Positions 1 through 62,403 of a DNA stretch of 62,403 nt are shown here, piece by piece; within the stretch, counting starts at the first letter, position 1; each line of letters begins with the position of its first letter. Below the pieces are notes generated by a model. It did not search any database and was not told where the DNA came from. It worked only from the letters and a program-made list of their open reading frames with translations. Source of the DNA: Lactobacillus psittaci DSM 15354 (GTDB lineage Bacteria > Bacillota > Bacilli > Lactobacillales > Lactobacillaceae); NCBI RefSeq assembly GCF_000425905.1, contig NZ_AUEI01000009.1, forward strand, positions 1 through 62,403. Reading direction: 5' to 3'. A program made the translations under genes and the position numbers.

Positions 1-33
1 GGACCAGTACTAATCAGTCGAGAACTTGACCAA
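1..33 (+). rRNA. rrl: 23S rRNA, 3' end (partial)
   Basis: The window opens with GGACCAGTACTAATCAGTCG, the conserved 3' terminus of bacterial 23S rRNA. A 5S gene follows about 60 bases later, as expected in an rrn operon. Only the last few dozen bases are present and the exact mature end is approximate. Confidence 0.9.
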
Positions 34-91
34 AGCGCAAGGTTTTTAGTTGGTTGAAATTCAGTTTTGAGCGTAAAAGCTCAAAAAAGAG

Positions 92-208
92 TGCGGTGGC
101 GATAGCAAGAAGGATACACCTGTACCCATGCCGAACACAGAAGTTAAGCTTCTTCACGCCGAGAGTAGTTGGTGGGAAACTGCCTGCGAGGGTAGGTAGC
201 TGCCACGC
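92..208 (+). rRNA. rrf: 5S rRNA
   Basis: A 117-base 5S rRNA begins TGCGGTGGCGATAGC and ends GGTAGCTGCCACGC, so its two ends pair to form helix I. The conserved CCGAACACAGAAGTTAAGC core lies in the middle. It sits between the 23S 3' end and tRNA-Asn in the same operon. Confidence 0.96.
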
Positions 209-221
209 TCTTTTTTAATAT

Positions 222-294
222 TCCGGTTTAGCTCAGTTGGTAGAGCGCTTGACTGTTAATCAAGATGTCGTCAGTTCGAATCTGGCAACCGGAG
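222..294 (+). tRNA. tRNA-Asn (GTT)
   Basis: A 73-base cloverleaf has acceptor stem TCCGGTT/AACCGGA, discriminator G and anticodon loop CTGTTAA (anticodon GTT, Asn). It is 13 bases downstream of 5S and is followed by a terminator, so it is probably the last member of the rrn transcript. CCA is not encoded. Confidence 0.97.
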
Positions 295-301
295 CAAACG
301 A

Positions 302-331
302 AAGACAGACCCTACGGCCTGTCTTTTTTTG
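302..331 (+). terminator. Rho-independent terminator of the rrn-tRNA-Asn unit
   Basis: AGACAG pairs with CTGTCT around a short loop and is followed by a run of T residues. It closes the rRNA/tRNA transcript. Confidence 0.85.
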
Positions 332-344
332 TTTACTTTTTTTA

Positions 345-358
345 TGTTATCGGTAACA
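345..358 (+). promoter_or_regulatory. Candidate catabolite-responsive element (cre) of the PTS operon
   Basis: TGTTATCGGTAACA is an inverted repeat with the central CG of CcpA sites and differs from the TGNAANCGNWNNCA pattern at one position. It lies just upstream of the -35 of the mannose PTS operon. CcpA control is an inference from the motif and from the usual behaviour of sugar PTS operons. Confidence 0.55.
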
Positions 359-359
359 G

Positions 360-388
360 TTAACTTAAATGTGTAAATAGTGTAAAAT
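360..388 (+). promoter_or_regulatory. Promoter of the mannose PTS operon
   Basis: A -35-like TTAACT (360-365) and a -10-like TAAAAT (383-388) are separated by 17 bases. They sit immediately downstream of the candidate cre and about 35 bases upstream of the first gene. No sigma-54 -24/-12 element was seen. Confidence 0.5.
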
Positions 389-424
389 GTAAGGGTATTC
401 AATTTTTTGGAAGGAGGAAGCATG

Positions 425-1420
425 ATGGTTGGAATAGTTCTAGCTAGTCATGGCGCCTTTGCTGAGGGGATTTCTCAGTCTGCTGAAATGATTTTTGGAA
501 AGCAAACTAATTTCGGCTCAGCAATTCTTAAGCCCGATGAAGGACCTGATGATGTTCGTAAGAAAATGGAAGATGTAATTGCATCTTTTGATAATCAGGA
601 TGAAGTTTTGTTTTTAGTAGATTTATGGGGTGGTACGCCATTTAATCAAGCAAACAAGTTGTTAGAAGAACATGGTGGTAATTGGTCTATAGTAACAGGA
701 CTTAACTTGCCTATGGTAATTGAAGCTTTGACTCAACGCTTTAGTGTTGAATCTGCCAAGGAAATAGCTACTGCAATTATCAATCCTGCTAAAGAGGGAA
801 TTAAAACTAAGCCTGAATCATTAGCTCCTAAATCAACTGTAAAAGAAGAAGCTAAACCTGCAGAAGTTCAAGGTGATATTCCTGAAGGCACTGTTTTAGG
901 TGATGGCCATATTAAGTATGTTTTGGCAAGAATAGATTCACGGCTATTGCATGGACAGGTTGCTACTGGTTGGTCAAAAGCCATGAATCCTGACCGTATT
1001 ATTGTTGTTAGTGATAATGTAGCTAAAGACGATTTACGTAAGAATATGATTCGAGAAGCTGCGCCTACTGGTATCAAAGCACATATTGTGCCTATCAAGA
1101 AAATGGCTGAAGTTGACAAAGATCCTCGTTTTGGAGCAACTAAAGCATTACTTCTTTTTGAAAATCCTGAAGATGCACTTCAAGCAATTGAAGATGGTGT
1201 TCAAATTGATACTCTTAACGTTGGTTCAATGTCATATGCAGTTGGTAAAGTAAACGCCAATAGTGTTTTATCAATGAATCAAAAAGATGTTGATACTTTT
1301 AAGAAGTTAAAAGAAAAGGGAATTAAATTTGATGTTCGTAAAGTGCCAAGTGATAATCCAGAAAATATGGATGCAATTTTAAGTAAGGCACAGAAATTAC
1401 TTGACGAACAAAATAAGTAG
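425..1420 (+). CDS. manL: PTS mannose-family transporter subunit IIAB
   Basis: This is the cytoplasmic phosphotransfer subunit of a mannose-family PTS. It takes phosphate from HPr and passes it to incoming hexose through IIC/IID. The IIA domain covers about residues 1-125 with phosphorylatable His9 in the ASHG motif. A Pro/Lys/Glu-rich linker follows, then a IIB domain from about residue 155 with His176 in RLLHGQV. AAGGAGG at 411-417 is spaced best for ATG 425, and ATG 422 is an alternative. The frame can be read further upstream from a TTG, but that would translate the ribosome binding site. IIC, IID and DUF956 genes follow in the same operon. Substrate could be mannose, glucose, fructose or an amino sugar. 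Confidence 0.95.
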   Translation: MVGIVLASHGAFAEGISQSAEMIFGKQTNFGSAILKPDEGPDDVRKKMEDVIASFDNQDEVLFLVDLWGGTPFNQANKLLEEHGGNWSIVTGLNLPMVIEALTQRFSVESAKEIATAIINPAKEGIKTKPESLAPKSTVKEEAKPAEVQGDIPEGTVLGDGHIKYVLARIDSRLLHGQVATGWSKAMNPDRIIVVSDNVAKDDLRKNMIREAAPTGIKAHIVPIKKMAEVDKDPRFGATKALLLFENPEDALQAIEDGVQIDTLNVGSMSYAVGKVNANSVLSMNQKDVDTFKKLKEKGIKFDVRKVPSDNPENMDAILSKAQKLLDEQNK

Positions 1421-1434
1421 GAGGAAATAGATTT

Positions 1435-2238
1435 ATGAATGCTATTCAAATGATTCTGGTTGTATTCATTGCTTTCCTAGCTGGTATGGAAGGTATTTTG
1501 GATGAGTGGCAATTCCATCAACCAATCGTTTCATGTACGTTGATTGGTTTAGTAACAGGTCATCTTACCTTAGGGATCATGTTAGGTGGTTCTTTACAAT
1601 TTATTGCAATGGGTTGGGCTAACATTGGTGCCGCAGTTGCACCAGATGCTGCATTAGCTGGTGTTGCTTCAGCAATTATCATGGTTCAAGGCAACTTGGG
1701 TGAAAAGCAAATTGGTACCGCTATTGGTATTGCTGTTCCTTTAGCTGTTGCCGGACTAGGGTTAACTATGATTGTTCGTACCCTTGCCGTTGCAATTTCA
1801 CATATTATGGATAAAGAAGCTGAAAAGGCAAACTTTAGAGCTATTGGTATGTGGCAATTGATTGCTACTGGATTACAAGGTTTAAGAATTGCAATTCCAG
1901 CAGCTTTATTGCTTGCAATTCCATCTTCTCTTGTTAAAGCTTGGCTTTCAGCTATGCCAGCATGGTTATCAGACGGTATGACCATTGGTGGTGGTATGGT
2001 TGTGGCTGTTGGTTATGCAATGGTTATTAACATGATGGCAAGTAAAGAAGTTTGGCCATTTTTCGCTATCGGTTTTGCCTTAGCAGCAATTAAAGACTTA
2101 ACCTTAATTGCTCTCGGTGCAATTGGTGCAGCTCTTGCTTTAATGTACTTAGCTCTTGAAAGTAATGGCTCAAGCAAAAACAATTCAGGTTCTAATGGCA
2201 CAGGTGATCCATTAGGAGATATTCTTGATAATTATTAA
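1435..2238 (+). CDS. manM: PTS mannose-family transporter subunit IIC
   Basis: This 267-residue polytopic protein is the IIC membrane subunit, which forms the sugar channel together with IID. The sequence is mostly hydrophobic, with Gly/Ala-rich helices and a conserved region around GGSLQFIAMGWANIGAA typical of PTS-II_C (EII-Sor). The C-terminus is a short hydrophilic Ser/Asn/Gly tail. It starts 14 bases after the IIAB stop, with AGGAGG in between, so it is translationally close to manL. Confidence 0.95.
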   Translation: MNAIQMILVVFIAFLAGMEGILDEWQFHQPIVSCTLIGLVTGHLTLGIMLGGSLQFIAMGWANIGAAVAPDAALAGVASAIIMVQGNLGEKQIGTAIGIAVPLAVAGLGLTMIVRTLAVAISHIMDKEAEKANFRAIGMWQLIATGLQGLRIAIPAALLLAIPSSLVKAWLSAMPAWLSDGMTIGGGMVVAVGYAMVINMMASKEVWPFFAIGFALAAIKDLTLIALGAIGAALALMYLALESNGSSKNNSGSNGTGDPLGDILDNY

Positions 2239-2259
2239 GGTCTAAGGAGGAATATTAAA

Positions 2260-3174
2260 ATGGCAGAAAACAAAATCCATTTAACTAAATCGGACCGCTT
2301 GAAAGTTATGTGGCGTTCCATGTTGCTTCAAGGATCTTGGAATTATGAAAGAATGCAAAATGGTGGTTGGTGTTACTCATTAATTCCAGCTCTTCGTAAG
2401 CTTTATCCAAATAAAGAAGATCAAAAAGCAGCACTACAAAGACACTTGGTATTCTTTAATACCCACCCATATTTAGCTTCACCTATTCTCGGTGTTACAT
2501 TGGCACTTGAAGAAGAAAAAGCAAATGGTAAGGAAATTGAAGACCAAGCTATTCAAGGTGTTAAGGTTGGTATGATGGGACCTCTAGCTGGTGTTGGTGA
2601 CCCAGTATTTTGGTACACAGTTCGCCCAATTATTGGTTCTCTTGGTGCCAGCTTGGCTGCTCAAGGCAACATTTTAGGGCCAATCTTATTCTTCATTGTT
2701 TGGAACTTAATTAGAATTGCTTTCTTGTGGTATTCACAAGAATTTGGTTATCGCGTTGGTTCAGAAATTACCAAAGACTTATCTGGTGGTTTGATGGGGA
2801 AAGTTACCCGTGGAGCCTCAATGATGGGTATGTTTGTGTTAGGTGCCTTGATTGAGCGTTGGGTAACGATTAATTTCAAGCCTATAGTTTCTACTTCTCC
2901 ACTTCAAAAGGGTGCTTACATTGATTGGAATGCTTTACCAAAGGGTGTAAAGGCAATCCAACAAGCATTGATCCAGCAAAGTCAAGGGTTATCACTAACT
3001 AGTAGCAAGGTAACTACTTTACAAGATAACCTTAATAGCTTAATTCCAGGTCTTGCAGCACTTCTACTTACATTCTTATGTATGTACTTATTAAAGAAGA
3101 AGGTTTCTCCAATTATTATTATCATCGGTATCTTTATTGTAGGTATTGCTGGTCACGTAATTGGTTTGCTATAA
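2260..3174 (+). CDS. manN: PTS mannose-family transporter subunit IID
   Basis: The 304-residue product is the IID subunit, which binds IIC in the membrane. The N-terminal soluble half carries the family's NYERMQNGGWCYSLIPAL region and the GPLAGVGDP motif. The C-terminal half has membrane helices, ending in a strongly hydrophobic segment. RBS AAGGAGG precedes ATG 2260. In some lactic acid bacteria the IIC/IID pair of this family is the receptor for class IIa bacteriocins. That is family knowledge and is not shown for this protein. Confidence 0.95.
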   Translation: MAENKIHLTKSDRLKVMWRSMLLQGSWNYERMQNGGWCYSLIPALRKLYPNKEDQKAALQRHLVFFNTHPYLASPILGVTLALEEEKANGKEIEDQAIQGVKVGMMGPLAGVGDPVFWYTVRPIIGSLGASLAAQGNILGPILFFIVWNLIRIAFLWYSQEFGYRVGSEITKDLSGGLMGKVTRGASMMGMFVLGALIERWVTINFKPIVSTSPLQKGAYIDWNALPKGVKAIQQALIQQSQGLSLTSSKVTTLQDNLNSLIPGLAALLLTFLCMYLLKKKVSPIIIIIGIFIVGIAGHVIGLL

Positions 3175-3175
3175 G

Positions 3176-3541
3176 ATGGTACAAGCAATTAATAATCAAG
3201 TCGATTTAACGATGTCTGCTACTTGGCAGAGAGGTGTTCCTTGTTATGGTAAAGTAATGATTGGTAATAAAGGATTTGAATTCTATAATGAAAAAAACAT
3301 TCAAGATTATATTCAAATTCCTTGGGAAGAAGTAACCTACGTTGTGGCTGCTGTTCATTTCAAAGGAAAATATATCCCTAGATTTGAAATTAGAACTAGA
3401 AAGAATGGTAATTTCATTTTTTCAGTTAAGGAACCACATCGCTGTTTAAAAGCAATGACAAAATATCTTCCTGCAGATCATTTAAGAAGAGCTTTGAGCT
3501 ATTGGCAGAAAGTTAAACTTCGACTATTAGGTCATAAATAA
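3176..3541 (+). CDS. manO: DUF956 (ManO-like) protein of the PTS operon
   Basis: The 121-residue protein begins one base after the IID stop codon. It matches the DUF956 family commonly found as the fourth gene of mannose-PTS operons (ManO). It has no signal peptide or membrane segment and is predicted cytosolic. The tight spacing suggests translational coupling to manN. The molecular function is not established. The frame can be read back to TTG 3161, but that would overlap the manN end and lacks a ribosome binding site. Confidence 0.85.
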   Translation: MVQAINNQVDLTMSATWQRGVPCYGKVMIGNKGFEFYNEKNIQDYIQIPWEEVTYVVAAVHFKGKYIPRFEIRTRKNGNFIFSVKEPHRCLKAMTKYLPADHLRRALSYWQKVKLRLLGHK

Positions 3542-3545
3542 AAGA

Positions 3546-3577
3546 AAGTCCATACCTTAGGGTGTGGACTTTTTTTG
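3546..3577 (+). terminator. Terminator of the mannose PTS operon
   Basis: AGTCCATACC pairs with GGTGTGGACT across a TTAG loop and is followed by seven T residues. Confidence 0.9.
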
Positions 3578-3661
3578 CACAAAAATTAAAAATAAATGTT
3601 GATAATTAATATTTTTGTATTATCATTAATATAAAATTAATAATTTGGGAGAAGAATAAAA

Positions 3662-3871
3662 ATGAAAAAATTATTTTTAGTATTTACTGTATTTTTGTCA
3701 TTTGTAGGTTTGGCTACTACTGCAAAACCTGTTCATGCATCTGAATTGAAGGTAAAAGTTAGTCTCTTTGATGACCATCGTTACAATCGGATTATTCCTG
3801 CAGGCGAAGGAACGAATGGTAGTGTAGGGTATTTTGACTCTGATAGCAAGTCTTATTGGTGGCGTAATTAA
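3662..3871 (+). CDS. Small secreted peptide precursor, 69 aa, unknown function
   Basis: The precursor starts MKKLF and has a hydrophobic core ending in ATTAKPVHA, a good type I signal-peptidase site after about residue 26. That leaves a roughly 43-residue mature peptide. It is charged and aromatic, contains GEGTNGSVGYFDSDSKS and ends WWRN. No cysteine is present, so it is not a lantibiotic or disulfide-bonded bacteriocin. A GGGAGAAG ribosome binding site precedes ATG 3662. Thirty-five bases downstream is a CPBP-type membrane protease gene on the same strand, and one terminator ends the pair. I do not recognise a family. A bacteriocin or a processed signal peptide are possibilities, not conclusions. 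Confidence 0.75.
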   Translation: MKKLFLVFTVFLSFVGLATTAKPVHASELKVKVSLFDDHRYNRIIPAGEGTNGSVGYFDSDSKSYWWRN

Positions 3872-3906
3872 TCAGTATTCCTTATTTAAAAAGTGGGTGA
3901 ATGAAG

Positions 3907-5073
3907 ATGAAAGTGAGAGTAGAGAAGGTATTTCAAGTTGAACTCCTGGTGAGTGCACTTCTAAGTTTAGTTAACTTAGGAATAGAATTTACCTGGTTTA
4001 GAGTTGGGATTTCAATTATTGCCTTTTTGAGTATTTTGATTAATTTTAAAAAGTTCATTTTTTATCATATTTGGAATGTTGTAGTGATTAATGTGCTTTT
4101 TAGCTTTACTTTTGAAAGCTTTCTTAAACTTATTGCACATTTTTTACCTGACTATCATTGGGAACTTTTTATATTAGATCTTTTACTACTACCCATAATT
4201 TTATTACCACTGATTTTTGTATCTTTCACTAAGATGAAAAATATGTGGTGGCGCTTTATCACCCTCGTTTGGTTAAATCCGTGGATACGCTCTGGATATA
4301 TGGTTAATAATAATGAAGTTTCCATGTTGATTTACTATTTGTTTTTTGCAGGATTGTACACTGGAATAGTTTGGTACTTATTCAAAGAGTGGAGATATTA
4401 TTTTGGCTTTCACTTCAAAGTGAAGAATTTAAATTTAACTTATTGGTTGGGAGCTTTTCTTCTGTTAGCAACTACTATAACGATTGTAATCTTTGAAGTC
4501 AGCATTCATCAGGCAAATTATTGGAATGAAATTTTTAATTTGAATCTAGATTATATTGATTTATCAATGCCAATGGCTAGTTATTCAAGTTATATAAAAG
4601 ATACTTTTTCGGCTTTTGGCGGTGTTTTAATAGAAGAAGTAGTTCGATATTTGAGTTTGTTTACTTTCCTAATCTTTTTCAAAAACAACAAGCATAAATT
4701 ACTATTTTCAATTATTGCAAGTATGATAATCTTTTCGCTTGCCCATTATAGCTGGATTTTTGATTCAGAAGTGAGATATCGCATTATTGTGATTGTCCTT
4801 AATACCATAGATTTCGGTTGTTATATGGCTTTAATTTATTTATATACTGGTAAGTTATGGCTAGTGTGGTTAATTCATATGGCTTTTGATTGGCTAGTGA
4901 GTTCAGGTACACCATTAGCTCAAGGGATGCTTTTAAGTGATAATAGTAATGGTTATATCTATCTGATGATCAAATGGCTAGTAGCATTAATTATTTTGAT
5001 TATCTTCTTAAAAGTTCCTGCCTTTTCAAGTAGGTTAAACGATACAGCCAATCGAATGGTCAAGAGAAGATAA
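3907..5073 (+). CDS. CPBP-family intramembrane protease-like protein
   Basis: This is a polytopic membrane protein of about 388 residues with roughly 9-10 hydrophobic segments. The C-terminal half carries the CPBP (Abi/CAAX prenyl protease) motifs: EEVVR near residues 243-247, FSLAHY with His about 280, and WLIHMAFDW with His about 324. These are the residues expected for an intramembrane metalloprotease. Family members process peptides or confer bacteriocin self-immunity. The long N-terminal membrane extension makes it larger than typical 220-280-residue CPBP proteins. GGTGA lies 7-11 bases before ATG 3907, and ATG 3901 is the alternative start. It follows the small secreted peptide gene, which may be its substrate or partner. 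Confidence 0.85.
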   Translation: MKVRVEKVFQVELLVSALLSLVNLGIEFTWFRVGISIIAFLSILINFKKFIFYHIWNVVVINVLFSFTFESFLKLIAHFLPDYHWELFILDLLLLPIILLPLIFVSFTKMKNMWWRFITLVWLNPWIRSGYMVNNNEVSMLIYYLFFAGLYTGIVWYLFKEWRYYFGFHFKVKNLNLTYWLGAFLLLATTITIVIFEVSIHQANYWNEIFNLNLDYIDLSMPMASYSSYIKDTFSAFGGVLIEEVVRYLSLFTFLIFFKNNKHKLLFSIIASMIIFSLAHYSWIFDSEVRYRIIVIVLNTIDFGCYMALIYLYTGKLWLVWLIHMAFDWLVSSGTPLAQGMLLSDNSNGYIYLMIKWLVALIILIIFLKVPAFSSRLNDTANRMVKRR

Positions 5074-5074
5074 A

Positions 5075-5110
5075 AATAAAGACGCAAGTTTTAGAACATG
5101 CGTCTTTATT
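5075..5110. terminator. Bidirectional terminator between the CPBP gene and the permease
   Basis: AATAAAGACGCA pairs perfectly with TGCGTCTTTATT. A-rich and T-rich flanks allow use from both strands by the convergent genes. Confidence 0.85.
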
Positions 5111-5115
5111 CTGTA

Positions 5116-6495
5116 TTAATTATTATTCTTTTCTCGAACAAACTTTGTAATGCTGTATAAGATTACGAAAGTTACTAATGCAGCTATCATTGGAATCCTA
5201 AATTTATCTAAATATAGTAGTAAAGCAATCATTGCAATGAAGAATGCTAAAACTAAGTAATCTAGATATGGGAATAATGGCATTTGGAATGATTTCAAAT
5301 CTTCATTGGCTGTTTCTTTACGGTAACGAATATGGGTTAAAATCATGATTGCCCAAATAATCAAGAACATACTAGTTGAAGTAGAAGAAATAAAAGTGAA
5401 TGCCGAATCTCCAATAATCAAAGTAATTAATGGAGCACATGCAATAATCAATGATGAGAAAATCAAAGCGTTGCGTGGCACTTGAGTTTTGGATAGCTTA
5501 CCAAATGTCTTTGACCATTTAGACTTTCCATCAAAGTTGACTGAGAATAACAATCTACCAGCACTGTATAAGAAACTGTTAGTAGATGAGATTGCAGCAC
5601 TAATAACAACAAAGTTAATAATTGAACCAGCATTCTTAATCCCAGTTGCGCTTAATGCTTGAACAAATGGACTGCTAGTAGTAGAAATCTTAGGCCAAGG
5701 GATAGCAACTAAAATGGCAACGATAGCAATCACATAAAATAGAATAATTCTAATTGGTAATTGGTCAATTGCACGAGCAATGGTGTTCTTGGGATCTTGA
5801 GCTTCAGCAGCAGTTAAACCGATTAACTCAACTCCAATAAAACTAAAAATTACCATTTGAAAGCCAAGCAAGAAGCCATGACTTCCTTTAGCAAAGAAAC
5901 CACCACCGGCATTTAAATTGGTTAATGAAATATCTCCGTATTTCGTTGACTCACCAACTAATAAGAAGTAGCCGATCATTACTACGAATGCTAAAATAGT
6001 GAGAATTTTGATAATTGCAAAACTAAACTCTAAATTACCAAAAACTTTAGCAGAAATTAGATTAATGATTAACAATACAACCATTGTTACTAACCCTGGC
6101 AGCCAAGTAGGTAAATGCGGGAACCAATATTCAAAATAAATCCCCAGAGCTGTCAACTCAGCCATAGCTAAAGTTAGCCAACTTATCCAATAAAGATAAC
6201 CACTAATGAAGCCAACATTTTTTCCAAGGTATTTTTCAATAAATTCAATGTACGTATGCTTTTTTAAATCAGATAAAATTAATTCTCCGAGTGCACGCAT
6301 AAGTAGGAAAAGAAAGAAACCTACTATAATAAAAATCAAGATTACAGAAGGGCCCGCTCGGTGAATGCTATCTCCAACACCCAAGAATAGACCAGTTCCA
6401 ATTGTCCCTCCTAGAGCAATCAATTGGATATGTGAGTTGCTGAGTGTTCGACGATAACCAGTTTGCGTTGTATTCGTCTTTTCTTCTTTTTTCAT
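5116..6495 (-). CDS. Amino acid permease (APC superfamily, AAT-type)
   Basis: The 459-residue protein has about 12 membrane helices. Near the N-terminus is the signature ALGGTIGTGLFLGVG, with the RTLSNSHIQLIA lead-in typical of the AAT/GABA-permease branch (relatives of CycA, AroP and GabP). It is a secondary transporter for amino acids, and the substrate cannot be read from the sequence. ATG 6495 is chosen because AAAGGGAG lies just upstream. The frame extends seven codons further without a usable ribosome binding site. It is monocistronic and ends at the shared terminator at 5075-5110. Confidence 0.92.
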   Translation of the reverse strand: MKKEEKTNTTQTGYRRTLSNSHIQLIALGGTIGTGLFLGVGDSIHRAGPSVILIFIIVGFFLFLLMRALGELILSDLKKHTYIEFIEKYLGKNVGFISGYLYWISWLTLAMAELTALGIYFEYWFPHLPTWLPGLVTMVVLLIINLISAKVFGNLEFSFAIIKILTILAFVVMIGYFLLVGESTKYGDISLTNLNAGGGFFAKGSHGFLLGFQMVIFSFIGVELIGLTAAEAQDPKNTIARAIDQLPIRIILFYVIAIVAILVAIPWPKISTTSSPFVQALSATGIKNAGSIINFVVISAAISSTNSFLYSAGRLLFSVNFDGKSKWSKTFGKLSKTQVPRNALIFSSLIIACAPLITLIIGDSAFTFISSTSTSMFLIIWAIMILTHIRYRKETANEDLKSFQMPLFPYLDYLVLAFFIAMIALLLYLDKFRIPMIAALVTFVILYSITKFVREKNNN

Positions 6496-6593
6496 CAAGT
6501 CTCCCTTTCTTAACAAAATATGGTAATTAAACCATATCTACCATTATACCTGAAACTATCAATGAATTTAATTAAAAAGAATATGAATATAAC

Positions 6594-6617
6594 AAAAAAA
6601 CCTAGAAAAATCTAGGT
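6594..6617 (-). terminator. Terminator of the tRNA-Thr/tRNA-Arg unit
   Basis: Read on the minus strand, ACCTAGA and TCTAGGT pair around a TTTT loop and are followed by a T run. It lies 10 bases beyond the tRNA-Arg 3' end. Confidence 0.85.
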
Positions 6618-6626
6618 CTTGGGATG

Positions 6627-6700
6627 TGCACCCTGTAGGACTCGAACCTACAACCTTCTGATTCGTAGTCAGACACTCTATCCAGTTGCGCTAAGGGTGC
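6627..6700 (-). tRNA. tRNA-Arg (ACG)
   Basis: A 74-base cloverleaf on the minus strand has acceptor stem GCACCCT/AGGGTGC, discriminator A and an anticodon loop containing ACG (Arg, CGN codons after A34 deamination). It is the second gene of a two-tRNA unit after tRNA-Thr. Confidence 0.96.
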
Positions 6701-6760
6701 ATTTCATATACAGTTATATTATAAAGAATGTAATATTAATAAGTAATGAAGCATTACTTA

Positions 6761-6833
6761 TGCTGATTGCCAGAATCGAACTGGCGACCTTCTCTTTACG
6801 AGGGAGATGCTCTACCGACTGAGCTAAATCAGC
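6761..6833 (-). tRNA. tRNA-Thr (CGT)
   Basis: A 73-base cloverleaf on the minus strand has acceptor stem GCTGATT/AATCAGC, discriminator A and anticodon loop CTCGTAA (CGT, Thr ACG codon). The D and T arms are standard. The base pair closing the anticodon loop (31-39) reads C and A, a mismatch. This isoacceptor is usually dispensable when a TGT-anticodon tRNA-Thr exists elsewhere. Confidence 0.94.
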
Positions 6834-6844
6834 TTAACAAAAGA

Positions 6845-6873
6845 AGTATAGCAAAAAAACAATCTACTGGCAA
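6845..6873 (-). promoter_or_regulatory. Promoter of the tRNA-Thr/tRNA-Arg unit
   Basis: On the minus strand, TTGCCA (6873-6868) and TATACT (6850-6845) are separated by 17 bases. The -10 lies 12 bases upstream of the tRNA-Thr 5' end. Confidence 0.75.
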
Positions 6874-6903
6874 TTATATTGAAATAGAAAATGAGGAATA
6901 AAG

Positions 6904-7227
6904 ATGGGGTATTTTTATTTAGCGGTTGCAATTATTGGAGAATTAATTGGGACCACTCTTTTAAAATTATCACAAGGTTTTAGTAAACTAGGTATAGGAG
7001 TTGCTGCATTAATAGCATATGCTATTTGTTTCTATTTCTTTAGCAAGTGTTTAGAAATGGTGGATTTAGGCGTGGCTTATGCAATTTGGTCTGGCGTAGG
7101 AATAATAGTAACGACCTTAATTGGATTGCTAATTTGGAAAGAAGAAGTAAAGCCGTTAACAGTGCTGGCTCTTGTTCTTATAATAGTAGGAATTATTATT
7201 TTAAACCTTACTACTAAAGTTAACTAA
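6904..7227 (+). CDS. Small multidrug resistance (SMR) family transporter
   Basis: The 107-residue protein has four membrane helices. The conserved helix-1 Glu lies in AIIGELIGTTLLKLS (Glu13), the residue that binds proton and cationic substrate in EmrE/QacC. Helix 3 contains the family's AYAIWSGVGI motif. The dimeric pump exchanges protons for quaternary ammonium or other cationic compounds. It stands alone, so a homodimer is likely. ATG 6904 follows a GAGGA ribosome binding site. Confidence 0.93.
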   Translation: MGYFYLAVAIIGELIGTTLLKLSQGFSKLGIGVAALIAYAICFYFFSKCLEMVDLGVAYAIWSGVGIIVTTLIGLLIWKEEVKPLTVLALVLIIVGIIILNLTTKVN

Positions 7228-7277
7228 TGTAATTGATTCTAAATTTTGTAATAGTGAAAAATTCAGCTTTTCCTTAG

Positions 7278-7302
7278 AGCTAGTAATATTACTAGCTTTT
7301 TT
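7278..7302 (+). terminator. Terminator of the SMR gene
   Basis: A self-complementary AGCTAGTAAT/ATTACTAGCT stem is followed by six T residues, about 50 bases after the SMR stop. Confidence 0.8.
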
Positions 7303-7373
7303 AGATATTACAAATATTTCAGAATGTAATATAAATGGATTTATTTTTAATATTATATCTACTGGTCCGTAAC

Positions 7374-7403
7374 TTGACTGAAAAAATCTCCTGCTAATAT
7401 ATA
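7374..7403 (+). promoter_or_regulatory. Promoter of the Apf-type gene
   Basis: TTGACT (7374-7379) is followed by TATATA (7398-7403, 18-base spacing), overlapping an extended TGC-TAATAT (7392-7400). The short 5' UTR holds a small hairpin, TTGTC/GACAA, just before the ribosome binding site; it may stabilise the mRNA. Confidence 0.65.
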
Positions 7404-7449
7404 ACTTGTCAATTGAAAGACAATGATTTATTTAAAGGAGAGATTATTC

Positions 7450-8193
7450 TTGAAAACCAAGTCTATTAAATTGAATTCATTATTTACGAAATTTATGGCA
7501 GTTGCTGCAATTACAACTGCAGGCGTTTTTGCCGCTAACTTTAAGACAACTCATGCACAAGCTGCAACTTTAACTCAAAATGATACAGACGTAGTAACTA
7601 TTAACTATGTTCCAGGTTACGGAATTGCCCTTTGGGATAACCCTGATAACCCTCAATTAAAGAATGATAAGAAACTTCAACACGCTACTAGTTGGAAAGT
7701 AATTCAAACTGCATATGATAAAAATGGTAATAAGTGGTATGACCTTGGTGGTGGTCAATGGATAGAAGCTAAATGGACTAAGCCTGGTTACCACACAGTT
7801 AATCCATATGTAGCATACAATGCACAACAAGTAGCTAGTTCACAAGCTGTTTCAGGCGGATACAGCCAAGCAGGCGCTAGTCAACAAACTACTAATAACT
7901 ACAACTCATACTCAAATCAATCAACATCAACAACTACTTCAACTAGTTCATACACTTCAACTGCAACTGGTTCTGAAGCAGAAGCTAAAGCTTGGATTGC
8001 AAACAAGGAATCTGGTGGTTCATACACTGCTCAAAACGGTCAATACTATGGTAAATACCAATTATCACTTAGCTACTTAAATGGTGACTTATCAGCTTCA
8101 AACCAAGAAAAAGTTGCCGATAACTATGTTAAGACTCGTTATGGTTCATGGACTGCTGCTAAGGCATTCTGGCAAGCAAATGGTTGGTACTAG
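7450..8193 (+). CDS. apf: Aggregation-promoting-factor-type surface protein (Apf)
   Basis: The 247-residue secreted protein has a signal peptide ending near THAQA. A SLAP-like domain of about 80 residues follows (FNYVPGYG-like strands ending in WIEAKW), then a Ser/Thr/Gln/Asn-rich linker. The C-terminal domain is lysozyme-like, about 75 residues, with the catalytic-type Glu in NKESGGSY and ending WQANGWY. Apf proteins of the L. gasseri/johnsonii group are abundant cell-surface proteins linked to cell shape and aggregation. The start is TTG 7450, six bases after AAAGGAGAG; an upstream in-frame ATG would include that ribosome binding site. Apf genes often occur in tandem, but only one copy is here. 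Confidence 0.92.
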   Translation: MKTKSIKLNSLFTKFMAVAAITTAGVFAANFKTTHAQAATLTQNDTDVVTINYVPGYGIALWDNPDNPQLKNDKKLQHATSWKVIQTAYDKNGNKWYDLGGGQWIEAKWTKPGYHTVNPYVAYNAQQVASSQAVSGGYSQAGASQQTTNNYNSYSNQSTSTTTSTSSYTSTATGSEAEAKAWIANKESGGSYTAQNGQYYGKYQLSLSYLNGDLSASNQEKVADNYVKTRYGSWTAAKAFWQANGWY

Positions 8194-8211
8194 AATTAAA
8201 TAATTTCATTG

Positions 8212-8238
8212 AAAAAGTTCTCTTCGGAGAACTTTTTT
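8212..8238 (+). terminator. Terminator of the Apf-type gene
   Basis: AAAAAGTTCT and AGAACTTTTT pair around a CTTCGG loop, followed by T residues. Confidence 0.9.
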
Positions 8239-8296
8239 CTTTTAAAAATATGGTAGTATGAATAACTAGAAATATTGTAGTAAATGAGGATTTAGG

Positions 8297-8866
8297 ATGA
8301 CAAAAACAATTTATTTGGTTAGACATGGCCAAACTTTTTTTAATTATCATCACAAAGTTCAAGGCAGGGTGGATTCACCATTAACTCCATTGGGGCAGAC
8401 TCAAGCTAAAGCAACAGGTGAATTCTTTAGGGCAAAAAATATTAAATTTGAAAAAGCATTTTGTTCAACCCAAGAACGTGCATCAGATACTTTAGAATTA
8501 ATTACGCAAAAGCAACTAGAATATACTAGATTGAAGGATTTGCGTGAAAAATGGTATGGGATTTATGAAGGGCAAGATGAAATCACCTTACCTTGGAATC
8601 ATGGTGCAAATCATGATCCAGTAATGGAAGAAGATTTTTTAGCAATTGATAGAATGAAGCGGGCGATGAATTACATATTATCTCAACTTAATGATGATGC
8701 AACTGCTTTAATCGTAGGACATGGTGCTATTTTGGGATTATATGTGAGAGATTTATTTCCAGAAAGTCAATTTCACTTTGAAAATTGTGCGATTGCAAAA
8801 TTAGTTTTCAATGGAGAAAAGGCTGAATTAGCGGGAAAATATTGGCCTGCTAAAAAAGTTAAATAA
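8297..8866 (+). CDS. Histidine phosphatase (phosphoglycerate mutase-like) protein
   Basis: The 189-residue cytosolic protein has the histidine-phosphatase signature LVRHGQT at residues 7-13, with His10 as the phosphoacceptor. A second catalytic His is in VGHGAI near residue 147, and the Arg/Ser pocket is in CSTQERASDTLE. The family includes cofactor-dependent phosphoglycerate mutases and broad-specificity phosphatases. The short length and context do not allow a substrate to be assigned. GAGGA about 8 bases upstream supports ATG 8297. It is monocistronic. Confidence 0.88.
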   Translation: MTKTIYLVRHGQTFFNYHHKVQGRVDSPLTPLGQTQAKATGEFFRAKNIKFEKAFCSTQERASDTLELITQKQLEYTRLKDLREKWYGIYEGQDEITLPWNHGANHDPVMEEDFLAIDRMKRAMNYILSQLNDDATALIVGHGAILGLYVRDLFPESQFHFENCAIAKLVFNGEKAELAGKYWPAKKVK

Positions 8867-8881
8867 AAATCCAATTTTTTC

Positions 8882-8910
8882 TTGACTTAAATTAAGAGAT
8901 TGGGTAATAT
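8882..8910 (+). promoter_or_regulatory. Promoter of tRNA-Gln copy 1
   Basis: TTGACT and TAATAT are separated by exactly 17 bases, about 40 bases upstream of tRNA-Gln. Confidence 0.8.
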
Positions 8911-8949
8911 ATTATTTGTTGAGCGACAAGTAAAAGCTCAGCAGATGGA

Positions 8950-9021
8950 TGGGTTATAGCCAAGTGGTAAGGCAACGGTTTTTGGTACCGTCATGCACTG
9001 GTTCGAATCCAGTTAACCCAA
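8950..9021 (+). tRNA. tRNA-Gln (TTG), copy 1
   Basis: A 72-base cloverleaf has acceptor stem TGGGTTA/TAACCCA and anticodon TTG (Gln) within GGTTTTTGGTACC. The sequence is identical to the copy at 10165-10236. A terminator follows. Confidence 0.96.
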
Positions 9022-9027
9022 TATGTT

Positions 9028-9058
9028 AGCTCTGAATCTTGTGATTCAGAGCTTTTTT
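9028..9058 (+). terminator. Terminator of tRNA-Gln copy 1
   Basis: AGCTCTGAATC pairs with GATTCAGAGCT around a TTGT loop, followed by six T residues. Confidence 0.9.
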
Positions 9059-9118
9059 CTTTCTAATAAAATATAACTCAGAGTATAATAAATTATTATT
9101 AGCTAAAGGAGCATGACG

Positions 9119-9991
9119 ATGAGAAGAGTTGGGATTATTGGATTAGGTAATGTAGGAGCTACTGCTGCATTTAACTTATTTACTCATGGCTATTGTGATG
9201 AAATTGTTTTGTTAGATGTTAATGAAGCAAAGATGCAAGCTGAAGCTATTGATTTACTTGATACCTTGCCAGTTAATGAACATGAAGTAAAGGTTTACTA
9301 TGGTGATTGGGATAAGCTAGGCGAAGCAGACGTAATTATTGCTGGCTTTGGTGTTAAGGTTACAAGTAGTAGTGAAGAATTAGCAATTAATAGTCGAAAT
9401 GCCCGTAGTGTTGGTGAAAAGATTAAAGCTAGTGGGTTTAATGGTGTAATTATTAATATTGCTAACCCATGTGATGTAATTACTACCGTTTTACAGCGAA
9501 CTACAGAACTTCCAAAAAATAGAGTATTTGGTATTGGTACGATGCTAGATAGTGTTCGTTTGCGTCGCGTAATTAGTGAGAAGCTAAAACTTAATAGTAA
9601 GCAGATTGGTGGTTTCGTTTTAGGAGAGCACGGTTTGTGTGACTTTATTGCGTGGTCTACTGTCAATCACGACTTTTCAGAAAATGAGCAGGCTGAAATT
9701 GCTAAACAAGCAAAGGAAAATGCTGAAAAATTAATTGGTGGAAAAGGTTTTACTAATTGGGCAGTAACTAGTGCAGCTATGGAATTAGTGCGTTCGGTTT
9801 TAACTGATGAGCATTTTTATACAGTTTGTTCTGTATATGTTGAAGAATACGGAATTTATTTAGGTTTTCCTGCAGTAATAGGAAAGCATGGTGTTGAAAA
9901 GATTGCGCAGTTAAGCCTATCAAGTGATGAAGAATTACGCTTGCAAGAAGCTGTGGCGCTGATTAAAGAGCATTTAACTAAAATCGACTAG
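9119..9991 (+). CDS. L-lactate/L-2-hydroxyacid dehydrogenase-like NAD-dependent enzyme
   Basis: The 290-residue protein belongs to the LDH/MDH family. It has an N-terminal Rossmann fold with IIGLGNVGA, an acidic LLDVN end of strand 2 that specifies NAD, IINIANPCDVIT, a DSVRLRR substrate-binding Arg and the catalytic His in LGEHG. The mobile active-site loop after strand 4 (GFGVKVTSSSEE) lacks the AGAxQKPGETR form of canonical L-LDH, so an L-2-hydroxyisocaproate dehydrogenase-like or other 2-oxoacid specificity is likely. AAAGGAG sits one base before ATG 9113 and seven before ATG 9119, which favours 9119. The gene lies between two identical tRNA-Gln genes. Confidence 0.87.
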   Translation: MRRVGIIGLGNVGATAAFNLFTHGYCDEIVLLDVNEAKMQAEAIDLLDTLPVNEHEVKVYYGDWDKLGEADVIIAGFGVKVTSSSEELAINSRNARSVGEKIKASGFNGVIINIANPCDVITTVLQRTTELPKNRVFGIGTMLDSVRLRRVISEKLKLNSKQIGGFVLGEHGLCDFIAWSTVNHDFSENEQAEIAKQAKENAEKLIGGKGFTNWAVTSAAMELVRSVLTDEHFYTVCSVYVEEYGIYLGFPAVIGKHGVEKIAQLSLSSDEELRLQEAVALIKEHLTKID

Positions 9992-10031
9992 TCCACTCTA
10001 TACAATGTTACAAAAAAATTTGATTTTCCCC

Positions 10032-10060
10032 TTGCATTTTTGGAGCAAATTAGATATCAT
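10032..10060 (+). promoter_or_regulatory. Promoter of the tRNA-Tyr/tRNA-Gln unit
   Basis: TTGCAT and TATCAT are separated by 17 bases. The -10 ends 16 bases upstream of tRNA-Tyr. Confidence 0.75.
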
Positions 10061-10076
10061 AATTAAGTAACATTTC

Positions 10077-10158
10077 GGAGGAGTAGCGAAGTGGCTAAAC
10101 GCGGCGGTCTGTAAAACCGCTCTCCCTGAGTTCGGTGGTTCGAATCCACTCTCCTCCA
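10077..10158 (+). tRNA. tRNA-Tyr (GTA)
   Basis: An 82-base class II tRNA with a long variable arm has acceptor stem GGAGGAG/CTCCTCC, discriminator A and anticodon GTA. It is co-transcribed with the second tRNA-Gln, six bases downstream. Confidence 0.96.
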
Positions 10159-10164
10159 CTTGAT

Positions 10165-10236
10165 TGGGTTATAGCCAAGTGGTAAGGCAACGGTTTTTGG
10201 TACCGTCATGCACTGGTTCGAATCCAGTTAACCCAA
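10165..10236 (+). tRNA. tRNA-Gln (TTG), copy 2
   Basis: A 72-base tRNA identical in sequence to 8950-9021, with anticodon TTG. It follows tRNA-Tyr in a two-tRNA unit. Confidence 0.96.
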
Positions 10237-10269
10237 TAGTGTTTTATGAACACCCAACCCGAAAAAAAT

Positions 10270-10298
10270 AGCTCGCCATTAGGTGAGCGTTTTTTTTT
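10270..10298 (+). terminator. Terminator of the tRNA-Tyr/tRNA-Gln unit
   Basis: GCTCGCC pairs with GGTGAGC (one G-T wobble) around ATTA, followed by a run of nine T residues. Confidence 0.9.
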
Positions 10299-10356
10299 AC
10301 TTATTTATGCTAATTTGATAAAGTTGTATGGTATTTGAATAAGGGATGTGAGATTT

Positions 10357-11469
10357 TTGCCTAGATATGTCAAGGTTGGAGCTGGTGGTGGTGAAATTGA
10401 CTGGAAAGATGCGCTTAAGAATTTAAGAGCTGATGATATCTTGCTACTTGAGCCAGGATTTTATGAGTTAGGACAAGGACTTGATTTGTGTGATGTGACT
10501 ATAAAAGGAATGGGTAGTAGTCCTGATGACACAAAGTTGACGGGACATATCAGTGTTTCTAGCGATAGTCGTTATGTTACTTTAGAAAATTTAGCACTTG
10601 AATCCAATACTGATCATAATGCCTTATTCATCCCACCTGATGCTGACACTTACTTAACTTTACGAGGTGTAATTGTTAAGACTTCTAACAGTGATACTGC
10701 AGCTTTAGCATTAAATGGTCGATGCACAGTTGAACTTTATTCTAGTCAAGTTATCAATGGTAGTATTTCTTTCTTTGAAAATAGCGATTTTCGCCTTGAA
10801 ATGAATGATTCAATCATTGATTATCCTTCTAAAGAATTTTGTGCTTTAGCAATTGAGGGTAGAGGAACCGCAATTTTAAATAATTCAGAAGTTCGTGGTA
10901 GTTTAAATACTTTTTCTAACAGTAATATTGAACTTGTTGTTAATAATACGATCATGACCTACCTTTACTTAAATGGGCAAACTTGGATAAATATGTTAGA
11001 TAGTGTTGTCACAAGTAAAGATGACAATGCTATGGGAGCTAGTGAGAAGGTCTGGCTTAATATTACTAATAGCAAGGTCTTGGGCGGTATGTATCTTGAT
11101 CAAGAAGTTAAAGGGATGCTCCAAAATTGCCAGGCTGATCGTTTAATGGCTGTAGGGCAAACAAAAATCACAATGGCTAATTCAATCTTTAATAGTCATG
11201 TTGATATCCAAGATGAAGCTTGTATTGATGCTAATAAGTCTATTTTCAATGGTTCAGAAGAGTTTGAATTCTTCTTAGCTGTTAGTGGAAATGGTAACTT
11301 TATTGGCCATGATATTGTGATAAATCCTAATTCTGCCGTTCTAGCAGTTAAGGATAATGCAATTATGCGTGCAAATATTTTAGCAAGTAATCAAGTTCAA
11401 GTTGATGTGGAATGCAGTAATCGAAATAATGTCAGCATTTTGGGTTTAAGGTGGAATGCAAAGTCCTAA
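10357..11469 (+). CDS. Right-handed beta-helix protein, cytosolic, unknown function
   Basis: The protein has about 370 residues. After PRYVKVGAGGGEIDW it consists of short repeating strands rich in Asn, Ser, Thr and Asp (for example NNSEVRGS, NSNIELVVNNT, ITNSKVLGG), the pattern of a pectin-lyase-like parallel beta-helix. There is no signal peptide, membrane segment or anchor, so it appears to be cytosolic. No carbohydrate-lyase catalytic motif was recognised. The start is uncertain: TTG 10357 is about 10 bases after AAGGGA, while GTG 10348 is only one base after it. The neighbouring downstream gene is a GntR-type regulator on the same strand with its own promoter. Confidence 0.75.
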   Translation: MPRYVKVGAGGGEIDWKDALKNLRADDILLLEPGFYELGQGLDLCDVTIKGMGSSPDDTKLTGHISVSSDSRYVTLENLALESNTDHNALFIPPDADTYLTLRGVIVKTSNSDTAALALNGRCTVELYSSQVINGSISFFENSDFRLEMNDSIIDYPSKEFCALAIEGRGTAILNNSEVRGSLNTFSNSNIELVVNNTIMTYLYLNGQTWINMLDSVVTSKDDNAMGASEKVWLNITNSKVLGGMYLDQEVKGMLQNCQADRLMAVGQTKITMANSIFNSHVDIQDEACIDANKSIFNGSEEFEFFLAVSGNGNFIGHDIVINPNSAVLAVKDNAIMRANILASNQVQVDVECSNRNNVSILGLRWNAKS

Positions 11470-11481
11470 TTAGCTTAGATG

Positions 11482-11493
11482 AAATCTAGACCA
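11482..11493 (+). promoter_or_regulatory. Candidate NagR/DasR-type operator
   Basis: AAATCTAGACCA matches 9 of 12 positions of the TGGTCTAGACCA palindrome bound by NagR/DasR-type GntR regulators, and its right half is perfect. It lies just upstream of a TATAAT -10 element (11502-11507) and in front of a GntR/UTRA gene, so autoregulation is plausible. Confidence 0.45.
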
Positions 11494-11546
11494 ATTTGCT
11501 ATATAATATATTCATGACTGTAAGGGTAACTAGCAGAGGTGTTTAT

Positions 11547-12248
11547 ATGCAAGAACCGATTTATATTAAAATCCATAATAAGATAAAACGTGATATCGAA
11601 AATCAAGTTTATCACGTTGGTGAAAAGATACCTTCAGAACGTCAATTGGCTGAGAATTTCAACGTTTCAAGAATGACCCTTCGACAAGCAATAAAAACAC
11701 TAGAAGATGAAGGAATCCTTGAAAGAAGGCTTGGGAGTGGTACTTTTGTTGCTAGTCAAAAGGTCCAAGAAAAAATGTCTGGCGTTATGAGTTTCACTGA
11801 AATTATGAGAGCAAATGGCCAGAAACCTTCAAGTAAGTTACTATCTTATCGAGTTACCAAACCATCTCTGTCAGAAAAAGAGCGTTTAGATATTTCAGAT
11901 CATGATAATGTCTTAAGAATGGAAAGAATTCGCTATGCTGATGATGTACCTATTTGCTTTGAAGTAGTGGCAATTCCAGAAGTATTGGTGAAGGACTTTT
12001 CAAAAAGCGATATATCTACTAGCTTATATAAGACCTTGGAAGAAAAAGGTGGATATAAGATTGATAGTGTAATGGAAAAAATTGGCGCTAGTGTTGCTAA
12101 TGAAAATGATGCGCGCTACTTAAAGATTCATCGCGGAGATGCCTTAGTTACGCGGAGACAAGTAACTACTTTGACAGATGGAAGACCATTTGAATATACT
12201 AGAGCTTCTTATGTTGCTGAAAGATTTGAATTTACATTTTCAAGATAA
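11547..12248 (+). CDS. GntR-family transcriptional regulator (HutC/UTRA type)
   Basis: The 233-residue regulator has an N-terminal winged-helix GntR DNA-binding domain (residues about 5-72, [20 protein letters not shown], then GSGTFVA). The C-terminal UTRA ligand-binding domain covers about residues 90-230. The layout matches NagR/YvoA, TreR and HutC relatives, whose ligands are usually sugar phosphates such as glucosamine-6-P or GlcNAc-6-P. ATG 11547 follows AGAGGTG. Upstream ATG codons in frame lack ribosome binding sites and overlap the promoter. A NagR-like half-perfect operator lies at 11482-11493. The regulated targets are not adjacent, unless the upstream beta-helix gene is one. Confidence 0.9.
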
Positions 12249-12251
12249 ATA

Positions 12252-12280
12252 AAAAAGCCGGTTTGATAACCGGCTTTTTT
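12252..12280. terminator. Terminator between the GntR gene and tagD (bidirectional)
   Basis: AAAAAGCCGGTT pairs with AACCGGCTTTTT around TGAT, so it can serve both convergent genes. Confidence 0.85.
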
Positions 12281-12665
12281 ATTTGAGATCTTCTTTAATT
12301 TTAGTGGTTGAAATACCAGGAGTTCTAGGAAGATATACTACTTCACAATATGGCTTTAAAAAGTCAAATTTTCCCTTCCAATCGTCGCCCATGACGAAAG
12401 TATCGATATCATATTTTTGGACATCTTTAATCTTTTGGTCCCAATCTTTTTCTGGAATAACTTCGTCGACATATTTGATAGCTTCAAGGATATATTTACG
12501 TTCTTCATAGCTATTATATGCTTCTTTATGCTTTTTAAATTCATTAAATTCGTCAGTTGATAAGCCGACGATTAAGTAGTCACCTAATTGCTTGGCACGC
12601 TTTAATAGGCGAACATGGCCATAATGTAATAAATCAAAAGTTCCATATGTAATTACTTTTTTCAT
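12279..12665 (-). CDS. tagD: Glycerol-3-phosphate cytidylyltransferase
   Basis: The 128-residue enzyme makes CDP-glycerol from CTP and glycerol-3-phosphate, the precursor for wall teichoic acid. It shows the nucleotidyltransferase signature GTFDLLHYGH at about residues 7-16 and the C-terminal RTPGISTTKI motif, and its length matches TagD (129-132). ATG 12665 is preceded by AAGGAG; a 12-codon upstream extension is not supported. It is divergent from the glycan gene cluster that starts at 12795, which contains a predicted user of CDP-glycerol. Confidence 0.95.
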   Translation of the reverse strand: MKKVITYGTFDLLHYGHVRLLKRAKQLGDYLIVGLSTDEFNEFKKHKEAYNSYEERKYILEAIKYVDEVIPEKDWDQKIKDVQKYDIDTFVMGDDWKGKFDFLKPYCEVVYLPRTPGISTTKIKEDLK

Positions 12666-12773
12666 ATTAATGCTCCTTTTGTACTTTGTTAATAGTATCA
12701 TATTTAAAAGAAAGGTAAAGTTACTAAGCTACGAAAATTTTGTGAAACAATTTTTGATAAAATCTTAGTAGAC

Positions 12774-12779
12774 TATAAT
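12774..12779 (+). promoter_or_regulatory. -10 element of the glycan cluster
   Basis: A perfect TATAAT lies 15 bases upstream of ATG 12795. A TTGATA at 12754-12759 is only 14 bases away, so the -35 is uncertain. A 7-bp inverted repeat, TACTAAG (12722-12728) and CTTAGTA (12764-12770), brackets the -35 region. Confidence 0.5.
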
Positions 12780-12794
12780 CGCTGCGAGGATGTA

Positions 12795-13931
12795 ATGAAA
12801 ACACTAATATTTAAACTTTATATTGGAGTAATGAAGCTTTTTGCTAGATTAATTCCCAAAAAGCAAGGTGCTATCGTTATTTTAAATGGTGCAGGACGCT
12901 CAGGATCTAATGGCTATTTGTTTTACAAGTATTTAAGACAGCATCATCCTGAAGTGGAAGTTAATTTAATTGAACCATGGCCATCTTCACATTTACCGTT
13001 GAGTGCGTGGAAGCAAATTGGTCAGGCGCAGTTTATTATCACTACTCATCAACCTTTTAAGGTTAAAAAAAGTCAGGTAAGTCTGAGCTTTTGGCATGGA
13101 ATTCCACTAAAGCGAATGGGTTTTATGGCGCATAATACTTCATTAAAACTGAATTTACATAATTTATCAGTTTGGAATAAAAATGCTGATATTGTCGCTT
13201 CATCATCTGATACTTATGAAAGTTTGTTAACTGCATGTATTGGGATTAGTGCAAATCGTTATCGAAGAATTGGCTTCCCTAGACTAGACTTTTTAAAAGC
13301 AACTTTCGACAAGCAAAAGTTGCTTCAAGATTTATTCAAAGTTGCAGATAAAGAAGCTAAAATTGGCATTTATATGCCTACTTTCCGTTTTGAATTAGAA
13401 GATGAATCAGTTATGAAACAAATCAAGAATGGTAACTTCTTTGCCTTTTCTGATTTTGATCTTACTAGTTTAAACCAAGAGTTACAAAAGCATCATCAAT
13501 ACTTAATTATTAAGCTCCATCCCTATGAGATGAACTTAGTTTCGTTAAAGACTAGTCAAGCTTCAAATATTGCTTTTCTAAGTAATGACTATTTGTTTAA
13601 TAATGGAATTGATTTATATGAGCTTTTGCCGGCAACTGACTTTTTAATTACGGATTTTTCATCAATTTACTTTGACTATTTAGAATTAAACAGACCAATT
13701 ATTTTTGTAACTAATTTCTTAGCTCAATATGAAAAAACTAGAGGGCTACTACTTACGCCATATGATAAAGTGGTGCCCGGTCCAACAGTGGGTAGTCAGT
13801 TAGAATTGCTGAATTTATTGAATGATTTTGATGACACGTATCAAGAACAAAGGCAATATTGGAAAAAGTTGGTCTTACAAACAAAAAATAGTTGCGAAAG
13901 TACTTATGAATTAATTCAAAGGATGAAGTAG
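12795..13931 (+). CDS. CDP-glycerol glycerophosphotransferase family protein (TagB/TagF-like)
   Basis: The 378-residue protein belongs to the family that transfers glycerol phosphate from CDP-glycerol to a lipid-linked acceptor or growing teichoic acid chain on the inner membrane face. It contains the family motifs FWHGIPLKRMG, KLHPYE and TDFSSIYFDYL. The N-terminal amphipathic segment suggests peripheral membrane attachment. At 378 residues it is TagB-sized and far shorter than the polymerase TagF. It starts a cluster with flippase, TagA and glycosyltransferases, separated by one base from the flippase gene. Glycerol phosphate priming or decoration of the glycan is the inferred job. Confidence 0.87.
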   Translation: MKTLIFKLYIGVMKLFARLIPKKQGAIVILNGAGRSGSNGYLFYKYLRQHHPEVEVNLIEPWPSSHLPLSAWKQIGQAQFIITTHQPFKVKKSQVSLSFWHGIPLKRMGFMAHNTSLKLNLHNLSVWNKNADIVASSSDTYESLLTACIGISANRYRRIGFPRLDFLKATFDKQKLLQDLFKVADKEAKIGIYMPTFRFELEDESVMKQIKNGNFFAFSDFDLTSLNQELQKHHQYLIIKLHPYEMNLVSLKTSQASNIAFLSNDYLFNNGIDLYELLPATDFLITDFSSIYFDYLELNRPIIFVTNFLAQYEKTRGLLLTPYDKVVPGPTVGSQLELLNLLNDFDDTYQEQRQYWKKLVLQTKNSCESTYELIQRMK

Positions 13932-13932
13932 T

Positions 13933-15366
13933 GTGAAAAAAACTTTACTAAATATCTTTTATAACGCTGTCTACCAAATATTTTTGGTTCTGGTTCCGTT
14001 AATAACTGTTCCTTATTTATCAAGAGTTTTGGGGCCAAAAACTTATGGAATCTATTCCAGTGTTAATAATACTATTCAATTTTTAATGGTATTTTGTTCT
14101 TTATCTGTTTCTTATATTGGGATGCGGACTATTTCCCGTATTAGAGCTACAAGTACTAATGAAGAACTAACCGAAGCTTTTTGGGGGTTATGGTATTTCC
14201 AAGCAATTGCAGGATTTATAACGACAGTCTTAACAGCTAGTTTCGTTGCAATTTTTAAAGTGCAATATTGGAATTACTTCTTATTAATGTTACCTTTTCT
14301 AATTTCAGCAGAATTTGATATAGCATGGTTTTTCCAAGGATTAGCTGACTTCGGTAAGGTGGTTTTAAGAAATACAATTGTTAAGTTAACTAGTGTTGGA
14401 TTAATTTTATTATTAGTAAAAAGTCCAAATGATCTATATAAATATGTCTTGATAATGTCGTTATCAACTATGCTCGGATCATTTGTTTTCTGGCTAAATA
14501 TTCGAAGTTATGTTGGGAAACCAGTTAAGGGATTTTATAAATTTAATCAAACTAAAGCTGCGATTATTACTTTATTAATTCCGCAAATAGCAACGCAAAT
14601 TTATACATCATTAGATAAGCCAATCTTAAATTTCTTTCAAAATTCTACCCAGGTATCTTATTATGATAATTCTCAAAGAATTGCCAATATGATTTTAGGA
14701 GTAATTACAAGTATTACCTTGGTTATGATGCCTAAAATGGCCAGTGAAAGTAAGGAAAAACAAGCAGGTATTTTGAAAAAGTCACTTGAAGCTACAGTGA
14801 TGCTAGGAACCATTTTTAGTGTGGTTGTTATGGCGAATACTAAGGAATTTGTTCCTTTTTTCTTTGGAAATAAATACATTCCGATGACGAATTTGATGTT
14901 CTTCTTTACTCTGACAATTATTTTGATTCCGGTTGGTGGGGTATTCGCTAATCAATTTGCACTTGCCAATCGCCGGGATAAAGATTATGCCATTCCAGTT
15001 TGTGTCGGTGCGGTTTTAGAAATTGTTTTAAGTGTGATTTTAGATAAGGCCTGGGGAGCTACTGGAGCGTTAATTTCAGTATTAACAACTGAATTTGTAG
15101 TATTAATTTTGAGAATTTGGATTGTTCGCGATGGCTATCAATTTAAGTATGTGTTTAAGGATATACCTAAATATTTCTTGATAGCTGCAATCAGCTTGGT
15201 AATTGGATTATTTTTACCCCAAATGTTGCCTAGTGCTTTCTTAAATATGACTATTAAATCAATTATTATTATGACAGTATATATTGGCTTAATGTTCATG
15301 TTTAAATTTGACTTTAATCAAGATATTATTAATTTAGTAAATAAAATGCTAAAAAGGAATGCATAA
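13933..15366 (+). CDS. Wzx-type polysaccharide flippase (MOP superfamily)
   Basis: The 477-residue protein has about 14 membrane helices. Its N-terminal pattern, VPLITVPYLSRVLGPKTYG, is typical of polysaccharide flippases of the MOP superfamily. It is predicted to move the undecaprenyl-linked glycan across the membrane. The GTG start at 13933 lies one base past the stop of the TagB-like gene. The presence of a flippase and the absence of TagG/TagH ABC exporter genes here suggest a Wzx-type route for the product of this cluster. Confidence 0.92.
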   Translation: MKKTLLNIFYNAVYQIFLVLVPLITVPYLSRVLGPKTYGIYSSVNNTIQFLMVFCSLSVSYIGMRTISRIRATSTNEELTEAFWGLWYFQAIAGFITTVLTASFVAIFKVQYWNYFLLMLPFLISAEFDIAWFFQGLADFGKVVLRNTIVKLTSVGLILLLVKSPNDLYKYVLIMSLSTMLGSFVFWLNIRSYVGKPVKGFYKFNQTKAAIITLLIPQIATQIYTSLDKPILNFFQNSTQVSYYDNSQRIANMILGVITSITLVMMPKMASESKEKQAGILKKSLEATVMLGTIFSVVVMANTKEFVPFFFGNKYIPMTNLMFFFTLTIILIPVGGVFANQFALANRRDKDYAIPVCVGAVLEIVLSVILDKAWGATGALISVLTTEFVVLILRIWIVRDGYQFKYVFKDIPKYFLIAAISLVIGLFLPQMLPSAFLNMTIKSIIIMTVYIGLMFMFKFDFNQDIINLVNKMLKRNA

Positions 15367-15367
15367 A

Positions 15368-16111
15368 ATGACCACAAGAAAGATAGATATTTTAGGTGTT
15401 AAATTTGATAATTATGATTTTGATACCTTTTACAATAACTTGCTTACTAGATTAGATGCAGGAAGCTCGACTATGGTAGTTACTGCTAATCCTGAAATAG
15501 TTATGGCTGCTAATGAAAACCCATTATTTATGAAATTAATTAATGAGACTGCTGATTTTGTTTCACCAGATGGAATCGGGGTAGTTAAGGCTGCTAAGAT
15601 TTTAAATACACCATTAAAAGAACGGGTTACTGGTTATGATTTGTTTTGTAATCTTTTAAAGGCTGCCAATCAACGTGCAAGTAAAGTTTACTTTGTTGGA
15701 GCTAAAGAAGAAGTTATTCAAGATTTAAGAAAAAAGGTTCAAGCAAAGTATCCTCAAATTCAAATAGTTGGCTGTGAAAATGGCTACTTTAAAGAAGACC
15801 TGGAAATAGTAGCAAGACGAATTAAAAAAGTTGAACCAGATATGGTGTTCTCAGCTTTAGGGTATCCACGGCAAGAACAGTTGTTAGCTATTTTGAGAAA
15901 ACAAGATTTACCTGCCATAATGATGGGAGTAGGTGGCAGTTTCGACGTATTTTCTGGCCATACCAAGAGAGCACCAAAATTTTATCAAAATGCCCATTTA
16001 GAGTGGCTATATCGCTTGTTAAAAGAACCAAGCAGATTGGGACGGATGCTGGTTTTACCAAGATTTGTTGGTGAAGTTTATCGTGAAAAGAGAGGGCGCA
16101 GAAGGAAATGA
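15368..16111 (+). CDS. tagA: WecG/TagA-family glycosyltransferase (N-acetylmannosaminyltransferase)
   Basis: The 247-residue protein belongs to the WecG/TagA/CpsF family. TagA adds ManNAc to undecaprenyl-PP-GlcNAc in teichoic acid linkage-unit synthesis. Family hallmarks are TANPEIVMAANENP near residue 40, FVSPDGIGVVKAAK with the catalytic-type Asp, and YFVGAKEE plus LGYPRQE in the C-terminal part. ATG 15368 has AAAAAGGA at the right distance; ATG 15359 is too close to it. It overlaps the next gene by four bases (ATGA). Context supports linkage-unit or repeat-unit assembly. Confidence 0.92.
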   Translation: MTTRKIDILGVKFDNYDFDTFYNNLLTRLDAGSSTMVVTANPEIVMAANENPLFMKLINETADFVSPDGIGVVKAAKILNTPLKERVTGYDLFCNLLKAANQRASKVYFVGAKEEVIQDLRKKVQAKYPQIQIVGCENGYFKEDLEIVARRIKKVEPDMVFSALGYPRQEQLLAILRKQDLPAIMMGVGGSFDVFSGHTKRAPKFYQNAHLEWLYRLLKEPSRLGRMLVLPRFVGEVYREKRGRRRK

Positions 16112-17208
16112 AGGTTTTGCATATTAATGCTGGCCTAGAAAAAGGTGGAGGGCTATTTCATATTGTTAATTTGCTGACAGAAGCTAAACTAGAAAAACGT
16201 GATTTTGAGTTATTAACTTTAGCGGAAGGACCAGTTAGCTCTGCTGCAGTCTCTAAAGGAATTAAAACTACTGTTTTAAAAACAAAGAGTAGATATGATT
16301 TAACCAGTTTGAAAAAACTAATTGATTATATCAATGATAATAATTTTGATATTGTTCATACTCATGGCCCCAGGGCAAATTTGTACTTATCTTTAATTCA
16401 CAAAAAAATCAAAGCTAAATGGGTTATTACAGTTCATTCAGATCCAACTAAGGATTTTGAAGGACGAGGATTAGTTGGCTTTATTTTTACACAATTAAAT
16501 GTACATGCTTTGCGAAAGGCGGATGGTATTTTAGCAATTACCAAAAATTTTGCAAATTTGTTAACCCAAAAGCTTAAATTAAATCCTGAGAAAATCCATG
16601 TAATTTATAATGGAATTTTTTTCCATACTGGGGCGCAAATTCCGGCAAAGTATGAGCATCCTTATTTCAATATTATTAATGTGGCTCGTTGTGAGAAAAT
16701 CAAGGGACAAGACTTGTTAATAAAGGCACTTAAAGATTTGCACGATTCACATATTCGATTGCATATTGCTGGAGATGGCAGTGAATTAGAGAATTTAAAA
16801 CAATTAGCAAGTGATTTAAATGTAGCTAATCAGGTGACTTTTCATGGCTTTGTTTCCCACGATGAATTAGGTTCACTTTATCAAAAAATGGATTTGGCAG
16901 TTTTGACTTCATATTCTGAAAGCTTTCCGCTAGTATTACTTGAAGCAGCGGATAATTTAATTCCTTTGCTTTCAACAGATGTTGGTGATATTAAGAAGAT
17001 GATACCTAGTCCTGATTATGGCTTTGTCTCTCCAATTGGAGATTTGGAAATGATTAAGGAACAAATCTTAAAAGCTAGCCTAATGTCTGCTAGCGAATTG
17101 AGAGAAATGGCTAAAAAAGAGAAAAAATATTTAGAACATAATTTTTCAGTTCGTGAACAATTAGCAACTGTCTTAGATGCATATGGGGAAATTGAAAATG
17201 CTAAATAA
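16108..17208 (+). CDS. Glycosyltransferase family 4 protein
   Basis: The 366-residue GT-B protein starts with the MKVLHINAGLEKGG glycine-rich loop. It has the acceptor-side HTHGPRANLY region and a C-terminal nucleotide-sugar domain with NVARCEKIKGQDLL and the E-x7-E-like SESFPLVLLEAAD motif of GT4 retaining transferases. The four-base overlap with tagA indicates translational coupling. The sugar donor and acceptor are unknown, but it should extend the lipid-linked glycan in the cytoplasm. Confidence 0.9.
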   Translation: MKVLHINAGLEKGGGLFHIVNLLTEAKLEKRDFELLTLAEGPVSSAAVSKGIKTTVLKTKSRYDLTSLKKLIDYINDNNFDIVHTHGPRANLYLSLIHKKIKAKWVITVHSDPTKDFEGRGLVGFIFTQLNVHALRKADGILAITKNFANLLTQKLKLNPEKIHVIYNGIFFHTGAQIPAKYEHPYFNIINVARCEKIKGQDLLIKALKDLHDSHIRLHIAGDGSELENLKQLASDLNVANQVTFHGFVSHDELGSLYQKMDLAVLTSYSESFPLVLLEAADNLIPLLSTDVGDIKKMIPSPDYGFVSPIGDLEMIKEQILKASLMSASELREMAKKEKKYLEHNFSVREQLATVLDAYGEIENAK

Positions 17209-19150
17209 AAAAACTAATTTTATGGCTTTTTATATGGGGATGGGGCCTATATTTTTAACAGGAATGAATTTATTTTTACCCTCATATAATTTGATTTTTT
17301 TGTTTCAGTGCCTGATGGCTTTAATTTTGGCGCTCTTATTTGTAAACTTGAATTCTATCAATGAATTAAATCAGTGGTTTATTGAGCGATTAACTGCAAT
17401 AACCTCTATTAGTTTACTTTTGGTCGTTCCATTTCAAATGATGCCATTTGTTAATGTGACGATACTATTTACACCATTAACTTTGGTTTTTAGCTTATAT
17501 TTCTTAATGGTCCGGTTTAATGCTAAGAATCTATTAGTCTTAGCGTTAAATATACTGCTATTTTATCTGAATAATTTACCTTTTTCTGGATTGATTTTGA
17601 TTGCAATTTTAGTCGGAGCAGGATTATTTTATTTATACAAATGCGTCTTTGCTAATGAATGGGAGTTTTACGGAAAGATATTCATCACCTTACTGATAGC
17701 TTTATTAGTAGGCATTATCATTTATATTGAACAAATTAGCTTGAACAATTATCAAGTGGTTCCACTAGCATTGTTAATTACGTTATTACCAGTTTTATTG
17801 GTAGTTGGTTTAGCTTATTGGGTTACTTATACTGAAATGAAGTTTCATCAGCAAAAGAACCTAATTATCTGGACTGTGCTTTTTGTCTTAGCCAATCAGT
17901 CGAGTTTAATTATTGCCCAGGAAATAATTAATCCATTGATGCTGGTGAGTTGGCTCGTAATTCTGTGTGCTATTTTAACTAGCTTTTCTAGTGAAATAAC
18001 AACTAAGGACAAGATAAGTATTATAATTCCATCTTATAATGGTGGCGATACTATTTGTGAAACGCTTGACTCTTTGGCAAGTCAAACTTATAAGAATTGG
18101 GAGGCTATTATTGTTGATGATGGTTCAACTGATGATACTTATGAAGTTGTTGAGAATTATTTGACTTTGCACAAATTGCCAATTAAATATTTACATGAAA
18201 ATAACCAAGATCAATTGAATGCAATTAAATTTGCTTTGCCTAAAGTAAGTGGCAAGATAGTTTATATTTTGCATTCTGATGATCAACTAGCTTCTATTTA
18301 TGCCTTACAAAGAGGAGTAGCAGCTCTGGCAAATAATCGAGCTGATGGTGCTTTTATCAACTTGGAAGAAGTTGATAAATCAGGTAGCCATATCAAATTT
18401 GTAAACACGCAAACTTACTATCCATCTATGGTTAGTTTGGCCAAAGCAGCTTTACTTTTTGGGCGAAATCCATATGTTGATTTTGCCTTTTGGAAAAAAG
18501 ACGTTTTCACCGAGAGTGTATATCAAACTTATCTAACTGATAATATGCCAGCTTGGTATAGTGAAAATGATAGAACGACTTTAAAGATGATAAATGGTAA
18601 TTTTACTGGTATTAAGTATCGAGTCTTTGATGGAAATTATATCCATTCTAGCGATGGTGCAGTTAATGTTTTATCTGGTGAGTTGCGTTTCTTACATCAC
18701 TTAGTAGCTCATATTAGTCTGATTAAGTTTAATTGGCAGTCAATTTTTTATCGTGCTTGCAAAAAGTTAAAGCTAGCAAGTTTATGTCCGATTTTCTTTA
18801 GCAAGAAGAAATATTCATTGAAAGACTTAACACCAGAAGTGATGTCGTTACGATTAAAGAAGTTTGATCATCCTTATATCAAGGCTATTTATGATTTTTC
18901 ACAGAATTATGACCCTAATAAAAGTGTAAAAGTAGATTTGCAATTCAAAAAAATTTATCATGGCGCAGATATTCGTGTGTTTAACCGTGAGCTTACTAAT
19001 CAAACCATTGAAGCTAGCTATCTGGAAATTATGAAAGTGATTGCTAGTGGTGCAGGTATTTGGCAGGTACCTATGGGAACAGCAACTATGTATCTTGAAA
19101 TATTAGAATTTTTCACTATTAGAGATTATGTAAGAATTGAGGAAATATAA
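17198..19150 (+). CDS. Membrane protein fused to a GT2 glycosyltransferase domain
   Basis: The 650-residue protein has two parts. Residues 1 to about 265 are hydrophobic with roughly 9-10 membrane helices. From about residue 270 a GT-A (GT2) domain starts with KISIIIPSYNGGDTICETLD, followed by IIVDDGSTDDT and a DD pair in LHSDDQL. The C-terminal 200 residues are soluble and not assigned. The N-terminal module does not look like DPM or cellulose synthase helices, which normally follow the GT domain. ATG 17198 lies inside the end of the GT4 gene (overlap 11 bases) with GGGG upstream. It could be a polymerase-transferase fusion or a membrane-anchored transferase. Confidence 0.82.
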   Translation: MLNKKTNFMAFYMGMGPIFLTGMNLFLPSYNLIFLFQCLMALILALLFVNLNSINELNQWFIERLTAITSISLLLVVPFQMMPFVNVTILFTPLTLVFSLYFLMVRFNAKNLLVLALNILLFYLNNLPFSGLILIAILVGAGLFYLYKCVFANEWEFYGKIFITLLIALLVGIIIYIEQISLNNYQVVPLALLITLLPVLLVVGLAYWVTYTEMKFHQQKNLIIWTVLFVLANQSSLIIAQEIINPLMLVSWLVILCAILTSFSSEITTKDKISIIIPSYNGGDTICETLDSLASQTYKNWEAIIVDDGSTDDTYEVVENYLTLHKLPIKYLHENNQDQLNAIKFALPKVSGKIVYILHSDDQLASIYALQRGVAALANNRADGAFINLEEVDKSGSHIKFVNTQTYYPSMVSLAKAALLFGRNPYVDFAFWKKDVFTESVYQTYLTDNMPAWYSENDRTTLKMINGNFTGIKYRVFDGNYIHSSDGAVNVLSGELRFLHHLVAHISLIKFNWQSIFYRACKKLKLASLCPIFFSKKKYSLKDLTPEVMSLRLKKFDHPYIKAIYDFSQNYDPNKSVKVDLQFKKIYHGADIRVFNRELTNQTIEASYLEIMKVIASGAGIWQVPMGTATMYLEILEFFTIRDYVRIEEI

Positions 19151-19848
19151 TGATACCGAAAATTATTCATTACGTTTGGGTTGGTGGTAATCCTAAACCT
19201 GATAAAATTAATACCTGTATGAAAACATGGAAGAAACACTTAGGTGACTACAAAATTATTGAATGGAATGAGTCAAATTTTGACATTCATGAAAATAAGT
19301 ATGTAGAACAAGCTTATAAGCAAAAAAAGTGGGCCTTTGTTTCTGACTATATTAGAGCTAAGGCTATTTATGAATATGGTGGTATTTACCTTGATACTGA
19401 TGTTTTAGTACTTGATAATTTAGAAGAGTTATTGTCTAACAAGTGTTTTGTGGGATTTGAAAATAAAGATAATCCTTTCACAGCTGTTTTTGGGGCTGAA
19501 AAAGGGCATCCTTTAATTAAGGATATGCTTGATTATTACAATGATCGTGACTTTGAATTTGATAAACAGGATCAAATGGCGGGAGTTAATACAGTTTCTG
19601 TATCCGATATTTTGAAAGAAAAATATGGTGCCATACCTAATAATCAAGAACAAGTTTTGAAAGATGATATCCATGTTTACCCTGATGGTATCTTATGTAA
19701 TCCATCTAAAGATTCTAAGACCATTCACGTGTTTACCGGTACTTGGATGGAGGGCGCTAAGCCATTTAAGCGTAAATTAGTGACTTTCTTGAAACTTAGA
19801 ATTAAAACTAAGCGTCAAGCAGGTCTATATGCTCGGATTTTTAGATAA
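19150..19848 (+). CDS. GT32-type glycosyltransferase (DXD sugar-binding)
   Basis: The 232-residue protein begins MIPKIIHYVWVGG. Its core YEYGGIYLDTDVL contains the DXD metal-binding motif of the GT32/OCH1-type capsular polysaccharide transferases, with the partner motif FVSDYIRAKAIYEYGG upstream. The upstream stop codon and this start share one base (TAATG). It is cytosolic and adds one sugar to the glycan. Donor specificity is unknown. Confidence 0.9.
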   Translation: MIPKIIHYVWVGGNPKPDKINTCMKTWKKHLGDYKIIEWNESNFDIHENKYVEQAYKQKKWAFVSDYIRAKAIYEYGGIYLDTDVLVLDNLEELLSNKCFVGFENKDNPFTAVFGAEKGHPLIKDMLDYYNDRDFEFDKQDQMAGVNTVSVSDILKEKYGAIPNNQEQVLKDDIHVYPDGILCNPSKDSKTIHVFTGTWMEGAKPFKRKLVTFLKLRIKTKRQAGLYARIFR

Positions 19849-19863
19849 TAGGGATTAGTAAAT

Positions 19864-21615
19864 ATGGATGAAATTACAGGGAAAATCAAATCATGGCTAA
19901 GTAAATATTATTTACTGGCGACTTTTATTATAATAACTTTAGTGACTGGCATTTCTTTGTTTATACAAATTAAGGCAAGGGCGAATTTTATATATGGAGA
20001 TACAGCATTTCACTATAATCGTTTTTATGATTTATATCGTCAGATAAAAACTGGGAATTTTAATTATTTTCAAGCAATTTATGGCTTTAATGAGTCAGGG
20101 AGAATGATAAATGCAGTTTATGGCCCAGGCTTTGCATTTTTTAATGCCATGTTGTTGTTTATATGCCAGAGTTGGTTTAGTTACCAGATTTTGACTGACT
20201 TTTTAATCAATTTAATTGCTGGCTTTGGATTTATTCATTTGAGTCGAAAGTTAAATTTGAACATTTTTGTTTCATATATCATGATGATTATCTTTTTGAG
20301 TACTGGTTATATTCCGGTGTGGAATTTGGGTAATCAATTGATGTCTTGGGGAGCAGCTATTACACCCTGGATTTTTGCAGAGGCAATGAACTGGATTCAA
20401 AGGACTACTAAGCAAGTGAAAGCAGGAAAATTAGCTATTTTAATGGCAATTGTTGCTCAAATTCATAATTTGACGTTATTAATAGTTGCAGTGGCCTTAG
20501 TAATTTTCTTTTTAATAGGACTTTTGCATTCAAAAGAAAAAGTTGTTTTTCTTAGAAATATTGGATTAAGTATTCTAATCTTTCTTTGTCTCTCAGCTAA
20601 CGTCATTGGTGGCTTATTAGTTTTAAAACAAAGTCAAATTACCATGCCCCAATCTGTTAGCTTATTAGTTAATGTTTTGAGTTTGCATAAGTTTTATTCA
20701 ATTAGGACTGGATTATCTTTAGTTTTGCTTTTATTAGTCTTTGTCCAAGTTGTAGTTGCGCTTTTGGTTTTACGTAAAAAGTCTAAACTTAATTTGCTTT
20801 TTGCCATAATGGGAGCAGCTTTTTTGTTCTTGGGTACTAGACTTTTCCCTTGGCAAATTATGCAAAATATTTTTCCACAATTAAAAGATAGTTTTCAAGC
20901 ACCGTTTAGATTTATTCTAATTGCATATCCTTTGATTTTTATTGGTTATGGATTAGCGACTTCTATACTTTTAAAAGAAAAGCATATCTTGGGGAAAATT
21001 ATGTTAAGTCTAGCAACTATTGCTATGATTTTTTTCATGGTTGGTCATGTCAAGACTATTAGAGAAAATGTAGCTAATTATAATAATGATACAACTGTAA
21101 TTGGGAACTCTTGGCCATATAAAGTGACGAAAAATAGGCCTAAAATCAGAGTGGCAATGCATAGTAAAGACAAAAGTGAATTTCTTAAATTATACGTTAA
21201 TGCCGAATCTGATTATCTACCTGCAAGTTCAAGTCAAAATGCGGGCTTGCTTTATGGAAAAGAAGTTATTGATCGAGAGAAATTGTTCAAGCATCAAGTC
21301 CTCAAAAATGGTGCTATGCAACTTAGTTGGTACAGTAAGAAAAGCCAAAAAACTCAACTTCCTTTTGTAATGTATAGGCAATCGCAATTAATTTTGAATG
21401 GAAAAGAGACTAAGTACCAGTTGGGACAACTTCATGTACCAACTGTCACTGCTAAAAAAGGCAAAAATATTGCTGTCTTAAGCTTCAAGACTCCAGTTTG
21501 GTTTGTAATTGCCTTTTGGATAACAATTATTAGTTGGATTTTAATAATTGGATATTTGATTTATAAGTCTGTGCACAAGCGCAGGCTTTTTTTGTTAAAA
21601 TTAACATGGCAATGA
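19864..21615 (+). CDS. Polytopic membrane protein, putative GT-C-type (PTPS-related region)
   Basis: The 583-residue protein has about 11-12 membrane helices over the first 400 residues, then an extracytoplasmic domain of about 140 residues, and a final helix near 535-560. An early outside loop carries IYGDTAFHYNRFYD, which resembles the acidic active-site loop of GT-C glycosyltransferases. It resembles bacterial membrane proteins annotated as 6-pyruvoyl-tetrahydropterin synthase-related, whose function is not settled. As the last gene of the cluster it may add sugars on the outer face. Confidence 0.7.
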   Translation: MDEITGKIKSWLSKYYLLATFIIITLVTGISLFIQIKARANFIYGDTAFHYNRFYDLYRQIKTGNFNYFQAIYGFNESGRMINAVYGPGFAFFNAMLLFICQSWFSYQILTDFLINLIAGFGFIHLSRKLNLNIFVSYIMMIIFLSTGYIPVWNLGNQLMSWGAAITPWIFAEAMNWIQRTTKQVKAGKLAILMAIVAQIHNLTLLIVAVALVIFFLIGLLHSKEKVVFLRNIGLSILIFLCLSANVIGGLLVLKQSQITMPQSVSLLVNVLSLHKFYSIRTGLSLVLLLLVFVQVVVALLVLRKKSKLNLLFAIMGAAFLFLGTRLFPWQIMQNIFPQLKDSFQAPFRFILIAYPLIFIGYGLATSILLKEKHILGKIMLSLATIAMIFFMVGHVKTIRENVANYNNDTTVIGNSWPYKVTKNRPKIRVAMHSKDKSEFLKLYVNAESDYLPASSSQNAGLLYGKEVIDREKLFKHQVLKNGAMQLSWYSKKSQKTQLPFVMYRQSQLILNGKETKYQLGQLHVPTVTAKKGKNIAVLSFKTPVWFVIAFWITIISWILIIGYLIYKSVHKRRLFLLKLTWQ

Positions 21616-21645
21616 ATTAGAAGTAGAACATAGGAGAAAATTATA

Positions 21646-23121
21646 ATGTTTAATCGCCAAATTGATGAGGATGATTCTTTAATCCTCCATACGGATTTGT
21701 ATGAAATCAATATGATGTATACCTATTTTAAGAAGGGAATAAGTGAAAAAAAGGCTGTGTTTGAAGTCTTTTATCGTCAAGAACCTTTTGGAAATGGTTT
21801 CGCCGTTTTTGCAGGATTAGAGCATATTGTCCAATATCTTCAGGACTTACGCTTTAGAAATAGTGATTTAGAATTCTTGAGGGAGACTCAAGATTATGAT
21901 GACGATTTTATTGATTATCTAAAAAATCTTAAGTTGAAGTTAACTGTTCGTTCGATGGAAGAAGGTCAGTTAGTATTTGCTAATGAACCCATTGTTCAAA
22001 TTGAAGGACCACTTGCTCAATGCCAACTGGTCGAAACTGCTGTTTTAAATATCGTTAACTTTCAGACTTTACTTGCAACTAAGGCGGCAAGAATTAAGTT
22101 GGCTGTAGGAAATGATGGCATAATGGAATTTGGTACCCGGCGCGCCCAAGAAACTGATGCAGCACTTTGGGGAACTCGTGCAGCTTATATTGGTGGCTTT
22201 GATGCGACAAGTAATGTGCGTGCTTCCAAATTATTCGGTATCCCTGCAAGTGGTACCCACGCTCACGCCTTAGTTCAAGCCTTTGGTAATGAATATGAAG
22301 CTTTTAAAGCATATGCAGAAACACATAAAGATTGTGTCTTTTTGGTAGATACATATGATACAGTTCGCTCAGGTGTGCCAACAGCGATTAAAGTAGCTAA
22401 AGAAATGGGCGATAAGATTAACTTCTTAGGGGTTAGAATTGATTCAGGAGACATGGCCTATATTTCTAAGCAAGTTCGTAAGCAATTAGATGATGCTGGC
22501 TTTAAAGATGCCAAAATCTTTGCTTCTAATGATTTAGATGAAAAAACAATTACCAATTTAAAGATGCAGGGCGCAAAAATTGATGTTTGGGGAATCGGGA
22601 CAAAATTTATCACAGCTTTTGATCAACCAGCATTAGGTGCAGTATATAAATTAGTTGCAATTGAGAATGAAAATGGTGAATGGCAAGATAGTTTGAAGAT
22701 TTCTTCTAATGCAATTAAAATCTCTACTCCTGGTAAAAAGCAGGTTTGGCGAATTTGTGCCAATCATGATCGTAAAAATGAAGGCGATTGGATTGCACGT
22801 GATACAGAAGATCCAACAAATTTCAAAGCTTTATTTATGTTCCATCAACAATATACTTATATCAACAAAGTCGTAACAGACTTTACGGCCATTCCATTAC
22901 TAAAGCCAATTTTTGTTGAAGGTAAATATGTTGACCACCCTCGTTCTTTAGCTGAAACTAAGGAATTTTGTGCTAAGAACTTAGATGCTTTGTGGGATGA
23001 ATATAAACGTAGTTTAAATCCACAAGAATATCCAGTTGATTTGTCACAAGATCTCTATGAAAGTAAAATAGATTTAATTAATGAGATAAGAACAAAAATC
23101 AGAAATAGAGGTTTACACTAA
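21646..23121 (+). CDS. pncB: Nicotinate phosphoribosyltransferase
   Basis: The 491-residue enzyme forms nicotinate mononucleotide from nicotinic acid and PRPP, the entry to NAD salvage. Recognisable features are [15 protein letters not shown] at the N-terminus, the FGTRRAQ loop, the [11 protein letters not shown] motif with the phosphorylatable His region, and VRIDSGDM for PRPP binding. AGGAGA precedes ATG 21646. Its stop codon overlaps the nadE start by one base, so pncB-nadE is a two-gene NAD operon. Lactobacilli generally need external niacin, and no de novo genes are here. Confidence 0.96.
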
Positions 23122-23951
23122 TGAGAGAACTTCAAAAAGAAATTATTGCTTACGAACATGTTTTACCAGAAATTGATCCAGAAAAAGAAATTAGACGCTC
23201 GGTAGACTTTTTAAAAGACTATTTGAAGGCCCATCCATTTTTAAAGAGTTTGGTATTAGGAATTAGTGGTGGTCAAGATTCCACGCTTACTGGAAAACTT
23301 TGTCAAATGGCAATTGAAGAATTGCGTCAAGAAACTGGTAATAAAGATTATAAATTTATCGCAGTTCGTTTGCCTTATGGGGTGCAAAATGATGCTAGTG
23401 ATGCTGCTGATGCAGTTGCCTTTCAAAAGCCAGATATTGATTTAATTGTTAATATCAAAGATGCAGTTGATAAAACTGTCGATAGTCTTGAACAAGCTGG
23501 GGTAAAAATCACTGATTTCAATAAAGGCAACATTAAAGCGCGTCAAAGAATGATTGTCCAATATGGTATTGCTGGGGCTTATAGCGGTGCTGTTGTCGGA
23601 ACAGACCATGCTGCTGAAAACATTACTGGTTTTTATACTAAATATGGTGATGGTGCTAGCGACCTAGTTCCATTATTTAGATTAGATAAGCGTCAAGGCA
23701 AGGCGCTCCTTAAGTACTTAGGTTGCCCGGAACACTTATATTTGAAAGCACCAACAGCTGACTTAGAAGAAGATGCACCTGATTTACCTGATGAAGTTGC
23801 ACTTGGTGTTACTTATAAAGATATTGATGATTATCTTGAAGGTAAAGAAGTTAAGGCTGAAGCTGCAGAAAAAATTGAAGCTTGGTGGAACAAGACTAAG
23901 CATAAGCGTGAATTACCAATTACCATTTTTGATGACTTTTATAAAAAGTAA
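23121..23951 (+). CDS. nadE: Ammonia-dependent NAD+ synthetase
   Basis: The 276-residue enzyme converts nicotinate adenine dinucleotide to NAD+ with ammonia and ATP. The ATP pyrophosphatase P-loop SGGQDS is at residues 49-54, and [19 protein letters not shown] is the adenylate-binding region. There is no nitrilase domain, so it is the ammonia-dependent type. It overlaps pncB by one base. Confidence 0.97.
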
Positions 23952-23956
23952 TTAGC

Positions 23957-23985
23957 TTGTAAATTTAACTTTTTTTCTCTATAAT
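23957..23985 (+). promoter_or_regulatory. Promoter of the riboswitch-controlled P-type ATPase gene
   Basis: TTGTAA (23957-23962) and a perfect TATAAT (23980-23985) are separated by 17 bases and begin six bases after the nadE stop. Transcription should start near 23992, just before the riboswitch. Confidence 0.85.
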
Positions 23986-23995
23986 AAACTTATCA

Positions 23996-24107
23996 TAAGG
24001 GAGTAACGGCAATGTAAGTTGCGACAAGTCCAACAACCGAAAGTTAAACTTTCTGGGCTTGTCTTAATGAGTGAGACTTATGTGCATTTGCACATAGGTC
24101 TCTTTTT
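23996..24107 (+). ncRNA. yybP-ykoY-type Mn2+ riboswitch with expression-platform terminator
   Basis: The leader contains the family's conserved elements AAGGGAGTAACG, CCGAAAG and CTGGGC, with paired flanks (GACAAGTCC with GGGCTTGTC). A terminator hairpin follows: GAGAC-TATGTGCA pairs with TGCACATA-GTCTC, then TTTTT (24073-24107). The GAGTGAGAC segment can belong either to the aptamer's closing stem or to the terminator. Manganese binding would favour the aptamer and let transcription proceed into the ATPase gene. This RNA class commonly precedes Mn2+ efflux P-type ATPases in lactic acid bacteria. Confidence 0.86.
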
Positions 24108-24124
24108 GTTAGGAGGTTAATAAA

Positions 24125-26764
24125 TTGCCACAAAAATTTTATACTCAAACAATTCAAGCTATTGAGCAAGAATTAGACACTAGCGAAAAGGTGGGGCTTG
24201 CTCAAGTTGAAGCTCAAAGACGCTTAGCAAAAAATGGTAAGAATGTTTTGGCGAGCCAAAAGAAAAAGAGTATGTTTAGCAAGTTCTTGGATCAGTTCAA
24301 AGATTTTATGATTTTGGTCCTAATTCTTGCTGCTATCGTAAGCGGAGTAGTTGCTGGTGAATGGACTGATGCAGGCATTATTATGTTTGTTGTCATTATG
24401 AATGCAGTCTTAGGAGTAGTTCAAGAATCACGTTCAGAAGCCGCAATTGAAGCTTTGAAGAATATGACAACACCGGAAGCCAGAGTTAAGCGTGATGGTA
24501 AGATTGTTCAAATTCCAAGTACTGAATTAGTAGTTGGTGATATTGTCTTACTTGAAGCTGGAGATGTTGTACCCGCCGATTTAAGATTAGTTACTAGTGA
24601 AAGCTTAAAAATTGAAGAAGCTGCTTTAACTGGCGAATCAGTCCCAGTTGAAAAAGACAAGGCTACTTTAGAAAATAACGATGTAGCCTTGGCAGATAGA
24701 GTCAATATGGCTTATTCTTCCACTAACGTTACGTATGGACGTGGAGAAGGTATTGTGGTCGCCACTGGTATGCAAACTGAAGTTGGTAAAATTGCTACGA
24801 TGATTAATGAAGCAGATGAAACTGATACTCCACTTAAAGAAAGTTTGAATCAACTGGGGAAGACACTTACTTGGATGATTTTGGCAATTTGTGCGGTTGT
24901 CTTTATTGTGGGCGTTTTGCGTAATCCTGCTAATGAAGCTGGATCGAGCTTAATGATTGATATGTTCTTAATAGCAGTTTCTCTTGCCGTAGCCGCAATT
25001 CCAGAAGGGTTACCAGCTATCGTAACAATTATTCTAGCTTTAGGTACCCAAACCATGGCAAAGCATAAGGCAATTGTCAGAAAATTACCAGCTGTTGAAA
25101 CATTGGGAGCAACTGATATTATCTGTTCAGATAAAACAGGAACGCTAACGCAAAATAAGATGACAGTTGAACAGGTTTATTATGACGGGAGTTTACACCA
25201 AGCTAATGAACCTATTGATGAAAATAGCAACTTAATGCAAGTTATGCTTTTAGCTAATGATACTAAGATTGAAGAAACTTTGTTAGGGGATCCTACTGAA
25301 ACTGCTTTGACTCAGTTTGGATTAGATAAAGGCATAGATGTAGCTGAACTGTTAAAAGTTAAGAAAAGAATTCAAGAGGTTCCATTTGACTCTGAACGTA
25401 AGTTAATGAGTACTATTAATGAGTCTGATGGTAAATACTATGTTGCTGTTAAAGGTGCACCTGATGAATTACTTAAGCGCGTAAGTAATTTATCAGCAGT
25501 TGAAAAGGATAAAATTTTAGCAGCTAATAAGGAAATGGCTCAAAATGCTTTAAGAGTTTTGGGCCTAGCATACAAAGAAATAGATCAGCCTTATGAAAAA
25601 GCAACAACCGAAAATGTAGAAAATGATTTGAATTTTGCTGGCTTGGTAGGAATGATTGATCCTGAACGTCCAGAAGCCAAAGAAGCTGTTGCTGAAGCAA
25701 AATCAGCTGGTATTAAGACCGTTATGATTACGGGTGACCACCAAGTGACTGCCCAAGCTATTGCAGAAAGATTGGGTATCATTGAAGCAGGACAAGACAG
25801 CAGAGTTTTAACAGGTAGTGAACTTGATAAATTAGATGATGCATACTTTAAGGCGCATGTAGGTGACTATAGTGTATATGCCCGCGTAAGCCCTGAACAT
25901 AAGGTGAGAATTGTTAAAGCTTGGCAAGCAAATGATAAGATTGTTGCTATGACTGGTGATGGTGTTAATGATGCTCCAAGTTTAAAGCAGGCAGATATCG
26001 GTATTGGTATGGGGATTACAGGGACTGAAGTTTCCAAAGGTGCTAGTGATATGATTTTAGCTGATGATAATTTTGCTACTATCGTTGAAGCTGTTAAACA
26101 AGGTCGAAAAGTCTTTTCAAATATTCAAAAAGCTATTCTTTACTTAATGAGTTGTAATGTTGGTGAAGTTTTAACTGTCTTTATCATGACTATTATGGGT
26201 TGGGACGTTTTACAACCAGTACAACTTCTTTGGATTAACTTGGTAACTGATTCATTGCCTGCAATTGCTTTAGGGGTTGAGCCAATTGAATCTGGAATAA
26301 TGAAGCGCAAACCACGAGGAAAGAAGTCAAACTTCTTTAGCGGTGGTGTTGCAAGTAGTGTGATTTATCAAGGAGTATTAGAAGGAGTTTTAGTTTTAGT
26401 CGTATACATGCTAGGCTTACAGATAGGACCTCATGTTTCAAATCACACCTTACAACATGGAGATGCATTAACTATGGCATTTTTGACTTTAGGTTTGATT
26501 CAATTATTCCATGCCTTTAACTCTAAGTTTATTCACCAATCAATTTTTAGAAAACAAACTTTCAAAAATAAGTGGTTTAATTGGGGAATTATAATTTCAG
26601 CAATTATTATGGCTGCAGTTGAATTACCTTTTTTAACTAATGTCTTTAAAGTCACAGAATTAGATTTAGATCAATGGTTAGCAGTTTTAGGTACAGGCTG
26701 TTTGATGATTTTAATTGTTGAGTTAGTAAAATTAGTACAAAGAAAAACACAAAATTTGAATTAA
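24125..26764 (+). CDS. Cation-transporting P-type ATPase (P2A type, probable Mn2+/Ca2+ efflux)
   Basis: The 879-residue pump has TGES in the actuator domain, phosphorylation Asp336 in CSDKTGTLT, MTGDGVNDAPSLKQAD in the hinge, AAIPEGLP in membrane helix 4 and about 10 membrane helices. This is the layout of P2A Ca2+/Mn2+-ATPases such as YoaB. The TTG start at 24125 is eight bases after AGGAGG. The upstream Mn2+ riboswitch points to Mn2+ export as the physiological role, which fits lactobacilli that accumulate high manganese. That substrate is inferred and not proven by sequence. Confidence 0.92.
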   Translation: MPQKFYTQTIQAIEQELDTSEKVGLAQVEAQRRLAKNGKNVLASQKKKSMFSKFLDQFKDFMILVLILAAIVSGVVAGEWTDAGIIMFVVIMNAVLGVVQESRSEAAIEALKNMTTPEARVKRDGKIVQIPSTELVVGDIVLLEAGDVVPADLRLVTSESLKIEEAALTGESVPVEKDKATLENNDVALADRVNMAYSSTNVTYGRGEGIVVATGMQTEVGKIATMINEADETDTPLKESLNQLGKTLTWMILAICAVVFIVGVLRNPANEAGSSLMIDMFLIAVSLAVAAIPEGLPAIVTIILALGTQTMAKHKAIVRKLPAVETLGATDIICSDKTGTLTQNKMTVEQVYYDGSLHQANEPIDENSNLMQVMLLANDTKIEETLLGDPTETALTQFGLDKGIDVAELLKVKKRIQEVPFDSERKLMSTINESDGKYYVAVKGAPDELLKRVSNLSAVEKDKILAANKEMAQNALRVLGLAYKEIDQPYEKATTENVENDLNFAGLVGMIDPERPEAKEAVAEAKSAGIKTVMITGDHQVTAQAIAERLGIIEAGQDSRVLTGSELDKLDDAYFKAHVGDYSVYARVSPEHKVRIVKAWQANDKIVAMTGDGVNDAPSLKQADIGIGMGITGTEVSKGASDMILADDNFATIVEAVKQGRKVFSNIQKAILYLMSCNVGEVLTVFIMTIMGWDVLQPVQLLWINLVTDSLPAIALGVEPIESGIMKRKPRGKKSNFFSGGVASSVIYQGVLEGVLVLVVYMLGLQIGPHVSNHTLQHGDALTMAFLTLGLIQLFHAFNSKFIHQSIFRKQTFKNKWFNWGIIISAIIMAAVELPFLTNVFKVTELDLDQWLAVLGTGCLMILIVELVKLVQRKTQNLN

Positions 26765-26771
26765 TAAAGAA

Positions 26772-26800
26772 ATAAGTGGTATTTATGCCACTTATTTTTT
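26772..26800 (+). terminator. Terminator of the P-type ATPase gene
   Basis: ATAAGTGG pairs with CCACTTAT around TATTTATG, followed by a T run. The next gene's promoter starts immediately after it. Confidence 0.85.
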
Positions 26801-26802
26801 TA

Positions 26803-26811
26803 TGCTAAAAT
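26803..26811 (+). promoter_or_regulatory. Extended -10 promoter of the SprT-like gene (likely leaderless)
   Basis: TGCTAAAAT is an extended -10 element that would start transcription 7-8 bases later, at or next to the ATG at 26819. No ribosome binding site lies between them. Confidence 0.5.
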
Positions 26812-26818
26812 TTGCATT

Positions 26819-27274
26819 ATGAATGAAAAAGAACTAACACAACTTGTTAAAGCAATTTCACTTAAATATTTTGACTATCCTTTTGATGGGCAAGTAATTA
26901 TCAATTATCGCTTTAAAACTACAGGCGGAAGATATCATTTAAATGATCACCATATTGAAATTAATGCTCATTTTTTAAAGAAAAAATATTATCAAGACTT
27001 AGTTGGTATTATCAAACATGAACTTTGTCATTATTATTTACATGTTCATCATTTGGGCTATCGTCATCGAGATCAAGATTTTAAATATTTATTGAAAAAG
27101 GTTGGAGCTAGTCGCTATGCTCCTGATATCGGCTTACGTAAAAAGCCTAAATACCTTTATTGTTGCCATAATTGCGGACAGAGATATCCCAGGCAGAGAC
27201 GTTTAAATACGAGACGATTTTTATGTGGTAAATGTCATGGAAAATTATTTCTTTTAAAAAAAGACTTGCATTAA
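26819..27274 (+). CDS. SprT-like zinc metalloprotein
   Basis: The 151-residue protein has an HExxH zinc site, H67ELCH71, followed by YYLHVHHLGYRH. A C-terminal zinc ribbon carries CHNC and CGKC pairs. This matches the bacterial SprT-like family, related to the SPRTN protease domain; the bacterial function is unclear. ATG 26819 is the only good start, because no other Met or ribosome binding site exists nearby. It sits right at the predicted transcription start, so translation is probably leaderless. Confidence 0.88.
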   Translation: MNEKELTQLVKAISLKYFDYPFDGQVIINYRFKTTGGRYHLNDHHIEINAHFLKKKYYQDLVGIIKHELCHYYLHVHHLGYRHRDQDFKYLLKKVGASRYAPDIGLRKKPKYLYCCHNCGQRYPRQRRLNTRRFLCGKCHGKLFLLKKDLH

Positions 27275-27306
27275 TATAAAATTTACGATATCATATTTAA
27301 GTGTTC

Positions 27307-27392
27307 GCGGGCGTGGCGGAATGGCAGACGCGCAAGACTAAGGATCTTGTGATCGCTTTTAGATCGTGGAAGTTCGAGTCTTCTCGCCCGCA
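27307..27392 (+). tRNA. tRNA-Leu (AAG)
   Basis: An 86-base class II tRNA has acceptor stem GCGGGCG/CGCCCGC, discriminator A and anticodon loop CTAAGGA (AAG, Leu). The long variable arm is GATCGC...GATC-type. It is followed by its own terminator. Confidence 0.95.
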
Positions 27393-27400
27393 CTCATCGA

Positions 27401-27430
27401 GGAAGTTGCAACTAGCAACTTCCTTTTTTT
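27401..27430 (+). terminator. Terminator of tRNA-Leu
   Basis: GGAAGTTGC pairs with GCAACTTCC around AACTA, followed by seven T residues. Confidence 0.9.
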
Positions 27431-27496
27431 GTTAAGCTTTGATAGTTGGCTATACAAAATGCTAACTTTTGTTTAAAATTGCAGATAGGTGAAAGA

Positions 27497-28084
27497 ATGA
27501 GACAAAAACGTACGCAGAATATGGTTATTATCGCGATTTTTACGGCGCTTTTATTATTAGAAATTTTTATTCCTAATCTTGGAAATATCCATCTTTTTCC
27601 TGGCTTGCCGGCGATAACGACAATTCCATTAACAGTTGCAGTTTTTGCAAATTTACAGTCTTATCAATTCAGCTTTTGGTTTGGCGCTCTTTGGGGGCTT
27701 TTAAGCTTGTTAATGGCATATCTTGCACCTGGAGATTTGGTAACGGTGATTCTTTTTCAAAATCCACTAATTGCTGTCCTACCACGGGCCTTAGCAGGGT
27801 TAAGTGCAGGGATAATTGCTAAAAAGTCAGGATATATTTATCAATTTTTAAGTGGTGCTTTAGCTAGTTTAATGAATACTGGGCTTGTAATTTTACTAGC
27901 CAGTGTTTTTTATCAAAACAATTCAACTTTGTTAAATCATTTAAAAGCTGGTCCAAGTGCTAGTTTATTTATTATTTTAATTTCTAGCTTAGCATTGAAT
28001 GGTATACTAGAATTGATTTTTAGTGCAGTTTTGACACCATTACTTGTTACACCACTCAAGCAAATTTTAATTAAGAAAAAATAG
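27497..28084 (+). CDS. ECF transporter S component
   Basis: The 195-residue membrane protein has about six helices, the size and pattern of substrate-binding S components of energy-coupling-factor vitamin transporters. The N-terminal part is NMVIIAIFTALLLLEIFIPN. It would work with a shared EcfT-EcfA1-EcfA2 module encoded elsewhere. The vitamin is not evident from sequence or context. ATG 27497 follows AGGTGAAAG; the frame extends upstream but without a ribosome binding site. A glucosaminidase gene follows after nine bases. Confidence 0.83.
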   Translation: MRQKRTQNMVIIAIFTALLLLEIFIPNLGNIHLFPGLPAITTIPLTVAVFANLQSYQFSFWFGALWGLLSLLMAYLAPGDLVTVILFQNPLIAVLPRALAGLSAGIIAKKSGYIYQFLSGALASLMNTGLVILLASVFYQNNSTLLNHLKAGPSASLFIILISSLALNGILELIFSAVLTPLLVTPLKQILIKKK

Positions 28085-28093
28085 GGGAAGAAT

Positions 28094-28738
28094 ATGGCGC
28101 GCTCAAAGAGTCGAATTTCGAAGAATACATTAATTCTAATTAAAGTATTTGGAGTTTTATTAATTTTAGTTGTAGGATTTGTCTGTTTTAAATATTATCG
28201 TAGACAGGCTTTAAACAGTGAATTAATTCGTCAAGAGCAACTTGCTCGTGAGCAAGAAGCGGCTAAAGAACTCAAAATTAAGACAGATTTTATTAAGATG
28301 ATTGGACCCATCGCACAAAAGGCTGATCAAGGCTTTGCGCTATTACCTAGCATTACAATTGCACAGGCCTGTCTAGAAAGTAACTATGGTCAAAGTGACT
28401 TATCGCAAAAGTATAACAACTTATTTGGAGTAAAAAGTAGTGATCCTAATACTTCAAAGGTGCTTTCAACTAAGGAATATGTAAATGGAAAATGGATTGT
28501 AGTTAAAGCACGTTTCCAAGTTTATGATTCTTATGAAGCTTCAATTCAGGCTCATGCAAGATTATTTCAAGAAGGAACAAGTTGGAATAAAGATCAGTAT
28601 GCCCACGTTTTAGCAGCAAAAGACTACAAGAGTCAAGCTAAAGCATTAGTTACAGATGGCTATGCAACAGATCCTGACTATGCTACTAAGTTAATTAATT
28701 TGATTGAACAATTTAACCTAAATCGTTTTGATAATTAG
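28094..28738 (+). CDS. Membrane-anchored glucosaminidase (GH73 type)
   Basis: The 214-residue protein has an N-terminal basic stretch and one membrane anchor (about residues 13-35). A short Gln/Glu-rich coiled segment leads into a GH73 endo-beta-N-acetylglucosaminidase domain with catalytic Glu95 in QACLESNYGQSDLS and the family NNLFGVK motif. It should cut peptidoglycan glycan strands at the outer membrane face, probably in septum or wall remodelling. It lacks wall-binding repeats; the anchor replaces them. It is likely co-transcribed with the ECF S component. Confidence 0.9.
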   Translation: MARSKSRISKNTLILIKVFGVLLILVVGFVCFKYYRRQALNSELIRQEQLAREQEAAKELKIKTDFIKMIGPIAQKADQGFALLPSITIAQACLESNYGQSDLSQKYNNLFGVKSSDPNTSKVLSTKEYVNGKWIVVKARFQVYDSYEASIQAHARLFQEGTSWNKDQYAHVLAAKDYKSQAKALVTDGYATDPDYATKLINLIEQFNLNRFDN

Positions 28739-28752
28739 TATATTTTTTAATG

Positions 28753-28782
28753 GTCTTCTTCATTAACGAAGAAGACTTTTTT
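28753..28782 (+). terminator. Terminator after the glucosaminidase gene
   Basis: GTCTTCTT pairs with AAGAAGAC around CATTAACG, followed by T residues. It overlaps the predicted promoter of pcrA. Confidence 0.85.
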
Positions 28783-28791
28783 AGTTATAAT
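28763..28791 (+). promoter_or_regulatory. Promoter of the pcrA-ligA-gatCAB operon
   Basis: TTAACG (28763-28768) and a perfect TATAAT (28786-28791) are 17 bases apart, 40 bases upstream of pcrA. The -35 lies inside the preceding terminator hairpin. Confidence 0.55.
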
Positions 28792-28830
28792 GGAAAGTAC
28801 GTGTTAATTTTTTCGTGAAAGGATTAAGTT

Positions 28831-31074
28831 ATGAGCCGGGAGACTATTTTAAAAGGATTAAATCCGCAACAACAAGAAGCAGTGGAGACCACTGAGGGTC
28901 CATTATTAGTTGTGGCTGGAGCTGGTAGTGGTAAGACTAGCGTATTAACCAGGAGAATCGCTTATTTAGTTGAAGAAAAAGGCGTTGCCCCTTGGAATAT
29001 CTTGGCAATTACTTTTACTAATAAAGCTGCTAATGAAATGCGTGAACGTGTGCAACAACTTTTAGGACCAGCAGCTGAGAGTATTTGGATGTCAACTTTT
29101 CATGCTCTATGCGTACGAATTTTACGTCGTGATGCTGAAAAAATTGGTTATTCACGCAACTTTTCAATTGCTGATTCTAGTGAACAAGTAACTTTAGTTA
29201 AAAGAATCCAAAAAGATTTGAACATCAATCCTAAGATGTACAATCCTAAAGCTATCTTGTCAGCAATTTCTAATGCTAAAAACGATTTGTTAGATTATAA
29301 AGCTTATGAAGCTACTGCAAAAAGTCCTTTTGAAAAAGTCGTTAGTGAAGTTTATCAAGAATATCAAAAACGGTTATTAAAAGACCAAATTATGGACTTT
29401 GATGATTTAATCATGCAGACTTTGGTTCTATTTAAAAAAGATAATGAGACTTTAAGCTTTTACCAAAATAAGTTTCGCTATTTATTAGTTGACGAATACC
29501 AGGATACCAACGAAGCGCAATATCAATTGTGTCATTATTTAGCAGCAAAATCCCACAATATTTGTGTTGTTGGGGATGCTGATCAGTCAATTTATGGTTG
29601 GCGTGGGGCTAACATGGAAAATATCTTGAATTTTGAACAAGATTATAAAAAAGCTGGCGTTCAAACAGTTAAGCTAGAACAAAATTATCGTTCAACCGGC
29701 CATATTTTGAAAGCAGCTAATAGTGTTATCAAGAATAACCAAAACCGGAAAGTAAAGAATTTATGGACCGATAAGGGTGATGGCGCCAAGATTAGTTATT
29801 ACCGTGCTGCTAGTGGTAATGATGAAGCTTTATATGTTATTTCTAAAATAACCGAAGCTGTAAAGACTGGAAAAAGAAAATATCAAGATTTTGCGGTTTT
29901 ATATCGAACGAATGCCCAATCTCGTAACATGGAAGAAGCACTAGTAAAGTCAAATATTCCATATCAAATTGTTGGTGGGCACAAGTTCTATGACCGTAAA
30001 GAAATTAAGGATATTATTGCGTACTTAAAACTAGTCGCTAATACTTCTGATACCATGAGTTTTAACCGAATCGTTAATGTACCAAAACGAGGAATTGGAG
30101 CTACTACAGTTGAGAAGCTAACTAGTTTTGCAGCCAGTAATAATTTAGGAATTGGAGATGCTTTAGCAAATTTAGCTTTAGCCCCAATTTCAAGTGCAGC
30201 AAGTAAAAAATTGGCTGATTTCAATACTAAGTTAATGGATTGTGTGGCTTATAGTAAAAGTCATGGCGTTACCGGCTTAACTGAAAAGATTTTAGAAGAT
30301 TTTGGGTATACTGATGCTTTAAGGAAAGAAAAAACTATTGAAGCTGACAGCCGCTTAGATAACTTAGATGAATTCTTGACCGTAACTAAGAGATTTGATG
30401 ATAATTATGAAGCTGAAGATGATGAAAGCTTACCAGTTAATGATTTCTTGAGTGAAGTTACTTTGTTAAGTGACCAAGATGATATTGAAGACAAAGAAAA
30501 TCAGTTAACCTTAATGACTTTACATGCTGCTAAAGGACTTGAATTTCCGGTAGTCTTTTTAGTAGGGATGGAAGAAGGGTTGTTCCCACTTTCACGTGCA
30601 AGTCTAGATGATGAACAACTAGAAGAAGAACGGCGTTTAGCTTATGTAGGGATTACTCGAGCAAGAGAGAAATTGTACATTACCAATGCCTTTTCAAGAA
30701 TGATGTATGGTAAAACTAATGCAAATCCACCTTCTCGCTTTATTGATGAAATTGATAGTAGCGATATCGAGCCTGAGTATAGTCAATCACCAGCAAATAA
30801 TACATATAAACGGGCAAATGTACAAAATGTTCCATTTGCTAAAGCGAATGAAAGTCGGCGTAGCGCGGTTTATACGCCTAAAAAGGCCAGTGGTGCAGTT
30901 GGAGCTGAAAAAGAAGGTTGGGTTGTTGGTCAACAAGTTATGCATAAGGCTTGGGGACGCGGTGTAGTTGTGAAAGTCAACGGTTCAGGCGAAGATATGG
31001 AATTAGATATCGCTTTTGAAGGTAAAGGAATTAAACGTCTTTTAGCAGCTTTTGCGCCGATTAAAAAGGTATAA
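28831..31074 (+). CDS. pcrA: ATP-dependent DNA helicase PcrA
   Basis: The 747-residue UvrD/Rep-family 3'-5' helicase acts in DNA repair and rolling-circle replication. It shows the Walker A motif AGAGSGKTS near residue 30, LLVDEYQDTN (motif II), GDADQSIYGWRGA (motif III), QNYRST, LMTLHAAKGLEF (motif V) and VGITRAREKLY (motif VI). The C-terminal tudor-like tail GWVVGQQVMHKAWGRGVV is the RNA polymerase-interaction domain typical of PcrA. It heads an operon with ligA, the same order as in many Bacilli. Confidence 0.97.
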   Translation: MSRETILKGLNPQQQEAVETTEGPLLVVAGAGSGKTSVLTRRIAYLVEEKGVAPWNILAITFTNKAANEMRERVQQLLGPAAESIWMSTFHALCVRILRRDAEKIGYSRNFSIADSSEQVTLVKRIQKDLNINPKMYNPKAILSAISNAKNDLLDYKAYEATAKSPFEKVVSEVYQEYQKRLLKDQIMDFDDLIMQTLVLFKKDNETLSFYQNKFRYLLVDEYQDTNEAQYQLCHYLAAKSHNICVVGDADQSIYGWRGANMENILNFEQDYKKAGVQTVKLEQNYRSTGHILKAANSVIKNNQNRKVKNLWTDKGDGAKISYYRAASGNDEALYVISKITEAVKTGKRKYQDFAVLYRTNAQSRNMEEALVKSNIPYQIVGGHKFYDRKEIKDIIAYLKLVANTSDTMSFNRIVNVPKRGIGATTVEKLTSFAASNNLGIGDALANLALAPISSAASKKLADFNTKLMDCVAYSKSHGVTGLTEKILEDFGYTDALRKEKTIEADSRLDNLDEFLTVTKRFDDNYEAEDDESLPVNDFLSEVTLLSDQDDIEDKENQLTLMTLHAAKGLEFPVVFLVGMEEGLFPLSRASLDDEQLEEERRLAYVGITRAREKLYITNAFSRMMYGKTNANPPSRFIDEIDSSDIEPEYSQSPANNTYKRANVQNVPFAKANESRRSAVYTPKKASGAVGAEKEGWVVGQQVMHKAWGRGVVVKVNGSGEDMELDIAFEGKGIKRLLAAFAPIKKV

Positions 31075-31102
31075 TAAAGCTATCTAAGCGTATTTATTAT
31101 AA

Positions 31103-33121
<2,019 letters not shown>

Positions 33122-33136
33122 AAGGGATCAGTAATT

Positions 33137-34288
33137 GTGAAAAAGATTTTACGCATTGCATTAATTTCTGCTTCCGCGGTCCTGCTAGCAGGGTGTGGGC
33201 GTTTGAAAGATTCAAATTTAGCAAATAACGCAACAACGACCTCAACGTCGAACAATAAAAAAAGTTATCAAACTACTTCAACTAGTAAAAATGGGTACAC
33301 TGTTTTATTAAAAAATGGTCAATATGTAACTAGTCCTACTTCAGGGATGACAGCAACTGATAATGACAACAGTGTTGATGAAGATGCACTTGAACGCGGG
33401 CTGGTTAAAATTTCTAAAAATAAATTTTCAACCGGTAACTATGTTTTTGAAGAAGGCCAACAAATCAGTGCTGCTACAATGACTGACTGGTTGAAGCGTA
33501 AGTCTAAGTCGAATCCAGATGGTTTAAATCCAGTAAATAACGGTAAAAAAGCTGCAGATAAGCGGAATCCTGTTATGTTAGAACAAGTATTAGAGCAAGA
33601 TTATTTAACAGGCTCTGGCTCGAATTATAAATTATCTGGAATCTCACTTGGATTAGCAATGAACAGTGTTGATTATTATCAAAAGACTACTGATGGGCCG
33701 GAATATTCAACTACTATTTCTAGGGAAAAGCAAGAAGCTTACGGTAAAGAAGTAGCGGAAAAGATTATTTCTCGTTTACGTAAGAAAAAGAATATGAAAA
33801 ATATTCCAATTGTTGTAGGGCTCTTTTCTAAGACTTCGAAGGATTCCTTAGTTGGTGGTTCTTACTTTAGTTATGGAATTAGCGAGGGTAATAGTAGTAA
33901 AATAACTACATGGAAGAATATTTCCGAGAAAACTCAGGTTTTACCAACCGTTAATAATGCTAGTCCAATCAACAGTGATGATGCTAGTGCATTTAACAGT
34001 TTTAAAACTGCTATTCAGAACTACTTCCCTAATGTAAGTGGGGTTATTGCAACAACCAGATATGAAGATGGTAAGTTGAGCCAAGAAAATATCTCAATTA
34101 CTACTCAATTTTATGGTTATATGCAAATTCAGAGTTTTACGCGTTTGGTCTTAGCACAAGCTAAGAAGTATTTGGCAAAAGATGTACCAATTGAAATAAA
34201 GATTGGTTCAGTTAATGATACACAAGCCGTAATTTATAAAAATAGTAGTGATGATAACTACAATACCCATATTTATGGTGGAGAATAA
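33137..34288 (+). CDS. camS: CamS-family sex pheromone lipoprotein
   Basis: The 383-residue lipoprotein precursor has a short signal with lipobox LLAGC (Cys21). The mature protein belongs to the CamS family. In enterococci the signal peptide of this family gives rise to a pheromone such as cAM373. The Ser/Thr/Asn-rich linker follows the Cys. The conserved place between ligA and gatC matches other Bacilli (YerH position). GTG 33137 follows GGGATC weakly. The role of the mature protein is unknown. Confidence 0.92.
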
Positions 34289-34301
34289 GGAGGTAATATT
34301 G

Positions 34302-34604
34302 GTGGAAATTACAAAAGAAGAAATTAAGCACGTGGCAGCTTTGTCACGACTTGAATTCAAAGATGAAGAGTTAGATCAATTCACTTCTCAAATGGATAAG
34401 ATCATTGAAATGGCAGAACAATTGGGAGAAGTTGATACTGAAGGTGTTCCTGAAACAACCCAAGTTGTTGATCGCGATACTGTTTATCGTGAAGATAAGC
34501 CAGAACACTGGCAAGACCGCAAGGAAATGCTTAAAAACGTTCCCGAAACTACTGATGGCTTCATTAAGGTGCCAGTAATTATTGATAAGGACGATAACGA
34601 TTAA
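34302..34604 (+). CDS. gatC: Asp/Glu-tRNA amidotransferase subunit C
   Basis: The 100-residue subunit stabilises GatAB, the complex that converts misacylated Glu-tRNA-Gln (and Asp-tRNA-Asn) to the correct amide. It starts [23 protein letters not shown], the family signature. GTG 34302 is eight bases after AAGGAGG; TTG 34299 is the alternative. A longer N-terminus would overlap camS. It overlaps gatA by one base. The tRNA-Gln and tRNA-Asn genes in this window are its likely substrates. Confidence 0.96.
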
Positions 34605-36043
34605 TGAAATACTTAAACGAAACTATTGACTCTTTAAACCAAAAATTAGCTAGCGGTGAAGTTGATGCTCAAAAGTTAGCTGATGAAACAATTGAAAATA
34701 TTAAGGCTACTGATAAAGATATCAATGCTTTTATTACTGTTGATGAAGATGCAAAAGCCAGTGAAAATTTGGACTTTGCTAATAAATTGGCAGGTATCCC
34801 TGTTGCAATCAAAGATAACATTGTAACTAATGGCTTAAAAACTACTGCAGCAAGTCATATCTTGGATAACTTTATCCCGGTATATGATGCTACTGTAGTA
34901 TCTAAGCTTAAAGATGCTGGAGCAACTATTATTGGTAAGACCAACTTGGATGAATTTGCAATGGGTTCAAGTAATGAAAACTCATACTTTGGTGCAGTTC
35001 ATAACCCTTGGAATTTGGATAAAGTTCCTGGTGGTTCATCAGGTGGGTCTGCAGCAGCTGTTGCTAGTGGTGAAGTTGTGGCAGCTCTTGGTTCAGATAC
35101 TGGTGGTTCAATTCGTCAACCAGCAGCTTTCAACGGTATTTTTGGTATTAAGCCAACTTACGGCCGAGTATCACGTTGGGGCTTGATTGCTTTTGCTTCA
35201 TCACTTGACCAAATTGGTGTTTTAACTAAGCGTGTTAAGGATGCAGCTGAAGTCTTGAATGTTATTAGTGGTGCAGATGAACATGATTCAACTGTTTCTG
35301 AAAAAGCTGTACCTGACTTTACTAAGGCATTAGGTCAAGATGTTAAAGGGTTACGTGTTGCTGTTCCTAAGGAATACATGAGTGATGCTGTCGATGAAGG
35401 TGTTCGTAAAGCAATTCAAGCTCAAATTGATTACCTTAAGGAAAATGGTGCGATTATTAATGAAGTTTCACTTCCTCATACCAAGTATGTAGTGCCAACT
35501 TACTACATCATTGCTTCCAGTGAAGCTAGCTCAAACCTTCAAAGATATGATGGTATTCGTTATGGTTACCGCGCTAAGGATACCAAGAACTTGCTTGATG
35601 TATATGTTAAGTCTCGTTCTGAAGGCTTTGGTGAAGAAGTTAAGCGCCGTATTATGTTAGGTTCATTTGCTTTATCAGCTGGTTCATATGACAAGTTCTT
35701 TAGACAAGCAAGTAAGGTTAGAACTTTAATCTGCCGCGACTTTGATAAGATTTTTGAAGATAATGATGTAATTGTTGGTCCAACAACTACTGAACCTGCA
35801 TTTGAAATTGGTTCAGAAGTTAAGGACCCAATTAAGATGTACAATAACGATATTTTGACTATTTCTGCAAATATGTCTGGTGTTCCAGCTGCTAGTGTTC
35901 CTGCAGGTTTAGTTGATGGTATGCCTGTTGGTTTACAAATTATGGCTAAGAGATTCGATGAAGAATCTGTTTTCCGTGTTGCTGACTTTATTGAACGTAA
36001 CAACAAGTTTTATGAAAAGAAACCAGCTGGATTGGAGGATTAA
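34604..36043 (+). CDS. gatA: Asp/Glu-tRNA amidotransferase subunit A
   Basis: The 479-residue amidase releases ammonia from Gln/Asn for transamidation. The Ser-cisSer-Lys triad is recognisable: Lys in VAIKDNI, and the Ser residues in [16 protein letters not shown] and [12 protein letters not shown]. It sits between gatC and gatB, with one-base and three-base junctions. Confidence 0.98.
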
Positions 36044-36046
36044 TTA

Positions 36047-37477
36047 ATGAATTTTAAATCAACTATCGGTCTTGAAGTTCACTTTGAGTTAAAAACAAAG
36101 AGTAAGATTTTCTCTCCATCACCAGTAACTTATGGTGCAGAACCTAACTCAGAAGCTAATGTTATTGATTGGGGTTACCCAGGTGTATTGCCTAAGCTTA
36201 ACAAGGAAGTTTACCGTCTTGGGTTGATGGTTGCCTTAGCTACTCACTCAGAAATTACGCCAGTTACTCACTTTGACCGTAAGAACTACTACTACCCAGA
36301 TAACCCAAAGGCTTACCAAATCACTCAATTCTTTGAACCACTTGCTAGAAATGGTTATGTTGAAGTAGAAGTACGTGGTAAGAAGAAGCGTATCGGTATT
36401 CACGAAATGCACATCGAAGAAGATGCTGGTAAGAACACTCACGGAACTAACGGTTTTTCATATGTTGACTTAAACCGTCAGGGTGTGCCACTTCTTGAAG
36501 TTGTTTCTGAACCTGATATGGAAGACCCAGAAGAAGCATATGCATACCTTGAAAAGCTACGTAAGATTGTTCAATTTACTGGTGCTTCTGACGTTAAGAT
36601 GGAAGAAGGATCAATGCGTGTTGACACTAACATCTCAATTCGCCCAGCTGGTCAAAAAGAATTAGGTACTAAGGTCGAAATGAAGAACCTTAACTCATTT
36701 GAACACGTACGTTTATCACTTGCTTATGAAGAAAAGCGTCAACAAGAAGTACTTTTGTCAGGTGGTAAGGTTCAACTTTCAACACGTCGTTTTGACGAAA
36801 ATAGTGGTAAGACTGTGCTTGAACGTGTTAAGGAAGGTGACGCAGATTACCGTTACTTCCCAGAACCAGATATTGCACCATACCACATTAAGCAAGACTG
36901 GATTGATGAAATTAAGACCCAACTTCCTAAGAGTGCTGATGAACGGCGTGAAGACTACATTAATAAGTTAGGACTCAAGCCATATGATGCAGATGTTATT
37001 TTACAAACCAAGGAAGCCAGTGACTTCTTCGACAAGGCTATGGCAGCTGGTGCAGATCCACAAATGACTGCTAACTGGATGAATACCCAAGTTAATGGTT
37101 ACCTTAACGAACACCGAGTAGAACTTAAGGACATTAAACTTACACCAGAAAACTTAGCCAAGATGGTAACTTTAATTAAAGATGGTGTCATTTCATCTAA
37201 GATTGCCAAGAAGGTCTTCGCCGAAACTGTTGCCAACGGTACTGATCCTAAGAAGTACGTTGAAGAAAACGGTATGGCACAACTTTCAGACCTTTCAGTT
37301 CTTGAACCAATGGTTAAGGAAATTGTGGATAACAACCCACAATCTGTTGAAGACTTTAAGAATGGTAAGGATAGAGCAATTGGGTTCTTAGTTGGTCAAA
37401 TTATGAAGCAAACTCATGGTAAGGCTAACCCTAAGATTATTAACCAATTATTGAATAAAGAATTACAAAGTCGTTAA
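36047..37477 (+). CDS. gatB: Asp/Glu-tRNA amidotransferase subunit B
   Basis: The 476-residue kinase/tRNA-binding subunit activates the side-chain carboxylate with ATP and binds tRNA. The N-terminal GLEVHFEL, the RKNYYYPDNPK region and the MRVDTNIS motif are diagnostic, as is the C-terminal YqeY-like tail. AGGAGG-like sequence from the gatA end provides the ribosome binding site (GGATTGGAGG). Confidence 0.98.
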   Translation: MNFKSTIGLEVHFELKTKSKIFSPSPVTYGAEPNSEANVIDWGYPGVLPKLNKEVYRLGLMVALATHSEITPVTHFDRKNYYYPDNPKAYQITQFFEPLARNGYVEVEVRGKKKRIGIHEMHIEEDAGKNTHGTNGFSYVDLNRQGVPLLEVVSEPDMEDPEEAYAYLEKLRKIVQFTGASDVKMEEGSMRVDTNISIRPAGQKELGTKVEMKNLNSFEHVRLSLAYEEKRQQEVLLSGGKVQLSTRRFDENSGKTVLERVKEGDADYRYFPEPDIAPYHIKQDWIDEIKTQLPKSADERREDYINKLGLKPYDADVILQTKEASDFFDKAMAAGADPQMTANWMNTQVNGYLNEHRVELKDIKLTPENLAKMVTLIKDGVISSKIAKKVFAETVANGTDPKKYVEENGMAQLSDLSVLEPMVKEIVDNNPQSVEDFKNGKDRAIGFLVGQIMKQTHGKANPKIINQLLNKELQSR

Positions 37478-37505
37478 TTTACTAACAAGAAAAAGGGTGT
37501 TTTAA

Positions 37506-38423
37506 ATGATTAAGAAAGCAAGATTGATATATAATCCTGTTTCGGGTCACGAACAGATGCCTAAAAATGTTGCAGATATTTTAAATATTGCTGAGCAAGC
37601 TGGATATGAAGCCAGTGCTTATCGCACTACTCCAGAACCATTTTCTGCTCAAAATGAAGCTACTCGCGTTGCCAAAGCTGGTTTTGATTTAATCATTGCT
37701 GCTGGTGGTGATGGAACGATCAATGAAGTTGTTAATGGTGTTGCTGGTTTAAGTCAGCGACCAAAATTAGCAATTATTCCAGCAGGAACGACTAATGACT
37801 TTGCGCGGGCTTTGAGAATTCCGCGCGATAACTTAGTCGAAGCGGCCAAGACAATTTTGCAAGGTAAAACTCGAAAAATGGATGTTGGTCAAGCGAGTTG
37901 TGAAGATGGCGAAAAATATTTCGTTAATATTGCTGGATCTGGTTCACTGACTGAATTAACTTATGGTGTTCCTTCTGAACTAAAGAGTGCAATTGGGTAT
38001 GGGGCTTACTTAATTAAAGGAGCAGAAATGCTACCAAGTATTAGTAAGCGTCATATGAAATTAAGCTACGATAATGGTGTCTATGATGGCGATTTATCCA
38101 TGTTTTTGCTTGGAATGACCAATTCAATTGGTGGTTTTGAACAAATTATGCCAGATGCAGAATTAAGTGATGGTTTGTTTCAATTAATTGTAATTAAGAC
38201 TGCAGATCCTTTAGCCCTGTTGTCATTAATGGTAATGGCTCTGAATGGTAAGCATGTAAATGATCCTAATATTATTTACACTAAAACCCGATCTTTAAAA
38301 GTAGAAATGCTTGATGATAAGGGGAAGCAGATACCATTCAATTTGGATGGTGAAATTGGAGGCTACTTGCCAGTTACATTTAAGAATTTACAGCAACATC
38401 TTGAATTTTATGTTGGTAAATAA
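37506..38423 (+). CDS. dagK: Diacylglycerol kinase (DgkB/YegS type)
   Basis: The 305-residue soluble lipid kinase phosphorylates diacylglycerol, recycling DAG formed during lipoteichoic acid synthesis. It has the AAGGDGTINEVVNG nucleotide site, IIPAGTTNDFAR and the FNLDGE motif near the C-terminus. It is the last gene of the pcrA-ligA-gatCAB operon, 28 bases after gatB. Confidence 0.95.
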   Translation: MIKKARLIYNPVSGHEQMPKNVADILNIAEQAGYEASAYRTTPEPFSAQNEATRVAKAGFDLIIAAGGDGTINEVVNGVAGLSQRPKLAIIPAGTTNDFARALRIPRDNLVEAAKTILQGKTRKMDVGQASCEDGEKYFVNIAGSGSLTELTYGVPSELKSAIGYGAYLIKGAEMLPSISKRHMKLSYDNGVYDGDLSMFLLGMTNSIGGFEQIMPDAELSDGLFQLIVIKTADPLALLSLMVMALNGKHVNDPNIIYTKTRSLKVEMLDDKGKQIPFNLDGEIGGYLPVTFKNLQQHLEFYVGK

Positions 38424-38430
38424 AGTTAAT

Positions 38431-38467
38431 AAAAATGACCTAGCTCAATCTGAGCTAGGTCATTTTT
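38431..38467. terminator. Bidirectional terminator after dagK
   Basis: AAAAATGACCTAGCTCA pairs with TGAGCTAGGTCATTTTT around ATC. It serves both dagK and the convergent PLP lyase gene. Confidence 0.92.
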
Positions 38468-38480
38468 TTAGTTATCAAGA

Positions 38481-39746
38481 TTAGTCTTGATAGAAAGTTT
38501 CTGCAACCGCATGAGCAATCGCAATCTTAACATGTTCATATGAAAGTCCACCTTGGATATAAAGGCGATATGGTGGACGAAGGGGACCGTCTGAAGATAG
38601 TTCAATTGTGGATCCTTCAGTAAAGCTACCAGAAGCCATAACCACATCATCTTCATAACCATCTTGGTGATATGGAATTGGATCAACAAAGGAGTTAAGT
38701 GGAGAGTAGTGTTGAATTGCACCACAGAACTTGATCATTGGGTCAGGTTCACCAAAGGTTACAGTTTGAACGATATCAGTTCTTGGGTCATTCCACTTAG
38801 GAGCGACATTCATTCCCATTTCTTCACATAAGGCAGCTGTAAAAATCATACCCTTAATTGCTTGCCCGGTAGTGTGAGCTGCCATGAAAAATCCTTGGTA
38901 CATATCACGCAAGTATCCCCAAGTAGCACCTTCACCTTTACCAGCTCCAGGAACATTAAGACGTGATCCAGCTCCTTCAATTAAATCTTTACGTCCAACT
39001 AAGAAGGCACCACCTTTGACAATACCAGCCCCAGCATTTTTGAAAAGTGAACCAGCAATTAAGTCAGCACCATAAAAAGTAGGTTCTTCACATTCAGAAA
39101 ATTCACCATAGCAGTTATCAACAAAGATATTTACATCTGGCCGAACTTCCTTGATAAACTTAAGCATTTTCTTGATCTTTTCCATGGTAAAGCTTGCGCG
39201 AACGGCATAACCAAGTGAACGTTGAATCGCAATTACTTTAATCTTAGGGTCTTGCAAGTCCTTCTTAGCTTGTTCAAAATCAACCTCACCATTTTCAAGT
39301 AATTCAGTTGCTTTAAAGTTAATCCCCCATTCTTTCATGTTGCCAGGTTTGTTTCCTGCTAAACCAATAACTTCTTGAATAGTATCATATGGAGTACCAG
39401 TCAAGTAGTATAAAGTATCACCAGGACGAAGCATACTGAATAAACCAACAGCGATAGCTTGAGTAGCTGAAGAAAATTGTGAACGAACAAGAGCGTCATC
39501 AGCTTTAAAGTAATCAGCATAAATAGCTTCTAATTTATCACGGCCGATGTCGTCGTAACCATAACCAGTAGATGGTACCAAATCTTCTTCACCAACGCGA
39601 TGCTTTCTAAAAATTTCCAAAACTCGTTGTTGGTTGTGAAGAATTTGTTCATCAATTTCAGCAAGGCGTGGAGCAATCATTTTATCCACTTTATCAATCT
39701 TTGCTTGTAATTCTTCGGGTAAATTTGCTTTCCAAGATAAAACCAT
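38481..39746 (-). CDS. PLP-dependent lyase of the YnbB/'aluminium resistance' family
   Basis: The 421-residue fold-type I PLP enzyme belongs to the family annotated as methionine gamma-lyase-like or aluminium resistance protein (YnbB). The cofactor site is recognisable: VDNCYGEFSE with the PLP Asp, and SLFKNAGAGI with the Schiff-base Lys. The natural substrate is not established. It begins 10 bases after the ornithine-type decarboxylase stop with AAGGAG at the start, so the two genes form an operon; a link to amino acid or sulfur metabolism is inferred. Confidence 0.87.
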   Translation of the reverse strand: MVLSWKANLPEELQAKIDKVDKMIAPRLAEIDEQILHNQQRVLEIFRKHRVGEEDLVPSTGYGYDDIGRDKLEAIYADYFKADDALVRSQFSSATQAIAVGLFSMLRPGDTLYYLTGTPYDTIQEVIGLAGNKPGNMKEWGINFKATELLENGEVDFEQAKKDLQDPKIKVIAIQRSLGYAVRASFTMEKIKKMLKFIKEVRPDVNIFVDNCYGEFSECEEPTFYGADLIAGSLFKNAGAGIVKGGAFLVGRKDLIEGAGSRLNVPGAGKGEGATWGYLRDMYQGFFMAAHTTGQAIKGMIFTAALCEEMGMNVAPKWNDPRTDIVQTVTFGEPDPMIKFCGAIQHYSPLNSFVDPIPYHQDGYEDDVVMASGSFTEGSTIELSSDGPLRPPYRLYIQGGLSYEHVKIAIAHAVAETFYQD

Positions 39747-39756
39747 ATCTATCTCC

Positions 39757-41847
39757 TTATTTTAAAACTTCAACTTCAACATTAATTTTACCATTTGATG
39801 CTTGTTTCCAATAGACACCTTGAATTTCTGGAACAAAACCTGGGAAGTTTTCCATTGCTCCAACTAAAACTTCAAAATAATTTTGATCAACTTTTTGCCA
39901 TTTTTCACCAGGAGCAACAATGAAGACACCTGGTGGATAAGGTAAGGCGCCTTCAGCAGCCACTTCGCCAACAACTTCTTTTAAGTTAACTAATTTGCTT
40001 TCATTGTGCATAAAGAGACTGTCAGCATCAGCTGGAATCATAGTGTAATTTTGCATGTTTTCTTTTTCAAATAGTGCTTTTTGTATTTTAAAAGTTTGAT
40101 GACTAGCATAATACTCATGCATTTCATGGCAGAGCTTTTGTAAGGTGTAGCCTTGATAACGTTTAGGATATTGAGTAGTTAATTTTGGTACAACTTTTTC
40201 TAGGGGAGCATCTTCTAAGTAGAGCTTTTCAAACTCTAAAAAGGCATTTAAAAGAGTATCTAAATCTTCTTGGCGATCTCCAGGAGTTAATAAGAAGAGC
40301 AGAGAATTCAAGTCATTTTTTGCTCGAATAATTCTTTGCTCCATTAAAAATTCGGCAACAACTGGACCGGGAATTCCATCTGCTTGGTATTTGCTATTAG
40401 GAATATCGATTCCGGGAGTCATTACAGTAATTTTCATTGGATCAAGCATCGCTTCGTTAGCAGCAATACGGTTAAAGCCATGCCAAGAAGCATTAGGTGA
40501 AAGATTCCAATATTTACTGTTAGTCATTAATTCTTCTGTTGGAATCTTAGCAAACTCATCACAAACTAAAGGCTTAAATAACTTAGATTTAGCTAATAAC
40601 TGCTTGCGCCATTCAATTCCCATGCGTAAAGTGTCATTCCACCATTTTTTATTTCCAGGGCCACTGACTAAATAAGTATTGGCAACTAGGGAAGCATAGA
40701 TAGGATAAGAATAACTTGAAGTGACAAATTTTAAGTAGGCATGGTTGAAGTGCTTGTGATCAACATAGCGCGCTTGGCCCTTAATATGACTGTCTTTTTT
40801 CAAGATTTGGGAAGTTTGCGCCATACCAGCTTGTTGCTTATGAAGTGACTGGGTAACTAAAATTCCGGGATCTTCTGGCCCTAAGTCTAAAAGTAATGGT
40901 GATAAATGCTCCATAATAGGTAGAAATTCTTCAAAACCGCCCCAAGCACAATCAAAGAGAATATAATCACAAAGGTTACCAATCTTATCTACAATCCACT
41001 TTGCATCATAAAAAACGCCATCATAAGTTTCTGCTTGGACAACCGCCATTCTAAATGGGCGCTTTTGCTTAGCTTTTTCTGGATCGATTTTAGCAGCTTC
41101 TTTGCGTAAATAGTCTTCACTTAAGCATTCAGGGTCCATTTCGCCAATTAAGCCAAGCGGGTTACGATCTGTCTTGATGTATACTGGCTTAGCTCCGCTC
41201 ATCACTAAGGCACTATTATAAAGAGACTTGTGATTATTACGGTCAAACAGAACTAGGTCATCTTTTCTTAAAACAGCACTTGCACAAATTGAGTTAGCAC
41301 TCGTTGTACCATTAGTACAAAAGTATACTTTGTCAGCGTGATAAGTTTCGGCGGCCTTTTGTTCAGCTGTTAGTGGTGAGCCGTCATGAGTCATCATGTC
41401 GCCCAGTTCAGGAACTGTGTCACTCGTATCAGCGTACATTAAGTTCTTACCGAAGAATTTATTCATGATTACGCCAGCGGGATGCTTGTCATAATATAAA
41501 CCGTTGTGGTGCCCAGGAGTAGTGAAGCTAACTGGCTTATCTTCAGCAAACTTGACTAAGTCCTGAAGGTAAGTTGGAACTGTTTCAGTCATGTATTTAT
41601 TTGCGGCTGAAAGAATTTGTTTGCGCTCGCTATCAGTAATGTCATTTTCAACTTTAATAACTGGAATTGGTAAGCCAGATTCGGTCTTTAATTTTTCTAT
41701 CGTGGTAATTGCTGCTGTATTATTTTGCTTTACTACAAAGGCTGCGATACTGGCTGGATTAGAAACTTCAGTTAGTGAAATTGATTGCCAATTGGGTAGA
41801 GACTCAAGTGTAATGCTTGGATCAACAGCGATATTTAAAAAATCCAT
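39757..41847 (-). CDS. Ornithine/lysine/arginine decarboxylase (probably ornithine)
   Basis: The 696-residue PLP enzyme is of the large prokaryotic group III family. It has a short N-terminal wing (about 100 residues), then FTTPGHHNGLYYDKHPAG, CTNGTTSAN, and the Schiff-base Lys337 in TQSLHKQQAG, followed by a C-terminal domain near residues 560-696. Lactobacillus members are mostly ornithine decarboxylases that make putrescine. Decarboxylation consumes a proton, so it usually works with an antiporter for acid resistance and energy. A divergent APC antiporter gene starts 206 bases away. AAGGAG precedes ATG 41847. Substrate is inferred. Confidence 0.9.
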   Translation of the reverse strand: MDFLNIAVDPSITLESLPNWQSISLTEVSNPASIAAFVVKQNNTAAITTIEKLKTESGLPIPVIKVENDITDSERKQILSAANKYMTETVPTYLQDLVKFAEDKPVSFTTPGHHNGLYYDKHPAGVIMNKFFGKNLMYADTSDTVPELGDMMTHDGSPLTAEQKAAETYHADKVYFCTNGTTSANSICASAVLRKDDLVLFDRNNHKSLYNSALVMSGAKPVYIKTDRNPLGLIGEMDPECLSEDYLRKEAAKIDPEKAKQKRPFRMAVVQAETYDGVFYDAKWIVDKIGNLCDYILFDCAWGGFEEFLPIMEHLSPLLLDLGPEDPGILVTQSLHKQQAGMAQTSQILKKDSHIKGQARYVDHKHFNHAYLKFVTSSYSYPIYASLVANTYLVSGPGNKKWWNDTLRMGIEWRKQLLAKSKLFKPLVCDEFAKIPTEELMTNSKYWNLSPNASWHGFNRIAANEAMLDPMKITVMTPGIDIPNSKYQADGIPGPVVAEFLMEQRIIRAKNDLNSLLFLLTPGDRQEDLDTLLNAFLEFEKLYLEDAPLEKVVPKLTTQYPKRYQGYTLQKLCHEMHEYYASHQTFKIQKALFEKENMQNYTMIPADADSLFMHNESKLVNLKEVVGEVAAEGALPYPPGVFIVAPGEKWQKVDQNYFEVLVGAMENFPGFVPEIQGVYWKQASNGKINVEVEVLK

Positions 41848-42053
41848 ATTTTCTCCTTACCAAAAAAAGCTTTGAACTATTGCATTTTTATAAAAAAGCA
41901 TATAACCTAATGAACGTATATTATTATCTATAATGTGATTATATAAGTAGAGTGAGGGTAGAACAAGTGGGAGCTATATTTTCTTTCATTGTCTTAAAGC
42001 CCCCGAATAATTCTTCTAGGTTGTAAAAAGGAGAGTTATTTAGGAGAGAAAAA

Positions 42054-43514
42054 TTGAAAGAAGACGTAATAAATTTAGATTTAAATAAAAAACATTATCT
42101 TACTTGGCCAGTTATCGCTTTAATTGACTTCGTAACGATTATCAGTTTTGAAAATATTTTTTATCCATTCCAAAACCAAGGATTATCAGTTGTAATTTCT
42201 TGGATTTTCTTACTATTTTCTTATGTTATTCCTTATGCTTTGATTTCAAGTCAAATGAGTTTAACCTTTGATAATCAAGAAGGTGGGCTTGCATCCTGGG
42301 TTAGAAGAAGTAGTAATGATACTTTAGGATATTGGACTTCATGGATGTACTGGGTTCAAAGCGTTCCTTATATTGTTGACGTATCAAACTCAGTAATTGT
42401 TTCATTCAGCTGGATTATTTTTGGTGATAATTCACTTGATAAGAAAATGTCGACTTTTTGGTTTGGAATGTTAACTTTTGTCATTATTTTGGCATTTATC
42501 TTATTAGAAAACCGTTTGAGAAATTCTTTGGAAATTCTTTCATTACTTGGTGGTGGGGCAATGTTCATTATGTCAATGCTCTTTGTAGCACTTGCTGCTT
42601 GGGCTGTTATGCATGGTGGACACAAGATTGCAACTCAACCATTTAACTGGGGTGCATTTAAGCCAAGCTTTAGTTTGAATTACTTCTCAACAACTGGTTT
42701 GCTTATTTTTGCTATGTCAGGGGCAGAACTTGCTGCACCATATGTATCACAAATGAAGAATCCAAAACGCGACTTTCCTAAGGCAATGTGGATGTTGGCA
42801 ATTATGACAGGATTCTTAACTATCTTTGGTACCTTAGCTTTAGCAATGTTCTTCAATGCGCATCACATTCCACATGATTTTAAGATGAACGGTCCTTACT
42901 ATGCTTTCCGTTTATTAGGTGAAAGTTTAGGTATGGGTAAAGTTCTGATGTACATCTTTGCTGTTGTGCAAGCAATCTTCATGATGGCTCAATTAGCGGT
43001 CTTGCTTGATGCTTCAAGTAGAGTCTTTGCCGGGGATGTTGCTGATAAGTTCATGCCTAAATGGTTAACTAAGAAGAATAAGAATGGTCGACCAATTCAC
43101 AGTTACACTTTTACTGTTGGTTTGAGTTTATTCTTATTACTTTTAACCGGTACTTTGCCTAACATTAACACTATTTATAACTGGCTTTTGAACATTAATG
43201 GTATCATTTCACCATATAAGACTTGTTGGGTATTCTTCGCCTTCGTTGCAATGAGAATGCATCAAGAAAAGTACAAGTCAGATTATGTCTTTATTAAGAA
43301 TAGAACTGGTGCTTTAGCAGTAGGTTTTTGGTGCTTAATCTTCACCTTTATCTGTGCTTCTTTAGGCTTTGTTCCTCAAAATGTTGACTTTGGTACAGCT
43401 GAATTTAACCACCAATTAGTATTGAATATAATTACTGTAATTGTCTTATTTGGTCTTGGTTACATCTTGCCATGGATGCGTAAGCGTGAAAAGATGCGCG
43501 AAGAAGCCAAATAA
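42054..43514 (+). CDS. APC-family amino acid antiporter (glutamate/GABA-antiporter-like)
   Basis: The 486-residue transporter has about 12 membrane helices and resembles the AGT branch of APC amino acid/amine antiporters (GadC-like). It has a GGLASWVRRSSND loop after helix 2, and MSGAELAAPYVSQMKNP in helix 6 and its loop. It is divergent from the decarboxylase gene, so ornithine-putrescine exchange is a natural guess but not shown. The TTG start at 42054 follows TAGGAGAG. The C-terminus is short and basic (MRKREKMREEAK). Confidence 0.88.
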   Translation: MKEDVINLDLNKKHYLTWPVIALIDFVTIISFENIFYPFQNQGLSVVISWIFLLFSYVIPYALISSQMSLTFDNQEGGLASWVRRSSNDTLGYWTSWMYWVQSVPYIVDVSNSVIVSFSWIIFGDNSLDKKMSTFWFGMLTFVIILAFILLENRLRNSLEILSLLGGGAMFIMSMLFVALAAWAVMHGGHKIATQPFNWGAFKPSFSLNYFSTTGLLIFAMSGAELAAPYVSQMKNPKRDFPKAMWMLAIMTGFLTIFGTLALAMFFNAHHIPHDFKMNGPYYAFRLLGESLGMGKVLMYIFAVVQAIFMMAQLAVLLDASSRVFAGDVADKFMPKWLTKKNKNGRPIHSYTFTVGLSLFLLLLTGTLPNINTIYNWLLNINGIISPYKTCWVFFAFVAMRMHQEKYKSDYVFIKNRTGALAVGFWCLIFTFICASLGFVPQNVDFGTAEFNHQLVLNIITVIVLFGLGYILPWMRKREKMREEAK

Positions 43515-43534
43515 TCGCAATTAGTAAAATTGAA

Positions 43535-43568
43535 ACAAGCTTTCCCATGTAAGGAAGCTTGTTTTTTT
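43535..43568 (+). terminator. Terminator of the antiporter gene
   Basis: ACAAGCTTTCC pairs with GGAAGCTTGT around CATGTAA, followed by T residues. Confidence 0.88.
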
Positions 43569-43590
43569 ATGGAAATTTTCTTCTTTTTGC

Positions 43591-43621
43591 TTGACCTAAA
43601 GTTAGCTTTAGGTATTAGGAT
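43591..43621 (+). promoter_or_regulatory. MerR-type promoter/operator with 19-base spacer
   Basis: TTGACC (43591-43596) and TAGGAT (43616-43621) are separated by 19 bases. Between them is a perfect 8-bp inverted repeat, ACCTAAAG-TTAG-CTTTAGGT (43594-43613). Long spacers with a dyad between -35 and -10 mark MerR-regulated promoters, and this sequence resembles the TTGACTTAAAGTTAACTTTAAGT operators of AdhR/NmlR-type MerR regulators. No MerR gene is nearby, so the regulator would be encoded elsewhere. Confidence 0.72.
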
Positions 43622-43661
43622 ATTAATAATAAAAAAATAGAAAGTAAACAGGAGGAAAATT

Positions 43662-44633
43662 ATGCAAGTCTTAAATATTGAAACTAAATGGGACAAAGTC
43701 TTTAAGAAAAGCGACAAAGTTGATCACAAGAAGGTAACCTTTCCTACAAGATTCGGCACGATTTTGGTAGCTGATATGTATATTCCTAAAAACGCTAATG
43801 AAAAATTACCAGCACTAGCAGTTAGTGGCCCATTTGGTGCAGTTAAGGAACAATCATCTGGCCTTTACGCTCAAAAGATGGCCGAAAACGGCTTTTTAAC
43901 CATTGCCTTTGATCCGTCCTTTACCGGTGAAAGCACTGGGACTCCTCGTTACATGGCCTCGCCTGATATTAATACTGAAGATTTTCAAGCAGCAGTCGAT
44001 TTTTTATCAAACTATGATCTAGTTGATCCTGAAAAAATCGGTATCATTGGTATCTGCGGCTGGGGAGGTTTAGCTTTGAACGCGGCTGCAATCGACACTC
44101 GGATTAAGGCGACAGTAGCTTCTACTATGTATGATATGACACGGGTAATTGCTAATGGTTATTTTGATAAAGATGATAATGAATCTGCTCGCAATCAAGC
44201 AAGAAAAGCTATGAATAAACAAAGAACGATTGACTTTAGAGAGGGTCAATATAAGTTAGCTGGAGGAGTAGTCGATCCACTGCCAGATGATGCTCCAGAT
44301 TTTGTTAAAGATTATTACGCATACTACAAGACTAAGCGTGGTTATCATAAACGTTCACTAAATTCGAACAATGGCTGGGCCGTATCTAGTGCGCTTTCAT
44401 TCTTAAACAGTAAATTATTAGCTTATGCTGGTGAAATTGACAACGCGGTAATGATTACTCATGGTACTAAAGCTCACTCTTTTTATATGGGCAAGGATGC
44501 CTTTGGTAAATTAAAAGGTGACAATAAGGTATTTTTACCAATTGAAGGTGCAACCCACACAGATTTATACGATCAAATTGACAAAATTCCATTCAAGGAA
44601 ATGATTGATTTCTTCAACAAATATTTGAATTAG
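43662..44633 (+). CDS. Alpha/beta hydrolase of the dienelactone hydrolase-like type
   Basis: The 323-residue soluble hydrolase has a nucleophile elbow GICGWGG with Cys132 in place of Ser. This Cys is shared with dienelactone hydrolases and some YcjY-like proteins. A catalytic His lies in GATHTDLYD near the C-terminus. AGGAGG sits at the right distance from ATG 43662. It is the first gene of a four-gene operon behind the MerR-type promoter. The substrate is unknown. Electrophile or stress responses are suggested by the promoter type and not by the protein itself. Confidence 0.85.
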   Translation: MQVLNIETKWDKVFKKSDKVDHKKVTFPTRFGTILVADMYIPKNANEKLPALAVSGPFGAVKEQSSGLYAQKMAENGFLTIAFDPSFTGESTGTPRYMASPDINTEDFQAAVDFLSNYDLVDPEKIGIIGICGWGGLALNAAAIDTRIKATVASTMYDMTRVIANGYFDKDDNESARNQARKAMNKQRTIDFREGQYKLAGGVVDPLPDDAPDFVKDYYAYYKTKRGYHKRSLNSNNGWAVSSALSFLNSKLLAYAGEIDNAVMITHGTKAHSFYMGKDAFGKLKGDNKVFLPIEGATHTDLYDQIDKIPFKEMIDFFNKYLN

Positions 44634-44648
44634 AAAAGATGATAGTAA

Positions 44649-45521
44649 GTGAAATTAATTAAAGAAGCATATTATGAAGGGGAACGTCCACTTTTTCAAC
44701 AAAAAGATACTCAAATAATTGATACCAGCTTTGGAAAAGGCGAATCTCCATTAAAAGAAAGCAGAAATATTTCATTAACTAATAGTTTGTTTACTTGGAA
44801 ATATCCGCTCTGGTACAGCAAAAATATTGAAGTAGAAGATACGACTTTTGAAACAATGGCACGTTCAGGTATTTGGTATACTCACAATATCAAAATTACT
44901 AATTCATCTTTGCAAGCGCCAAAATTATTTAGAAGATCTAGTAAGATTATTTTAAATCAGGTCCACTTTGCTAATGCTCAAGAGACGATGTGGTCTTGCC
45001 AAGATATTAAAATCACTAACACAACAGTTAATGGAGATTATTTTGGTAAAGATAGTAAAAATATTTATTTAGATAATGTTGATTTGGTTGGAAATTATTG
45101 CTTTGACGGCGCTAAAAATGTTGAGGTTCATAATAGTAGATTCATTAGTAAAGATGCTTTTTGGAATTGTGAGAACGTTACTATTTATGATTCAAAAATT
45201 TCGGGCGAATACCTGGCTTGGAATAGCAAACATATTAAGTTTATAAATTGTACAATCGAAAGTGAACAAGGTCTGTGCTATATTGATGATTTAGTTCTTG
45301 AACATTGTAAACTTTTAAGGACCAATTTAGCTTTTGAATATTGTAAAAATATTGATGCAGATATTATTAGTGATGTGATGAGTATTAAAAATCCAATTAG
45401 TGGTAAAATTATTGCAAATTCAATCGGTAAAATTATTAGAGATGATTATGAAATAGATCATAAGCAGACAAATATCATGATTAAACAAGGAAATTTAAAA
45501 TTATTAAAAGAGGCAAAATAA
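44649..45521 (+). CDS. DUF3737 beta-helix protein
   Basis: The 290-residue protein consists of repeated short strands with Asn, Ser and aromatic residues (for example ITNSSLQAP, ITNTTVNGD, VEVHNSRF), typical of a right-handed beta-helix. It matches the DUF3737 family, with no known function. It has no signal peptide. The GTG start at 44649 has a weak ribosome binding site 15 bases after the hydrolase stop, so it probably relies on coupled translation. Its stop codon overlaps the next start by one base. Confidence 0.85.
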   Translation: MKLIKEAYYEGERPLFQQKDTQIIDTSFGKGESPLKESRNISLTNSLFTWKYPLWYSKNIEVEDTTFETMARSGIWYTHNIKITNSSLQAPKLFRRSSKIILNQVHFANAQETMWSCQDIKITNTTVNGDYFGKDSKNIYLDNVDLVGNYCFDGAKNVEVHNSRFISKDAFWNCENVTIYDSKISGEYLAWNSKHIKFINCTIESEQGLCYIDDLVLEHCKLLRTNLAFEYCKNIDADIISDVMSIKNPISGKIIANSIGKIIRDDYEIDHKQTNIMIKQGNLKLLKEAK

Positions 45522-46684
45522 TGTATAACTTTGACCAAATGCCCGATAGACGTGACACTAATTCAATTAAATGGGATGTAGAAAAACAAGAATTACCAAT
45601 GTGGATTGCTGATATGGATTTTAGTGTTGCACCAGAGATCATGCAAGCAATGCAAGATAAAATAAAACTTGGTGCGTTTGGCTATGAAAATGTACCCGCA
45701 AGCTATTATGATGCAATTGTTAATTGGCAAGAAAAGCAACATAATTGCCAAGTTAAAAAAGATTGGATTTTATTCGTAAATGGGGTAATTCCAGCCTTAT
45801 CGAGTGCTGTTAGAAGAGTAACGCATCCTGGTGAACAGATTTTAACCTTGACGCCTGTATATGATATTTTCTTTCATTCAATCGAAAATAATGGAAGAAA
45901 AAGTTTGGAAGAAGAGCTAGAATATAATGCCAAAACTCATAAATATAGCATTAACTGGTCAAGTTTAGAACAGAAATTAGCTGATCCCCTAACTAAGATG
46001 ATGATTTTATGTAATCCTCATAATCCGATTGGCAAATCATGGACTTATAAGGAAATAGAAAAAATTGCCCAATTATGTCATGAATACCATGTGTATTTAT
46101 TTAGTGATGAAATTCATGGTGATTTAGTTTTAGATAATAGTTTTAGTTCAACTTTAAAATTACCAGATAACTTAAAACAAAATTTGATTGTTGCTTTTTC
46201 ACCAAGTAAGACCTTTAATTTAGCGGCTTTACATAGTGCTAGCATGGTAGTTCCGAACCCTGAACTTAGATTCCAAATTTACCGTGCAATTAATAATGAT
46301 GAAATTGCTGAACCAAATCTTTTAGCGATTCCTGCAACTATTGCTGCTTACACTCAAGGGAATGCTTGGCTTAAGGAGCTAAAAAAATATTTATTGAAAA
46401 ATCGCCAATATATTGCTAACTTTTTAGAAACTGAACTTAATGAATTAAATTTAGCTAGTGAGTTTGCAACTTATTTAGCCTGGATTGATATCTCAAGTTT
46501 AAATATTAATAGTCAACAACTAGCAGACTTCTTGAAAGAAAATACCGGTTTAATAATTTCATCTGGTAACGTATATCGAGGCAATGGAACTAACTTCATT
46601 AGATTAAATTTTGCTTGTCCTAAGTCTGTGTTAATAGATGGATTAGAGCGCTTAAAGAAAGGAATAGATATTGAAAAATCATAA
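45521..46684 (+). CDS. patB: PatB/MalY-type PLP aminotransferase or cystathionine beta-lyase
   Basis: The 387-residue fold-type I PLP enzyme starts MYNFDQMPDRRDTNSIKWD and has MWIADMDF, CNPHNPIGKSWT, SDEIHGDLV and the Schiff-base Lys in FSPSKTFNLA. These are the marks of the MalY/PatB group. PatB-type C-S lyases cleave cystathionine to homocysteine, and some members are aminotransferases. It overlaps DUF3737 by one base and the next gene by 14 bases, so all four genes of this operon are translationally linked. Confidence 0.93.
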   Translation: MYNFDQMPDRRDTNSIKWDVEKQELPMWIADMDFSVAPEIMQAMQDKIKLGAFGYENVPASYYDAIVNWQEKQHNCQVKKDWILFVNGVIPALSSAVRRVTHPGEQILTLTPVYDIFFHSIENNGRKSLEEELEYNAKTHKYSINWSSLEQKLADPLTKMMILCNPHNPIGKSWTYKEIEKIAQLCHEYHVYLFSDEIHGDLVLDNSFSSTLKLPDNLKQNLIVAFSPSKTFNLAALHSASMVVPNPELRFQIYRAINNDEIAEPNLLAIPATIAAYTQGNAWLKELKKYLLKNRQYIANFLETELNELNLASEFATYLAWIDISSLNINSQQLADFLKENTGLIISSGNVYRGNGTNFIRLNFACPKSVLIDGLERLKKGIDIEKS

Positions 46685-47528
46685 AAAATTGGCTTGGATT
46701 TTATCTGGTTTGATTCTGCTAATAATTATTGGCCTAGGAACATTTATGGGATTAGGAAGGAATCAACCAACTAAAGCAGCTATGCCTAAAGCCACTGCTA
46801 CTGTCTTTTTCCATGGTTGGGGATCAAGTAGACGTGCAGAAGAGCAGATGGCGAATTATCTAGTTAAGAAAAAATACGCTTCTTCAATTGTAGTAGCTGA
46901 TGTCGACTATCAGGGGCATGTTAAGTTTTCTGGAATTTTACCGGCTAAAACTAAGCATTTTATTGTAGAAGTTAATTTGCAAAATAACAAAAGTGTCTCA
47001 CCAAATGGTGGGATGACTTATAGTCAGTCTAGCAATTATGTAGCAGATGTTTTAGCTAGTTTAAAGAAAAAATGGAAGATTAATAACGTTAATTTAGTCG
47101 CACATTCAATGGGAAATTTGCAGGTGATTTATTTTATTAAAAATCATGCTAGAAGTAAAAAGTATCCAAAAATTAATAAGTTAGTTGCAATTGCTGGCCA
47201 CTATAATGGAATCATTGGGATGGATGAGCCAAAAGACACTAGTCTAGAGGCTAATGGTAAACCAAAGATGATGAATGATACTTATCGTGATTTATTATCG
47301 GTGAGAAATACTTTCCCTAAAAACATCAAGGTCATGAATATTTATGGCAATTATAAAAATCATGGTGATGGATCCGTAAATAATAATTCGTCTAAGTCAT
47401 TACGATATTTAGTTCAAAAACGTGCTAAGTCCTATGAAGAGCAAGAAATTCGGGGTTATGGTGCACAACACAGCCGACTTCATGAAAATAAAGAAGTCGA
47501 TCAAGTACTTCTGAAATTTTTAAAGTAG
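46671..47528 (+). CDS. Membrane-anchored alpha/beta hydrolase (DUF915)
   Basis: The 285-residue protein has one N-terminal membrane anchor (about residues 8-28). An extracytoplasmic alpha/beta hydrolase domain of the DUF915 type follows, with a VFFHGWGSS oxyanion region, the nucleophile Ser in VAHSMGN and a C-terminal His in AQHSRLHEN. The TTG start at 46671 has AAAGGAATAG upstream and lies inside the 3' end of patB. Its role at the cell surface is unknown. Confidence 0.88.
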   Translation: MKNHKKLAWILSGLILLIIIGLGTFMGLGRNQPTKAAMPKATATVFFHGWGSSRRAEEQMANYLVKKKYASSIVVADVDYQGHVKFSGILPAKTKHFIVEVNLQNNKSVSPNGGMTYSQSSNYVADVLASLKKKWKINNVNLVAHSMGNLQVIYFIKNHARSKKYPKINKLVAIAGHYNGIIGMDEPKDTSLEANGKPKMMNDTYRDLLSVRNTFPKNIKVMNIYGNYKNHGDGSVNNNSSKSLRYLVQKRAKSYEEQEIRGYGAQHSRLHENKEVDQVLLKFLK

Positions 47529-47540
47529 TTATATAAACAG

Positions 47541-47580
47541 AAAAAATCCGCTAGAACAGTTAGTTCTAACGGATTTTGTT
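47541..47580. terminator. Bidirectional terminator between DUF915 and the BI-1 gene
   Basis: AAAATCCG-TAGAAC pairs with GTTCTA-CGGATTTT around AGTTA, with A-rich and T-rich flanks. Confidence 0.88.
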
Positions 47581-47593
47581 TTATTGATAATTA

Positions 47594-48301
47594 TTAGCGA
47601 CGATCGTTAACACCAAAGATTTCTAGTAAGAGCATGAATAAGTTGATGAAATCAAGATACATATTTAATGCACCCATAATGGCTAAGCCACTATCAGAAA
47701 CTTGATCGCCATATTCAATAAAAATTCTTTTAGCACTGTTAGCATCATATGCAGTCCAGCCAGTGAAGATAAGTACACCAATGTAAGAAAAGATATAAGC
47801 GCCCGCACCACTCTTAACGAAGAAGATGTTAACTAAGGTTGCTACAATGAACCCAATCATGGCAGCTCTTAAGTATGAGCCCCAGCTACTTAAATCTTTT
47901 TTAGTAAAAGTACCAAATAAAGCCATCGCTGCAAATACCCCTGCAGCTGAAAGAAATGCTGATGTAATTGTCGTACTAGTATAATAACTAGCAATAATAG
48001 TAAATTCGACACCATATACTATCGACAAAAACATTAGTAAGGTAAAACCTAATGCTGGATTCTTAGCTGCTTTAAAGCTAATTCCTAAGCAAAGAGCAAG
48101 TGGTAAAAAAACAATGACCCAAAACATAGCTTGTGGCATGTTCATAATGGCTGAGCGAAAAACAGTCATTGTTAAGTATGAACTAGCAGCTGATACTAGA
48201 ACAGCTATTAACATAAAACTATACATCTTAGATAAGAAACGATTAACAGCGGTAACATCTTGGATTTTACGCCGTCCAGAATCTTGTGAGAAGTAATCCA
48301 T
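47594..48301 (-). CDS. Bax inhibitor-1/YccA family membrane protein
   Basis: The 235-residue protein has seven membrane helices and the BI-1/YccA (UPF0005) pattern: an N-terminal cytoplasmic Arg/Lys-rich segment, a GWTAYDANSAKR motif in the last loop, and a short C-tail. Bacterial members act as calcium-leak channels or modulate FtsH. AAAGGAAC precedes ATG 48301. It is monocistronic and ends at the shared terminator. Confidence 0.93.
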   Translation of the reverse strand: MDYFSQDSGRRKIQDVTAVNRFLSKMYSFMLIAVLVSAASSYLTMTVFRSAIMNMPQAMFWVIVFLPLALCLGISFKAAKNPALGFTLLMFLSIVYGVEFTIIASYYTSTTITSAFLSAAGVFAAMALFGTFTKKDLSSWGSYLRAAMIGFIVATLVNIFFVKSGAGAYIFSYIGVLIFTGWTAYDANSAKRIFIEYGDQVSDSGLAIMGALNMYLDFINLFMLLLEIFGVNDRR

Positions 48302-48406
48302 ATAAAAGTTCCTTTCTATAGTTAATTACTATATTCACCACTAATTGTATCCAAAAAAGTGATTTTAGACAAAGAATTGGCACAAATTAGTAAAGTTATA
48401 ATAATC

Positions 48407-48451
48407 AAAAAAAGCCTAACATTAATGAAGTGTCTCATAATGTTAGACTTT
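48407..48451 (-). terminator. Terminator of the NhaC-family gene
   Basis: Read on the minus strand, GTCTAACATTA pairs with TAATGTTAGGC, followed by seven T residues. Confidence 0.85.
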
Positions 48452-48458
48452 TAAATAT

Positions 48459-49826
48459 TTATTTCTTACTCCACTTAAGTCCAATTCCAGTGAATCCACT
48501 CAAGATTGAGAAGACTGGAGATAAAAGACTGAAGAAGGTAAAAGGTAAGAAGGCTAAAACTGGTACTCCTAATGTTGCAGCCGCAAACGAACCAGCAACG
48601 CCCCAAGGAATCAAGTAGTTAATTACACTACCACCATCTTCAAGTACCCGGCTTAGGGCAAGTGGGTGTAGGCCTACTTTATCAAAGGCATCTTTAAAAG
48701 CACGACCTGGTAAAATTACTGATAAGTATTGTTCACCAACGAATAAGTTAATACCAATTCCAGAGAGAATAGTGACTAAAATTAAGCTTCCTGCCTTTGG
48801 TAGTCGTTTAACAAGAGGTTGCATTGCCTTTTGGATAATTCCAAACTTCATTAATAATCCACCTAAAGATAAAGTTGAAATAATTAAAGCAACTGTTGCC
48901 ATCATTGAACTAATTCCGCCTCGACTTAAGAGAGTGTTAACTTGAGGATTAGCGGTTTTTGCTATAAAACCATTAGTTAAAAGATCGGTTAACTTCGGAA
49001 TAGTCATTTTACTATCTTGAATAAAAATCATGATTGTAGTCAAAATGATATTTGCAAATAAAGTTGGAATTGCGGGAATTTTTTTCCAAGCGCAGATAAA
49101 CATTAATAAAATTGGAAGAAGTGCCCACCAAGAGACTGAGAAGTTATGATTTAAGCTGATAACAGTTCTATCAATTTTAGTTAAGTCGATGTGGCCACCA
49201 TTACCTAAAATTGTAAATAAAATTAATGAGCCAAGGAATGCTGGGATTGTTGACCACATCATGTTTTTGATGTGAGCAAATAATTCACTTTCAGCAACAG
49301 CACTAGATAGGTTAGTTGAGTCAGAAAGTGGAGACATTTTATCGCCAAAAACTGCTCCAGAGATAATGGCTCCAGCAACTAAGGCTAAGTTTTGATTCAT
49401 TGATGCGCCAATTCCTAAAAAGGCAATTCCAACAGTTGAAATAGTAGTAAAACCAGAGCCAATTGCCAGTCCGACAATTGAACAAACGATAAAGACTGAT
49501 GGAACAAAGAATTGCCCACTAATTAAATGAAAACCTAAAACCATGATTGATGGAATAATACCACCTTTAATCCAAACAGCAATTAAGGCTCCGATTAAAA
49601 TAAAGATAAAGATTGGAATAATAGCAATATTGATTCCTTCTTTGATGCCATCGTGAATTTCATCCCAAGAAAACCCACGTAATTTTGCCCAAAAAACGAT
49701 AAGGGATGTTACGAATAAAACGGGCACTTCAGGATTGATGCCAAAGTTAATAACACTAACTCCTAAAATCGCTAGTAATAAAATTAAAATCGCAGTTGAT
49801 TCTCCAAAGCTAATCTTCTTTTTCAT
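48459..49826 (-). CDS. NhaC-family transporter (possibly an amino acid transporter)
   Basis: The 455-residue protein has about 11-12 membrane helices and belongs to the NhaC Na+/H+ antiporter family. Marks are IGALIAVWIKGG, GAIISGAVFGDKMSPLSDSTNL (a family motif) and LVGEQYLSVILPG near the end. Family members preceded by T-boxes have been proposed to carry amino acids, and the T-box here supports that. GGAGG precedes ATG 49826. Which amino acid is uncertain, see the T-box entry. Confidence 0.9.
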   Translation of the reverse strand: MKKKISFGESTAILILLLAILGVSVINFGINPEVPVLFVTSLIVFWAKLRGFSWDEIHDGIKEGINIAIIPIFIFILIGALIAVWIKGGIIPSIMVLGFHLISGQFFVPSVFIVCSIVGLAIGSGFTTISTVGIAFLGIGASMNQNLALVAGAIISGAVFGDKMSPLSDSTNLSSAVAESELFAHIKNMMWSTIPAFLGSLILFTILGNGGHIDLTKIDRTVISLNHNFSVSWWALLPILLMFICAWKKIPAIPTLFANIILTTIMIFIQDSKMTIPKLTDLLTNGFIAKTANPQVNTLLSRGGISSMMATVALIISTLSLGGLLMKFGIIQKAMQPLVKRLPKAGSLILVTILSGIGINLFVGEQYLSVILPGRAFKDAFDKVGLHPLALSRVLEDGGSVINYLIPWGVAGSFAAATLGVPVLAFLPFTFFSLLSPVFSILSGFTGIGLKWSKK

Positions 49827-49842
49827 AGATATTTCCTCCGAA

Positions 49843-49877
49843 TAAAAAAGCCCCTGTTGCTATTAAAGCAACAGGGA
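49843..49877 (-). terminator. Terminator of the T-box leader
   Basis: CCCTGTTGCT pairs with AGCAACAGGG around TTAAT on the minus strand, followed by six T residues, 17 bases before the NhaC-family start codon. The competing antiterminator uses the T-box sequence upstream. Confidence 0.9.
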
Positions 49878-50054
49878 CGACGCTTGCCGTGGTACCACCC
49901 AACTTCTCCGCTATTTGCGGACTCAAAGAGCAAGTGATAAAGGACCTGCAAGACCTAATAGATATCTGGTATTTCGTTAAGCTTAGCCTGTCCGGCTTGC
50001 ACCAACCGCCGGTTCTCTGAACGCTGAACTAAGTAACTACTTAATTTATTCAAC
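49843..50054 (-). ncRNA. T-box riboswitch upstream of the NhaC-family gene
   Basis: The minus-strand leader has the T-box signature GGGTGGTACCACGG, an AGAGAACCGG motif with GGTTGG in stem I, and a terminator CCTGTTGCT/AGCAACAGG plus T run. Stem I contains the S-turn pair AGTA and GAA flanking a specifier loop reading GAAATACCAG. The triplet after GAA is ATA (Ile); shifted by one it is TAC (Tyr). The bulge TGGT expects a tRNA with discriminator A, which both tRNA-Ile and the tRNA-Tyr in this window satisfy. Uncharged tRNA would turn the gene on. Confidence 0.93.
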
Positions 50055-50083
50055 ATTCTACCTGGCAGATAATTATATGTCAA
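50055..50083 (-). promoter_or_regulatory. Promoter of the T-box/NhaC unit
   Basis: On the minus strand, a perfect TTGACA (50083-50078) and TAGAAT (50060-50055) are separated by 17 bases. Confidence 0.85.
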
Positions 50084-50177
50084 CTAAAAAGTGAAAAAAA
50101 GATTATATTTCTCATGCAAGCAATAGTAAGCAATCTTTAGTATGATAGTAGTAGCGATTTTAGAAAAGGTAGATATC

Positions 50178-51521
50178 ATGCAAAAAAATCAACTTGTTAA
50201 ACTTGAAATAACTGATCTCTCTTATGAAGCGATGGGAGTTGCCCATTTAGATGGAATGACGATTTTTGTTAATAATGCTTTGCCAGGCGAAGTAGTTGAA
50301 GCTAAAATCTTGAAAGTAAAAAAGAGTTTTGCTTTTGCTAAGATTGAAAAACTTATCAAGCAAAGTCCAGATCGAGTGACAATAAAATTGAATCAATGGG
50401 TGCAGACAGGACTTGCTAGTTTGGCGCACATTAAATATGCCAAGCAACTCGACTTTAAGCGTCAGCAAGTTATCAACTTACTGGAAAAAGCGCACTTGAA
50501 TAAAAAAGTTAATGCTACATTAGCTAGTCCAGAAGAAACAGGCTACCGTAATAAGGCTCAAGTGCCTGTGCGGAAAATAAAGGGACAACTTGAGATTGGT
50601 TTTTTCCGGAAGCATTCTCACGACTTAGTTCCGATGGAAAACTTCTTTACTACTGACCCTGAAATTGACCGGGTGTTGGTAGCAACACGCGATATTTTAC
50701 GTGAAAATCATGTGCCGGCTTATGATGAAGTTAAAAATAAGGGTGAAGTTCGCTATCTTGAAGTGCGCAGAAGTAAGGCTAATGGTGAAATGATGGTCAT
50801 CCTAGTATGTTTACACAAGGACTTTCCACAACTTGCCAAAGTAGCTGATGAAATTAGTCAAATTTCAGGCGTTGTTAGTGTGATTTTAAACCATAATCCG
50901 AAGAAAACGAACGTTATCTTGGGTAAGCATGACTACTTACTCGCAGGTAATCCACAAATTGAGGATAAAATTGGGGATGTACGCTTTAAGATTTCGGCTC
51001 AAAGTTTCTTCCAAATTAATTCTATGCAAACGCCACGCCTTTATAATTTAGCAATTGAAAAAGCTGGTCTAACTAGCGATGATACAGTGATTGATGCTTA
51101 TTCTGGTATCGGGACTATTGGCTTAAGTGTCGCTAAACATGTTAAGAGCGTTCGCGGGGTTGAAATTGTTAAACCTGCAGTGCAAGATGCTAAAGAAAAT
51201 GCACTGCTCAATAGAATTGAGAATGCTGATTATGTGTGCGGTAAAGCAGAAGAATTGATGCCAGCTTGGGTAAGTGAAGGGATGAAGGCGGACGTGATCT
51301 TTGTTGATCCACCAAGAAAAGGATTAACACCTGAATTTATCGAAGCTAGTGTTAAGACTAATCCGCAAAAGATTGTGTATATCTCATGTAACCCTGCAAC
51401 AATGGTGCGTGACTTAACAATATATCAAGACTTAGGTTACGACTTTGAAGAAATTACACCAGTTGATATGTTCCCACAAACGCCGCATGTAGAATGTGTG
51501 ACGGTACTTGAGAAGAAATAA
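50178..51521 (+). CDS. rlmD: 23S rRNA (uracil-C5)-methyltransferase RlmD/RumA family
   Basis: The 447-residue SAM-dependent enzyme methylates uracil C5 in RNA. It has an N-terminal TRAM domain, a central domain, and the Rossmann methyltransferase with DAYSGIGTIGLSVA, the catalytic Cys in YISCNPATMVRDL and the Glu in HVECV. At the place where relatives have the C-G-G-C start of a 4Fe-4S site, this protein reads TGLASLAHIKY, so the cluster cysteines are missing. ATG 50178 is preceded by AAAAGG. In B. subtilis the equivalent gene follows dgkB, and here it is about 11.7 kb away. Confidence 0.92.
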   Translation: MQKNQLVKLEITDLSYEAMGVAHLDGMTIFVNNALPGEVVEAKILKVKKSFAFAKIEKLIKQSPDRVTIKLNQWVQTGLASLAHIKYAKQLDFKRQQVINLLEKAHLNKKVNATLASPEETGYRNKAQVPVRKIKGQLEIGFFRKHSHDLVPMENFFTTDPEIDRVLVATRDILRENHVPAYDEVKNKGEVRYLEVRRSKANGEMMVILVCLHKDFPQLAKVADEISQISGVVSVILNHNPKKTNVILGKHDYLLAGNPQIEDKIGDVRFKISAQSFFQINSMQTPRLYNLAIEKAGLTSDDTVIDAYSGIGTIGLSVAKHVKSVRGVEIVKPAVQDAKENALLNRIENADYVCGKAEELMPAWVSEGMKADVIFVDPPRKGLTPEFIEASVKTNPQKIVYISCNPATMVRDLTIYQDLGYDFEEITPVDMFPQTPHVECVTVLEKK

Positions 51522-51523
51522 AA

Positions 51524-51549
51524 AAGCGAGTCCAGCTGGACTCGCTTTT
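51524..51549 (+). terminator. Terminator of the rRNA methyltransferase gene
   Basis: AGCGAGTCCAGC pairs with GCTGGACTCGCT, followed by TTTT. Confidence 0.9.
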
Positions 51550-51657
51550 GCTTAGTTAGGGAGGGAAGGTTTAATCATCTATCTTTTAGACGCAGCATTA
51601 AGTTTTGATTTTCAGAAAAAGTAAAGTATAAGCCATTGAAGATTGGAATAAATACAA

Positions 51658-51831
51658 ATGTATACTAAGACAAAACAAAAGCAAGTTGAAGATGTTCTCT
51701 TAACTCAAATTGTAGTTACATCAGAAGTAAATAATATTTTTAAATATAATGGCAAAATATATTCAAGTCAATCATATGAATCAGGCCTCGATCCTGATAT
51801 GTCGGATTTCGCTCGATGGAACTGTATCTGA
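51658..51831 (+). CDS. Doubtful small open frame, 57 aa
   Basis: The frame runs ATG to TGA and would give a hydrophilic protein starting MYTKTKQKQVEDV and ending DFARWNCI. No convincing ribosome binding site, signal peptide or known motif is present. It may be chance or a gene remnant. Confidence 0.2.
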   Translation: MYTKTKQKQVEDVLLTQIVVTSEVNNIFKYNGKIYSSQSYESGLDPDMSDFARWNCI

Positions 51832-51923
51832 TGAGCTAATTACTAAGTTATTATCGACTAATTTTAAGTCAACAAAAAATTAGTTATAGTTAGTTTTCCC
51901 CCCCCATCTCCCCGTTTTTTAGA

Positions 51924-51952
51924 TTGACGTTATATTTTCATAATGATTTAAT
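51924..51952 (+). promoter_or_regulatory. Promoter of the S66 peptidase-like gene
   Basis: TTGACG (51924-51929) and TTTAAT (51947-51952) are 17 bases apart, 31 bases before ATG 51984. A C8 tract lies 18 bases upstream of the -35. Confidence 0.65.
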
Positions 51953-51983
51953 TGCTATAAAAGTGAATCGTGAGGTGTCAACT

Positions 51984-53015
51984 ATGAAAGTCAATAAAAT
52001 AGCAATCGTTAGCCTATCAAGTGGTATTTTAGGCGAAGATGCAGTAGCTCATGAGCGAGAATTAGGCATAAAAAGACTCAAAGATTGGGGCCTAGAAGTA
52101 GAGTTTATGCCTAATAGTTTGAAAGGATTAACTTATATTAAGGATCATCCTGAAAAACGTGCTGAGGATTTGCTGGCTGCTTTTGAAGATGACTCAGTTG
52201 ACATGATTTTATGTGCAATTGGTGGGGATGATACTTATAGACTTTTGCCATATTTATTTGAGCATGATGAATTAAAGCAAGTTGCTAAGTCAAAAATATT
52301 TTTAGGCTTCTCTGATACTACTAAGAATCACTTCATGCTCAATAAGTTAGGAATCAAGACTTTTTATGGCCAGGCATTTTTAACCGATATCTGTGAATTA
52401 GACAAAAAGATGTTGCCATATAGTCAGGCGTATTTTGAAGAGTTAATTGAGACTGGAACGATTAAGGAAATTCATCCAAGTGATGTCTGGTATGAAGAAA
52501 GAAAAAACTTTAGCAAGCAAGCTGTTGGAACTTCAAGAGTTAGTCATAAGAATAATGGTTTTGAGTTATTAAGAGGGCCCCAGCAATTTAGTGGTGAAAT
52601 ATTAGGTGGTTGCATTGAGTCAATCTATGACTTCTTTGATAATTCACGTTATGAAGATACTGTTTCTTTGACACAAAAGTATCATTTATTCCCTAGTCTT
52701 GATGAATGGCGAGGAAAAATTTTACTTTTAGAGTCTAGTGAAGCAAAGTCTACTCCAGAAAAATACCGGAGAATGGTTAAAGCGTTAGTAAATTATGGTA
52801 TTTTTGATGTAGTAAGTGGAGTTCTGGTAGGACAGGCACAGGATAAAGTATATTATGAAGAATATAAACAAATTTTGCTTGAAGAAATTAAGAATGCTGA
52901 CTTACCGATTGTTTATAATCTAAATGTTGGTCATAGTACACCACACTGCATTGTTCCTTTTGGCACCAAAGCAGAAGTAGATGTAAATCAGCAGATAATT
53001 AAATTCTTTAACTAG
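51984..53015 (+). CDS. S66-family (MccF/LD-carboxypeptidase-like) protein
   Basis: The 343-residue protein follows the S66 fold (LD-carboxypeptidase and MccF). It has the N-terminal IAIVSLSSG, the nucleophile loop GGDDTYRLLPYL, the GGCIES motif carrying the family Glu, and His317 in NVGHSTPHCIVPFG. In canonical members the nucleophile position of this loop is Ser; here it is Thr84. The family recycles muropeptides or confers immunity to microcin-type peptides. ATG 51984 has GAGGTG upstream; an earlier in-frame ATG at 51924 overlaps the promoter. A GNAT gene follows after 13 bases. Confidence 0.85.
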   Translation: MKVNKIAIVSLSSGILGEDAVAHERELGIKRLKDWGLEVEFMPNSLKGLTYIKDHPEKRAEDLLAAFEDDSVDMILCAIGGDDTYRLLPYLFEHDELKQVAKSKIFLGFSDTTKNHFMLNKLGIKTFYGQAFLTDICELDKKMLPYSQAYFEELIETGTIKEIHPSDVWYEERKNFSKQAVGTSRVSHKNNGFELLRGPQQFSGEILGGCIESIYDFFDNSRYEDTVSLTQKYHLFPSLDEWRGKILLLESSEAKSTPEKYRRMVKALVNYGIFDVVSGVLVGQAQDKVYYEEYKQILLEEIKNADLPIVYNLNVGHSTPHCIVPFGTKAEVDVNQQIIKFFN

Positions 53016-53028
53016 AAATGGAATAAAT

Positions 53029-53535
53029 ATGGCTTTTAAAGCTAGTTTGCCCCAAGGACTTAGTGCAACCCTATTATCAGAACGGGATTTATCCTTAATA
53101 TATAAACTTTGTCAGACTCAGCCACAATATTTTAAGCAAATGGGGCAAACATTGAGTTATCAACATTTAAAACATCAGTTAACGGCCTTGCCGGATAGTG
53201 GCTTGTCACAGGACTCAAAGCAGTTTTGGGGCTTTTGGAAGGGAAAAGAATTGATAGCCTTTTGTGAATTGATTTTAAAATTTCCAGAAGAAGATTCTGC
53301 AATAATTGGATGGTTTATGGTTAAAAAATCTGCTACTGGTCATGGATTAGGAGGTGAATTAATTCAATCTATAAAAAAACACTTAGTAAACTTCAAGATT
53401 AAAGAAATAATTTTAAGTCGTTCTGATAAAAATTATTCAGGTAAAAGTTTTTGGATGGCACAAGGTTTTGAGCCAACTGGTGAAGTGGAGAAGTATCCTG
53501 AAGTAACTATGATAACGATGTCTTGCAAGTTATAA
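53029..53535 (+). CDS. GNAT-family N-acetyltransferase
   Basis: The 168-residue protein has the GNAT core: a central strand pair ending WFMVKKSATGHGLGGELIQ (acetyl-CoA pyrophosphate loop) and a C-terminal FWMAQGFEPTGE segment. The acceptor substrate is unknown. It is 13 bases after the S66 gene and probably co-transcribed with it. Confidence 0.87.
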   Translation: MAFKASLPQGLSATLLSERDLSLIYKLCQTQPQYFKQMGQTLSYQHLKHQLTALPDSGLSQDSKQFWGFWKGKELIAFCELILKFPEEDSAIIGWFMVKKSATGHGLGGELIQSIKKHLVNFKIKEIILSRSDKNYSGKSFWMAQGFEPTGEVEKYPEVTMITMSCKL

Positions 53536-53592
53536 ACATTTTTTAGATTATTTAATTGCGCCATCTTCTTCAAAAAGTGGTACATTTAAATT

Positions 53593-53608
53593 AACCTAGT
53601 TTTAGGTT
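53593..53608 (+). promoter_or_regulatory. Inverted repeat in the promoter of the 37-aa protein gene
   Basis: AACCTA-GTTT-TAGGTT is a perfect 6-bp dyad lying between a possible -35 (TTAACC, 53591-53596) and a -10 (TACAAT, 53613-53618). It could be an operator. The spacing is only 16 bases, unlike the MerR-type site at 43591. Confidence 0.35.
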
Positions 53609-53636
53609 TTACTACAATCGAAAAGAGGAAATTACT

Positions 53637-53750
53637 ATGAGTAAGTATGTTGTAGAATTAAACGCAGAAGATTTGCAAATGTTGAAGGACTGCCACTCAA
53701 AGAACCCTTCAATCATGAAATCATTAAATGAAGCTAAAGAAGAAAATTAG
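53637..53750 (+). CDS. Small protein of 37 aa, unknown function
   Basis: The frame encodes MSKYVVELNAEDLQMLKDC followed by HSKNPSIMKSLNEAKEEN and ends at TAG. It has a good AGAGGA ribosome binding site seven bases upstream, its own promoter-like region, and a terminator immediately downstream. It is acidic and likely helical, with no signal peptide. Compact gene architecture supports a real gene. I do not recognise a family. Confidence 0.65.
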   Translation: MSKYVVELNAEDLQMLKDCHSKNPSIMKSLNEAKEEN

Positions 53751-53756
53751 TAAAAC

Positions 53757-53782
53757 AAAAAGCACCGTTAGGTGCTTTTTTC
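53757..53782. terminator. Bidirectional terminator after the 37-aa protein gene
   Basis: AAAAAGCACC pairs with GGTGCTTTTT around GTTA. It also ends the convergent permease gene. Confidence 0.9.
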
Positions 53783-53788
53783 TTTTAC

Positions 53789-55117
53789 TTAAATTTTTGA
53801 CTTGTAGTATTTTTTGACTAGATAAAAAATCGGTATGCCTAGCGCAATAAAGCTAATAAATAAAATTACTCCATGAAAATCATTGATAATTTCACAAATG
53901 GCAACAAAAGCTCCACCAGCAATGGCCACAATTGGAACTAAAGGGTAAAGCGGAGTTGAGAAAGGACGTTTTTCATTTTGTTTTCTCAAAATAAAAATAC
54001 CAAAGAACGCTAGAATATAGAAACAATAAACTGAAAAAACGCATAAGTCGGATAGGCGATTAGGATCAAAAAATAGCATCATAATAAAAGCTAAAACTGA
54101 AACAAAAATTGTGGCCACAATTGGTGTTTTCCCTTTAGGACTCAAGTAAGCTAAGCTTTTTGAAAATGGAATATCTTTACGTTCCGCCATCGCAAAGACA
54201 ATTCGAGGAAAAGTTAACATTTTCCCATTGAGTGTCCCCAGCATTGAAATGATAATACCAGCTGCCATGATTTTCCCACCAATAGGGCCGAATGCCTTAG
54301 CAGTCATATATGCTGGGGCGTTTTCACCTAAGCGATGAATTAGATTAGCAGGCAAGAAGCGAAAAATCCCAATTGTAATTAAACTATAAATTACTAAAAC
54401 AGTACTAATTCCCAAGATTATTGCCTTTGGTAATAATTTTTGGGGATTTTTCATTTCGCCACCTAAGTTAGCAATTAAAATCCAGCCGTCATATGCAAAT
54501 AAAGTAGCTAAGATGGCAACACCGAAATTGCTAGTTGATTGGCTGATTTCACTTACTGTTTGGCCTAATGCATTTTGATTTCCCCAGAAAAGGCCAAAAA
54601 TTATAATAGCTGCTATTGGAATCAATTTTCCTAATGTTGTTACGACTGAGAAAGTAGCACTAATTTTATTTTCGAATAGATTCATAAATGCAATTAAAAT
54701 AATACTACAAATTGCTAGAGGAATTCGCCAATTAGAGCTGAGACCGAAAAAGTTAGCCATTAAAATACTCATAAAACCAGAAACGGAGGCAATTATTGCT
54801 GGTCCATAAATTATAATCTGCATCCAGCCAGCTAAAAATCCAGCCATTCTACCATATATGTTTTCAATATAAATATAAAGCCCACCGGTGTAAGGCATTT
54901 GTGCTCCTATTTCGGCGATTGTCAATCCACTAGTTAAAGTAATGATTCCACCTAAAATCCAAGCTAAAATTGCTAAAGCAGATGAACCGGCACTATCTAA
55001 AACAGCTGCTTGCTTGAAGAAAATTCCTGAACCAATGATGGTTCCAATAACAATTGAGATAGCCGAGGTAAAACCTAATGATCGTTTTAAGTTTTCTTGC
55101 GGTTGTTTTTGATTCAT
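53789..55117 (-). CDS. APC-family amino acid permease (LAT/SteT-like)
   Basis: The 442-residue transporter has 12 membrane helices and the LAT-like signature IVIGTIIGSGIFFKQ in helix 1, then PYTGGLYIYIENIYG. It resembles SteT-type Ser/Thr exchangers. ATG 55117 follows TGGAGC; a further 16-codon upstream extension would read through the terminator's tail region. The mRNA leader encodes a 23-residue Ser/Thr-rich peptide followed by mutually exclusive hairpins ending in a terminator (55146-55195), so expression is probably controlled by attenuation. A Ser/Thr substrate would fit but is unproven. Confidence 0.9.
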   Translation of the reverse strand: MNQKQPQENLKRSLGFTSAISIVIGTIIGSGIFFKQAAVLDSAGSSALAILAWILGGIITLTSGLTIAEIGAQMPYTGGLYIYIENIYGRMAGFLAGWMQIIIYGPAIIASVSGFMSILMANFFGLSSNWRIPLAICSIILIAFMNLFENKISATFSVVTTLGKLIPIAAIIIFGLFWGNQNALGQTVSEISQSTSNFGVAILATLFAYDGWILIANLGGEMKNPQKLLPKAIILGISTVLVIYSLITIGIFRFLPANLIHRLGENAPAYMTAKAFGPIGGKIMAAGIIISMLGTLNGKMLTFPRIVFAMAERKDIPFSKSLAYLSPKGKTPIVATIFVSVLAFIMMLFFDPNRLSDLCVFSVYCFYILAFFGIFILRKQNEKRPFSTPLYPLVPIVAIAGGAFVAICEIINDFHGVILFISFIALGIPIFYLVKKYYKSKI

Positions 55118-55145
55118 TGATACTTGCTCCATTCTTATTGGCGAT

Positions 55146-55195
55146 AAAAGAACCCCACCAAACATTAAGTCTGTTCACTTAGTGGTTGGTAGGGT
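55146..55195 (-). terminator. Attenuator terminator of the permease leader
   Basis: On the minus strand, ACCCTACCAA pairs with TTGGTGGGGT (10 bp, one wobble), with an inner TAAGT/ACTTA hairpin, and is followed by TTCTTTTA. It lies 28 bases before ATG 55117 and competes with a 9-bp antiterminator (see the leader entry). Confidence 0.85.
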
Positions 55196-55322
55196 CAGCA
55201 AAAACAAGAAAATATGTATACCAAATTACTCAACCACTATTGTAAAGAAGGTTGAGGAAAGGGAATTATTTGATTGAAGGATTTCTAAAAGAAACATACA
55301 ATAACCTCCCTAGGTATAATTT
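55180..55322 (-). promoter_or_regulatory. Ribosome-mediated attenuator leader of the permease gene
   Basis: Four segments are visible on the minus strand. Strand 1, CTCAACC (55256-55250), pairs with strand 2, GGTTGAG (55235-55229). Strand 2 can instead pair as TAGTGGTTG (55239-55231) with strand 3, CAACCACTA (55188-55180), over 9 perfect base pairs. Strand 3 also belongs to the terminator (55195-55146). Strand 1 lies inside the coding region of a 23-codon leader peptide, directly over its Ser and Thr codons. A ribosome stalled there would free strand 2 to pair with strand 3 and prevent termination. This is the trp-type layout. Confidence 0.72.
55226..55297 (-). CDS. Leader peptide of the permease attenuator, 23 aa
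   Basis: A GGGAGG ribosome binding site lies seven bases before ATG 55297, and the frame ends at TAA (55228-55226). The peptide runs MFLLEILQSNNS, then LSSTFFTIVVE. It has four Ser, two Thr, four Leu, two Ile, two Val and three Phe. The cluster S-N-N-S-L-S-S-T falls just upstream of and over hairpin strand 1. Its position between promoter and attenuator, and not its length, is what argues for function. Confidence 0.65.
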   Translation of the reverse strand: MFLLEILQSNNSLSSTFFTIVVE

Positions 55323-55328
55323 AAATAA

Positions 55329-55358
55329 AGATTACCACAGCTCTAGAGTTAGATGCAA
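55329..55358 (-). promoter_or_regulatory. Promoter of the permease leader
   Basis: On the minus strand, TTGCAT (55358-55353) and an extended TGG-TAATCT (-10 at 55334-55329) are separated by 18 bases. Transcription would begin near 55322, about 25 bases before the leader peptide start. Confidence 0.55.
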
Positions 55359-55580
55359 GTAATAACTAAGTTATTAGTCCCAGCCTTTGAAGTAATTCAA
55401 TTATCTGATGTCTAGTTTTATTTCTAAATAAATAACGCTAGACAATATTACTATTATGAAAAAATTATTTTATCTATAATTGACCGTTTTGCTCTTTAAA
55501 AGAAAAGCAAGTTAAAAATAACATCAAAGCGGAAAGTGCTTAAAACGCTGGGGGGGGAAGGGACGAACCTATCTACCATA
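55359..55580. other. Divergent intergenic region with a G8 tract
   Basis: AT-rich DNA lies between the permease leader promoter and the adhesin promoter. It contains TAGACAT/CTAGACAA-like short repeats and a run of eight G residues at 55550-55557. No gene or RNA was recognised. Confidence 0.5.
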
Positions 55581-55609
55581 TTGTAATAATGATGTTAAAG
55601 TATTAGTAT
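55581..55609 (+). promoter_or_regulatory. Promoter of the giant adhesin gene
   Basis: TTGTAA (55581-55586) and TAGTAT (55604-55609) are 17 bases apart, 46 bases upstream of ATG 55656. The G8 tract is 23 bases upstream of the -35. Confidence 0.65.
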
Positions 55610-55655
55610 AAACTTAGATGAAATATGTATGTATAAACCTATTGGAGGAATTAAA

Positions 55656-58600
55656 ATGCTTTCTAAGAATAATAAAAAGATGCGTGCGATGAAAATGGCC
55701 GCTGACGAGCAACAACATTTTTCTTTGAGAAAGTTAAGTGTGGGATTAGTCTCTGTTTTAATGGGGACCACATTTTTTTTAACGAGTCAATCAACTACAG
55801 CCAAAGCTGATACCTTACCGGTTACTACTTCTTCAACGAGTTCTTCATCTGATAACCAAGCTGAAGATACTGAATCAAGTCAAGAAGCTAAAGGCAATGC
55901 AACTAATGAAAACGAATTAGTATTATCCTCTTCACAAGCAAAAGAAAGTGAAGCAAATGCTACTCAAGCAACTTCTTCAGTTGAAAGTAATAACACTGAT
56001 AGTCAAGCAACCAACAATAATACAACTGAATTGACTATTAGTGATTCAAATAGAACAGTAAATACCAACGCTTTAACTGAAAGTAAAGCTCAAGTTAATG
56101 ACGCTTCAGTTAAGGAAGTTTCAACTTGGAATGACTTTGATAGTGCTTTAAGAAATTCAAACATTCATACTATTGATATTAATGCAGACTTTGGTAGTAA
56201 TAACTACAATAACAATGTTAGTCGTTACAGCATTGCCTCACGTCAATTAACTATTAATGGTAATGGTCACAAGGTTGATTTCGGTTCAATCGGCTACTAT
56301 ATGAATCCGGCAGCTGATAGAACTGCTGATATTACACTTGAAAATGGTACTTTTACTTCTAAGAGTGCCACTGGTCCATTTGCCTTCCTTAGTGGCTATG
56401 ATCGAAACTCTAAGATTGGCCAACCAGGTAGAGCTACGCATAAGATTACTTTAAAGGATGTAAATATTGACGCAGGTCAAGGTGCATATGCTAACAACGC
56501 TGAAATTGACCTTGAAGGTACTGTCAATATTAATGCTGGTAACTACTACCTTTCACCAATTACTAACAAGAAAGTTTATACCGAAACTGGTGGTAACCGT
56601 GCAGGTATTGAAGCTGCTTGGATTATTATTAAGCCAAGTGCCAACGTAACAATTAACACTGACCACGGAGCAGCTTTAGCTAACGATAATTCTGACAGTA
56701 ACCACAAGATTGAAGTTGGTGCTAATGCGACATTAAACGCAACATACAACCACTCCACTTGGGGTACTCCTGATGCCGGGATGAAGACAGCTGTTCTTTC
56801 AAACGGTGCTAATGGTGGTACTGTAATTTTCCGTGCAGGATCAAAAGCCACTTTCAATATGGCTCACAACAACGTTACTAACTTAAATGGTAATGGTAAC
56901 TCTGGTTGGGGTGACGGTTCTGTTCTTTACTTAGGTGCTGCAACTACTACGATTGAAAAGGGTGCAACTGTTACTATTAACAACCCTAAAGAGTCTCACA
57001 CTGATAACTCAATCTTCCTTCGTAATGATGGTACTTCATTAAATGTTTACGGTAATTTAATCATTAACGATGGTGCACGTAACTACACCTTCAGAATGGA
57101 TAACAAGGTAACATTGAACGTTGGTCAAAAGTTGGGCGACAATGACTTCTCAAATGATAATGGTAAGTTGATTGTTAACCGTGATGGCGACTTCTACTTG
57201 AACAACGATGGTGGTTCACTTTCACTTTGGGGACCAATTACTGTTAATGTTAACTCAGGTGCCCGTCTTGAAATTAACTCTAATGGTATTACTAATGGCA
57301 GAGGTACTGGTCAAGGCCAATCACTTCTTAGAGTGGGTAACAGTAGTAAGTTAAATGTATTTAAGCGTGGTACTTTTATCTTAAAAGATAGCAGTAACGG
57401 TGCTGTTTCACTTGTTAACCAATATGGTGCAAATGGTAACTTCTATTTTGATAATACTGCTCAAGTGATTTTTGACATTAGTCAAAATGGTAGTCAAAAG
57501 AGTCGTATCTTCTCATTACCAGGTCAATTAGTGGCTACTAATGACTCAGTACGTGCAATGCTTAATCCAACTTCAAGCATTACTAACATGGGTACCTTTA
57601 AGCGAGTTCAATTACCATTAAATGGCTCAGGAACAATTATTGGAACTACTTTACACTCAGACTACCAACAAGTTGGCTACAGTAACATTACCAATATCAA
57701 TAATGCCATTAGAAATGGTCAATTAAGATACCTCGAATTCTCAACTCGTGAAGTTAACAAGCCATCAATTACCGGTGAAGGTCAAGGCTTTACTGATAAT
57801 GGTGCACAATTAAAGGGTAATGTTGTTGATGAATCTACTGAAACTGGTGCTGTTGCGGTAGTTTACGATTCAAAGAACAATGAACTAGGTCGCGCTAATG
57901 TTGATGATAATGGTAACTTTACAATTAACTTAGCTAAGCCACTTCTTAATAAAGAAGGCGTTCGCGTAAGAATCGAAACTCCTCGTGGTGCAGGTGCCTT
58001 TGCAACCACAGTTGCTCCTTTAGGACCAACTGTTAAGAGTCCAATTACTGTTGGTCGTGACCAAAGTTTAGTAGGTCAAGATGCTAGTCAATACATCACT
58101 AATAAAGATGCAATTTCTAACTTAAAGCCAGGTTCAACTAGTTTTGATGATTCAGATTATGAACCAACCTTTAGTAAGGCTGCTTGGAAGAGTGTTGACT
58201 TTGATAAGAAGAAGGGTGTTATCACTGTAACTTATAAAGATAACACCACTACTGACTTGACGGTTGACTTAAACGTTAAGAATGTCATTACTGACGCCGA
58301 CAAGTACACTCCTGAAGCAGGCACTATTAAAGTTGATAATGGTCATAAGTTAGACGGAGACGATGCTTATGATGCCATTAAGAACCATGACGACTTACCA
58401 GCTGATAAGACTACTGGTTACAATTGGGTAGTTGATGATACTCACCCAGCAGTAGATACTACTAAGCCTGGTGACCACAAAGGTTATGTACAAGTAACTT
58501 ATGAAGATGGTTCTAAGTCTGACCCAGTTGAAGTAACTGTTCACGTAATTGGTGACAATGAAAAATACAATGCCGTTCCTAAGACTTTAAACGTTAAAAA

Positions 58601-61600
58601 GAATGACACTGTAAATCCTGAAGACTTGATTGCCAACCGTGAAGGGGATGCAATTCAAGATGGTAAGACTTATACAAAGCTACCAAATGGTACAAAATAT
58701 GACTGGCAAGGCACACCAATTTCAACCAAAGATGGTGGTGTTAAGCAAGGTCAAGTTAAAGTAACTTATCCAGATGGAACAACTCAAGTAGTAGACGTTA
58801 CTGTTAACGTTTATGAAGATGCCAACGTTTCAACTGTTGTTGGTCAAGATATCAACGCTAACTTAAATGAAGATGTTTCAAGTCGTGCAATTGACGCAAT
58901 CAACAAACCTAAGTCGACTAACTTACCAACTGATCCAAGTGCTTACACTTGGGCAAGCAAGGTTGATACTTCAACTAGCGGTGATAAGCCAGCAACTGTT
59001 GTTGTAACTTACCCAGATGGTTCACAAAACAGTGTTAACGTAACTGTTCACGTAATTAGTGATAAAGACAGATATGGAGAGAAGATAGCAGATCAAGATA
59101 TCGTTGTACCAATTAACACTGATTTAACTAACAGAGCAAAAGATGGTATTGCTAATGCTGATAAGCCAGCTGATGGGTTCCCACAATTACCAGCAGGCAC
59201 TAAATATAGCTGGTATCAAGACGTGGTACCAAGTACAGCTAATACCAACAAAAAGATCGGTTACGTTCAAGTTACCTTCCCAGATGGTAGTTTCACTGTC
59301 GAAAAAGTTAATGTAATCGTTACCGCCAATTCTAAGACTTTAGCTGAAACCCATATCCTTAAGCCTCATATTCAACAAGTTTCACTTGGTACTGATATGA
59401 GTATGGAAAATAAAGAAGGCATTAATTATGCAGCTAAAGCTGTAATTAATAAAGGCGATCAACCAGCAGGCACAAAATATAGATGGAGAACAGGGTTTGT
59501 TCCAGATACCTCTAAACCAGGTTGGACTTCTGGTATTGTAGTTGCTGAATATACAGATGGCTCAATTAATGAAATGGAAGCACCAGTATATGTCAAGAAT
59601 TTGGCAGAGAGTTATCCTGTAGAAACTCAAGATATTAGTGTGCATGTTGGTGATTCTATCGATAATAGAGCAAAGGATGGGATTTACAATGCAACACATG
59701 CAGGTAAGACCAATCCACAATTGCCTGAAGGTACGACTTATGCATGGTATAAAGGTATTGTTCCAGACACCAAAACTCCAAATAGAAAAGTTGGATATGT
59801 AGAAGTAACTTTTAGTGATAAGAGTACTACCGTTGTACCTGTAAATGTCATTGTTACAGGTGACAGTCAATCTGATGCTGAAAAGTACCCACTTGAAGGT
59901 AAAGATATAAATGTTCATCTTGGTGAAAAGGTTGATATTAATGATGGTGTCGCTAACCTAGATAAACTTAAGAACTTAAGAAGTGAAGATCCGTTTACTT
60001 GGAAAGAAGGATCAGATTTAGATACTTCAACTGTTGGCGACAAGGATGCTATCATCATTGCTCACTACCAAGACGGTTCAAGTAATGAAGCAAAGATCAA
60101 GATTCATGTTAAGACTATGGCTGATGATTACAAACCTCAAGGTAGTACTATCAAGGCCAGCTTTAATGAAGATATTTCTGGTTCTAACCGTGCTGAAGAA
60201 GCTATTACCAACTCAAAGGATATGCCAGAAGGAACTAATTACACTTGGAAAGAAAAGGTTGACACTTCTAAAGCTGGTTCTAAACCTGCAACAGTTATCG
60301 TAACCTTCAAGGATAAGTCAACTAAGGAAGTTCCTGTAACTGTTAAGGTTTCAAGTCTTGCAAATGACTACAAGGATAAGATTGATGTTAAGACTGACAC
60401 TAGAATGATTCATGCTAAGTGGAAGGGTGACATTAAGAATTATCCAGCTGTAGATGGTATCGCAAATGCTAAGACCGAAACTACAACTGATGGCAAGAAC
60501 TATCCAAACTTAACTCCAGTTCTTAAAAATCAAGAGCCTGACACTGCAATTGTTTGGAAGACTGCACCAGACTTAAATACCCCAGGGTTAACTTCTGGCG
60601 TTGCAACAATCACCTTTAAGGATGGATCAACTAGAGATGTTACAATTCCAGTTTTAGTTCAAACTGATGCTGATGCTAACACTCCTGATGTAACTACAAT
60701 TAAGGTCAAGCCAGGTACTACTGAAAGCCTTGATGCTACTAAGGGTGTTAAAAACTATGGTAAAGATGCAACTCATACTAAGTTGCCAGAAGGTACTAAG
60801 GTAACCTTTGACGATCAAACTGGTGCTGATGACTTTGCTCAACATGGTGTTCCAGGTCAAACTAAGAAATTCCCTGCAACTATCACTTATCCAGATGGTT
60901 CAACTACCAAGATTGAGATCAAAGTTCACATAATTGGTGATAACGAAGTTTACACTCCAATTACTCAAGGTATTAAGACCACTAAGGGTAACCTTCCTGA
61001 AGCTAGACTTGGTGTAGAAAACTATGATAAAGATGTCACTCAAGATGGTAAGACTATTTCAAAATTACCAGATGGTACTATTGTAGTTTGGAAGAACCCA
61101 GGTCAAGCACATCAAGATATCAGCAATATGAATCCTGGCGACACGAAGAATTTTGATGCTGTAGTAATTTACCCAGATAAGACTACTGCTAATGTTTCAA
61201 TTCCTGTAACCATTGCTAAGGATGCTGATATTTATCCAATAGTTAAGCAACCAATCGTTCTTCATGATAGAACTTTGCCTGACAAAGCTGATGATGGATT
61301 AGCTAACTTACATAAGGCAATTGACTTCAAGACTCCACAACTTCCTGAAGGCACTCATGCTGAATGGAAAGATAAAGCTAAAGCTCAAGAAATTGTTAAA
61401 AATATGACTCCTGGTGACACAGTTTCAATTCCAGCAGATGTTGTCTTCCCAGATGGTTCAACTAAGAGTGAAGGTATGGATGTCATCGTTCACTTGCATG
61501 GTCAAGCAGATGATGTTGATGTTAAGACTCAACAAGTGGACTTGAAGCCAGATGGCACACTTCCAGAAGCCAGAAAGGGTATTCAAGATGTAGATAATAT

Positions 61601-62403
61601 CCCACACCTTAAAGATGTTGAATGGGGTAATAAAGATGGTAAACCAGCTTCTGAACTAGTTAAGGGCATGAAGCCAGGTGAAACTAGAGATAAAATCCCA
61701 GCTGTTGTACACTTTGAAGATGGCTCACATAAGGATGTAACTATCAAAGTTCACATGCATGGTCAAGCAGATGACTATGATGTTCAAACTCAAAAGGTAG
61801 ATACTGATAAAGATGGTCAATTACCTGAAAATGCCGATGATGGTATTAAGAACTTAGGTGAATTACCAAAGGGAACCCATGCCGATTGGGGCAAGGATGC
61901 CCAAAAGACTGTTGACCAAACTCAACCAGGTACAGATGTTGATGTTCCAGCAGTTGTAACATTCCCAGATGGCTCAACTAAGAATGTAACTATTCCAGTT
62001 CACAAGTATGGTATTAGTGATGATGCTACAGTAACTCCTAAGGATGTAACTACTGACGATGGTACTTTGCCAGATGCTTCAAAAGGTATTGATCATGTAA
62101 GCTTTACTGATGGCCCTGACAAGACTCCAGCACAAATTATTGCTGATGGCGGCCGAATTGACTGGGGCGATGGCGCTGAAGACGCTGCTAAGAAGCTGAT
62201 GCCAGGTGAAAGTGCCAAAGTTACTGTTAAGGTAACCTTCCGTGATGGATCAGAAAAAGATGTTCAAGTAACTGTAACTCGTAAGGATAATACACCTGAA
62301 GATTCGGGCTTGAATGATCCAACAACTAAGGTCCCAGTCAAGGATAAGGATCACATTACCCCAGAAGATAAGGAAAAAGTCATCAAGAATGTAAAGGATG
62401 CCA
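55656..62403 (+). CDS. Giant YSIRK-type surface adhesin with Rib-like repeats (3' end outside window)
   Basis: The frame is open for at least 2249 codons and has no stop in the window. TTGGAGGAA precedes ATG 55656. The long signal carries the YSIRK-type motif FSLRKLSVGLVSVLMGT, with cleavage expected near TAKAD. A Ser/Thr/Asn/Glu-rich segment covers about residues 50-150. A pectate-lyase-like beta-helix head of about 550 residues follows, starting at WNDFDSALRNSNIHTIDI. From about residue 790 come about 16 divergent Rib-like repeats of 80-100 residues, each ending in a V-T-Y/F-P-D-G-S...V-x-V-x-V pattern. An LPXTG anchor is expected beyond the window. It should be a wall-anchored host or mucus adhesin; the ligand is unknown. 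Confidence 0.93.
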   Translation, partial: MLSKNNKKMRAMKMAADEQQHFSLRKLSVGLVSVLMGTTFFLTSQSTTAKADTLPVTTSSTSSSSDNQAEDTESSQEAKGNATNENELVLSSSQAKESEANATQATSSVESNNTDSQATNNNTTELTISDSNRTVNTNALTESKAQVNDASVKEVSTWNDFDSALRNSNIHTIDINADFGSNNYNNNVSRYSIASRQLTINGNGHKVDFGSIGYYMNPAADRTADITLENGTFTSKSATGPFAFLSGYDRNSKIGQPGRATHKITLKDVNIDAGQGAYANNAEIDLEGTVNINAGNYYLSPITNKKVYTETGGNRAGIEAAWIIIKPSANVTINTDHGAALANDNSDSNHKIEVGANATLNATYNHSTWGTPDAGMKTAVLSNGANGGTVIFRAGSKATFNMAHNNVTNLNGNGNSGWGDGSVLYLGAATTTIEKGATVTINNPKESHTDNSIFLRNDGTSLNVYGNLIINDGARNYTFRMDNKVTLNVGQKLGDNDFSNDNGKLIVNRDGDFYLNNDGGSLSLWGPITVNVNSGARLEINSNGITNGRGTGQGQSLLRVGNSSKLNVFKRGTFILKDSSNGAVSLVNQYGANGNFYFDNTAQVIFDISQNGSQKSRIFSLPGQLVATNDSVRAMLNPTSSITNMGTFKRVQLPLNGSGTIIGTTLHSDYQQVGYSNITNINNAIRNGQLRYLEFSTREVNKPSITGEGQGFTDNGAQLKGNVVDESTETGAVAVVYDSKNNELGRANVDDNGNFTINLAKPLLNKEGVRVRIETPRGAGAFATTVAPLGPTVKSPITVGRDQSLVGQDASQYITNKDAISNLKPGSTSFDDSDYEPTFSKAAWKSVDFDKKKGVITVTYKDNTTTDLTVDLNVKNVITDADKYTPEAGTIKVDNGHKLDGDDAYDAIKNHDDLPADKTTGYNWVVDDTHPAVDTTKPGDHKGYVQVTYEDGSKSDPVEVTVHVIGDNEKYNAVPKTLNVKKNDTVNPEDLIANREGDAIQDGKTYTKLPNGTKYDWQGTPISTKDGGVKQGQVKVTYPDGTTQVVDVTVNVYEDANVSTVVGQDINANLNEDVSSRAIDAINKPKSTNLPTDPSAYTWASKVDTSTSGDKPATVVVTYPDGSQNSVNVTVHVISDKDRYGEKIADQDIVVPINTDLTNRAKDGIANADKPADGFPQLPAGTKYSWYQDVVPSTANTNKKIGYVQVTFPDGSFTVEKVNVIVTANSKTLAETHILKPHIQQVSLGTDMSMENKEGINYAAKAVINKGDQPAGTKYRWRTGFVPDTSKPGWTSGIVVAEYTDGSINEMEAPVYVKNLAESYPVETQDISVHVGDSIDNRAKDGIYNATHAGKTNPQLPEGTTYAWYKGIVPDTKTPNRKVGYVEVTFSDKSTTVVPVNVIVTGDSQSDAEKYPLEGKDINVHLGEKVDINDGVANLDKLKNLRSEDPFTWKEGSDLDTSTVGDKDAIIIAHYQDGSSNEAKIKIHVKTMADDYKPQGSTIKASFNEDISGSNRAEEAITNSKDMPEGTNYTWKEKVDTSKAGSKPATVIVTFKDKSTKEVPVTVKVSSLANDYKDKIDVKTDTRMIHAKWKGDIKNYPAVDGIANAKTETTTDGKNYPNLTPVLKNQEPDTAIVWKTAPDLNTPGLTSGVATITFKDGSTRDVTIPVLVQTDADANTPDVTTIKVKPGTTESLDATKGVKNYGKDATHTKLPEGTKVTFDDQTGADDFAQHGVPGQTKKFPATITYPDGSTTKIEIKVHIIGDNEVYTPITQGIKTTKGNLPEARLGVENYDKDVTQDGKTISKLPDGTIVVWKNPGQAHQDISNMNPGDTKNFDAVVIYPDKTTANVSIPVTIAKDADIYPIVKQPIVLHDRTLPDKADDGLANLHKAIDFKTPQLPEGTHAEWKDKAKAQEIVKNMTPGDTVSIPADVVFPDGSTKSEGMDVIVHLHGQADDVDVKTQQVDLKPDGTLPEARKGIQDVDNIPHLKDVEWGNKDGKPASELVKGMKPGETRDKIPAVVHFEDGSHKDVTIKVHMHGQADDYDVQTQKVDTDKDGQLPENADDGIKNLGELPKGTHADWGKDAQKTVDQTQPGTDVDVPAVVTFPDGSTKNVTIPVHKYGISDDATVTPKDVTTDDGTLPDASKGIDHVSFTDGPDKTPAQIIADGGRIDWGDGAEDAAKKLMPGESAKVTVKVTFRDGSEKDVQVTVTRKDNTPEDSGLNDPTTKVPVKDKDHITPEDKEKVIKNVKDA
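58231..62290 (+). repeat. Array of about 16 degenerate Rib-like repeats within the adhesin
   Basis: Repeat units end near 58231, 58498, 58766, 59008, 59275, 59549, 59809, 60064, 60304, 60611, 60886, 61169, 61444, 61711, 61961 and 62238. Spacing is 240-307 bases, mean about 267 (roughly 89 residues). Each holds an L-P-x-G-T-x-Y/W core followed about 35 residues later by the P-D-G-S strand. The nucleotide sequences have diverged, so this is an old repeat array and not a recent tandem expansion. The last three ending in H-G-Q-A-D-D are the most alike. Confidence 0.85.

Follow-up and report, generated by a model that had tools for sequence, protein, structure and literature searches.

The minus-strand leader at positions 55322-55146 of the window (the whole 62,403-nucleotide stretch of Lactobacillus psittaci DSM 15354 contig NZ_AUEI01000009.1 analysed here), delimited by sequence and fold, is very probably a class I ribosome-mediated attenuator that ties expression of a BasC-like amino acid permease to how much charged tRNA-Ser is available. 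The assignment draws on the anatomy of the leader, its conservation and covariation, the match between codon cluster and permease, and the effect of ribosome position in relatives; we infer that ribosomes stall on the leader, that read-through responds to stalling, and that serine is the physiological signal. With serine plentiful, the ribosome would pass the Ser cluster and reach the stop codon where strand 2 ends, covering that strand, so that strand 3 would pair with strand 4 and transcription would end before the permease. Where charged tRNA-Ser is scarce, the ribosome would halt on Ser codons at or before strand 1, leaving strands 2 and 3 to pair, preventing the terminator and allowing transcription of the permease. 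On an untranslated leader the 1:2 hairpin would form first, a presumed kinetic step that would make termination the default.

The regulated gene (53789..55117, minus strand) encodes a 442-aa APC-family amino acid permease of LAT type, BasC-like; it matches PF13520 at 187.6 bits, and its best subfamily is LAT (TIGR00911), yet under the cut-off of that model. The best solved relative is 6f2g (300.5 bits), identified in excerpted text of PMC6472337 as BasC, a LAT-type alanine-serine-cysteine exchanger, and serine is accordingly a putative cargo by homology. Translation most likely starts at the ATG at 55117 (MNQKQPQE), preceded by a Shine-Dalgarno (SD) sequence GGAG at 55130-55127; the start at 55165 in the list of open reading frames falls inside the terminator and was rejected. 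The permease is 92% identical to that of L. jensenii, of which the host is a close relative.

The promoter, on the minus strand like all elements of the leader, comprises a −35 element TTGCAT (55353..55358), placed by comparison with relatives, whose upstream DNA carries TTGCAA-N17-TATTCT and similar at this site, and a TG-extended −10 element TAATCT (55329..55334), placed by position and conservation. This placement suggests a transcription start near 55322, the boundary adopted in an earlier sequence-only reading of the stretch; a simple promoter scan did not list TTGCAT/TAATCT and lists a promoter-like site farther upstream (55428-55400). An inverted repeat, TGTCTAGTTTTATTT / AAATAACGCTAGACA, with 15-nt arms that are 87% complementary, occupies 55409-55444 between two divergent genes. 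A run of eight G (55550-55557) lies in an AT-rich stretch ∼100 nt before a plus-strand gene (start near 55657) that we take, by its signal sequence, to encode a YSIRK-type surface protein, and the run may represent either a phase-variable tract or a site sensitive to assembly.

Downstream of the promoter, the 5′ arm of an outer helix (TATACC, 55313..55318) pairs in the fold with a 3′ arm GGTATA (55217..55222), enclosing a Shine-Dalgarno sequence GGGAGG (55305..55310) that lies 7 nt before the ATG of a 23-codon leader ORF (55226..55297), translated as MFLLEILQSNNSLSSTFFTIVVE, with Ser at codons 9, 12, 14 and 15 as well as two Thr and four Leu codons. Strand 1 (CTCAACC, 55250..55256) falls within Ser14-Ser15-Thr16, as the sequence-only reading had noticed, and strand 2 (TAGTGGTTGAG, 55229..55239), which ends at the leader stop codon, can pair with either strand 1 or strand 3: the 1:2 helix joins CTCAACC (55256-55250) to GGTTGAG (55235-55229) through 7 bp, and the 2:3 helix joins TAGTGGTTG (55239-55231) to CAACCACTA (55188-55180) through 9 perfect bp (100% complementary). 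Strand 3 (55180..55188) is both antiterminator partner and part of the 5′ side of the 3:4 intrinsic terminator (55146..55196), in which GACCCTACCAA (55196-55186) pairs with TTGGTGGGGTT (55161-55151), supplemented by inner pairs and followed by CTTTTA. Every element of the earlier description, from the ribosome binding site and leader frame to the three helices, is thus present on the minus strand, in the proposed order between the promoter, as placed by relatives, and the permease start.

Chance is a poor explanation for this arrangement, the 1:2 plus 2:3 geometry arising in 6/2000 dinucleotide shuffles of the leader and the complete set including 3:4 in 0/2000. The window's 2:3 duplex has a shuffle p of 0.01, and 3% of foreign partners equal it; the folded leader reaches −50.6 kcal/mol (z −2.73; 2/200 shuffles equally stable), and the terminator hairpin stretch gives −23.3 kcal/mol in a computed fold. 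A simple terminator scan returned 0 sites at the leader although the fold contains the 3:4 hairpin, probably because the stem is interrupted. A leader ORF with its own ribosome binding site between promoter and gene (the ORF from sequence, the promoter by comparison) and an intrinsic terminator ahead of the permease (from the fold and from duplexes evaluated row by row in relatives) are both features that define class I.

A scan of named genomes identified 79 permease loci, 78 with upstream DNA (L065 being the one without), which were filtered for an ATG-initiated ORF with an SD sequence and at least 3 Ser codons. A Ser-rich leader peptide of 4-9 Ser codons precedes 39/78, starting 140-218 nt upstream of the matched permease start; filter matches at L045 and L052 were judged chance ORFs and stand outside the 39. 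The peptides include MLFFNNQNQQFSSSSASNSIKAE (L010), MFILHTMQFSSSSSSSSS (L068) and MLQFSISKFNNSSSSTSTLLVVE (L. jensenii, L001), and the window leader is among the two poorest in serine, with 4 Ser codons, the same number as L026. The 39 come from records bearing the name Lactobacillus or Limosilactobacillus and from L013, a metagenome-assembled genome labelled Bacteroides sp. that carries a lactobacillus-type permease with a Ser leader and is probably a wrongly binned contig. At L036 and L041, the sequence upstream of the leader resembles the tail of another transporter gene, and at L004 and L025 the permease leader stands back to back with a ribosomal protein L10 leader (RF00557; about 2071-2191, minus strand). 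Simple DNA comparison does little to trace the window's leader: among 61 genomes of the genus it matched 2, that of the host and, weakly, G012 over 47 nt, and no match was found among plasmids.

The leader SD sequence is kept among these loci while the ORF sequence varies, and the peptide outside the Ser/Thr run is not conserved. The latter observation, together with the identity of the downstream gene as an amino acid permease, speaks against a ribosome halted by an antibiotic or by its own nascent peptide, the mechanism of inducible resistance leaders; leader attenuation of drug resistance genes is described for Firmicutes in extracts of PMC10314930 and PMC6310831, but for the present leader such arrest is exceedingly improbable.

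No Ser leader was found, by filter or by reading, at seven close relatives (L028, L030, L031, L033, L038, L040 and L052) whose permeases are 65-71% identical, and no leader of this type was found at 32 more distant permease loci (L043-L051, L053-L059, L061-L064, L066 and L069-L079). The sequence-only reading had named as refuting its proposal homologues that lose the leader while keeping the permease; this state occurs in the seven close relatives, and among the Thr leaders considered below L152 (genome G349) looks half-decayed, with CTCAAC/GGTTGAG kept ∼120-85 nt before its gene and no Thr-rich ORF found.

Where the leader is present, its pairings are maintained through sequence change. Across core alignment A2, with 38 distinct rows among 39 (the full alignment A1 omits the near-duplicate L067), the 1:2 helix is paired in 95.7% of cells, compared with 27-48% for slid partners (maximum 47.7%), and both sides differ in 34 cells, where shuffles average 9.4. 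Two-sided change touches 3/8 pairs, which does not exceed the shuffle mean of 3.0, and a further test gave 3 against 2.3, so that the covariation excess of 1:2 lies in cells and score, not in pair number. Because strand 3 registers differ between clades, 2:3 pairing was evaluated per row and on a 25-row clade alignment with a single strand 3 register (A4), in which 98.9% of cells are paired (slid partners 21-50%, maximum 49.8%) and 3/11 pairs show two-sided change, where shuffles give 0.8 and 3/500 of them reach 3. The structure strings were taken from a single row (L010, or L138 for the Thr-leader alignment A3), which favours the real pairings over the slid controls. By row, duplexes beat a shuffled partner at p<0.05 in 24/31 distinct rows for 1:2, 27/37 for 2:3 (10/37 being no better) and 33/38 for 3:4; foreign strand 3 partners equal the native 2:3 duplex in 24.5% of cases on average. 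The consensus structure of A1 recovered only the 1:2 hairpin, probably because the registers of strand 3 and the terminator vary by clade.

The clearest case involves all three strands: the reuteri group has CAGCC, GGCTG and TTTGGC in strands 1, 2 and 3, and L018, L026 and L027 have CAGTC, GACTG and TTTGGT; L025 and L042 differ again, with strand 2 GCAGTTG facing CGACTGC or TAACTGC. The alignment proposed in the sequence-only reading thus finds strands 1, 2 and 3 changing together with the Ser cluster kept in 39 leaders, and the mutually exclusive 1:2, 2:3 and 3:4 helices with compensatory change, a further defining feature, mean that comparison of relatives supports its assignment to class I attenuation well.

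Model searches reach beyond the Ser leaders. Model R1, trained on Ser leaders only, gave 33 matches in 29/397 Lactobacillaceae genomes (33/50 in the genus g6 search), 27/33 of them directly before a window-like permease and 6/33 at a ThrP-like permease, for which the best NCBIfam model, examined at L119, is the threonine/serine transporter ThrP at 560.6 bits, below the curated cut-off of 850. Window-like permeases occur at E<=1e-120 in 180/397 genomes, and at that threshold R1 matched at the permease in 10/10 permease genomes of genus g1 (0/15 of g1 genomes without the permease) and in 17/22 of g6 (absent in G065, G210, G232, G298 and G387), with matches in 0/148 sampled permease genomes of other genera. 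Leaders at the ThrP-like permease encode MQIYNRSIIHHLTSTSTTTTFIVVE, or MMINLHINDNNKLNTTTTSTTV in genus g23; there the R1 matches fell on the other strand from the real Thr leaders, whose hairpin is near-palindromic. In G006 (C3:70260-73117), two tandem permease copies have one R1 match between them. Window-permease matches in G082 (C34:61307-62629) and G416 (C81:90379-91713), both of genus g23, contain 1 and 2 internal TAA respectively and are possibly decayed copies; both genomes keep a Thr leader before ThrP.

Filtering for Thr plus Ser of at least 4 revealed a Thr leader of the same architecture, with 3-9 Thr codons, in 26 of the best 30 ThrP-like loci, and none at L162, L166 and L167; alignment A3 of these leaders omits L154, whose strand 2 does not fit the pattern, and the near-duplicates L140, L141, L147, L156 and L159. 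A joint model, R2, trained on both kinds and so no guide to leaders of other amino acids, gave 66 matches in 50/397 genomes, 27 before BasC-like and 37 before ThrP-like permeases by coordinates or reading; matches at G348:C12 and G122:C10 were read as ordinary terminators and set aside. Ser or Thr leaders are thereby placed in 48/397 genomes of 6 genera (g1, g5, g6, g14, g19 and g23). Since Ser runs precede BasC-like and Thr runs ThrP-like genes, the codon cluster tracks permease type; the cluster at strand 1 is accordingly cognate to the gene, as class I requires, with cargo assigned by homology and a weak copy of 4 Ser in the window. That the Ser-leader model finds four reuteri-type Thr leaders at E 3e-6 to 6e-4 suggests common descent of the two.

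The effect of ribosome position was computed by folding the RNA from the ribosome through strand 3, while strand 4 is still untranscribed, with the leading edge of the ribosome set 13 nt from the A-site codon, for 21 of the 39 Ser leaders (excluding L002, L005 and 16 others; the ORF start of L026 is too far upstream here also). Pairing of 2:3 peaks, ties allowed, on a Ser codon in 21/21 computed folds, and a ribosome at the stop codon leaves at most 1.1 2:3 pairs in 20/21 (5.5 in L042); in Limosilactobacillus leaders, for example L010, L016 and L018, the plateau begins at or beside the first Ser of the run. The 26 Thr leaders behave alike in computed folds, with a mean of 11.2 pairs on cluster Thr/Ser codons and 1.2 at the stop, where 3-5 pairs persist in L151, L154, L158-L160 and L163-L165. 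Strands 2 and 3 are thus freed on regulatory codons and blocked at the stop, the dynamic behaviour expected of class I, as seen in computed folds. Pairing is already high at earlier codons in L001, L004, L025, L035, L042, L068 and the window, where it is equally high for all A-site positions up to Thr16 and also with no ribosome, so that the window alone displays neither serine sensing nor a strong 1:2 default.

The flat profile bears on which amino acid is sensed, for which the sequence-only reading had offered serine, threonine or leucine. An identical attenuator reporting here on threonine, on serine and threonine together, or on leucine is unlikely, though it deserves weighing: the window leader also has Thr and Leu codons, LAT-type exchangers often accept several small neutral amino acids, 2:3 stays free when the A site holds Leu13 or Thr16 (an ACC codon of strand 1), and the Thr leaders form a genuine branch that shares the core. 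Set against these points, the cluster at this site is Ser in 39/39 Ser leaders (in a search that asked for Ser), the Thr leaders precede another permease, and a stall at Thr19 already covers much of strand 2, with 4.5 2:3 pairs left in the computed fold. Of the three candidates, serine is therefore favoured by the 39 leaders with 4-9 Ser codons, while threonine marks a separate leader before the ThrP-like gene.

Codon choice is compatible with serine sensing. The 226 Ser codons of 34 distinct leader peptides comprise UCC 31%, UCU 29%, UCA 27%, AGU 8%, AGC 5% and UCG 0, compared with a background of 7% UCC and of 37% AGY (12% in leaders); the 164 Thr codons of 26 leaders are 52% ACC against 22% in the background, and 2% ACG against 27%. 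The background consists of ORFs of at least 200 aa in six frames of the same loci and the window, which may include non-coding frames, and ORF starts placed too far upstream in L002, L003, L005 and L026 add a few codons to the leader counts. In B. subtilis, UCN codons slow ribosomes during serine starvation, according to passages of PMC3862929, and the leader bias fits sensing through such codons; it is not independent proof, because pairing constraints would also favour UCC and ACC. Host physiology offers a possible rationale: serC (TIGR01364) was not found in the 99.86% complete host genome by a model that as a control found it in 11/14 genomes (over cut-off in 4), and serine hydroxymethyltransferase is present, so that the host may be without the phosphoserine route and still able to interconvert glycine and serine, circumstances in which a serine-controlled exchanger would make sense.

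Conservation extends outside the three strands. The arms of the outer helix differ yet match in relatives (GTACAC/GTGTAC, GCGTCAA/TTGACG and CACACA/TGTGTG), and the helix is partly supported by comparison, reaching p<0.05 in 14/39 rows (median 0.065; window 0.08) in figures that include the misplaced starts of the four loci just named. A GAG-TGATTT segment is highly conserved, and the leader SD pairs with the codon cluster more strongly than in synonymous recodings in 11/39 Ser and 14/26 Thr leaders, which is suggestive of an SD masked by the codon run. The matching changes of the outer helix, and the constraint that the conserved segment implies, could also suit a switch driven by a metabolite or protein binding the RNA, with an incidental leader ORF; such a switch is very improbable given an SD-preceded ORF retained despite varying sequence, poly-Ser or poly-Thr runs that track permease type, biased codon choice, and release of 2:3 at the codon cluster. 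Searches for known RNAs also argue against it. No riboswitch or leader family of Rfam 15, the His, Thr, Leu and Trp amino acid leaders included, matched the leader at gathering score, and relaxing the threshold to E 5 brought up no more than weak matches to MicF (E 2.1) and RAGATH-7 (E 0.2). In agreement with the sequence-only reading, the T-box (RF00230) is unmatched in the window, and at 55050-55450 with E up to 5, and it is absent from 7 Ser-leader and 2 Thr-leader loci among 20 sources searched. T-boxes at L044 and L057 lie on the opposite strand, so they are not the permease's and were rejected as its control.

Beyond class I attenuation of a single gene, the leaders may form one homologous Ser/Thr RNA family in which the sensed amino acid is switched by rewriting the codon run in a kept RNA frame, comprising the strand 1/2 core, the segment after strand 2, the outer helix and a partly masked SD; this broader reading, under which the leader would be the first serine-sensing class I attenuator, is held tentatively, at a little below even chances. 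Were it true, transcription and translation in lactobacilli would be coupled tightly enough for leader attenuation to govern Ser/Thr transporters, genes for which a T-box is the expected device. The conserved Ser/Thr leaders also supply a compact natural series (one RNA frame, two amino acids, two permeases) for testing codon-set specificity, the tuning of sensitivity by UCC/ACC, and RNA polymerase-ribosome coupling in these Firmicutes, and they point to functions for two permeases and to an RNA family that has no Rfam 15 match. In the open-licence literature, covered mostly by title and abstract, neither a serine leader attenuator nor its Thr sister before lactobacillus transporters was found, nor, in that literature, a link between runaway transcription and leader attenuation.

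Attenuation by a translating ribosome in response to amino acids is textbook knowledge for enteric bacteria, the trp and thr attenuators combining a leader peptide of cognate codons with alternative hairpins and a terminator before the gene, whereas T-boxes are the usual explanation in low-GC Gram-positives. The class I trp, his and thr attenuators of Proteobacteria (for his, the mechanism is outlined in parts of PMC9413887) share with the present leader the cognate codon run, alternative hairpins and intrinsic terminator, but differ from it in that here the codons are Ser, the gene is a transporter rather than a biosynthetic operon, the hosts are Lactobacillaceae, an extra outer helix is present and no Rfam leader matches. 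The kind of control is already known in Firmicutes, since a Leu attenuator is established in S. aureus and His attenuators are predicted. The Leu-rich ilv-leu attenuator of S. aureus, backed in the available extract of PMC5794164 by mutants and leucine depletion, is likewise leader-peptide attenuation in a low-GC Gram-positive, and, compared by description, controls Leu/BCAA biosynthesis, unlike the permease here. Predicted His leaders in the B. cereus group, Peptostreptococcaceae and Erysipelotrichales (3-5 His codons with alternative hairpins, per portions of PMC9413887) resemble the present leader in peptide and hairpins but precede histidine operons, and the same portions state that histidine genes in Lactobacillales are controlled most often by T-boxes. 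These precedents (PMC5794164 and PMC9413887, as excerpted), together with the 48/397 Lactobacillaceae genomes that carry Ser or Thr leaders, temper the earlier description of the device as unusual for a lactobacillus transporter. In B. subtilis sinR, as presented in passages of PMC3862929, UCN Ser codons also report serine starvation through ribosome slowing, but do so within a coding gene, with no leader RNA or terminator, unlike the attenuator here.
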